In this document: positions 1 through 36,483 of the stretch, piece after piece
Position numbering within the stretch: position 1 is the stretch's first letter
Layout: every line of letters begins with the position of its first letter
Assembly: GCA_018065125.1 (NCBI GenBank)
Contig: JAGHTY010000118.1
Coordinates: 1 to 36,483, forward strand
Direction: 5' to 3'
Origin: Candidatus Minthousia equi
Lineage (GTDB): Bacteria > Bacteroidota > Bacteroidia > Bacteroidales > Bacteroidaceae
Length of the DNA: 36,483 bases
Made by a program: the position numbers and the translations under genes
The notes under the pieces: model-generated
Told to the model about the DNA's origin: nothing
The model's input: only the letters and a program-made list of their open reading frames with translations
The model's database searches: none

Positions 1-3000
1 CTCCATATACGTTTTTGGAGACACTCCATACACTTCCTTAAAGGCTGTTGAGAAGTTGCTGGTGTTAGGATAACCCACCTTTTCTGCCACTTCGGCAACA
101 GAACAGCGCTTCTCCGACAGCAGAATTGCCGCTTGTTTCAGACGAACATTTCTAACAAAATCGCGGGTTGTCTGATTAGTGAGTTCCTTCAATTTTCGGT
201 GCAGATGCACGCGGCTGATACCAACTTCACGGGTTATCATCTCTACCGTCAGGTCGGGATTATCCAGATTTTCGTTGATCACTTTCATGATTCGGTCCAT
301 CAGTCGCTCGTCTGGAGACTTCATCTCAACCTTCTTATATTTCTTTTCCTGCAGCTGATTTCCCTGGAAAGCATTGCGCAGACGTTCACGAGAAAGCAGC
401 AATGTTTGCAGTTTTTTCTTCAGCAATGTTAGCTGGAATGGCTTTGTTACATAATCGTCTGCACCTGCATCAAGACTAGCCACAGCATCTTCCAGACGTG
501 TCTTTGCTGTTAATAATATAATAGGTATATGATTGAGGTTTACATTCTGGCGAATCTTCTTGCACAAAGTCACGCCATCCATCTCTGGCATCATTATATC
601 ACTGACAATAATGTCGGGCATACGACGGAATGCCTCCTCTAAGCCTTCTTTTCCATTCACTGCCAGAGACACCAGGAAATCCTTAGATAACTCGTTCGAC
701 AGATAAGCACGAATTTCCTCGTCATCTTCTACAATGAGCAAACGAGGCTTGTTTCCTACCCTTCCCTTTAAAACTTCTGCTTCTGCACTCTGGGCTGCAA
801 GAATCATTGTGTCTTCCGAGTTTTTACTATTTGCGCTCTGCCCTACCTGAACGATTTCATCTGGATTTAAATGTGCCGTTCCCTTTGGTATTTCTACAAA
901 GAAACTACAGCCTGCAGCATCGGCATGGTTTTCTACCCAAATCTTGCCATGGTGCAAACGAACTAGCTCATAAGCTAGATGCAAACCGATACCTGTTCCC
1001 AAATTTGATGTAGTTTCATGGTTCTTTGATTGATAAAAGCGTTCAAAGATGTGTTCCATATCATCCGAAGAAATGCCTTTTCCACTATCAGAAACTTCTA
1101 TTATCGCATGGTCATCCTTTGTTTCGCGAATAATGAGTCGGATAGTTCCGCCATCTGGCGTAAACTTCATCGCATTTGATAAAAGATTTGCAATAACCTT
1201 GTCAAAATGAGAGGTATCCAGCCACAGTTTCAAGTCGGGTGCATTATTTATATACTGTAAGTCAATTCTTCTACGCTCTGCCTGCAACTGGAACAGTTCA
1301 TACAATGGCCTAGCCACAGAATCCACCAATTGCTCACGTAAACTCAACGACATCTGCCCCTCATCAATCTTTCGAACATCCATCAACTGATTAATCAAAC
1401 TTAGGATTCGCTCAGAATTGCGGAACATAGTTTTATATTGGCGCTGGTGTTCTTCGCTGGTATCTGTTCCCATTAATTCTTGCAAAGGACTAATAACCAG
1501 TGTCATTGGTGTTCTGATTTCGTGCGCCATGTTTATCAGGAACTGCAAGCGCTGCTCTTTCTGCTGATCTTCGCGCAATTGCTCGGCTATCTTCTGGTTG
1601 GCTTTTCTTCGCTGCACCCTTTCATACCAGATGACTCCACAAACCAAAATACCTAATAGCACATACAGGCAATAGGCCCACCATGACTCCCACATAAAAG
1701 GAACGATGACGATAGACACTTCCTTTACGTTAGATTCTACTCCATTGTCAACTGCCTTGATTCGCAGCTTATACGTTCCTGGCGAAAGATTGCTAAATGA
1801 AAGCAGATGCTCGCCATGAGGCACTCGTTGCCACTTGTCGTCATCGAATGCATATAGGAAATCCAATCTTTCTGGAGCATTGTATTCCTGCGTTGCAAAC
1901 TCTATACTGAAACTATTATCAGAATGAGACAGCCTGAATTCTTCGGCAAGATACACAGGGCCTGATATTATCTCTTTTCCGCCAGACAAGGTTCCGCCAT
2001 GAATACGCGAACCATATAAGTAAAGGTCGTTGATTCTTACCGTCCACTTCTTTCCTGGATTCGTTATTTCCTCAGGGCGGAAATAAACCAATCCATCTAC
2101 ACCTCCAAAACACAAAACACCCGATGAAACCTGGCAAAATGCATTTTGGCTGAATTCTACAACCTGCAAGCCATCATTTGCATAATAGTTCACAATTGTT
2201 TTCTGTGCTGGATTAAGCAAGCCAATGCCACGGTTTGTTGTAAACCAGATATTTCCACGTTCATCATGAAGAATTGCATTCACGGTATTGTCGGCCAATC
2301 CTTCTGATGTGGTATAATAATCAAATTTGTTATTGGCTGGATTCCAGCAAACCACACCACTTGAAGTTCCTACCCAAATTCTGCCTTGATTATCTTCATG
2401 CAAGCAATTGATGATTTGCTTATCAATAATCTTATCTACAGCAAAGGTTTTCAAGTCAATAGAGAACAAGCCGCGATGGGCTCCCACCAACAGCTTATTA
2501 TCCGAAGTTGGCAAAACACAATATAGCCATGAACTTAGCTTTTCATTTACTTCCTTATTGAAAGAGATAGTATTGGTATTTAAATCGAGGCAATAAAGTC
2601 CTGAACCTAAAGTGGCAATCCAAAGGCGTTTCTCTTTATCCTCCTTTATATCATACACATGCAATACCTGACGGCCATTGGCATCCTTTATATCGGTGCG
2701 ATAGGTGCATTGCAACGTCTTTCTGTCTAGCTTTCCCATACCTTTTGTATAAGAACCAAACCAGATGTTGTTATTAGAATCCTCAAGCAAAGAAAAAGTT
2801 GTAGGAGCAGCACCCTGCATTGGTGAAATATGCGCTTTTTGCGTGTGATCGTTCAAGGCATAGATTCCGTCGTTGTCTGTTCCCACCCACAATATTCCCT
2901 CATGGTCGCGCATAATAGAAGTAACAGTACAAGAACCTATTAAGTTACCTGAGAAAGAATGCTGACCTATATAATTGAAGAAATTGGTCTGACTTGGGAA

Positions 3001-3972
3001 CATCATTACACCTTTCTTATATACACTTACCCATAAATTGCCACTATGGTCTTTTAAAAGTGCATGCACCTTCATCAAACTGTAATCTACCAATCCATCT
3101 CCGCGTTGAAAAGCATAGACTTCATTGGTTTTGGTATTGTAAACCTTCACGCCATTGCTACCAGTTCCTAACAGCAAGTAGGTGTCATCTTGCATTAAAA
3201 AGGCGCAGAGCTCATCATTCTGGATAGCAGGATCTTTTATCTGTGAAAAGTCATTCAGCTTACTATCATAGGAATACACGCCACTATTGGTGGTTCCTAC
3301 ATAAATTCGACCACCGCGATCCTCACAAATCACAGAAAAATCAGGCATCGAAGGATCATCTAGATAATGAGTTACGCGACCCTGTATATCCAGCTTCCAG
3401 ATACCTTGTGTGCTTTTCAGCAACCAGATATTTCCTTGTTGGTCTTCTAACAATTCTGAACCCGCACCTGGAGGAAAAGGCAAATCTATAGGTTCTCCTA
3501 CCAAAGACTGGCCAGAAATAGTTAATTTGTAGACTTTATCGCACAAAATCCACAATTCTCCATTTTTACGCTGAAGGAAACTGCTTGCTGTTGGCAAATC
3601 TGTCTTTCCGTCCTTCGACTTTGCCAAAGCAGAGAAATCATCCGTTTCAGGACAATACATCTGAATACCAGCATGGGTACTTACAATCATGTGACCATCT
3701 TTATCCTCGAACATAGAGGTTACATAGTCGTGCGACAAAGATCTTACATCATCTTTATTATGCTGATAATTAATGAATTTTACACCATCAAATCTACTCA
3801 ATCCATCTTCGGTTGCCATCCAGATCATGCCATAATGGTCTTCCAGAAGATGATTTACCTGTGTACTACACAATCCGTCGCGTGTAGAGTACAAACGATA
3901 CGATTGTGCATTTGCCGGTAATACGACAAATGCACAAATTGTTATGATAACTGATAAAATTCGATAGTGCAT
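1..3972 (-). CDS. Hybrid two-component system sensor/regulator (HTCS: Reg_prop beta-propellers, Y_Y_Y, TM, HisKA/HATPase, receiver, AraC HTH), C-terminus truncated by the window start
   Basis: Minus-strand reading frame opens at the ATG at 3972 (MHYRILSVIITICAFVVLPANAQSYRLYSTRDGLCSTQVNHLLEDHYGMIWMATEDGLSRFDG...). Later parts read as histidine kinase, receiver and AraC domains. Missing from the ORF track because it runs off the window edge. Confidence 0.9.
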   Translation of the reverse strand, partial: MHYRILSVIITICAFVVLPANAQSYRLYSTRDGLCSTQVNHLLEDHYGMIWMATEDGLSRFDGVKFINYQHNKDDVRSLSHDYVTSMFEDKDGHMIVSTHAGIQMYCPETDDFSALAKSKDGKTDLPTASSFLQRKNGELWILCDKVYKLTISGQSLVGEPIDLPFPPGAGSELLEDQQGNIWLLKSTQGIWKLDIQGRVTHYLDDPSMPDFSVICEDRGGRIYVGTTNSGVYSYDSKLNDFSQIKDPAIQNDELCAFLMQDDTYLLLGTGSNGVKVYNTKTNEVYAFQRGDGLVDYSLMKVHALLKDHSGNLWVSVYKKGVMMFPSQTNFFNYIGQHSFSGNLIGSCTVTSIMRDHEGILWVGTDNDGIYALNDHTQKAHISPMQGAAPTTFSLLEDSNNNIWFGSYTKGMGKLDRKTLQCTYRTDIKDANGRQVLHVYDIKEDKEKRLWIATLGSGLYCLDLNTNTISFNKEVNEKLSSWLYCVLPTSDNKLLVGAHRGLFSIDLKTFAVDKIIDKQIINCLHEDNQGRIWVGTSSGVVCWNPANNKFDYYTTSEGLADNTVNAILHDERGNIWFTTNRGIGLLNPAQKTIVNYYANDGLQVVEFSQNAFCQVSSGVLCFGGVDGLVYFRPEEITNPGKKWTVRINDLYLYGSRIHGGTLSGGKEIISGPVYLAEEFRLSHSDNSFSIEFATQEYNAPERLDFLYAFDDDKWQRVPHGEHLLSFSNLSPGTYKLRIKAVDNGVESNVKEVSIVIVPFMWESWWAYCLYVLLGILVCGVIWYERVQRRKANQKIAEQLREDQQKEQRLQFLINMAHEIRTPMTLVISPLQELMGTDTSEEHQRQYKTMFRNSERILSLINQLMDVRKIDEGQMSLSLREQLVDSVARPLYELFQLQAERRRIDLQYINNAPDLKLWLDTSHFDKVIANLLSNAMKFTPDGGTIRLIIRETKDDHAIIEVSDSGKGISSDDMEHIFERFYQSKNHETTSNLGTGIGLHLAYELVRLHHGKIWVENHADAAGCSFFVEIPKGTAHLNPDEIVQVGQSANSKNSEDTMILAAQSAEAEVLKGRVGNKPRLLIVEDDEEIRAYLSNELSKDFLVSLAVNGKEGLEEAFRRMPDIIVSDIMMPEMDGVTLCKKIRQNVNLNHIPIILLTAKTRLEDAVASLDAGADDYVTKPFQLTLLKKKLQTLLLSRERLRNAFQGNQLQEKKYKKVEMKSPDERLMDRIMKVINENLDNPDLTVEMITREVGISRVHLHRKLKELTNQTTRDFVRNVRLKQAAILLSEKRCSVAEVAEKVGYPNTSNFSTAFKEVYGVSPKTYME

Positions 3973-3999
3973 ATTAATTTCTAAATTATTGAGGGAAGA

Positions 4000-6660
4000 T
4001 TATTGAGGGAAGATTACCTGGTAATTTCCACTTAAGTGCATGAATGCAAATAATCTTAGCAAACCTTCATAATAAGCATCAAAGTAGCCAGTGGCTGTTG
4101 GTTCGTGACGAGAATTCCAGAAACGATCGATGAATTCACGACTTTTTGAATGCTTGCAAACCAAAGAAACAGCAGCTGCAGTAGCAATCAAGCCTGGGGT
4201 ATGACGCAGCTCTGTCATTCCTGCTGCCTGAATAGGATGAATAGGTGCATTACCATCAATGCAATACTGATCGAGATAGGTATCAATACCTTGCTGATAC
4301 AAGAAGTTCTGGAAACGATGACCATAGTTCTGTTGCCACTCCTTATCAGCACAAGCCCAAGAGTAATCCAAAGCAATATTCATAGGAACACGCCAAGAAT
4401 CATAGCGGAAGTCATTGCATCCCCATTTTCCTTCAATGATTGAACCATCATAATTGTTATAATCTGGATTCAGGCCTGTTACAGGATGAATACTCTTGTG
4501 CAAATACTCGCGACTTGCCTTGGCACACTCACGATAAAAATCAGCACGACCATCATTGGCCCAACGTGCCCAAACCTCGTAGAAAGCAGGCAGATGGTAA
4601 GAAGGATCGGTATAGTCAGAACCCTGACCTGTAGGGACAAAGGTTATAAGTTTTGTATTCTTGTCGATCAATGGGGTTATACCACCTTTACCATCTTTAT
4701 TATAGCTGCAGTTCAAAATATTCTGAGCCTCGTCAAGATAATCTATGCCAGTCTTGTTTCCCCAACGGTTAGAAGCGAAAATCAAAGATGTTACAAAATA
4801 CAATTCGCCATCTGATGCAGGACCCATTGCACGCTTGGTTCCATCTGGTGAAACACTCCATGCAAAATATCCTTTATATGGACCATCCTGATGCTGCATG
4901 TATTTCTTAGCCCATCTCCACAAACGGTCGAAAATATCTTTCTTATTCAGCTGTACTGCAATCATCATACCATAAGACATGCCTTCGGTACGTGCATCAA
5001 AGTTCTTCACATCACTGATGTAGCCCATATCATCGCCTACCTCAAAGTAAACACGGTCTGGACCTGTGAAAACAGCATCAAACAAGCTTTGTAGCTTGGC
5101 ATCGATTGCTTCCTGGCTATAACCCATCTCGGCAAATACGTTACGGTAGGTCTTGGTATCAAAACCTCCTTGCTCACGTGGCTGCATAGGAGCTGTAGAA
5201 GTCAAGGATGCATGTAATTCTGGACGAACATCAAAACCAATCCAATCAACAGTGATTTCTTCTCCTGTCTTAGAAGACAAAGTAAGATCTATCACACCCT
5301 TAGGAGAACGCTGAAGAGGGAAAGTTAATGTTACATACTCACTTGTAGCAGGAATCTGAACTGCAGCAATCAAAGGCCATGCCTTCTTAAATTCCTCTGG
5401 TACAGGACGATTACCCCACTTTGGCATTTCTGTTCCATAGTCAGAAACCAACAAAACGCCACCCTTTGGTGCCTTAACACGTGCACTGATGGTATTTACC
5501 TGCAACTGACCAAAATCAACACGATTATAGGTTGACTTTGCATCAGTACCCTTATAGGTTAACTGCCATCCCTCGAATGTATTATCCTTATTCAGGTAAT
5601 CAAGTTCTACATTACCCGAAATTGTGCTATAACGATCTATCTGGATAAAAGAACGTGCATTAGAAACGCCAACACCACGCAACGTTGGCTTTACTGGCTG
5701 AATTGTTCCATCCTCATTAAATGTAAGATAGTCAACACATACAGAACGATTCTTATCGAAATTAGGAGAATAGTCGTTGTGATGATAAAATAAATACCAC
5801 TGGCCTTTGTATTCTACCAAACTATGGTGATTTGTCCAGCAACCTGTTGGCGACTGCTCCATGATTTTTCCCTTATATTCATAAGGACCCATAGGAGAAT
5901 CACTCATACTATATGCCAAAGTCTCGGTCTTATCCTCAACCCAAGGATAAGTAAGATAGTACTTTCCGTTACGTTCAAAGGCAAATGGACCTTCCTTAAA
6001 GCCTTCTGGCAAAGTCTTGTCGGCAATCACACCAACTACCTTCATTTCACGATCACCAAACTTCACCACCTCTGTAGGATTGTCTTCTGCCAATTCTACT
6101 AGGTTATCCTTCAGCTTGGCAACGCGCAGGCCACCGCCTCCCCAGAAGATATAAGAATTACCATCGCTTGCCTGAAGAACGCAAGGGTCAATTCCGGCAA
6201 CACCTTCTATTTTATGGCTTACAACGGTAAAAGGTCCTTCTGGCTTATCGGCAATTGCTACACCAATTCCAAAGCCACCGCCACGCTGTCCTTCTTCAGG
6301 TTTTGGTGCATCAGGGAAAAAGAAGTAATACTTACCATCTTTTTCAATACAATCGGGAGCCCACATAGAATAAGCCTTTGGGTCGCCCCAAGGAACATCT
6401 TTCTGATCAACGATAATACCATGGTCGGTCCAATCTACAAGGTTCTCAGAAGAGAAAACATGATAGTCGGCCATGCAGAACCAGTCCTTACGTGCATAAT
6501 CGTCTGGAGCTGGTATGTCGTGAGAAGGATACAAATAAATCTTTCCATTAAATACTCTTGCTGTTGGATCGGCTGTAAACTGATCTCTGATAATAGGATT
6601 CTGCGCCAAAGCTGTAGTTGACAAACCCAGCAATGCGATAGATACAAATAATGATTTCAT
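4000..6660 (-). CDS. Secreted bimodular glycoside hydrolase: N-terminal GH43, central CBM-like region, C-terminal GH8 (reducing-end xylose-releasing exo-oligoxylanase-like)
   Basis: ORF track start 6717 is a TTG. The ATG at 6660 (MKSLFVSIALLGLSTTALAQ) gives a signal peptide and lies downstream of a TATCTTTG -7 box at 6715-6722. GH43-like NPIIRDQFTADPTARVFNGKIYLYPSHD; GH8-like RTEGMSYGMMIAVQLNKKDIFDRLWRWAKKYM...GYFAWS. Confidence 0.88.
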   Translation of the reverse strand: MKSLFVSIALLGLSTTALAQNPIIRDQFTADPTARVFNGKIYLYPSHDIPAPDDYARKDWFCMADYHVFSSENLVDWTDHGIIVDQKDVPWGDPKAYSMWAPDCIEKDGKYYFFFPDAPKPEEGQRGGGFGIGVAIADKPEGPFTVVSHKIEGVAGIDPCVLQASDGNSYIFWGGGGLRVAKLKDNLVELAEDNPTEVVKFGDREMKVVGVIADKTLPEGFKEGPFAFERNGKYYLTYPWVEDKTETLAYSMSDSPMGPYEYKGKIMEQSPTGCWTNHHSLVEYKGQWYLFYHHNDYSPNFDKNRSVCVDYLTFNEDGTIQPVKPTLRGVGVSNARSFIQIDRYSTISGNVELDYLNKDNTFEGWQLTYKGTDAKSTYNRVDFGQLQVNTISARVKAPKGGVLLVSDYGTEMPKWGNRPVPEEFKKAWPLIAAVQIPATSEYVTLTFPLQRSPKGVIDLTLSSKTGEEITVDWIGFDVRPELHASLTSTAPMQPREQGGFDTKTYRNVFAEMGYSQEAIDAKLQSLFDAVFTGPDRVYFEVGDDMGYISDVKNFDARTEGMSYGMMIAVQLNKKDIFDRLWRWAKKYMQHQDGPYKGYFAWSVSPDGTKRAMGPASDGELYFVTSLIFASNRWGNKTGIDYLDEAQNILNCSYNKDGKGGITPLIDKNTKLITFVPTGQGSDYTDPSYHLPAFYEVWARWANDGRADFYRECAKASREYLHKSIHPVTGLNPDYNNYDGSIIEGKWGCNDFRYDSWRVPMNIALDYSWACADKEWQQNYGHRFQNFLYQQGIDTYLDQYCIDGNAPIHPIQAAGMTELRHTPGLIATAAAVSLVCKHSKSREFIDRFWNSRHEPTATGYFDAYYEGLLRLFAFMHLSGNYQVIFPQ

Positions 6661-6714
6661 CTGTGTTTTGCGCCTTAGATTTTTACTATTGATTTTTACT
6701 TTTTTCTTTTCATG

Positions 6715-6722
6715 CAAAGATA
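6715..6722 (-). promoter_or_regulatory. Bacteroidetes -7 box (TATCTTTG on minus strand) for the GH43-GH8 gene
   Basis: CAAAGATA on plus strand, about 55 bp upstream of the ATG at 6660; no good -33 element, consistent with activator dependence. Confidence 0.5.
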
Positions 6723-6775
6723 AGCAAAAAAAATAAATCTCTATACATGAATGTGCGTTTTAATAGTATGTTTTG

Positions 6776-6800
6776 CCCCCTATTTTATACATTTTGGGGG
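6776..6800. promoter_or_regulatory. CCCCC-N15-GGGGG inverted repeat upstream of the GH43-GH8 promoter, candidate HTCS operator
   Basis: ccccctattttatacattttggggg, centred about 70 bp upstream of the -7 box in an otherwise very AT-rich intergenic region. Confidence 0.3.
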
Positions 6801-6961
6801 TTGAGAAACACAATCTAAGAAGTAAGAAACAAAAAAATAAGATGATGTAACACTAAAATTAGATAAAGGAAACATTTTTCTTTTTCTTGTAAATGTATAT
6901 TGCGTACCTTTGCAATATCAAAATAGACGATTTTTTAGACTGATATAAGTGCATTTCAAAT

Positions 6962-6998
6962 TGGGGCCCGTTGTGAAACGTGCCCCAGTTTTTTTATA
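6962..6998 (+). terminator. Intrinsic terminator-like stem-loop
   Basis: TGGGGCcCGTT-gtga-AACGtGCCCCA followed by gTTTTTTT on the plus strand only. Confidence 0.55.
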
Positions 6999-7018
6999 TT
7001 CATTAGTACCTATGTTTA

Positions 7019-9613
7019 CTAATCGTTTAATTTCACAGTTACAGATTTCAAATCCTGCGAACGTGAACTCTGACCATAGAACACGGTATAATCTCCTGCC
7101 TGAACTCGCATGGTATTTGAAGCAGCATCCCAGCATTCAAAAGCACTTGCTGGCAGCACTACCTTCACATTGGCTGTAGCTCCAGGTGTAAGTTCTACTC
7201 TTTGGAACGCCTTCAATGAACGTACAGGACCTTCTTTATCTGCATTATTCTTGACATAAACCTGAACAATTTCGGTTCCTTTGCGCTTTCCGGTATTTGA
7301 TACAGGAATGGTAAGCGTTACTTCATCACCCACTTTCACGGCATTGCTGCTTACCTTTGCCTCACCTACATTGAAATTAGTATAGCTCAATCCATAGCCA
7401 AATGCAAACAAAGGTTCCTCGGTCATGTAACGATAAGTTCTTCCTACCATAGAATAATCCTCAAAGTCGGGTAACTGGCTCATGCTCTTGTAGAATGTAA
7501 TAGGCAACTTTCCTGAAGGATTGTAGTCGCCATACAGAACATCAGCAACTGCAGTACCGCCTTCCTGACCACTATACCACGCCTGCAACATTGCCTGAGA
7601 AGCCTCAACTTCTGGCACCAAGGCAACAGCAGAACCAGAACAGTTTACAAAGATAATCTTCTTACCTGCCTTGCGCAAAGCATCAATACACTTGCGCTGA
7701 GAAACTGGCAACTCGATATCTGTGCGGTCGCCATCACGGAAACCTGGCAAAGAAACTGGCATCTCCTCACCCTCAAGGTTAGGAGTCAAACCACCAACGA
7801 AAACAACGGTTTCAATACCCTTCAGCTGATTTGCCAACTTAGAGAAATCTGTCTCATGTTCACGACCTAACTGGAAATCAAAACTTGCCTCCTGATCCAA
7901 ATGCTCCTGCTTGAAATCAATGCGGATGTTATATTCCTTTCCTTTCTCAACAGGGAAAGCAATACGACTTGACAATGTCTGCCACCAATGGTCATTGGTC
8001 ATGTAAACCTTTCCGTTAATTGTTACAACTGCTTCACCCCAAACGGTAGATTTCATGCAATACTCGCCACTTTCTGTTGGAACAAGTGTTGTTTCATATC
8101 TGCCAGAGAATTCCTTAAGGTTAACGCCTTGTGCAAATTGATGCTGACCTGTTGTGGCCAACTGAATATGATCTGTGTACCACTCTGAGATAACAGGTGT
8201 ACCTTCCTGGTTAGGATTATTATAATAGGTAGCCTTGATACCCTTCTTGCCATCTATGCTGCATTCTGGCAAACGATTGTCGAGCATCATCTCGTCGGTA
8301 ATGTCACAACCTGGAAGATATACCACGTTTTTCTTGCCATTCTTTGCAATAATACCTTGTAAGATTGTTACGGTATGCAGAGGCTTACCATTGTAGTTAC
8401 CCCACATCATGCGTTCATTGTCGGCATTAGGACCAATAACGGCAATCTTCTTGCCTTTCTTCAGTGGAAGGATGTTATTCTCGTTCTTCAGCAAGGTCAT
8501 TGACTCACGTGCCATCTGCAAAGACAGGTTTGCATGTTCCTTTGAACTGATAACAGATGCAGGAATTTTTGTCCAAGGCACCAAATTGTCATCATCCATT
8601 TCACCCAAGGCAATGCGCTCAATGATGATACGGCGAACATGCTTGTTTACCTCTTCTTCACTAATGAAACCACGACGAACTGCTTCTGGCACCTCATTGT
8701 AGGCATAGCCAAATCCACATTCTACATCTGTTCCTGCCAAAGTACCCTTTGCTGCTGCATGAACAGCATCAGAAGAACTCTTGTGGTTCTGGTAAAAATC
8801 GGTTACAGCACCACAATCTGATACAACCAGATGCTTGAAACCCCATTCGTCACGCAGAATCTGCTGCAACAAGCGACTGCTACCACAACAAGGATCATCA
8901 TCCAAACGCTGATATGCACACATTACCTGACGAACTTCTCCATCCTGAACCAAGGTCTTGAAAGCTGGCATATAGGTTTCCCACAAATCGCGTGGTGCAA
9001 CATCGGTAAGATTTGCTGTGTGGCGACTCCATTCTGGACCTGAGTGTACGGCATAATGCTTTGCACATGCAGATAATTTCAGATATTTAGGGTGATTTCC
9101 CTGCAAGCCACGCACAACAGATAAACCCATACGAGATGTGAGATATGGATCCTCACCATAGGTTTCCTGACCACGGCCCCATCTTGGATCACGGAAGATG
9201 TTCACATTTGGTGTCCAAACCGACAGAGAGTGAAAACGCACATTGTCTTCACCACGTTCACCTCTTATATTATATAGTGCACGCATCTCGTCAGACACCT
9301 TGTCAAAGATGTTCTGCAAAAGCACATCATTGAACGAAGCTGCCATACCTACTGGTTCTGGGAAAACGGTAACGCCTTCATAATTTGCTGCACCATGAAG
9401 AGCCTCCGACCACCAGTTAAAAGGCTTTATACCCAATCTTGGAATTGCTTCGGAAATATCACACATCAAGATAGCCTTTTCCTCCAAGGTTAATCTTGAA
9501 ATCAAGTCTTCTGCACGTTCTTCTGCAGAAAGATTTGGGTTCTGATAAGGCAGAACCTGCGCCATGCTCATCTGTGACAAGCACAAGCCAATCATCAATA
9601 AAAAGTTTCTCAT
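7019..9613 (-). CDS. Glycoside hydrolase family 3 (beta-xylosidase/beta-glucosidase type) with inserted PA14 domain and C-terminal FnIII-like domain, secreted
   Basis: NWWSEALHG, VVSDCGAVTDF, KHYAVHSGPE and FGYGLSYTNF motifs; PA14-like GKKGIKATYYNNPNQEG...; N-terminal signal peptide. Confidence 0.92.
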   Translation of the reverse strand: MRNFLLMIGLCLSQMSMAQVLPYQNPNLSAEERAEDLISRLTLEEKAILMCDISEAIPRLGIKPFNWWSEALHGAANYEGVTVFPEPVGMAASFNDVLLQNIFDKVSDEMRALYNIRGERGEDNVRFHSLSVWTPNVNIFRDPRWGRGQETYGEDPYLTSRMGLSVVRGLQGNHPKYLKLSACAKHYAVHSGPEWSRHTANLTDVAPRDLWETYMPAFKTLVQDGEVRQVMCAYQRLDDDPCCGSSRLLQQILRDEWGFKHLVVSDCGAVTDFYQNHKSSSDAVHAAAKGTLAGTDVECGFGYAYNEVPEAVRRGFISEEEVNKHVRRIIIERIALGEMDDDNLVPWTKIPASVISSKEHANLSLQMARESMTLLKNENNILPLKKGKKIAVIGPNADNERMMWGNYNGKPLHTVTILQGIIAKNGKKNVVYLPGCDITDEMMLDNRLPECSIDGKKGIKATYYNNPNQEGTPVISEWYTDHIQLATTGQHQFAQGVNLKEFSGRYETTLVPTESGEYCMKSTVWGEAVVTINGKVYMTNDHWWQTLSSRIAFPVEKGKEYNIRIDFKQEHLDQEASFDFQLGREHETDFSKLANQLKGIETVVFVGGLTPNLEGEEMPVSLPGFRDGDRTDIELPVSQRKCIDALRKAGKKIIFVNCSGSAVALVPEVEASQAMLQAWYSGQEGGTAVADVLYGDYNPSGKLPITFYKSMSQLPDFEDYSMVGRTYRYMTEEPLFAFGYGLSYTNFNVGEAKVSSNAVKVGDEVTLTIPVSNTGKRKGTEIVQVYVKNNADKEGPVRSLKAFQRVELTPGATANVKVVLPASAFECWDAASNTMRVQAGDYTVFYGQSSRSQDLKSVTVKLND

Positions 9614-9635
9614 GTATAATTAGGTTTTGGTTCTA

Positions 9636-10850
9636 TCAAAACATTTTCCTCACCCTATCTACGCCAGCAATGAACGTATCAACTTCCTCTTTCGTGTTGT
9701 ACAAGCCAAAAGAAGCACGTACTGTTCCTTCAATACCCAAACGCTGCATCAAAGGTTCTGCACAATGGTGACCCGTGCGCACAGCTATGCCTAATCTGTC
9801 AAGCAAGGTACCGATATCCAAATGATGAATATTCCCCACATTGAATGAGATTACAGCATCCTTCTCCTTGGCAGTACCATAGATGTGTATTTCTGGCATA
9901 AGCTGTAACTGCTGCATGGCATAACTTGTGAGTTCCTGCTCATGTAAGTAGATATTGTCCATACCCAAAGCAGAGACATAATCCAGGGCTTTTGCCAATC
10001 CTGTTGTTGCAATATAATCAGGAGTACCAGCCTCGAACTTAAATGGAAGCTCATTGAAAGTGGTCTTTTCAAAGCTTACACGCTGAATCATCTCGCCACC
10101 ACCCTGATAAGGAGGCAGCTTTTCCAAAAGATTCTCTTTGCCATATAACACACCTACACCCGTAGGGCCATACACCTTGTGACCGCTGAAAGCAAAGAAA
10201 TCGGCATCCAGATCCTGCACGTCTACAGGCATGTGAGGTGTGCTCTGAGCACCATCAACTGCCACAGGAACACCCTGCTCATGCGCATAGGCAATCATCT
10301 GCTTTACAGGATTGATGGTTCCTAGCACATTGCTAACATGTGCAACACTCACCAAACGGGTACGTTCATTGAACAGTTTCTTGTATTCATCCATCAGCAG
10401 TTCACCCGCATCATTCATTGGGATAACCCTGATGACAATGCCTTTCCTTGCCTGAAGCAACTGCCATGGTACTATGTTGCTGTGATGCTCCATGGTACTC
10501 ACAATCACTTCATCGCCTTCTTTCATGAAGGCTTCGCCAAAGCTGTAAGCCAGCAGATTCATGCTTTCGGTGGTACCACGCGTAAAGACAATCTCGTTTG
10601 TTGAACGGGCATTGACAAACTTTCGTACGGTTTCGCGACTGCCTTCATGCAACTCTGTTGCCTGCTGAGACAGGAAATGTACGCCTCTGTGCACATTGGC
10701 ATTGACAGAGTAATACTCGTTTGTCATAGCATCCACCACCACACGAGGTTTCTGTGTAGTAGCTCCATTGTCTAAATACACCAACGTACGCTTGTACACT
10801 TCCCTGCTTAGTATGGGAAAGTCTTCACGAATCTTTGCTATATCGTACAT
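9636..10850 (-). CDS. sufS: Cysteine desulfurase SufS
   Basis: MYDIAKIREDFPILSREVYKRTLVYLDNGATTQKP; PLP-lysine motif FSGHKVYGPTGVGVLYG; TGHHCAEPLM active-site cysteine. Confidence 0.95.
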   Translation of the reverse strand: MYDIAKIREDFPILSREVYKRTLVYLDNGATTQKPRVVVDAMTNEYYSVNANVHRGVHFLSQQATELHEGSRETVRKFVNARSTNEIVFTRGTTESMNLLAYSFGEAFMKEGDEVIVSTMEHHSNIVPWQLLQARKGIVIRVIPMNDAGELLMDEYKKLFNERTRLVSVAHVSNVLGTINPVKQMIAYAHEQGVPVAVDGAQSTPHMPVDVQDLDADFFAFSGHKVYGPTGVGVLYGKENLLEKLPPYQGGGEMIQRVSFEKTTFNELPFKFEAGTPDYIATTGLAKALDYVSALGMDNIYLHEQELTSYAMQQLQLMPEIHIYGTAKEKDAVISFNVGNIHHLDIGTLLDRLGIAVRTGHHCAEPLMQRLGIEGTVRASFGLYNTKEEVDTFIAGVDRVRKMF

Positions 10851-10856
10851 AAATGA

Positions 10857-11783
10857 CTATTTACATAGTTTACAAGCACCACATGATGGCAATTCACCAC
10901 AAATGCGCTTTTCTACCAAATGACGCAGACGCTCACGGAAAGCCTCTAATGGAATCTGGTCAAGCACCTCGCCTACGAAAGCAAACTTCAGCAACATACG
11001 TGCCTCATCGTATGGGATACCACGCTGCTGCATATAAAACAATGCCTTTTCATCCAACTGACCTACAGTTGCACCATGATTACACTTTACGTCATCTGCA
11101 TAAATCTCCAGTGCTGGCTGAGTGAACATTCTTGCTGTCTTTGTAGAAACCAGATTGGCATTTGTTTCCTGGCTAACAGACTTCTGTGCACCTTTCTGTA
11201 CAAGGATTCTGCCTTCAAAAACACCAACAGCATCCTGATCCAACACATATTTATATAGTTCATTGCTCTGGCAGTTAGGAACAGCATGGTCTATCAATGT
11301 ATGGTTTTCTACATGCTGATGTCCATCTGCAATCACGCCACCCAACAGATTGGTTTCAGCACCTTCACCATTGAGGTGTACGGTAGTGGTATTTTCTGTA
11401 TGACCAGAAAGCAAGGTGAGCGAAAGCAATGTTACATTGCTATATGCTTTCTGATTAACTGTGATCTGTGATTTTCTTTCGTGTTCAAAATGGGTTTCTT
11501 CCACCTCATACAGCTGCAATTTACTGTTTTCACCAGCAGTTACCAATATTTCCTGCTTGGTTTTGGTGGGTTCATCTGCTTCCTTGATCTTGTCATCCAG
11601 GATAATGCATGCAGATGCGCTCTCTCCCATTTCAATGCAGATATGACGGTCCTCTTCAAGGGGTTCTCCCGGCTGACGCTCTATCGTTACACGAATAGGT
11701 TGCTCTACCTGCACATTCTTAGGAATGCTTATCAGCAGCGCACCTTCAGCGTTTTGGGATATGTATTTTTGTCCTCCCGTCAT
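10857..11783 (-). CDS. sufD: Fe-S cluster assembly protein SufD (short form)
   Basis: SufD core HVENHTLIDHAVPNCQSNELYKYVL...YADDVKCNHGATVGQLDEKALFYMQQRGI; start codon overlaps the sufC stop region. Confidence 0.9.
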   Translation of the reverse strand: MTGGQKYISQNAEGALLISIPKNVQVEQPIRVTIERQPGEPLEEDRHICIEMGESASACIILDDKIKEADEPTKTKQEILVTAGENSKLQLYEVEETHFEHERKSQITVNQKAYSNVTLLSLTLLSGHTENTTTVHLNGEGAETNLLGGVIADGHQHVENHTLIDHAVPNCQSNELYKYVLDQDAVGVFEGRILVQKGAQKSVSQETNANLVSTKTARMFTQPALEIYADDVKCNHGATVGQLDEKALFYMQQRGIPYDEARMLLKFAFVGEVLDQIPLEAFRERLRHLVEKRICGELPSCGACKLCK

Positions 11784-12532
11784 AGTCCTATTTCTTCTTT
11801 AATCCAGTCAAATCCGCGTGTCTCAATCTCTTGAGCCAACTCTGGGCCTGCTGTCTTAACGATTTTACCGTTTAACAGAACATGTACAATGTCTGGCTTC
11901 AGATAATCCAGCAGACGCTGGTAATGGGTAATGACCATGGCACTTGTCTGTGGGGTTCTCAACTTATTGAAACCTTCTGCCACAATACGAAGCGCATCTA
12001 CGTCAAGACCTGAATCTGTTTCATCCAAAATGGCAAAGGTAGGTTCCAGCATAGCCATCTGGAAGATTTCGTTACGTTTCTTTTCACCACCACTGAAACC
12101 CTCGTTCACTGAGCGGTTTGCCAATTTGTTGTCTAGCTCAACAATCTTACGCTTTTCACGCATCAGCTTCAGGAAATCGCTTGCACTTAATGGTTCCTCA
12201 CCATGGTACTTGCGCTTGGCATTTACTGCTGCACGCATAAAGTTCACCATAGATACGCCAGGGATTTCTACCGGATGCTGAAACGACATAAAGACACCTT
12301 CGTGCGCACGTTCTTCTGGCTTCATCGCCAACAAATCCTTTCCGTTTAGCAACACAGTTCCTTCTGTAATCTCATAGGCAGGATTTCCTACCAGCACATT
12401 ACTCAAAGTACTTTTACCTGCGCCATTCTGACCCATCAGTGCATGCACCTCACCATCCTTAATGGTAAGGTTTATACCCTTCAATATCTCCTTGCCGTTT
12501 ACACTGGCATGTAAATTTCTTATCTCTAACAT
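11780..12532 (-). CDS. sufC: Fe-S cluster assembly ATPase SufC
   Basis: Walker A GQNGAGKSTL, signature FSGGEKKRNE, Walker B FAILDETDSGLD. Confidence 0.96.
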   Translation of the reverse strand: MLEIRNLHASVNGKEILKGINLTIKDGEVHALMGQNGAGKSTLSNVLVGNPAYEITEGTVLLNGKDLLAMKPEERAHEGVFMSFQHPVEIPGVSMVNFMRAAVNAKRKYHGEEPLSASDFLKLMREKRKIVELDNKLANRSVNEGFSGGEKKRNEIFQMAMLEPTFAILDETDSGLDVDALRIVAEGFNKLRTPQTSAMVITHYQRLLDYLKPDIVHVLLNGKIVKTAGPELAQEIETRGFDWIKEEIGL

Positions 12533-12538
12533 CCTTAT

Positions 12539-13981
12539 TTATCCTACGCTTCCTTCCAATGAAACACTCAGCAATTTCTGTGCCTCAACGGCAAATTCCA
12601 TAGGAAGTTTATTAATTACATCTTTAGCATATCCGTTCACAATCAACCCCACGGCTTCTTCTACGGGAATACCACGCTGATTGCAATAGAACAACTGTTC
12701 TTCACTAATCTTGCTGGTGGTTGCCTCGTGCTCAATAATTGCCGAATCGTTCTTGATGTCCATATAAGGGAATGTATGAGCACCACACTCACTACCCAGA
12801 AGCAGTGAATCGCACGAACTATAGTTTCTTGCGCCATCTGCACGGGCATCTACCTTTACCAAACCACGGTAGCTGTTCTGACTCTTGCCGGCACTGATAC
12901 CTTTACTAATAATAGTACTCTTGGTATTCTTACCTATATGAATCATCTTTGTACCGGTATCTGCCTGCTGATAGTTATTGGTAACTGCCACACTGTAGAA
13001 TTCTGCCTGCGAGTTATCGCCACTCAGAATACAGCTTGGGTATTTCCATGTAATGGCAGAACCTGTTTCAACCTGCGTCCACGACAATTTGCTATCTGCA
13101 CCACGAAGATGTCCACGCTTGGTTACAAAGTTATAAACACCACCCTTACCCTCGGCATCTCCTGGATACCAGTTTTGAACGGTAGAATATTTCACTTCGG
13201 CACGTTCGTGCACTACAATCTCTACAATTGCCGCATGCAACTGGTTTTCATCACGCATTGGTGCTGTACAACCCTCAAGATAAGAAACATACGAGTCGTC
13301 ATCTGCTACAATGAGTGTACGTTCAAACTGACCTGTGTTGGCAGCATTGATACGGAAATAGGTAGATAACTCCATAGGGCAACGAACACCCTTAGGAATA
13401 TACACAAACGATCCATCACTAAACACGGCAGAGTTCAAGGCAGCATAAAAATTGTCACGATAGGGAACAACACTGCCTAAATACTGCTTTACCAAATCAG
13501 GGTGCTCGCGCACTGCCTCACTGATAGAGCAGAAAATGATACCCTTTTCACGAAGGGTTTCCTTGAAAGTTGTCTTTACCGAAACAGAATCCATTACGGC
13601 ATCTACTGCCGTACCGCTCAATGCCAGACGCTCCTCGAGGGGAATACCCAACTTGTCGAATGTCTTCATCAACTCTGGGTCAATTTCCTTGTTACCTTCT
13701 GGTTTCTTGGCAGTAGGGTCGGCATAATATGAAATCGCCTGAAAATCAATCTCAGGGATATCCAGATGTGCCCATGTAGGAACCTTCTGTGTAAGCCAGT
13801 ATCTGTATGCTTTCAAGCGAAAGTCGAGCAACCACTCTGGTTCGCCCTTCTTTGCTGAAATCAAACGGATAACGTCTTCGTTCAGACCTTTTTCTATGAT
13901 TTCTGTATGCACATCGGTAGTAAAGCCAAATTCATATTTCTTTTCGGCTACCTCGCGCACCAGTTTGTTGTTATCTGACAT
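12539..13981 (-). CDS. sufB: Fe-S cluster assembly scaffold SufB
   Basis: [59 protein letters not shown]. Confidence 0.96.
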
Positions 13982-14002
13982 TTTCTCTAATTACCTTAAC
14001 CT

Positions 14003-14551
14003 TTATTCTTCGGTATCCTTACCTTCGGTTGTTTCTACCTTTGGCTTGAATATTTCGCCTGCAGCCTCAACCTTCGACAAGAAATCTGAAGGCAGAACCT
14101 TCGATGCGAACTTCTGCACTGGATAATACAACTTTGATGTTTCCTTTGTCTGCTTGTCGATCATAGGGTTTTCATTCTTCTGATCGATAAATTCAAGGAA
14201 TGTAAGTGCCAAACTAATGAAAAACAGCATTTTCAAAGCACCGGTAACACCACCCAGTACATTATTCAGCCATCCTAAGCTGATAGTTTTAAAGATACCT
14301 GTTATAAACTTGGCGCAAAGAGTGAGCAACAATGGCATCACAATCCACAGCACCAAGAAGCAAAGCATTTGTGTAGTAGATGTTGCCCCTTTGGGAATCA
14401 GTGAATCCCCAAAGTGAGCATATATGAAGCAGGCGATGAAGAAACCTATCACCGCACCAGCCAAACCAGCCAGTTGCAGGAAGAATCCCTTCATCCAACC
14501 TAATACAAGTCCTATAACCAGGGCTACTACAATTACAATATCCAACAACAT
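14003..14551 (-). CDS. cvpA: CvpA family membrane protein
   Basis: MLLDIVIVVALVIGLVLGWMKGFFLQLAGLAGAVIGFFIACFIY; multiple TM helices; conserved position after infB. Confidence 0.85.
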   Translation of the reverse strand: MLLDIVIVVALVIGLVLGWMKGFFLQLAGLAGAVIGFFIACFIYAHFGDSLIPKGATSTTQMLCFLVLWIVMPLLLTLCAKFITGIFKTISLGWLNNVLGGVTGALKMLFFISLALTFLEFIDQKNENPMIDKQTKETSKLYYPVQKFASKVLPSDFLSKVEAAGEIFKPKVETTEGKDTEE

Positions 14552-14552
14552 T

Positions 14553-17405
14553 TTAATCCAATGTTTGTGCTACCTCTATCTCCTGGAATGATTCGATGAT
14601 ATCGCCTTCCTTGATATCGTTGCAGCTGGTAAGGCTGATACCGCACTCAAAGTTGGTACCTACTTCCTTCACATCGTCCTTGAAACGCTTCAAGGCATTG
14701 ATGCTACCAGTGAAGATTACGATACCATCACGAATCAGGCGAGCCTTGTCTGAACGCTTCACCTTACCCTCGCGTACCATAGCACCGGCAACCATACCCA
14801 CCTTGCTGATATGGAATACCTGCTGTACCTCGATGGTAGCAGTAACCTCTTCCTTCACTACCTTCTCCAGCATACCTTCCATTGCGGTCTTCACCTCTTC
14901 GATAGCATCGTAGATAACTGAATATACGCGGATGTCAACACCTGCTGCCTCGGCTGCCTTGCGGGCACCTGCAGAAGGACGAACCTGGAAACCAACGATG
15001 ATGGCATCTGATACCTCTGCCAATGAAACATCGCTCTCTGAAATCTGACCTACTGCCTTGAAGATGACATTCACCTGAATCTTCTCGGTTGAAAGCTTGA
15101 TGAACGAATCGCTCAATGCCTCAACAGAACCATCCACGTCACCCTTCACGATGATGTTCAATTCCTTCACACCACCCAGAGCAATACGACGACCGATTTC
15201 ATCCAGTGTCATATGTGTCTGTGTACGCAATCCCTGCTCACGCTGCAGCTGCTCGCGCTTGCTGGTAATTTCACGTGCCTCCTGATCAGAATCCATCACA
15301 TGGAAGGTATCACCTGCCTGAGGTGCACCGTTCAAACCAAGGATGATTACTGGCTCGGCAGGACCTGCCTCTGTTACACGCTGGTTACGTTCGTTAAACA
15401 TAGCCTTTACACGTCCATAGTATGTACCTGCCAAGACAATGTCGCCTACATGCAAGGTACCGTTGCTAACCAAGATGGTAGCTACGAAGCCACGACCCTT
15501 GTCCAGTGAAGATTCAATGATTGAACCAGTAGCCTTACGGTTAGGATTTGCCTTCAAGTCGAGCATTTCTGCTTCAAGCAATACCTTTTCCAGCAATTCC
15601 TCAACACCAATACCCTGCTTGGCACTGATTTCCTGGCTCTGGTACTTACCACCCCAATCCTCTACCAACAGGTTCATGTTAGCCAAGTCTTCCTTAATCT
15701 TCTCAGGGTTAGCACCTGGCTTATCAATCTTGTTAATAGCAAACACCATTGGTACGTTGGCTGCCTGTGCGTGTGCAATTGCCTCACGGGTAGTAGGCAT
15801 CACGCTATCATCAGCAGCAACAATGATGATGGCAATATCGGTAACCTGAGCACCACGGGCACGCATGGCGGTAAATGCCTCGTGACCTGGAGTGTCCAGG
15901 AATGTAATGTTTCGTCCGTCTTCCAACTCTACGTTGTATGCACCAATGTGCTGGGTAATACCACCTGCCTCACCGGCAATAACGTTGGCATTACGGATGT
16001 AGTCAAGCAATGAAGTCTTACCGTGGTCAACGTGACCCATCACTGTTACGATTGGTGCGCGTGGCTGCAAATCTTCCTCAGAATCCTCTTCCTCGGCAAC
16101 AGCCTCAGATACGCTGGCACTTACATATTCTGTTGTAAATCCAAATTCCTCAGCTACAAGGTTGATGGTTTCTGCATCAAGACGCTGGTTGATAGATACC
16201 ATCATACCAATGCTCATACAGGTACCGATAACCTGATTTACGCTTACGTTCATCATGGTTGCCAACTCGTTTGCTGTTACAAACTCTGTCAGCTTCAGTA
16301 CCTTGCTTTCTGCTGCTTCTTCCATCAACTCCTCCTGCTGACGGTTGAATGCGTTTTCACGCTTTTCCTTACGATACTTGGCACCTGTCTTGTTGGCCTT
16401 CTGCTTGCCGGTAAGGCGAGCCAAGGTTTCGCGAACCTGCTTTGCTACATCTTCATCAGAAACCTCCTTTACAGCGATGTTGTTGTTGAAGTTGCCCTTC
16501 TGCTTGTCACGACGGTTATGCTTGCCACCCTGCTGCTGGCTCTGCATATCATTGTTCTGCTTCTTGCCAAAGTCCTTACCCTTGTTCTGGCCATTCTTGT
16601 TATTCTGATTGTCGATGCGCTTGCTTTCTGCTGCCACATCCACCTGAGTCTTGTTAATGCGCTGGCGCTTGCGGTTAGGGTCGTTGTTCTGCTTTCCCTG
16701 ACCACCATTATTATTGCCACCCTGACGGTTTTCTGGGCGAGCATTGTTATTGCCACCCATAGGCTTGCGCATCTTTTCATCACGCTCCTTGCGCTTTTCC
16801 TCACGACTCTTCTTCTTAGGACGGGTTGACTGATTCAAAGCATCCAGGTCAATTGAACCCAGCACACGAATCTTGTTGTCGTATTCTGCCACAACCTTTG
16901 TAACACCACCTTCCTCTACGGTCTTGATGTTGTTCTTTGCCTTTGGCTGCTGAATAGCAGGTTCTTCCTTCACCTCAGGAGCTTCTACTACCTTTTCTAC
17001 CTTTACAGGTTCTGGCTCTGGTGCAGTTTCTGGCTTCTTCTCTGCCTTTGGTTTGTTCAAGTCGATCTTGCCCAAGATCTTTGGCTGCTTATCCTCAATT
17101 TCTATTTTCACCTCTTCCTTTGCAGAAGCTTCGCGTTCGGCAGCTTCACGCTCGGCACGTGCCTGCGCCTTTTCTGCCTTTTTATCTTTCTGCTGCATGA
17201 TGCGGGCAGTCATCATCTGATCCTTGCGCGCTGCCAAGTCCTCGTCCTTGCTGAATTCCTTGCGCAATGCCTCGAACTGTGCATCATCAATCTTCGCATT
17301 AGGGTCCTCCTCAAAGTTGCCAAGGCCCTTCTTGTTCAGAAACTCTACGATGGTAGAGAGTCCGATATTAAATTGTTTTACTACCTGATTTAATCGTCTA
17401 GCCAT
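14553..17405 (-). CDS. infB: Translation initiation factor IF-2
   Basis: [62 protein letters not shown]; low-complexity N-terminal domain. Confidence 0.98.
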
Positions 17406-17438
17406 ATACTTTTCTTAACCGCTTTCTAAATTGTGTTG

Positions 17439-18698
17439 TTACTTCTCGAACTCTTCCTGAAGGATGCCAAGGATTTCATCTACGGTATCCTCTTCCAAGT
17501 CTGCCTTGTCGGTAAGCATGCTACGTGGAGCACCCAATACCTGGCGTGCTGTATCCAAGCCTACTGCCTTGATGGCATCGATGATCCATGGATCGATAGC
17601 ATCTGTGAATTCATCCAGCATGATATCTTCTTCATCTTCCTCACCTTCCTGCATGTTTCTGAATACGTCGATGGTGTAACCGGTAAGCATGCTTGCCAAA
17701 CGGATGTTGGTACCTGCCTTACCAATTGCCAGTGATACCTGATCTGGATCCAGGTAAACCTCTGCCTTCTTGTTTTCTCTGTCAAGAGTTACAGAAGCTA
17801 CGTTAGCAGGACTCAGTGCACGGCGAACGAACAAATCCTCGTTCTGGGTAAAGTTCACCACGTCGATGTTCTCACCCTGCAATTCACGAACGATGCCACG
17901 AACACGGCTTCCCTTAACACCTACGCATGCGCCTACTGGATCAATACGGTCGTCATAGCTTTCAACAGCAATCTTTGCTCTTTCACCTGGGATACGTGCC
18001 ACACGACGGATAGTGATCAAGCCATCGTTTACCTCAGGAACCTCTGCTTCCAGCAATCTCTCAAGGAATGCAGGAGCGGTACGGCTCAGGATAATCTTTG
18101 GATTACCATTACCGGTATCTACACGCAGCACAACTGCACGTGCATTCTCACCCTTGCGCAGGTAATCGCCTGGAATCTGCTCTGTCTTTGGCAACAGCAA
18201 CTCGTTGCCTTCCTCGTCAATCAGCAGTGTTTCCTTCTTCCAGATCTGGTAAACCTCGGCACTTACTACCTGACCGATACGGTCCTTGTACTTGTTAATC
18301 AAGTTATCGTGCTCCAACTCCAAGATCTTGCTTGCCAATGTCTGACGCAGGTTCAGGATAGCACGGCGACCGAAGCGTGCAAAATCCACCTGGTCACTTA
18401 CTTCCTCACCCCGTTCATAGTCGCTATCGATTTCCTTGGCATCGCTCAGTGAAATCTGGCGGTTAGGATCCTTTACCTCACCATCCTCAACTACCTCGCG
18501 GCTGCGGTAGATTTCGCAGTCACCCTTGTCTGGGTTCACTACCACGTCGTAGTTGTCATCGCTGCCAAACAAACCTGCAATCACCTTGCGGAAACTCTCT
18601 TCCAACACACTCACCATAGTGGTGCGGTCAATATTCTTATTCTCCTTGAATTCCTGGAATGTAGCAATCATGTCGATTGCCTCTGCTTTCTTTGCCAT
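17439..18698 (-). CDS. nusA: Transcription termination/antitermination factor NusA
   Basis: RIPGERAKIAVESYDDRIDPVGACVGVKGSRVRGIVREL; KH domains. Confidence 0.97.
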   Translation of the reverse strand: MAKKAEAIDMIATFQEFKENKNIDRTTMVSVLEESFRKVIAGLFGSDDNYDVVVNPDKGDCEIYRSREVVEDGEVKDPNRQISLSDAKEIDSDYERGEEVSDQVDFARFGRRAILNLRQTLASKILELEHDNLINKYKDRIGQVVSAEVYQIWKKETLLIDEEGNELLLPKTEQIPGDYLRKGENARAVVLRVDTGNGNPKIILSRTAPAFLERLLEAEVPEVNDGLITIRRVARIPGERAKIAVESYDDRIDPVGACVGVKGSRVRGIVRELQGENIDVVNFTQNEDLFVRRALSPANVASVTLDRENKKAEVYLDPDQVSLAIGKAGTNIRLASMLTGYTIDVFRNMQEGEEDEEDIMLDEFTDAIDPWIIDAIKAVGLDTARQVLGAPRSMLTDKADLEEDTVDEILGILQEEFEK

Positions 18699-18717
18699 AT
18701 TATCTTGATTTTTTTAT

Positions 18718-19185
18718 TTACTTGAATTGTATAGAATATTTGGTATATTTCACTTCGTTATACTGAAAGTTCATTTCTACCTGCTCGTTCTTAGGTCGCT
18801 TGGCACCTTCAGGCTTTACCTTAACAGTGGTTTCGAGTACAAATCCCTGCTCGTCTGCCTGCTTCAGGATACCCTTCAGCTTCTTGCCGTCGTTTGCCAG
18901 CACCTCTACTTCACTGCCTACATGGTTGATGTACTGCTGAAGCACCTTGAATGGCTGTCCGATACCTGCCGAACCCACTTCCAGTTCGTAATCTTCCTCG
19001 TCTCTGCTGAGATGTTCCTCTATGAAACGACTCAATGACACGCAGTCTTCAATCCACACACCTTCCTTATGGTCAATTTCTACCACAATTCGGTCATCAG
19101 GGCTCACTGTTACATCTACCAAGAAGTAATCCTTATCCTTCAGCCAGTCCTCAACTAACTGAGAAACAATTTCTTTCTTTATCAT
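18718..19185 (-). CDS. rimP: Ribosome maturation factor RimP
   Basis: VDVTVSPDDRIVVEIDHKEGVWIEDCVSLSRFIEEHL...YELEVGSAGIGQPFK; located directly before nusA. Confidence 0.93.
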   Translation of the reverse strand: MIKKEIVSQLVEDWLKDKDYFLVDVTVSPDDRIVVEIDHKEGVWIEDCVSLSRFIEEHLSRDEEDYELEVGSAGIGQPFKVLQQYINHVGSEVEVLANDGKKLKGILKQADEQGFVLETTVKVKPEGAKRPKNEQVEMNFQYNEVKYTKYSIQFK

Positions 19186-19203
19186 TTTTAATGTTTAAAG
19201 TAC

Positions 19204-19230
19204 AAAAAAGGAGGCTTATCGAAGCCCCCT
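19204..19230 (-). terminator. Terminator-like hairpin in the rimP leader (putative attenuator)
   Basis: Minus-strand RNA GGGGGCUU-CGAU-AAGCCUCC-UUUUUU, between the promoter at 19248-19277 and the rimP ATG at 19185. The hairpin pairs fully only as minus-strand RNA (G-U wobble; A-C mismatch on plus). Confidence 0.6.
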
Positions 19231-19247
19231 TCAATCATCTATCGGTG

Positions 19248-19277
19248 CAAAGATAGTGTATTTTAGTGAATTACAAA
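19248..19277 (-). promoter_or_regulatory. Promoter of the rimP-nusA-infB operon (TTTG-N18-TATCTTTG)
   Basis: CAAAGATA at 19248-19255 and CAAA at 19274-19277 on plus strand. Confidence 0.6.
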
Positions 19278-19303
19278 ACATTTTTATGAAAAAAATGCCT
19301 TTT

Positions 19304-19708
19304 TTACCATTCTTGCTCGGTAACGAGTAATCCGCGCTTATCCTCGGTGCGTTTCAATATGATACGTCCTTTTGGAATAGAGATGGTGTTATTCTGAGCC
19401 ATTCCCGTAACAGGGTCGCCCACAGAAAGCATGTGGCTTTCGTCAAAAGGCTTGAAACTCAGCTTCAGGGTATCCTGCGTCACCACGCCGTTAAACAGCA
19501 CACTGTCGTTCACCGCAAGTATCAGGCTATCTCCCGCAAAGCCGCGGTTCAGTTCTATCTCGTAATAGTCCTTGGTCGATGTTTGCTTGCCCATTCTGTC
19601 GTAGCACATCATCAGGAAGATTACTACTACGCAAAGTACCACAAACACCAGTACGAAAATACCTACGGCAAACTGGCGGTTCTTGTTCAAATGTTTTGTA
19701 TGGCTCAT
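19304..19708 (-). CDS. Small single-pass membrane protein of unknown function, coupled to the S41 protease gene
   Basis: 134 aa with one TM helix (FAVGIFVLVFVVLCVVVIFLMM); start overlaps the stop of the upstream ORF. Confidence 0.75.
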   Translation of the reverse strand: MSHTKHLNKNRQFAVGIFVLVFVVLCVVVIFLMMCYDRMGKQTSTKDYYEIELNRGFAGDSLILAVNDSVLFNGVVTQDTLKLSFKPFDESHMLSVGDPVTGMAQNNTISIPKGRIILKRTEDKRGLLVTEQEW

Positions 19709-21363
19709 TATTCCTCGGTTTTCTTTGTTAACAATGCACGATAGGCATCCATGTCTGCCAGCAGTTCAAGTGCCTTCTTCACCACCACGTCGCTCTTCAG
19801 TGCCTCCTCAATGCCACCTGCCTGGTAGTAATAGCGCTTCACTATTTCGTTTGCCAGCAGTTCCTTAATGTCTTTCTTGTTGTTCTGCAAGTCGTAATCC
19901 AGGTTATGGCTCAGCTTCTGCTCCAGGGCTTCAAATTCATCCTTTGCCACATCCAGGTAACCCTCGAACTTGGCAATTTCCTTCAGGCGCTTCAGCACCT
20001 CCTCGGTTTGCTTGTCGTATTTAAAGTCACTTTTCTTCACCTTCTCGCAGAAAGCGTCAAATTCCTGGTCGGTAATGCTGAACTGTGCCACGGCAGGAAT
20101 GGTCTTGTGCTTTAGGCAATACTCGGTAGCAAAGTCAAACAGCACGTCATCCACAGAAAGATAGCCACTGATGTTTGCCAATGTATCCAGCTGCACCTCT
20201 ACATCCGGACGAATGCCACCACCATCGCGCACCTCACGTCCACCCTGGGTGTAGAACACATGTGTAAGGCTATCGGCAATGCGCTCTGGCTGTCCTGCCT
20301 CATTGCGGTGTGAATAATCTATCGCCTGAATACAGCGTCCGCTTGGAATGTAGTATTTGGCAGTAGTAAGCTTCAGGCTTCCGTTGTATGGCAGGTCGCG
20401 TGGGGTTTGCACCAAGCCTTTTCCAAAGGTGCGTGTACCCATTATCACGGCACGATCCATATCCTGCAGGGCACCCGATACAATCTCTGATGCAGATGCC
20501 GTAGAGTTGTTCACCAGCACCACCACAGGCAGCTGCAGGTCGAATGGTTCTTTCTTGGTGCTATATTCAGATTTGCTAGCAGGCGATTTTCCCTGCAGCT
20601 TCACCACGTTCTTTCCCTTTGGCACAAAAAGATTCACTATTTCGGTTGCCTCGCTCAGCAAGCCACCGCCATTGCCACGAAGGTCTAATACCAAGGATGT
20701 GGCACCCTTTGCCTTCAGCTCTATCACCGCACGGCGCACATCTTCCGAGCAGTGCTCGGTAAACTGGCTTAGGTTCACATATCCCACCTGTGCAGCCACC
20801 ATGCCATAGTAAGGAACGGCAGGGGTCGAGATGGTTTCACGTGTAATCTTGAAGCTGAGGGGCTTTTCCACACCTGGGCGCTGCACCTTTAATAAAAAGG
20901 TTGTTTGTGGCTCGCCACGCAGCATGCTGCTCACGTCGGATGTGTTCTTTCCTGTAAGATCCTTTCCATCTATCTCAAGCAAGATGTCGCCTGCCTTTAA
21001 CCCCACCTTTGCAGCAGGACTTCCGGCGTATGGTTCGGCTATCACCACCTTGTCTTTCTGGTACTGCCTTATCACGCTTCCTATGCCGGCATACTTACCG
21101 GTGGTCATCATCTTCAGTTCGTCCATCTCCTCTTCCGAGTAGTAAACGGTATAGGGATCCAGCTGCGACAGCATGGCGTTAATGCCTGTGCCTACTATCT
21201 TCCTGGCGTTGATGCTGTCAACATAGAACATATCCAGTTCCCTGCAGATGGTGGTGAAAACGTCCATTCCCTGAACCATTTGGAAATTGCGTTGCGAGTT
21301 GCTCTGCGCCCACATCTGCAGGCTCATCACACACATCAGCAAGGATATTATTTTTTTAGTCAT
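19708..21363 (-). CDS. S41 family C-terminal processing peptidase (PDZ domain), secreted
   Basis: GIGSVIRQYQKDKVVIAEPYAGSPAAKVGLKAGDILLEIDG (PDZ); LVLDLRGNGGGLL; NNSTASASEIVSGALQD catalytic region. Confidence 0.93.
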   Translation of the reverse strand: MTKKIISLLMCVMSLQMWAQSNSQRNFQMVQGMDVFTTICRELDMFYVDSINARKIVGTGINAMLSQLDPYTVYYSEEEMDELKMMTTGKYAGIGSVIRQYQKDKVVIAEPYAGSPAAKVGLKAGDILLEIDGKDLTGKNTSDVSSMLRGEPQTTFLLKVQRPGVEKPLSFKITRETISTPAVPYYGMVAAQVGYVNLSQFTEHCSEDVRRAVIELKAKGATSLVLDLRGNGGGLLSEATEIVNLFVPKGKNVVKLQGKSPASKSEYSTKKEPFDLQLPVVVLVNNSTASASEIVSGALQDMDRAVIMGTRTFGKGLVQTPRDLPYNGSLKLTTAKYYIPSGRCIQAIDYSHRNEAGQPERIADSLTHVFYTQGGREVRDGGGIRPDVEVQLDTLANISGYLSVDDVLFDFATEYCLKHKTIPAVAQFSITDQEFDAFCEKVKKSDFKYDKQTEEVLKRLKEIAKFEGYLDVAKDEFEALEQKLSHNLDYDLQNNKKDIKELLANEIVKRYYYQAGGIEEALKSDVVVKKALELLADMDAYRALLTKKTEE

Positions 21364-21512
21364 GATTTTATGGTTTTGCGGTTTTGTGGTTAAGGAATAA
21401 CCCTAACCTTATATCAACCGACAAAAGTAATGCAATTACTCGTTATAGCACTACACTGCGCCCAACTTTTAACTTTATTTCGTGTGAAGAATATATTTTT
21501 TTGTTTGAAATG

Positions 21513-21543
21513 TTGCATATTTCAAAAAGTAGATGTACTTTTG
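21513..21543 (+). promoter_or_regulatory. Promoter of the tandem tRNA-Asn genes (TTG-N20-TACTTTTG)
   Basis: TTG 21513-21515, TACTTTTG 21536-21543, about 22 bp before the first tRNA. Confidence 0.65.
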
Positions 21544-21564
21544 CACCGCATTTCTAAGAAAACT

Positions 21565-21638
21565 GCTTCAATAGCTCAGTTGGTTAGAGCACCTGACTGT
21601 TAATCAGGGGGTCGTTGGTTCAAGCCCATCTTGAAGCG
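21565..21638 (+). tRNA. tRNA-Asn (GTT), copy 1
   Basis: Cloverleaf GCTTCAA/TTGAAGC acceptor, GCTC/GAGC D-stem, CCTGA-CTGTTAA-TCAGG anticodon arm, TTCAAGC T-loop. Confidence 0.95.
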
Positions 21639-21659
21639 CTAAACAAAAGAAATGCAACT

Positions 21660-21733
21660 GCTTCAATAGCTCAGTTGGTTAGAGCACCTGACTGTTAATC
21701 AGGGGGTCGTTGGTTCAAGCCCATCTTGAAGCG
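21660..21733 (+). tRNA. tRNA-Asn (GTT), copy 2, identical to copy 1
   Basis: Same 74-nt sequence repeated after a 21-bp spacer. Confidence 0.95.
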
Positions 21734-21734
21734 C

Positions 21735-21770
21735 AAGAGGTTCACAGCAATGTGAACCTCTTTTGTTTTA
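21735..21770 (+). terminator. Intrinsic terminator after the tRNA-Asn pair
   Basis: AAGAGGTTCAC-agcaat-GTGAACCTCTT followed by TTGTTTTA. Confidence 0.8.
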
Positions 21771-21862
21771 TCTCTATCCCACTCAATGGATATCAACCCC
21801 CTTCACCAATTATTAATAATGGATGTTACTTTCATTTGCTTACCTCGACTTCTTCTCTTCAT

Positions 21863-22034
21863 TTCCTTTGTCTTGAAACAAAGGAAACGAAGCAAAGGAA
21901 AATTCAAGGCTGTATGAAAATTCCTAAAAATCTGCACTTTATTCGGGGAGCGCGAAAACTCGCTTCGCTCAAACAACCCCCGCTCCTTTTCCTCATAAAC
22001 CTTGTTTTTCTTAACGGAATTTCCATAAGGCCAT
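21863..22034 (-). repeat. Mosaic intergenic repeat, type alpha copy 1
   Basis: About 172 bp, nearly identical to the reverse complement of 29193-29367; contains aaaactcgcttcgctcaaac core and CCTTTGT...ACAAAGG hairpin. Confidence 0.9.
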
Positions 22035-22125
22035 CTTTGATTAATGATTAACGATTAGTGATTAATGATTATATCTTTTAAACTCTTAAACTTTTAACCT
22101 TTTAAACTGGAGCCGAAGGCGACCC

Positions 22126-22216
22126 CAGAAGTTCCTGCCTCGCTGGAAGGACGTGAAGAAATTTGAAGGAGGGGCGTTAAAATGAGCAGGTTGTTTGAGT
22201 GCGAAGCGAGGTAAGC
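22126..22216 (+). repeat. Mosaic repeat: beta left half joined at the core to gtaagcaaa tail
   Basis: agaagttcctgcctcgctggaaggacgtgaagaaatttgaagga...gttgtttgagtgcgaagcgag|gtaagcaaac; left half matches 24962-25035. Confidence 0.8.
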
Positions 22217-22250
22217 AAACGAAAGAAGAAGAAAAATTAAGAAAAATGAA

Positions 22251-22283
22251 AAAGAGGTGCTTCCGAAAGGAAACACCTCTTTG
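22251..22283. terminator. Intrinsic terminator hairpin (AAAGAGGTGcTTCC-GGAaaCACCTCTTT)
   Basis: Downstream of the minus-strand lipoprotein gene; same hairpin family as 34698-34735. Confidence 0.7.
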
Positions 22284-22348
22284 TATATACCTTTTAAACT
22301 CTTAAACCGTCGCGTAGCGACAATTGAACTGGAGTCGAAGGGACAACA

Positions 22349-22903
22349 TTACTTCTCAGTAAATGAAGCCTTCTCGCCATTCATTGAGAATGTACCTGCA
22401 AAGGTAAAGTTAAGCAACTTTACTGCATCTGTAATTAACTTATCAACCTCGCTGGCAGGTAAACCAGTAGTTTTATGAGGGGTTGATTCATGCCCTGTAC
22501 AAATGTATTGCTGGCCACTTGTTGCCACCCAATAAGCATTTCTTGATGGACTAGTTACAGTAAGGTCAAACTTGTCCTTGCTTGCCTTGTAGGTATCATA
22601 GTCCTTGCTCTTTGAAGCAGTGCAAACCAACTTTAAGTCAGCAGGAAGCTTGGTAGCAGTATCCTGAATGCTGATCTTGCCACTCTTTGGTGTATAATTA
22701 GTTGTCTTGCCACTCATGTCAGTATAGGTACAGGTAACATCTACCAACTTCAGGAAGTCTTCACTAAACTCAGCCTCTGAAACGAACAGGACATTCTTGA
22801 ACTTTTCAGTAGGAAAATATGGATCTTCCTTTGTCTCGGTACAAGCAGTGAACGACAATGCCAGTACTACCAGCATGCTAAAAACAGAAAAAATCTTTTT
22901 CAT
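22349..22903 (-). CDS. Lipoprotein of unknown function
   Basis: Start placed at MKKIFSVFSMLVVLALSFTACTETKEDPYF (lipobox), downstream of the ORF-track start at 22969; -7 box TACTTTTG at 22943-22950 lies between the two. Confidence 0.75.
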   Translation of the reverse strand: MKKIFSVFSMLVVLALSFTACTETKEDPYFPTEKFKNVLFVSEAEFSEDFLKLVDVTCTYTDMSGKTTNYTPKSGKISIQDTATKLPADLKLVCTASKSKDYDTYKASKDKFDLTVTSPSRNAYWVATSGQQYICTGHESTPHKTTGLPASEVDKLITDAVKLLNFTFAGTFSMNGEKASFTEK

Positions 22904-22969
22904 AACAATAATGTATAAAATTAAAATAACGTTTTCTTGGTGCAAAAGTACTTGGTTTTTACGCTCCAC

Positions 22970-23028
22970 GACCTTGCAAAACGTCTAAATTTGCAGTTAT
23001 TTTGAAAAAATAGACGTTTTGCAAGGTC
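22970..23028. promoter_or_regulatory. 18-bp perfect inverted repeat in a divergent promoter region (putative operator)
   Basis: GACCTTGCAAAACGTCTA (22970-22987), 23-nt spacer, TAGACGTTTTGCAAGGTC (23011-23028). Confidence 0.7.
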
Positions 23029-23074
23029 ATTTTCCCATATTTGTGCTTTATTTTGCAATAAAATAAATAGGAAT

Positions 23075-24838
23075 ATGACTAAACGACTCTTATTTCTTCT
23101 CTTGCCATTGATAGGGTTATTTTGCCAATGCAAGGATGAGCACCCCACCCCAGAAGGTGGAAAAGACTATCCTAGCAGGGAAACCTTTACCCTTATCGAC
23201 AACTGCATGAACTATATGAATTCCGACCCGCAGAAGGCACACGTCATGCTCGACTCGCTAAGAGATGCCAAGCTAATGACACCTCAGCGATGCGACTATT
23301 TCCATGCCATAGTAACATACAGTGGCGAGGAAGACCTTGACAGTGCACTGGTGATTTGTAACCGTTTGCTGGATAAAGGAGAGTTTGGCGATGACGCCTA
23401 CCTTGAAGAGGAAATCTGCGTGCTAGCATCAGACATCACCTCAAGCAGCCTTCGCCATGTTGAAACATTGAAATATGCCAACCGCGGCATTGCCATCTGC
23501 CACGGACACGAAAGCATGCACAGCGATGAAGCCACCCTCATGGGACGTATAGGCACAGCACAGCAGGAATTAGGGAAAACTGCCGAAGCACGCGAAACAT
23601 ACGCCAACGCATATAACCTGCTAAAGCAAAACAACAGTTTTGCTGATTTCATCGCACTTATCTCACTGCAAAGAAAACAAGCAAGCCTTTATAATGAAGC
23701 CAAGGATTACGACAAGGTGATTGATATCTGCCAGGATATTCTCTCACAGGTAGAACGCTTTGACAAGGATCCTTCGTTTATTGAGCAACGCCCCGAAACC
23801 ATGCAGAAATCCAGCACCGCCACACACGAATTTGCCGATTTCTACCAGTGCCAGATGTATGGAAAGATAGCACGTGCCTACCGCCTGAAGAATAACCCCG
23901 ACTCGGTAAAGGCATACATCGAGAAATGGAGCCACACACAGGCATCCAGCTCACCTATAAACAAGGTTTCGGTATTGCGCGAACTGCTCTTTGCCGGAAA
24001 AAAGGCTGAATTCAACGATGCAAGGCAGGCAGCTGAGCAATTGTACCAGGAAGATAGCCTTAATACCGAATATGTAGAATACCTTACCCTCATGGCAGAG
24101 GAGGCAGCCAAATCCAACGATATCAAGGCAAGCAATGCCTACCTGAAAAGGGCAGTTGCCATAAGCGACAGCATCCGCCAGCACAACACGGTGCGCGAGC
24201 TAAGCGAACAGCTGGCACTGCACAAGGTGCAAGAGCATCAGCTGGCACACCAGGATGCCGAACACCAGCTAAAGCGCCAGCACCTCACCATCATACTGCT
24301 GTCGGTGCTGCTGGGTATCACGCTCATTGCAGGTATCATTATCGTGACATTGATGCGCAGAAACAGAAAAGAACTGCAAATCATAGAAATGACGCAGCAA
24401 GATCTTAGCGAGTCGAAGGAAGAAATCAGGGAACTGGTGCAGCAACTTGAGGAAACAAAGGCCGAGAAGGTAGTTGTGAACATCAAAACACTCTACGAAC
24501 GCATCGAGAGTGCCATGGCCGAAGAAAAGCTGTATCTTAACCCCGACCTCGACCTGCCAACGCTGGCAACAGCAGTAAACTCCAGTCGCTCGATGATCTC
24601 TTTGTGCATCAACAATGTAACCGGAAAAACCGTACGTCAGTGGATAGCAGAATATCGCCTTGCACAGTTCGTAAAGATGATGAAAGAAAATCCCGATGAA
24701 CTGATCGACGTGCTTGTAATGCGATGCGGATACAAGGAACAATCTACCTTCCGCCGACAATTCAAGAGCGTTTATGGCGTTACGGCAGGAGAATACAAGA
24801 AACAATTGACAAGTCAATTGTCAATGAATAATGAATAA
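23075..24838 (+). CDS. Membrane-anchored regulator: lipoprotein/signal N-terminus, TPR repeats, TM helix, C-terminal AraC-type HTH
   Basis: 587 aa; TPR-like middle; TM LTIILLSVLLGITLIAGIIIVTLM; HTH LYLNPDLDLPTLATAVNSSRSMISLCINNVTGKTVRQWIAEYRLAQ...GYKEQSTFRRQFKSVYGVTAGEYKK. Confidence 0.88.
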   Translation: MTKRLLFLLLPLIGLFCQCKDEHPTPEGGKDYPSRETFTLIDNCMNYMNSDPQKAHVMLDSLRDAKLMTPQRCDYFHAIVTYSGEEDLDSALVICNRLLDKGEFGDDAYLEEEICVLASDITSSSLRHVETLKYANRGIAICHGHESMHSDEATLMGRIGTAQQELGKTAEARETYANAYNLLKQNNSFADFIALISLQRKQASLYNEAKDYDKVIDICQDILSQVERFDKDPSFIEQRPETMQKSSTATHEFADFYQCQMYGKIARAYRLKNNPDSVKAYIEKWSHTQASSSPINKVSVLRELLFAGKKAEFNDARQAAEQLYQEDSLNTEYVEYLTLMAEEAAKSNDIKASNAYLKRAVAISDSIRQHNTVRELSEQLALHKVQEHQLAHQDAEHQLKRQHLTIILLSVLLGITLIAGIIIVTLMRRNRKELQIIEMTQQDLSESKEEIRELVQQLEETKAEKVVVNIKTLYERIESAMAEEKLYLNPDLDLPTLATAVNSSRSMISLCINNVTGKTVRQWIAEYRLAQFVKMMKENPDELIDVLVMRCGYKEQSTFRRQFKSVYGVTAGEYKKQLTSQLSMNNE

Positions 24839-24883
24839 CGAGTTTTCGTTATCGTTATCGTAATCCCTAATCACTAATCAGAA

Positions 24884-25157
24884 ATGGCCTTATGAAAATT
24901 GCGTTAAGAAAATCAAGGTTTATGAGGATAAGGAGCGGGGGTTGTTTGAGCGAAGCGACCTAAGAAGTTCCTGCCTCACTGGAGGGACGTTAAGAAATTT
25001 GAAGGATGTGCGTTAAGATGAGCAGGCTGTTTGAGCATGTAATGCGAGTTTCTGCGAATTAGCACATACGCACAAATTTTAGTCCTGGAAGTGCAGCAGG
25101 TGAACTTTCTTTTTGTTTCTTTGTCTTTCCTTCATGGGAAAGACAAAGAAAGTAGAT
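24884..25157 (+). repeat. Mosaic repeat: alpha left half (24884-24957) fused at the core to a beta element (24962-25157)
   Basis: atggccttatgaaaattgcgttaag...ggagcgggggttgtttgagcgaagcga then cctaagaagttcctgcctcactgg...gcgagtttctgcgaattagcacatacg...; ends in CTTTGTCTTTCC-ttcat-GGGAAAGACAAAG hairpin. Confidence 0.85.
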
Positions 25158-25170
25158 AAAGAAAAAAAGA

Positions 25171-25230
25171 ATAAGAAAGGAAATTCCTTTCTAAAAAAAA
25201 CTGTGATACTGTGATCTGTGATCGCAACAA
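25171..25230 (+). repeat. ACTGTGATACTGTGATCTGTGATCGCAA module, copy 1
   Basis: aagaaaggaaattcctttctaaaaaaaactgtgatactgtgatctgtgatcgcaacaa. Confidence 0.85.
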
Positions 25231-25232
25231 GA

Positions 25233-25264
25233 AAAAAGGGTGAACAAATCGTTCACCCTTTTCT
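25233..25264. terminator. Intrinsic terminator AAAAAGGGTGAAC-AAATC-GTTCACCCTTTT
   Basis: Downstream of the minus-strand 25316-25783 gene; near-identical hairpin at 26924-26957. Confidence 0.75.
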
Positions 25265-25315
25265 TATATGTTCAAAGCTTGATTAAAAAAATCAAATTCT
25301 GATAACCAGAAACAA

Positions 25316-25783
25316 TTATCGCTCAATAATTCTGTCACGATAGTTTACAATCATAGGATCTTCATAAACCTGCAGTTCATCATATCCTGCACCGTTAAAT
25401 TCCTGTTCGCAGCGCAGCATGTGCAAGTGCATGTTGCCATCCTGACCGGTGTATTGCACCATGATGCTTGTGCGGCGGAAAAGAATATTTCCAAAATCAT
25501 CGCGCTTGTAGAACCAATGCTTTGCATTCACTGCCAGAATTTCCTTACCTGCACCCATGGTGTTCTTGTATGCCTGAGTAATGGTAGCCAGTGTCTCGCG
25601 GTCGGTCATAGGATATTCGCTCATCAGCTGCAGCACCTCAGAGAGAGGAATTGTTCTAATCTCTTCTGTCTTCTCTGTCTTGTTTTTCTTCTTGAAAAGA
25701 CCAAATTGTGCCTTTGCGTCTTGTGGTGCCAATGCCAGCATCCCAAAAACCATCATGATAACGTACAATGTTTTCTTTGTCAT
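25316..25783 (-). CDS. Secreted protein of unknown function
   Basis: 155 aa, signal peptide MTKKTLYVIMMVFGMLALAPQDAKAQ; -7 box TATCTTTG on minus at 25822-25829. Confidence 0.7.
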   Translation of the reverse strand: MTKKTLYVIMMVFGMLALAPQDAKAQFGLFKKKNKTEKTEEIRTIPLSEVLQLMSEYPMTDRETLATITQAYKNTMGAGKEILAVNAKHWFYKRDDFGNILFRRTSIMVQYTGQDGNMHLHMLRCEQEFNGAGYDELQVYEDPMIVNYRDRIIER

Positions 25784-26017
25784 AATACTATAGTATTTAG
25801 GTTTATAAATTTTATTTTTTGCAAAGATACAAACTTTATTTAAATGTCTAAAGATTTACATACAAATTTGTTATGAGTTATCAATTTTGTAATAATGGTA
25901 TGCTTTCTCCTCTTCTTTTGCTTACCTCGCTTCGTTCTCTTCATTTCTTTTATGGCATAATAACATTTTAGTAAGTCTTCTTGCATTATTAATAGATTTT
26001 CTCTATTTTTGCAGTAT

Positions 26018-26172
26018 AAATGTTTCACTAAAACACAAAGGAATAAGAACCAGAAAAGAAATAGAATATAAGTTGCCTTGCTAACATAGAATACGGCAAT
26101 GCAAGTAAAATAGTCCTCCACAAGGCTCCCATTTATGACGTAGGGAGAAATCGTTGTGGGGGACTATTTTGT
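26018..26172 (+). ncRNA. Structured small RNA candidate, copy 1 (promoter plus two stems, second terminator-like)
   Basis: TTG (25981-25983)-N20-TATTTTTG (26004-26011) promoter; stem 1 TTGCcTTGC/GCAAtGCAA; stem 2 TAGTCCTCCACAA/TTGTGGGGGACTA then TTTTGTTTTT. Homologous to 33013-33163. Confidence 0.65.
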
Positions 26173-26221
26173 TTTTACGAGAATTTTAAATAAAATAGTT
26201 TGGATTTGTTCACTAATTAGT

Positions 26222-26229
26222 TATCTTTG
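26222..26229 (+). promoter_or_regulatory. -7 box TATCTTTG of the HigBA-like operon
   Basis: TTTG 26199-26202, N19, TATCTTTG 26222-26229; ATG at 26241. Confidence 0.6.
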
Positions 26230-26240
26230 CAGCAAGCTTA

Positions 26241-26615
26241 ATGAAAAAAGAAAGAAATTATGTAAGGCAGATAGTTCCATTTCGCGAATATTTCAAGGAA
26301 TTCAAGCGAACACTGCCAAAAGAAGTCCTCGAGAAAATATATAAGGTATTCATCTACATAATGGTAGAACAGGTAATACCTTCACAGTTTTTCAAGAGTA
26401 TCGAAGGAGTAAAGGGGTTGTATGAAATAAGAGTAGAAGAAAGTGGAAACATTTATCGTATATTCTGCTGTATGGACGAAGGAAACCTAGTTGTTCTCTT
26501 CAATGCTTTCCAAAAGAAAACAACGAAAACACCGTCTCAGCATATTAAGCGTGCAACTGCAATTATGAAAGAATATTTTGCCGAAAAGGCTCAACTTAAA
26601 AACAGAAAACAATGA
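26241..26615 (+). CDS. HigB/Gp49-like RelE-superfamily toxin
   Basis: IKGLYEIRVEESGNIYRIFCCMDEGNLVVLFNAFQKKTTKTPSQHIKRA style motif; directly upstream of an XRE antitoxin with overlapping stop/start. Confidence 0.85.
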   Translation: MKKERNYVRQIVPFREYFKEFKRTLPKEVLEKIYKVFIYIMVEQVIPSQFFKSIEGVKGLYEIRVEESGNIYRIFCCMDEGNLVVLFNAFQKKTTKTPSQHIKRATAIMKEYFAEKAQLKNRKQ

Positions 26616-26920
26616 CACAGGAAGAGTTAAAAGCAATAGGATGCACCCCACTGGAAGATCTGATAACCGAGGATTTTGGCGCCTTGGGCACCCCAGAACG
26701 CGAAAACTTTGAATTGGGTTGCGATGCCTTTATTATAGGTGAACGCCTAAAGGCAGAACGTCTGAAAGCAGGACTCACGCAAGAACAACTTGCAATTAAA
26801 ATAGGAACAAAAAAAAGTTTCATCTCACGCGTAGAGAATGGTCATGCCGATATTCAGCTCTCTACTCTTTTCCGCATATTCAATGGCTTAGGAAGAAGGG
26901 TTTCCTTATCAATATTATAA
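26612..26920 (+). CDS. XRE-family (HigA-like) antitoxin
   Basis: ERLKAGLTQEQLAIKIGTKKSFISRVENGHADIQLSTLFRIFNGLG HTH. Confidence 0.88.
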   Translation: MTQEELKAIGCTPLEDLITEDFGALGTPERENFELGCDAFIIGERLKAERLKAGLTQEQLAIKIGTKKSFISRVENGHADIQLSTLFRIFNGLGRRVSLSIL

Positions 26921-26923
26921 ACA

Positions 26924-26957
26924 CAAAAAGGGTGAACAAACGTTCACCCTTTTCTTA
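26924..26957. terminator. Intrinsic terminator AAAAAGGGTGAAC-AAA-CGTTCACCCTTTT
   Basis: Directly after the HigA-like gene. Confidence 0.8.
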
Positions 26958-27021
26958 TTTTCAAAGTTTAGGTTAACTCAAAACCCAAAACTCCTCCCCC
27001 TTCGGGGGACAGAGGGGGCCC

Positions 27022-28371
27022 CTACTCCCGCTCCCTCCAAACAGGGCGGATAGGAAGGCCACGAGAGCGAATTACCTTCTCAGTTTTCAAGGTACTTAAT
27101 CTAAGTGCCTCTGCATTAACATGATCCCTTTCAATAGGAGTTGTAGCTGTCCAGTAAAGACCAGATTCCCTACTTCCATCAGTTTCGGATGAAAGGGTTT
27201 GTGGCAAGAATACAGAGTTTCCTTCATAACCGCTTACTTTACTCGTTAATATATAACCAGCCACACCGGTACCATTGTAATTATCTGTCCAATTCCAATT
27301 AAGGGATCCTAACAAAGCACCTATTTCAATGTCCGATGGTACATGCCAATTGCCACCCCAGGCAGTGTATGCAGCATCATGATCCAATGGCAAATCTGAA
27401 CTTTGTGGGCAATCCGGGAATCTGATGTCATCTATAAGATACTGAGTCTTTACTTCTGTTTCGCCAAAGCTATAGTAATCGCCAAAATCCTCAGGGCTTG
27501 CGGCACCAAGGTTTCTGTCGGCTATCTTTATACCCAAACCAAAGTCAACAGCCTTTACAGGTTCACTATAAACCATGTCAAGGAATTTGGCATCGTAAAA
27601 TTTGTTTCTTTCAATCTTCATGTTAGCAGCCTTCTTCACTGCCTTCGATCCATCTATCACGTTGTATTCCAATGTTACCCCTTCGTAGTTTCCTGGTGGA
27701 ACGGCAAATGTTATGATGTTTCTGGCACCAATCCTCCTGCTATCAAAATTAAGCACAGAGATAGGTCTGTCTTCATCCACGCCATTTATTCTTTTCGCCT
27801 TTAATACTACGCTGTACAAGTATTTTGTTTGCTCACCCGAAAAGGCAGTGTACCTCACCATGGCACCCACGTTGGTAAACGAAAGACTTGAAACAGTGGT
27901 TCCGCCATTGCTCACGGTAGCGGTGGCCACCATAGGTGCATCCGAAATGTCGCAAGCCACACCGTACCTAAATAACTGTCTTGGCCACGACTTTATCTTG
28001 CCATCGGCAGTAAGGCCCTCCCAAGTGGCAGGATAGTACACCATGTATTCGCCATCGGCAAGGTCTGCCTGATCTGCATCCATCGTGAACTCACCGTTAG
28101 GTTGTCCTGCCTCTGATGAAAGTGTAAAGTAGTACACTACAGAATCATCGTTTTTACTCACAAACTTTATTTTGTCGCCCTCACTCCACAGCACACGGTA
28201 GGTGCCAACCTCGTACGTGGCTCGTGTTTCGGCATTCTCGGTTACTGCCTGCACCTTTACTGGTGCCTTTGGGGTTTCTGCCTCTATCTGCTCTATCGCT
28301 TCTTCGTGCGAGCAGCTTGCCATACCCATGGCCATTGCCAGTGCAGCAATGATAGTATATAAGTTCTTCAT
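27022..28371 (-). CDS. Fimbrillin-like lipoprotein with C-terminal FISUMP-type domain
   Basis: Lipobox MGMASCSHEE; ETRATYEVGTYRVLWSEGDKIKFVS (fimbrillin-like); VDFGLGIKIADRNLGAASPEDFGDYYSFGETE (FISUMP-like). Confidence 0.8.
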   Translation of the reverse strand: MKNLYTIIAALAMAMGMASCSHEEAIEQIEAETPKAPVKVQAVTENAETRATYEVGTYRVLWSEGDKIKFVSKNDDSVVYYFTLSSEAGQPNGEFTMDADQADLADGEYMVYYPATWEGLTADGKIKSWPRQLFRYGVACDISDAPMVATATVSNGGTTVSSLSFTNVGAMVRYTAFSGEQTKYLYSVVLKAKRINGVDEDRPISVLNFDSRRIGARNIITFAVPPGNYEGVTLEYNVIDGSKAVKKAANMKIERNKFYDAKFLDMVYSEPVKAVDFGLGIKIADRNLGAASPEDFGDYYSFGETEVKTQYLIDDIRFPDCPQSSDLPLDHDAAYTAWGGNWHVPSDIEIGALLGSLNWNWTDNYNGTGVAGYILTSKVSGYEGNSVFLPQTLSSETDGSRESGLYWTATTPIERDHVNAEALRLSTLKTEKVIRSRGLPIRPVWRERE

Positions 28372-28383
28372 TTCTTCTTTTTT

Positions 28384-28548
28384 TTAGTTTGTCCAGATAT
28401 CTGTTTGGTTTTCCTCTTGATATGGTTCAGTACTTCCACCACCACTTGTAGCGATGATGTCGGTTACATCTATTTCTATTACATCCACCTTTGGGGTGTT
28501 CCACACTTCTTTTTCTGTGTTGTGTGGGGTTTTGATTTCTTTATTCAT
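28384..28548 (-). CDS. Small 54-aa peptide of the DIIATSG type, directly upstream of the fimbrillin/FISUMP gene
   Basis: MNKEIKTPHNTEKEVWNTPKVDVIEIDVTDIIATSGGGSTEPYQEENQTDIWTN; below the ORF-track length cutoff; second copy at 36351-36483 in the same gene context. Confidence 0.75.
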   Translation of the reverse strand: MNKEIKTPHNTEKEVWNTPKVDVIEIDVTDIIATSGGGSTEPYQEENQTDIWTN

Positions 28549-28635
28549 GTTTATTCTTTTTTAGAAAGGACACATTCCTTTCAATTTCTTATTTCTTTTA
28601 CTTTCTTATTCTTTCTTCTTTTCTACTTTCTTTTT

Positions 28636-28852
28636 CTTTCCCATGAAGGAAAGATAAAGAAACAAAAAGAATTGTAAATCGCTGTGGGAGGCGAAGCCGA
28701 GGTAAGCAAAGTTCACCTGCTGCACTTCCAGGACTAAAATTTGTTCGTATGTGCTAATTCGCAGAAACTCGTGCTTCGCACTCAAACAACCTGCTCATCT
28801 TAACGCACATCCTTCAAATTTCTTAACGCCCTTCCAGTGAGGCAGGAAACTC
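28636..28852 (-). repeat. Mosaic repeat, beta copy 2, with a delta segment (tcgctgtgggaggcgaagccgaggtaagcaaa) inside
   Basis: Reverse complement matches 24962-25157 on either side of the delta segment at 28674-28709. Confidence 0.85.
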
Positions 28853-28898
28853 GCTGGTTAATGATTATATCTTTTAAACTTTTAAACCTTTATAGATG

Positions 28899-28943
28899 CA
28901 AATTTAAGAAAAATCACCCTCTCAGCACCTTGCAAAACGTCTA
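28899..28943 (-). promoter_or_regulatory. Operator half-site TAGACGTTTTGCAAGGT plus -7 box TAAATTTG (minus strand)
   Basis: ACCTTGCAAAACGTCTA at 28927-28943 and CAAATTTA at 28899-28906; same 26-nt spacing as at the 22970 locus. Confidence 0.6.
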
Positions 28944-28989
28944 TTTTTGCAAATTGCACCTTATTTTTGGATGATTTGCAAATTGTTTC

Positions 28990-29170
28990 TTTCTTTTCTT
29001 TCGTGCAAACGAAAGATAAGAAACAAAAGAAAGGTTGCCCGCTGCGTCTCCAGAAGCTAAAAAGCACTTTCAATTGCTAAGGCGCAAAAACTCGCTTTGC
29101 TCAAACAGTTTGCGCCTCTTAACGCACTTTCAAGCACTTTTCTTAACGCTTCTTCCGCCAAGGCGGGAGG
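28990..29170 (-). repeat. Mosaic repeat, type gamma copy 1
   Basis: Reverse complement of 32580-32757; GGCGCAAA-aactcgctttgctcaaacag-TTTGCGCC stem-loop. Confidence 0.88.
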
Positions 29171-29192
29171 ATTAAACAAGTCAGCGAGTAGA

Positions 29193-29367
29193 AATGGCCT
29201 TATGAAAATTGAGTTAAGAAAATCAAGCTTTATGAGAAAAAGGAGCGGGGGCTGTTTGAGCGAAGCGAGTTTTCGCGCTCCCCGAATAAAGTGCAGATTT
29301 TTAGGAATTTTCATACAGCCTTGAACTTTCCTTTGCTTCGTTTCCTTTGTTTCAAGACAAAGGAAAT
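29193..29367 (+). repeat. Mosaic repeat, type alpha copy 2
   Basis: Inverted relative to 21863-22034; ggagcgggggctgtttgagcgaagcgagttttcgcgctccccgaataaag. Confidence 0.9.
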
Positions 29368-29390
29368 GAAGGAGTAAAGACAAAGAAAAG

Positions 29391-29450
29391 AATAAGAAAG
29401 GAATGTGTTCTTTCTAAAAAAACTGTGATACTGTGATCTGTGATCGCAAC
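29391..29450 (+). repeat. ACTGTGATACTGTGATCTGTGATCGCAA module, copy 2
   Basis: aataagaaaggaatgtgttctttctaaaaaaactgtgatactgtgatctgtgatcgcaac. Confidence 0.85.
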
Positions 29451-29467
29451 AAAAAAAAGGTAAAAAA

Positions 29468-29499
29468 TTTGTTTTTGTCAGATAAACATACTACTTTTG
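29468..29499 (+). promoter_or_regulatory. Promoter TTTG-N20-TACTTTTG
   Basis: TTTG 29468-29471; TACTTTTG 29492-29499. Confidence 0.65.
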
Positions 29500-29505
29500 T
29501 CGCAG

Positions 29506-29598
29506 TTTTCAAGGAACTTCGATGAAGGGATAACAACCCTTGCGGTAAAAACCGTTCCGAGCCTTAAATTTTGCCTGCCTTCTGGTAGGCATTTTTAT
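29506..29598 (+). ncRNA. Small structured RNA candidate ending in an intrinsic terminator
   Basis: GGAA-[AAGGG-ataacaa-CCCTT]-[CGGT-aaaa-ACCG]-TTCC, then TGCCTGCC-ttct-GGTAGGCA-TTTTTATTTT; promoter immediately upstream. Confidence 0.65.
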
Positions 29599-30101
29599 TT
29601 TATTGATGTTATACAATACTGAACCAGCTCTCCATTGCTGCGTTGTCTTCCTACTGTTAGTTTTATATTTTCAAAAGCTAACATCAGCATCATTTTTTCA
29701 AAGGATTTTTGATTCTTTACCTTAGGTTTCACAGGTTTCTCTTCTACTAAAGTAGCTTCGCTTAGCACTTCTGTTAATCTAAAAACAGCCAAGGTCGACT
29801 CATAAGAACGAGCTGCTTTTGCATATGTTTCATTTATAGATAAGAATTTCACCTTAATGAATTCTCCAAGATGTTTATTCCATATCTGTTTGTCGGGATG
29901 CTCTGCGCACCATTTAGCATAAAAACGCTTGATGATTTTTTCACGCTGCTTGATTACAGCACGTCCATAGCCACAAGGTATGGCTAAATCCGATATCATT
30001 TCATATGTATATGCATTGTTGGAATCTTGCAATGCTGTGGAAACCATTGGTGAGCTCAGGCTTGGCTGAGAATTGTCACCGGATATGTTTTTCGTATCCA
30101 T
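29595..30101 (-). CDS. Conserved-looking protein of unknown function
   Basis: Start placed at MDTKNISGDNSQPS (30101), 7-14 nt after the -7 box TACTTTTG on minus at 30115-30122; the ORF-track start at 30137 lies upstream of that box. Confidence 0.6.
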   Translation of the reverse strand: MDTKNISGDNSQPSLSSPMVSTALQDSNNAYTYEMISDLAIPCGYGRAVIKQREKIIKRFYAKWCAEHPDKQIWNKHLGEFIKVKFLSINETYAKAARSYESTLAVFRLTEVLSEATLVEEKPVKPKVKNQKSFEKMMLMLAFENIKLTVGRQRSNGELVQYCITSIK

Positions 30102-30364
30102 GTAATTCCACAGGCAAAAGTAAGCAGAATGTTTCACTGCACAAAATTTTATGTGGAATATTTGAAGGTGGGTTAGTGATTAATGATGTGAAGATGCAGA
30201 GTTGCAAAGACACAGAGCCACAACTCTGCGACTTTGCGTCTCTGCGTCTCATAACCCACAACTCAAAACCCAAATTAAGAATTAATCCAAAATTTTCATT
30301 ATCTTTGCAAAACTTACCGCTAAAACCCCTTAAACCGGAGCGAAGCGACAATTAAACTTTAATT

Positions 30365-32392
30365 ATGAAAAGAATATTATTACTCTGTTTCTGTATAGTA
30401 ACCTCAATGGGAATGTTTGCACAGCATCAGCATGCCGGCAGAAAGAAAGTTGGTGTAGTGCTATCGGGTGGTGGCGCAAAAGGCGCTGCGCACGTAAAGG
30501 CACTGAAAGTTATAGAAGAGGCTGGCATTCCTATCGACTATATTGCTGGAACAAGTATCGGATCGCTTGTGGGTGGCATGTATGCTTCGGGATATAATGC
30601 CGACCAGATAGACAGCCTTATGCGCAGCCAAAACTGGGGCACCTTGCTAATGGACAAGACCGAAAGAAAGCAGCTGAGCCTTTACGAGAGGGAACAGGTG
30701 GATAGAAACATCTTGTTGGCAAAGTTTGAAAAGACCCCTGGCGAGATTATTCAAGGAGGTGTGCTGAAAGGTTATAACGTGGCAAAACTGCTGACGCAGG
30801 TTACCGCCGACACCCCCGACAGCATGAGCTACGACAAACTGAAGATTCCTTTTGCCTGCGTGGCTACAGATGTGGTAACGGCACAAGAGGTGGATATGCG
30901 CGCTGGCGTACTGGCCGAGAGCATGCGTGCCAGCATGGCCATACCAACGGTTTTTGCGCCTGTGGTAAAAGGCGATAAGGTGCTAACAGATGGTGGCATT
31001 ACAAACAATTATCCTGTCGACCTTGTTAGAAAGATGGGAGCTGACTATGTGATAGGCGTGGATCTTTCTGAAGAGGTCTTGCCTTCAAGCAAGCTCAATA
31101 CCGCTCAGGCCATTGCCCTTAGGCTTATCGACATTCTCTGCATGAAAAAGCACGATGAGAATGTGGCAAATACCGATGTTTATATTAAGGTGAACGTAAA
31201 AGGCTATTCTTCGGCCAGTTTCAACAGCGAGGCGATAGATACGCTTATGCACAGAGGTGAGGTGGCTGCGCGTGGAAAATGGGACGAGCTGATTGCCTTG
31301 CGCGAAAAAATAGGACTGAAAAATCCTTTGCCTGCACCCCACCCTCGTGCAATGCCAAAGGATATGTACAACGTGGTGCCAGTGCCTTCTATCTACAAGG
31401 CAAACGAGCGAAACAGCTTTGTGGGTGTAGGTGCAAGGTTTGACAAGGAAGAACTTGCCAGCTTGCTGCTCGACGGCATGCTTGAACTAAACCACAAGAA
31501 GAAACTAAGCGTAGGTTTCGAAGCCCGATTGGGTAGAAGACTGAACATAGACCTCTACAGTAAACTGCACCTAAGCAGCGCATGGGTGGCACAGCTGAAG
31601 TATAACTTCAAATATAACGACATGAAGATATACGACAAGGGCGAACCTGTGTCGGAGGAAACGAACAACGGACACATTGTGCAACTGGATTTTTCACGCT
31701 ACTGGAGGAACTGGAAGGTAATGTTTGGCACTCGTTACTCTTACTACAGCTTTGATGAATCGCTGGTGCATAAAGACTATCTCGACTGGGCCGAGGATTC
31801 AAGCTCTGAACCAAGCCTGGGATACTTTGGCCGAGTAACTTTTGATAATCGCGATGCCAACGACAATGCCACAAGGGGCATGCTGTTCACCGTGGGTTAT
31901 GAACTGTTTACCGACAATGGCTGGTCGTTCGAGGGTGGCAAGGCGGTGAACATTCTTGATGCCAAGTTTGCCATTGCGCTGCCTTTGTCAAACGCTATCA
32001 CGCTAACACCAAGCGTGGCAGGCAGATGGATGTCGAAGAACGATTATTTCACTATCTGCAACTGCATAGGTGGCGTGAATACCGACGGACATTACATGTC
32101 TCAGCAGATAGCCTTTGCCGGCATAAACTATCTTCAGCTGGTAAAGAATAATCTGTTTGTGGCTGGCATTACGCTGCGCCATGCCATAGCATCAAAGCAT
32201 TATGTTTTTGCTGTAGGAAACTACGGTCAGCATTCTGATAAATTCTTCAGCACCAACAGCTCAGACCATCTTTATGGTGCAGCCCTTGGCTATGGCTATA
32301 AGTCGGCCATCGGTCCGCTCGAACTAAACTTCAACTGGAGCAATATGACGAAGAAGGTTGGCGTTAGCGTTAATGTAGGGTATATGTTTTGA
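30365..32392 (+). CDS. Patatin-like phospholipase with C-terminal outer-membrane beta-barrel domain
   Basis: VGVVLSGGGAKGAAHVKALKVIEEAGIPIDYIAGTSIGSLVGG, DGGITNNYPVD; C-terminal surface-antigen-like barrel ending NVGYMF. Confidence 0.92.
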   Translation: MKRILLLCFCIVTSMGMFAQHQHAGRKKVGVVLSGGGAKGAAHVKALKVIEEAGIPIDYIAGTSIGSLVGGMYASGYNADQIDSLMRSQNWGTLLMDKTERKQLSLYEREQVDRNILLAKFEKTPGEIIQGGVLKGYNVAKLLTQVTADTPDSMSYDKLKIPFACVATDVVTAQEVDMRAGVLAESMRASMAIPTVFAPVVKGDKVLTDGGITNNYPVDLVRKMGADYVIGVDLSEEVLPSSKLNTAQAIALRLIDILCMKKHDENVANTDVYIKVNVKGYSSASFNSEAIDTLMHRGEVAARGKWDELIALREKIGLKNPLPAPHPRAMPKDMYNVVPVPSIYKANERNSFVGVGARFDKEELASLLLDGMLELNHKKKLSVGFEARLGRRLNIDLYSKLHLSSAWVAQLKYNFKYNDMKIYDKGEPVSEETNNGHIVQLDFSRYWRNWKVMFGTRYSYYSFDESLVHKDYLDWAEDSSSEPSLGYFGRVTFDNRDANDNATRGMLFTVGYELFTDNGWSFEGGKAVNILDAKFAIALPLSNAITLTPSVAGRWMSKNDYFTICNCIGGVNTDGHYMSQQIAFAGINYLQLVKNNLFVAGITLRHAIASKHYVFAVGNYGQHSDKFFSTNSSDHLYGAALGYGYKSAIGPLELNFNWSNMTKKVGVSVNVGYMF

Positions 32393-32478
32393 TTGTCGCC
32401 TTCGGCTCCGGTTTAAAGGTTTAAAAGTTTAAAAGTTTAAAAGGAGACCCCCTCTGTCCCCCTTAAGGGGGAAGAAAA

Positions 32479-32526
32479 GTCAACGAGTCAACAAGTCAAC
32501 GGGTCAACAAGTCAACGGGGCAACAA
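32479..32526 (+). repeat. 8-bp tandem repeat (GTCAACRR) x6
   Basis: gtcaacga gtcaacaa gtcaacgg gtcaacaa gtcaacgg ggcaacaa. Confidence 0.85.
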
Positions 32527-32579
32527 GTTGATTTGGCCTTATGGAAATTGCGTTAAGATAATCAATAGGTCAGCAAGTG

Positions 32580-32757
32580 ACCCGCCTTGGCGGAAGAAGC
32601 GTGAAGAAAAGTGCTTGAAAGTGCGTTAAGAGGCGCAAACTGTTTGAGCAAAGCGAGTTTTTGCGCCTTAGCAATTGAAAGAACTTTTTAGCTTCTGGAG
32701 ACGCAGCGGGCAACCTTTCTTTGTTTCGTTTCTTTCGTTTGCACGAAAGAAATGAAA
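32580..32757 (+). repeat. Mosaic repeat, type gamma copy 2
   Basis: cccgccttggcggaagaagcgtgaagaaaagtgcttgaaagtgcgttaagaggcgcaaactgtttgagcaaagcgagtttttgcgcc...; inverted relative to 28990-29170. Confidence 0.88.
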
Positions 32758-32874
32758 GATAAAGTTCATGGGAAAGAAAAAGAAAGGATAAAAGACAAAG
32801 GAATCGAAGATCGCTGTGGGAGCGAAGCGAGGTAAGCAAATGAAGGAGTAAAGACAAAGAAAAGAAAAAAAAAG

Positions 32875-32933
32875 AATAAGAAAGGAAATTTCCTTTCTAA
32901 AAAAACTGTGATACTGTGATCTGTGATCGCAAT
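32875..32933 (+). repeat. ACTGTGATACTGTGATCTGTGATCGCAA module, copy 3
   Basis: aataagaaaggaaatttcctttctaaaaaaactgtgatactgtgatctgtgatcgcaat. Confidence 0.85.
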
Positions 32934-33012
32934 AAAGAAAAAAGGACATCAATCCCACATTATTTTTACTAATTATTCTTTGATGCAGATTTATTGTCGT
33001 ACCTTTACCAAC

Positions 33013-33163
33013 GTAATCAAAAACAGGAATTAAGAAACAGAAATAAAAGCATATCAGTTGCCTGCCAACACATAGTTTCATGGCAAGGCACGTAAAGCAG
33101 TCCTCCACAAGGCTCCCATTTGTGCACAGGGAGTTTACTTTGTGGGGGACTGTTTTGCTTTAT
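33013..33163 (+). ncRNA. Structured small RNA candidate, copy 2
   Basis: Stem 1 TGCCTGCC/GGCAaGGCA; stem 2 CAGTCCTCCACAA.../...TTGTGGGGGACTG then TTTTGCTTT; weaker promoter TACCTTTA at 33000-33007. Confidence 0.6.
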
Positions 33164-33206
33164 CGGTAAGTAGAGAATTGAAAAAATATGGAAAATAGGT
33201 ACAAGA

Positions 33207-33710
33207 ATGGATAGGGATAAGACTATAAAAGAGGAAGAGGCGTATTATCCCGATGAGATATTTGGCAATAGGTTGATGATCAGCCTTAAAGCCGATATAA
33301 CAGAATTAAAAAGCAACATACGGGCTGCCCGAGCAATTTTGAATTCTTATACTGAGGTTGTCATTGAGATTAACCCTCATAGCATTTCATTCGGCCATAA
33401 GAATCCAGAATATACCATTTGCAATCAGTTAGGTGACCGCAAAGGTATAATGGGTGAGAAAGGTGTAACGGCAGGATTCAAGTCGGCAAAAAAACAGGGA
33501 TGCAAGGTAATAGTCATAGATCTTGATGAGCATATTTTACAAGTTAGGCCATTTGAACTATCAAAATACATTTCTCGCAGGAAAAAGGATTTTGACAACC
33601 TAGCTATTTTGGCCTGCTATGTGGTTTTCGATGGAGAAGCAGTGAGAGTAAATGCCAGCTACCAAAGTCGCCGTAAAATAGAAGAGGCAATAAAAACACT
33701 AATGCCGTAA
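33207..33710 (+). CDS. Orphan protein with a CdiA C-terminal tRNase-like (BECR-type) nuclease domain
   Basis: HKNPEYTICNQLGDRKGIMGEKGVTAGFKSAKKQGCKVIVIDLDEHI...YVVFDGEAVRV resembles the NPD...ADLK...KQG...VVIDL pattern of CdiA-CT-like nucleases; assigned by eye only. Confidence 0.5.
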   Translation: MDRDKTIKEEEAYYPDEIFGNRLMISLKADITELKSNIRAARAILNSYTEVVIEINPHSISFGHKNPEYTICNQLGDRKGIMGEKGVTAGFKSAKKQGCKVIVIDLDEHILQVRPFELSKYISRRKKDFDNLAILACYVVFDGEAVRVNASYQSRRKIEEAIKTLMP

Positions 33711-33914
33711 ACTCGCGAAGAATCTACGGCACTAATAAAATAGACGGTTGCGGAGCTTATCGCCTATATGCAACTCTCATCTTTTTCACTGCAAAAATAG
33801 ATATTAATATCGAAACTACCAATTGTTTTATAGGATTTTATCAAATAAAGAACAAAAATGACTGGTAAACATGTTTTGTTTTATCAGTAAGTCAAATTAT
33901 AAAAAGAAAAGAAT

Positions 33915-34094
33915 ATGGAAAAAAGAAACAAGAAAGTTGCGAATCTGGAAATAAAGAATACACTTATTCGTACAATGAAACATGAGGGTGAAGACTTTGT
34001 AGATAAAGGAAAAATGAGCAAAGAAATGGAGAAAATAATCTTTTCAAGAAGAAAAGTTGCAATATCAGGAAACTTTTTATACTTTTGCCGATGA
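33915..34094 (+). CDS. 59-aa ORF preceding the XRE gene, possible toxin remnant or small partner
   Basis: MEKRNKKVANLEIKNTLIRTMKHEGEDFVDKGKMSKEMEKIIFSRRKVAISGNFLYFCR; one residue below the ORF-track cutoff; its end overlaps a promoter. Confidence 0.35.
   Translation: MEKRNKKVANLEIKNTLIRTMKHEGEDFVDKGKMSKEMEKIIFSRRKVAISGNFLYFCR
34057..34087 (+). promoter_or_regulatory. Promoter TTG-N20-TACTTTTG for the XRE gene
   Basis: TTG 34057-34059; TACTTTTG 34080-34087. Confidence 0.65.
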
Positions 34095-34110
34095 AACGGA
34101 GTGTAGTATT

Positions 34111-34404
34111 ATGCAGAAAAGTAATTTTGAATCATTCGATAATGTTCTAGATGAAATGCTGGGTGCCGAGGGAACACCAAAGCGCGAGGCAAACAGAGCC
34201 AAGGCCTATGACGAATACCTGGCAGAAATGGTGCTGGAAAAGAGAAAGGAAGCTGGTCTTACACAATCTGAACTGGCAAGAAGATTGAATACTACCAAAT
34301 CGTATATCTCTAAAATAGAACATGGTGTGGTAAATCCTAGTGCAACAATGTTTCTTAGAATTATCGATGCACTGGGTTTTAACCTTGTTTTAAGTGCAGA
34401 ATAG
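34111..34404 (+). CDS. XRE-family (HigA-like) transcriptional regulator
   Basis: Start at MQKSNFESFDNVLDEMLGAEGTPKREANRAKAYDEYLAEM; HTH EAGLTQSELARRLNTTKSYISKIEHGVVNPSATMFLRIIDALG. The -7 box at 34080-34087 makes the track start at 34057 unlikely. Confidence 0.85.
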   Translation: MQKSNFESFDNVLDEMLGAEGTPKREANRAKAYDEYLAEMVLEKRKEAGLTQSELARRLNTTKSYISKIEHGVVNPSATMFLRIIDALGFNLVLSAE

Positions 34405-34461
34405 TAAGAAACATCATCAAATTTGCAAAAAATCTTGAATTAAGAAACAGAAATAAATAGC

Positions 34462-34658
34462 ATGGCAGTAGCCCTCTTGGGTGTAGTGACAATGGCGTCT
34501 TGTAGCAAGGACAATGATACGCACAGGGGCGTTTTACCCTCCAAAACCACATCGATGATGCTTCAGGATACGGAGGCGTCCATATCAACCAACTTGAGGT
34601 TTTCATGAATGTGTACATGCAATATCATGCTAAGAACTATAACGTGACTTTCAAGTAA
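34462..34658 (+). pseudogene. Decayed lipoprotein gene (lipobox N-terminus plus out-of-frame C-terminus)
   Basis: MAVALLGVVTMASCSKDNDTHRG..., then in another frame FTLQNHIDDASGYGGVHINQLEVFMNVYMQYHAKNYNVTFK* ending at 34658. Confidence 0.6.
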
Positions 34659-34700
34659 TTCTAAAAAAAACTGTGATACTGTGATCTGTGATCGCAACAA
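34659..34700 (+). repeat. ACTGTGATACTGTGATCTGTGATCGCAA module, copy 4
   Basis: ttctaaaaaaaactgtgatactgtgatctgtgatcgcaacaa. Confidence 0.85.
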
Positions 34701-34735
34701 AAAGAGGCGCTCCTTTCGGAAGCACCTCTTTTTAA
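34698..34735. terminator. Intrinsic terminator AAAAAGAGGcGCTCC-tttc-GGAAGCaCCTCTTTTT
   Basis: Hairpin with flanking A and T tracts; same hairpin family as 22251-22283. Confidence 0.7.
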
Positions 34736-34839
34736 ACCTTTTAAACTTTTACTTCCCCCTTTCTTGCTCCACTACGTTACGCAAGCGAACAAGTTCGAGC
34801 GAAGGGGGATTGAGGGGGTCTCCCTTTAAACTCTAAACT

Positions 34840-36327
34840 CTAATCTTTATCTTTGACAGGGCGAATAGATTGACCGTACCTGCGGCCGCCATCTGCTGTC
34901 TTGTGGCTGCTGCTATTGAAGTACAGGTTCACGGCGTCGCTAGAGCATTCAGAGCCAAGCGTACTCGACCAATACCAACTCCCCGCGCCGTTTTCGCTTG
35001 TGTCGTAACGAACACCGGCAGAAGGCAGGAAGATGCTGTTACCATTAGGACCAGTAATTTCATAACCGACATTACCATCCATTGTAGTCCATTTCCAGGT
35101 GCATTGGTTTACAAGTTCTTCAAATTCTTCTGCTGTTGGCATGCGCCATGTATCTCCCCATCTCTCACGGGCAGTATCATGTCCGCTGTCGGGTTCAATC
35201 TTGGTTTTTCCACCTTTTTTGTAAACAGCCCAACAATTGTCACTATCGTCCTTATAAAGGTCAGTGCTACGCACGCAGTCGAAGCAATTGTCCCATGTGT
35301 ATTCATACTTTGTTTTGGTTTCGCCCCACGCATAGTAGCCGCCAAATTCTCCAGGAGTGTCTGCACCAACATTGCAGGTAGCCCACTTAACACTTAGACC
35401 CAGATCAACCGCTTCGTGTTCTGGTTTATAAACTTCATCTATAGTTCCAGTCAAAGCATACGCCTTACCTTTTACAAAAGGATTCACGGGGTTGGCTTCA
35501 AGCGAATAAATGGCATCATCGCCATTATCGCCATGTTTTACTATTGCCCAAAGTTTCTTGCCAGTTAAATCGGTTGGGGCAATCATGGCATAAACGGTAA
35601 TGGTGTTATCGGTTATTGCTGCATGTCCCACACTATAGCCAATCCTGAAGGTAGAAGATTTCTCGGTTGCTGTAATATCTGGTGCAGCATCAACTGTGGT
35701 TTGGGTTAAATCAACGGTTCCTTTCAGAACAAAGTCTTCATCCTTAATTGAAAGAATAATCTTGTTGGCTTTGTAATAAAAAGGGTCTTTCAACTGAATC
35801 TTTATCAATGAACCCACATGCTTCGAGGTGAAATTGAAGTTTTCGTTACCCTTTGCTGCCATGTAGATGTAGTTGGTCAGGTGCGATAGGTCGGCATCTT
35901 TTGTCTGCATCTGGCCGGTGTAATCAATAGGGATGACTTTTGCATCAGTATCCGTATCGAAATTCTTTGCAGGATAAAAGCTATAATAATTCACTTCGGG
36001 CAAAAGCTTGAACAGTCCTTCGAACTTTCCTGAAGTAGAACCTTCATCATCGGCCACCAATGAAAAGAATCCCCATCCTGTTGCATAAGATGCCTGTGCA
36101 TTCACAGCTATCTTATCGCCTCCCTGCCAAGGGAAAGTGTAACCGCCATCGGTCTTTTCCTTGGCACTTACACGGGTGGCAGGTGCATCAAAACTAGCCG
36201 ACTGAACGGTTATGGTTTGCATTATACTTTTTTCATTATCATCTGTTGAATTGGGTGTTACCTCTTCAACCGCACAGCCACAGAACAGCATGCTGCTCAG
36301 TGCCCAAAGAATAGATTTGTATTTCAT
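34840..36327 (-). CDS. Fimbrillin-like lipoprotein with C-terminal FISUMP-type domain, paralogue of 27022-28371
   Basis: Lipobox SSMLFCGCAVEE; PATRVSAKEKTDGGYTFPWQGGDKIAVNA; AVDLGLSVKWATCNVGADTPGEFGGYYAWGETK. Confidence 0.82.
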   Translation of the reverse strand: MKYKSILWALSSMLFCGCAVEEVTPNSTDDNEKSIMQTITVQSASFDAPATRVSAKEKTDGGYTFPWQGGDKIAVNAQASYATGWGFFSLVADDEGSTSGKFEGLFKLLPEVNYYSFYPAKNFDTDTDAKVIPIDYTGQMQTKDADLSHLTNYIYMAAKGNENFNFTSKHVGSLIKIQLKDPFYYKANKIILSIKDEDFVLKGTVDLTQTTVDAAPDITATEKSSTFRIGYSVGHAAITDNTITVYAMIAPTDLTGKKLWAIVKHGDNGDDAIYSLEANPVNPFVKGKAYALTGTIDEVYKPEHEAVDLGLSVKWATCNVGADTPGEFGGYYAWGETKTKYEYTWDNCFDCVRSTDLYKDDSDNCWAVYKKGGKTKIEPDSGHDTARERWGDTWRMPTAEEFEELVNQCTWKWTTMDGNVGYEITGPNGNSIFLPSAGVRYDTSENGAGSWYWSSTLGSECSSDAVNLYFNSSSHKTADGGRRYGQSIRPVKDKD

Positions 36328-36350
36328 TTGTAAATTCTAAAATAATAATT

Positions 36351-36483
36351 TTACATATCGTCGTTTGTGACGGTTGGGGTACCATCTCCGCTGGTGGCGA
36401 TGATGTCTGCCATTTCCAACTCGATAATCTCAATTACGGGAGTAGTGAACTGCTCCTTTTCTACAATTGTGCTGTTTTCCTTG
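36351..36483 (-). CDS. DIIATSG-type small peptide, partial (start beyond the window end)
   Basis: ...KENSTIVEKEQFTTPVIEIIELEMADIIATSGDGTPTVTNDDM*; matches the 28384-28548 peptide and sits directly upstream of a fimbrillin/FISUMP gene. Confidence 0.72.
   Translation of the reverse strand, partial: KENSTIVEKEQFTTPVIEIIELEMADIIATSGDGTPTVTNDDM

Follow-up and report, generated by a model that had tools for sequence, protein, structure and literature searches.

The window, that is, the whole stretch of 36,483 nucleotides analysed from Candidatus Minthousia equi (contig JAGHTY010000118.1, assembly GCA_018065125.1), holds six full intergenic repeats of three types, alpha, beta and gamma, each occurring once per orientation, together with several truncated pieces. 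A repeat search returned the inverted pairs 21857-22034 / 29194-29371 for alpha (96%), 24968-25108 / 28708-28848 for beta (92%), with beta tails at 25107-25166 / 28612-28671 (90%), and 29026-29167 / 32581-32722 for gamma (98%). The core motif, GAGCGAAGCGAG, occurs 9 times in the window with at most 1 mismatch, while 0.07 occurrences are expected from shuffles. With the coordinates given by the covariance model described below, the full alpha elements lie at 21857-22039 (minus strand, 147.5 bits, 96% to the copy at 29189) and 29189-29371 (plus strand, 147.1 bits), the beta elements at 24965-25151 (plus strand, 142.5 bits) and 28632-28851 (minus strand, 84.1 bits), and the gamma elements at 28990-29172 (minus strand, 146.8 bits) and 32576-32757 (plus strand, 150.1 bits), the alpha at 29189 being placed head-to-head with the gamma at 28990-29172, only 17 nt away. 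The E-values of these six hits range between 7e-26 and 1.4e-13, although, since five of the six types/copies are close to the training set of the model, this represents consistency and not proof. The only Rfam matches in the window were tRNAs, and a search for loci related to its 449-aa protein found no relatives.

The beta copy at 28632-28851 differs from the other in carrying an insert of about 40 bp between its right arm and its tail, here called the delta module (AATTGTAAATCGCTGTGGGAGGCGAAGCCGAGGTAAGCAAA, 28665-28708, plus strand). A second delta module lies downstream of the gamma tail (32798-32838, plus strand), with a copy of GAGCGAAGCGAG; both modules were recovered in the repeat search. 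In addition, GAGCGAAGCGAC is found outside any element at 30338-30349 (plus strand), just before the gene at 30365, showing that the short motif is not confined to the family. As regards the truncated pieces, 24880-24958 (plus strand) is an alpha left arm which matches 29190-29268 at 94%, ends in the core and is joined to the GACC...AGTTCCTGCC sequence that precedes several beta copies. Since it is followed by a separate and complete beta element (24965-25151), it is a truncated alpha beside a beta and not a recombinant element. Similarly, 22119-22210 (plus strand) is a truncated beta left arm (22119-22199 matches 24955-25035 at 89%) ending in the core and joined to GGTAAGCAAA, while 32534-32565 (plus strand, 94% to 24885-24916) is an alpha left-arm fragment that does not break at the core.

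A first-pass annotation had described these repeats as a mosaic family with a mini-hairpin core, whose left and right halves would be reassorted by recombination or template switching at that core, with REP/BIME-like, MITE-like or RAYT-mobilised elements as alternatives. The observation itself was confirmed: the three types, their orientations and the hybrids are all real, as are the mini-hairpin core and the breaks at the core in the two hybrids it named. Its interpretation, in contrast, was only partly supported, since the halves turned out to be the two arms of one imperfect hairpin. In fact, the left and right arms of each type are complementary, both in folds predicted from single copies and in arm alignments, with the GAGCGAAGCGAG core as the apex and the CTTAACGC boxes as one-sided bulges. 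Between types and genomes the arms have unrelated sequences but stay complementary, whereas the loop motifs are conserved.

The predicted fold, about 175-220 nt long, consists of a long imperfect hairpin with two one-sided bulge motifs (left GCGTTAAG opposite right TTAGC/GTAGC, about 20 bp apart), an apex made of CTGTTTGA, a mini-hairpin (mostly with a GNA loop) and GAGTT, a closing CCGCC/GGCGG-like stem, and a 3' pyrimidine/purine hairpin whose loop can pair with the linker 5' of it, forming a probable pseudoknot. In the arm alignments the left GTTAAG faces only TA on the right, so that GT and AG bulge out on one strand. The apical hairpins vary with compensation (GC-GAA-GC, GTGC-GAA-GCAC, GCAT-GAA-ATGC), reaching long stems in other genomes, and the CTTGAC-like sequence of the linker is complementary to the loop of the terminal hairpin (GTCAAG and variants).

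RNAalifold on plain MAFFT alignments found almost nothing and, therefore, the structure was taken from averaged single-sequence pairing. A covariance model (length 183, 65 pairs) was built from 31 copies of 11 genomes and used to collect further copies. On 84 distinct rows, 59 of the 65 pairs showed changes on both sides and 85.3% of cells were paired, while on 125 distinct rows the figures were 61 of 65 and 84.9%; controls with partners slid gave 42-52%, and none of 500 shuffles reached the observed values. Although these counts lean towards the structure, since the alignments were fitted to the model and the rows are related, the unfitted arm alignments show the same pairing. Loop-linker complementarity of 5 or more perfect pairs was found in 43% of 134 distinct copies, against 22% (maximum 28% in 200 rounds) when loops were swapped, once stem sequence was kept out of the statistic. 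Moreover, isolated mismatches inside helices, scored symmetrically, comprised 52 G.T against 26 A.C (p=0.004; 29 against 11 in a stricter set), so the folded strand is the one reading TGTTTGAGCGAAGCGAG.

The model matched 67 of 199 Bacteroidales genomes and 40 of 218 Bacteroidota genomes at E<=0.001, with arms unrelated between genera. Under the strict filters applied, at most 12-13 places were scored per genome, which makes the copy numbers lower bounds, and the E-values of this model are rough; its specificity rests on these values and on the genomes and loci without hits. With more places scored, 28 matches were obtained in G197 and 16 in G024 (G numbers denote the genomes compared). A scan of genome contigs with a gamma-derived 17-mer returned mostly chance matches in other phyla. 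Rfam 15 has no match, since permissive scans gave only chance matches far below gathering scores, and no description of the element was found in searches of the open-licence literature.

Which left and right halves occur together had been proposed beforehand as a test of reassortment. In the whole genome, a draft of 219 contigs (C numbers) that is 84% complete, so that some copies are missing, all 22 copies with both arms have arms matched by type (3 alpha, 10 beta, of which 2 are cut by contig ends, and 9 gamma), as expected if the arms must base-pair; none has the left arm of one type and the right arm of another. Three left halves end at the core, the two of the window and a third at C102:9574-9656, which joins GGTAAGCAAA, a sequence that elsewhere follows tails or ends delta modules. 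The three are joined to non-homologous sequence at a 9-11-bp GAGCGAAGCGA / GCGAAGCGAG motif. GAGCGAAGCGA occurs 16 times in the genome as exact copies, including downstream of tails and upstream of beta elements, and deletion between such short repeats is the simplest account, although it is inferred from the junctions only. Other left fragments (32534-32565, C66:1532-1570 and C84:19181-19232) do not break at the core. Nevertheless, some exchange is real, since the apex hairpin GTGCGAAGCAC is shared by beta and gamma, and tail stems have been swapped (beta copies on C9 and C66 with alpha-type tails). Even with these three truncated halves and the shared apex hairpins, reassortment of halves at the core is considered very unlikely.

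Mobilisation by RAYT/Y1 transposases, as for REP or REPIN-like elements, was also tested and was not supported. The elements are intergenic and palindromic, they form inverted pairs (head-to-head 9, tail-to-tail 1 among close inverted neighbours), and one Y1 gene exists in the window genome (C68). However, this gene is surrounded by a different palindrome family, none of 31 Y1 loci holds a copy, and six carrier genomes, G024 with its 16 copies among them, have no Y1 match, so that this possibility is largely refuted and is regarded as very improbable. G263 and G273 share a Y1-like ORF within 1.5 kb of a copy. REP/BIME/REPIN elements (PMC3733652) are likewise intergenic, palindromic, often in inverted pairs and probably transcribed in many cases, but they measure 20-40 nt against about 183 nt and carry GTAG or CGTC at one end, while here no such terminal tag at a short stem and no associated RAYT were found, GTAGC occurring only as internal boxes in some genomes. 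ERIC and BOX repeats are also long imperfect palindromes or modular intergenic repeats that fold as a single strand, although they belong to other phyla and their sequence is conserved within a group, while here only loops and pairing are.

In several relatives, on the other hand, the structure is the interior of short non-coding units with TIRs, as in MITEs. In G062 it is the middle of a unit of about 315 bp with imperfect 26-bp TIRs and 8-bp target duplications (perfect in 12 of 20, with three more 7 of 8), whose ends are reminiscent of the ISL3 family. In G149, G300 and G303 it is the middle of 307-326-bp units with another TIR, CAYTGGTGTCCGG-like, and 9-bp duplications (9/9, 8/9 and 9/9), while in G197 it lies in 675-1004-bp units with a third TIR, some in tandem arrays, where no duplication was evident. 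The TIRs of the three kinds of unit are unrelated, whereas ordinary MITE families share their ends and not an interior fold across a phylum. In the window genome, where close pairs are head-to-head, as in G024, the element appears bare: no TIR or target duplication was recognised by eye around the copies of the window genome, and a generic scan for TIRs with target duplications was no better than the control. A genus-wide synteny search gave no usable empty sites. A MITE-like nature is supported in relatives but not shown in this genome.

The bare copies, the one-sided bulges, the apex of the d(GCGNAGC) kind and the head-to-head pairs, as in REP pairs, could also suggest that the element is itself mobile through its folded single DNA strand, being moved by an unidentified ssDNA enzyme other than a Pfam Y1_Tnp which would recognise the bulges and apex, and that MITEs acquired it by insertion. 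Against this, no ORF family was shared across more than a few genomes within about 1.5 kb of roughly 75 loci, no clear replication-strand preference was seen in the complete genome G197, and where termini are sharp they belong to TIR units; this alternative is therefore considered unlikely, although less so than the others. The same neighbourhood survey revealed no adjacent nuclease gene shared among loci, such as the IscB/TnpB-type nucleases of HEARO / OMEGA-type RNAs, which are structured RNAs with pseudoknots carried by small mobile elements, although a nuclease acting in trans would escape such a survey, and Rfam has no match. Finally, same-orientation arrays of folded sites with one-sided extrahelical bases, spaced 300-950 bp in G197, G431, G546 and others and 1-2 kb in G024, could recall the attC sites of an integron cassette array. 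In the arrays inspected, however, the spacers were near-identical tandem copies or ordinary genes in either direction, and no neighbouring recombinase was shared among the loci of that survey, which makes this reading the least likely of those considered.

With regard to gene context, in 131 loci with distinct flanks the gene on the 5' side runs in the same direction as the element in 87. Tandem-gene loci split 51 to 29 (p=0.018), 36 loci are convergent, 15 are divergent, and 14 overlap an ORF of 110 aa or more. This favours transcription with the upstream gene, although the bias is moderate and rests on ORF calls made in this analysis and on loci picked by score.

Taken together, a family of non-coding intergenic elements defined by fold and not by sequence is the explanation preferred, with moderate confidence. 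What the comparisons demonstrate is that arms covary while loops stay conserved across the phylum, that each genome has its own arm sequences, that the core strand is the folded one, that in several relatives the element is the interior of units with TIRs (with target duplications in two of the three kinds), and that Y1 transposases are not associated. It is, however, by inference that selection is taken to act on the folded single strand, somewhat more likely an RNA than ssDNA, given that it is more often co-directional with the upstream gene, although without transcript evidence and with an apex that a stable ssDNA mini-hairpin would also show. Likewise inferred are the spread of copies as passengers of MITEs moved by resident transposases and by local duplication, and the origin of the hybrids of the window by deletion between short repeats. 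As for function, a transcribed 3'-end structure is no more than the guess favoured here.

Structured, MITE-like intergenic repeats are already known, and spread as a passenger of TIR elements would be ordinary; what would be surprising is the shared fold inside unrelated carriers. It remains possible, though tentative, that this is a previously undescribed class of structured single-stranded element, most likely RNA, conserved by fold across the Bacteroidota phylum, which repeatedly becomes the interior of unrelated MITEs because the fold itself is functional, either for the host transcript or for mobility. The fold also explains why the mosaic halves of such repeats look reassorted when read by sequence alone. 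With about 60 covarying pairs, conserved loops and a probable pseudoknot, present in about a third of the sampled Bacteroidales genomes yet absent from Rfam, it represents a sizeable undescribed component of Bacteroidota intergenic DNA, and the fact that units with unrelated TIRs carry the same folded interior suggests that the fold, and not the ends, is what selection keeps.

Besides the folded elements, another repeated intergenic block (AGTCCTCCACAAGGCTCCCATTT...TTGTGGGGGACT) was found at 26095-26175 and 33082-33161 of the window, and also on other contigs of the same genome (G000), at C186:6746-6996, C3:1-201 and C68:1143-1364. This block is a strong inverted repeat placed upstream of small genes (a Gp49/HigB-like gene at 26241, and 33207), resembling a shared leader. 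In addition, a 45-nt repeat with CTGTGATACTGTGATCTGTGATCGCAAC occurs at 25189-25233, 29411-29455, 32894-32938 and 34659-34703, three of the four copies lying just downstream of an element tail, while a ACCTTGCAAAACGTCTATTTTTGCA motif (22970-23028 and 28927-28953) is present as an inverted pair before the gene at 23075 and once more at 28927.

As regards Y1 transposases, a larger Y1-like (RAYT-type) ORF lies within 1.5 kb of a copy of the element in two genomes, G263 (locus L076) and G273 (locus L194), although these cases are too few to mean much. In G000, the only Y1 transposase gene (locus L014, contig C68, 200-1150) is surrounded by copies of a different palindrome (GCCCTGAAAGGGC with AACCCAGGG/CCCTGGG), and the two are perhaps the true RAYT-REP pair of this genome.

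In other carrier genomes, tandem arrays of element plus spacer were observed at single intergenic sites (loci L251-L256 of genome G197, and loci L321, L323 and L324), the units being 98-99% identical in G197. Copies of genome G062, for example locus L353 and others recovered as split matches, have extra segments at the same three points (left arm, right arm and near the tail), as if the hairpin had been lengthened on both sides. Finally, at loci L073, L075 and L081 (genomes G149, G300 and G199), the tail hairpin is followed by a further small motif, GCC-GTGC-GGC-TTGA-GCAC, which covaries (GTCC/GGAC, GTC/GAC, TTTGC/GCAAA) and is perhaps a second pseudoknot.

Follow-up and report, generated by a model that had tools for sequence, protein, structure and literature searches.

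The window analysed in the present study is the whole of contig C120 (36,483 nt), which belongs to the genome assembly of a gut bacterium of the order Bacteroidales (2.6 Mb in 219 contigs, 84% complete). Two regions of this contig carry copies of a predicted structured RNA, the first of which is followed by a toxin-antitoxin module and the second by an open reading frame (ORF), two fragments of the same RNA, and an orphan antitoxin gene. The features of both regions are listed below together with two fragments from other contigs; promoter and operator elements were read from the sequence.

25981-26011, plus strand: predicted promoter of RNA copy 1, consisting of TTG (25981-25983), 20 nt, and TATTTTTG (26004-26011)
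26018-26176, plus strand: RNA copy 1, predicted start to U-tract (six-copy alignment and fold; 5' and 3' ends predicted)
26073-26104, plus strand: stem 1 of copy 1, TTGC c TTGC / GCAA t GCAA (fold and alignment)
26105-26176, plus strand: stem 2, an intrinsic-terminator-like hairpin with a near-invariant core, and U-tract (fold and alignment)
26207-26229, plus strand: putative promoter/operator of the toxin-antitoxin operon, GTTCACTAATTAGTTATCTTTG
26241-26615, plus strand: Gp49 (RelE/HigB-like) toxin gene (PF05973, E 2e-19)
26612-26920, plus strand: HTH antitoxin gene, HigA-like (PF01381, E 9e-13)
33000-33007, plus strand: predicted promoter box of copy 2, variant TACCTTTA
33015-33162, plus strand: RNA copy 2 (fold, alignment, and covariance model)
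33207-33710, plus strand: 167-aa ORF with weak similarity to a CdiA C-terminal toxin domain (PF18451, E 0.012, below the cut-off)
33872-33934, plus strand: fragment, RNA 3' end and downstream flank (blastn E 1e-11; repeat D2)
34111-34404, plus strand: orphan HTH antitoxin gene of a Gp49-type module that has apparently lost its toxin (PF01381, E 4e-15)
34428-34473, plus strand: fragment, 5' part of the RNA (blastn E 1e-11; covariance model E 0.07)
Contig C102, 17065-17134: fragment, promoter region and first RNA bases (blastn)
Contig C83, 19495-19522: fragment, RNA 3' end (blastn)

Elsewhere in the window, two tandem tRNA genes with equal scores (21565-21733) and an Omp85-type barrel fused to a Patatin-like phospholipase (30365-32392) were recognized. 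A separate intergenic repeat family occupies 24951-25153 and 28597-28848; at least 10 copies of it are present in the genome, with identities of up to 96%, and two sister species contain diverged matches (71%). The sequence CTGTGATACTGTGATCTGTGATCGCAA is present at four intergenic places (near 25200, 29425, 32906, and 34671), each time 3' of an A-run. A 38-nt direct repeat around RNA copy 2 was considered as an insertion footprint, and this reading was dropped because its sequence is also found elsewhere between genes of the window.

The RNA had previously been described, in a sequence-only reading, as a two-copy element, and both copies were found where that reading had placed them, aligning over about 140 nt with 84% identity. 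The count was too low: blastn searches and a search with a 21-mer of the hairpin revealed six full copies in the genome, namely, the two in the window and single copies on contigs C8, C68, C186, and C3, which share 80-96% of their bases, and a 321-nt query added the four fragments by blastn. A covariance model recovers the same six copies, the scores of which are not independent evidence because the model was built from them. The RNA is approximately 150 nt long from the predicted start to the U-tract in the alignment, and every copy has the same layout of a promoter box, an A-rich 5' tail, a small split stem 1, a long hairpin, and a U-tract. The promoter elements and T-tract that had been proposed for copy 1 are both present in the sequence, the U-tract following the second hairpin. 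The other copies have the box TATCTTTG or TACCTTTA at about the same position. The promoter box of each copy is of the Bacteroides type or differs little from it, and it keeps its place even though the flanks of copy 1 (w1), C8, and C68 differ. Downstream, a flank of 20-50 nt is common to several copies. The truncated copy on C102 (L081:1500-1570), which has a clostripain-family gene ahead of it, passes abruptly from the first RNA bases into unrelated sequence. A coding function was rejected, the longest ORFs being 28-37 codons, depending on the copy, with a start and strand that vary.

Regarding the fold, both window copies were far more stable than their dinucleotide-shuffled versions (z scores of -4.6 for copy 1 and -5.0 for copy 2, with 0 of 200 shuffles as good), in agreement with the original proposal of a structured RNA. 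The six-copy consensus combines the split stem 1 with a hairpin of 26 bp that carries a side bulge, and 97% of the alignment cells are paired in it, against 45-53% in slid controls. Compensatory changes had been claimed for both stems. The change in the outer pair of stem 2 is genuine (C-G to U-A in two of the six copies) and is the one two-sided pair change in the alignment, whereas those described in stem 1 proved to be an effect of register, since all changes in that stem are one-sided (C-G to U-G), pair-breaking, or a register shift. With one pair in stem 2 and none in stem 1, the argument from compensatory changes is weak, and covariation is modest, its score being reached by 16 of 500 shuffles. 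The pattern of change is stronger evidence than covariation. Mismatches amount to 12% in the stem 1 arms, 23% in the tail, and 31-33% in the loops, and 2 of the 36 columns in the GC core of stem 2 and the inner helix are variable; the sequence of the hairpin core is therefore held more tightly than pairing alone needs. The low divergence of the core may stem from recent copying or gene conversion, and conversion between the copies is an alternative cause of the tight conservation of the hairpin; long-term constraint is unproven because homologues were not found outside this genome. The view that the RNA falls outside known families, 6S types included, was upheld by a search of all 4,227 Rfam families, none of which matched it at the gathering threshold, at which the two tRNAs elsewhere in the window were the sole matches; a relaxed search returned sub-threshold matches, mostly of microRNA- or snoRNA-like families. 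A structured, probably transcribed RNA lying outside Rfam is well supported.

The earlier remark that both copies lie upstream of toxin-like genes proved to be the most important point of all. It holds for copy 1, which precedes a Gp49 gene (PF05973), and weakly at best for copy 2, where the CdiA_C match (E 0.012) is below the curated cut-off; the structure model of the 167-aa ORF (mean pLDDT of 36) is too poor for use, and no solved relative of this ORF was found. A profile search detected four PF05973 genes in the assembly, and a full copy of the RNA lies directly upstream and on the same strand at all four (window 26018, C8, C186, and C3). An HTH antitoxin gene lies 3' of the toxin gene at each of these loci, which is the ordinary HigBA-like type II order, and the modules are ordinary members of this type by family match as well as gene order. 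To our knowledge, an upstream RNA is present in no described module of that kind. The chance of at least four of the six copies adjoining Gp49 genes is approximately 1e-10, a rough figure that assumes about 2,300 genes and independent placement.

The association extends to a fifth Gp49-type locus, at which an RNA 3' fragment lies upstream of the orphan antitoxin gene (34111-34404), and a Gp49-type promoter and what appear to be the first codons of the lost toxin can still be discerned. On C83, a 3' fragment lies ahead of a HigB (PF09907)/HTH module, and the RNA is absent at the three other HTH-antitoxin modules that were examined (two on C206 and one on C24). The location before toxin-antitoxin genes suggests that the RNA may be a partner of selfish modules. 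Two of the six full copies, namely, copy 2 and that on C68, have no adjacent Gp49 module, which counts against an sRNA partner, as does the abundance of other intergenic repeats in the genome. The C68 copy precedes repeats and then a Y1-type transposase gene; these repeats (L018:440-1190) are hairpin-forming units (ACCGCCC...GGGCATCAAGC), and their arrangement with the IS200-like transposase is as in REP/RAYT clusters.

The next gene lies on the strand of the RNA at all six full copies, and each Gp49 toxin gene has a separate promoter-like box ahead of it, which is approximately 45-140 nt from the end of the U-tract hairpin. Considering this spacing and the hairpin being the most conserved part of the RNA, its strong terminator may be its only useful part, acting in cis as an insulator that guards an autoregulated toxin-antitoxin promoter from read-through. 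We consider this improbable: a mere terminator needs neither a promoter, a stem 1, nor a fixed stem sequence, conservation extends to the promoter box and the arms of stem 1, and relatives of the modules manage without the RNA. The same strand and short distance would also fit a leader with attenuation, in which some transcripts that start at the RNA promoter read through the terminator into the toxin gene. Short ORFs that start with ATGGAAAA or a similar sequence follow the terminator at C8 and C186 (L017 and L019), C68, copy 2 (33193-33207), and the fragment at 33872, with those at C8, C186, and copy 2 overlapping the beginning of the following gene, as may be expected of a leader; however, copy 1 and C3 have no such ORF, no upstream segment that could pair with the 5' arm of the hairpin as an antiterminator was seen, and each module has its own promoter-like box, which is common to relatives without the RNA. 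A leader is, accordingly, very unlikely in our judgment. Another idea, that the 5' tail controls its cognate toxin as an antisense RNA, is unsupported, since the duplexes between the tail and the start of the cognate toxin gene did not exceed shuffled expectation (40 mononucleotide shuffles each).

The order of promoter, RNA, terminator, and toxin gene is that of the type III system toxIN (PMC8860590), and a nearly identical RNA stands ahead of all four toxins, which raises the issue of whether it is an RNA antitoxin that acts through direct binding to the toxin protein. This appears to be the least probable of the explanations considered, because the toxins match PF05973 Gp49 and not ToxN, each of them has its own HTH antitoxin, and the RNA is absent from relatives of the toxins. 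Furthermore, there is no array of tandem RNA repeats as in type III systems; each locus has one unit with two different hairpins.

The RNA and the modules appear to differ in age. The toxins share 35-50% of their residues and the antitoxins 33-52%, whereas the RNAs share 80-96% of their bases. Relatives of the toxins in other Bacteroidota have similar operator-promoters, such as GTTCACTAATTAGTTATCTTTGC in L138, the element of which is the same as that at 26207-26229, and TTAACTTTG-type boxes in L130-L134, and a covariance model search of 28 and 80 loci found no RNA upstream of such relatives, the best matches being at noise level. In the sister species G003, a toxin gene closely related to that of C3 (L062) lacks the RNA, and the genes that flank the C8 locus, which are approximately 2.7 kb apart here with the RNA and module included, are 37 nt apart in G003. 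Since the toxins have diverged and their relatives keep similar promoters without the RNA, the RNA has the appearance of a young transcription unit of its own set before old modules. Either it arrived in front of modules that were already old and diverse, or the modules came to lie behind it.

The sequence-only reading had looked to covarying homologues in other genomes, and none were found outside the source genome. Searches were negative in 60 relatives by blastn and, by the covariance model with strict prefilters, in six genomes of the genus and 400 of the family; the hairpin pattern was not found in GTDB species genomes or viral contigs, nor was the RNA found in the plasmids or phages searched. 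A search of 394 genomes of the order with the 21-mer core, allowing up to two mismatches, gave one foreign match against two for a reversed-pattern control. These searches, which covered genome assemblies, viral contigs, plasmids, and phages, may have left out strains of the same species, and strongly diverged forms would escape them; the pattern of RNA and module is known from one incomplete, fragmented assembly.

The main rival explanation is that the element acts as DNA, as a mobile intergenic repeat or recombination site, with the hairpin joining modules or repeats in a manner resembling a cassette array and transcription being incidental. The youth of the RNA relative to the modules is consistent with this, as are the flank of 20-50 nt common to several copies, a genome full of other intergenic repeats, and the order at 33015-34473, where the RNA, an ORF, an RNA 3' fragment, an antitoxin gene, and an RNA 5' fragment follow one another. 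Integron cassettes are selfish genes, often toxin-antitoxin genes, that are arrayed in one orientation with hairpin-forming attC sites. The present loci resemble them in combining selfish toxin-antitoxin genes with hairpin-forming sites in a uniform orientation, and differ in that the copies are dispersed and show no attC R-box motif by eye. In addition, inspection of the six flanks by eye revealed no terminal inverted repeats or target duplications, although the copy boundaries are uncertain, and the retention of the promoter box between diverging flanks and the shared strand with the next gene at every full copy count against a DNA element. We regard a DNA repeat as possible, but rather unlikely.

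The explanation that we favor, with a probability that we place at about even, is a family of stand-alone, terminator-ended sRNA genes that has spread as an upstream partner of type II toxin-antitoxin modules. The number of copies, the conserved hairpin core, the position and orientation before the modules, and the separate toxin promoter-like boxes, on which this explanation is based, were read directly from the sequence. The RNA family would have multiplied recently in one lineage and come to lie upstream of the modules. The RNA would be made from its own promoter and its transcription would stop at the hairpin just ahead of the toxin promoter, so that the terminator would also shield that promoter from upstream transcription. 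More tentatively, the RNA may act in trans as an accessory of the modules, most likely through binding of the invariant hairpin to a protein that is common to the loci or general to the cell. That one near-identical upstream RNA modulates several divergent type II modules, as an RNA-coupled type II system, is a more doubtful extension of this idea.

Among known RNAs, the closest parallels are the multicopy sRNAs FopS and GibS of Bacteroides thetaiotaomicron; FopS is a 14-member family of about 65-70 nt that represses SusC-type mRNAs, and these sRNAs are characterized by an R1 seed sequence at the 5' end and by RbpB binding (PMC11697453). Similar to the RNA described here, these are paralogous sRNA genes scattered across a Bacteroidales genome, each with a promoter of the Bacteroides type and, for some members, a 3' end at a predicted terminator (PMC11697453), whereas the present RNA is approximately 150 nt long and, therefore, outside the FopS length, contains a long hairpin, and is linked to toxin-antitoxin loci. 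The six-member BTnc020/BTnc054 family also consists of multicopy sRNA genes that each adjoin mobile-element genes, in that case transposases or invertases (PMC11697453); by its description, it differs in its neighboring genes. In ISPpu9, the sRNAs Asr9 and Ssr9 are reported to regulate one transposase gene, and sRNA genes travel with a multicopy selfish element, whereas one RNA accompanies several divergent toxin-antitoxin modules here (PMC8450116). No RNA tied to Gp49 modules was described in the open literature that was searched, most subscription papers being beyond its scope, and we consider this structured RNA gene of approximately 150 bases to be undescribed.

Should the RNA prove functional, type II modules would be capable of having an RNA partner in common, which would blur the distinction between protein- and RNA-controlled systems and offer a means of linking many modules in one cell. 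As a mobile repeat, it would illustrate how a single element reaches a position ahead of divergent toxin-antitoxin modules. Either way, one RNA tied to all four detected Gp49 loci and to a toxin-less fifth represents a clear and testable pattern.
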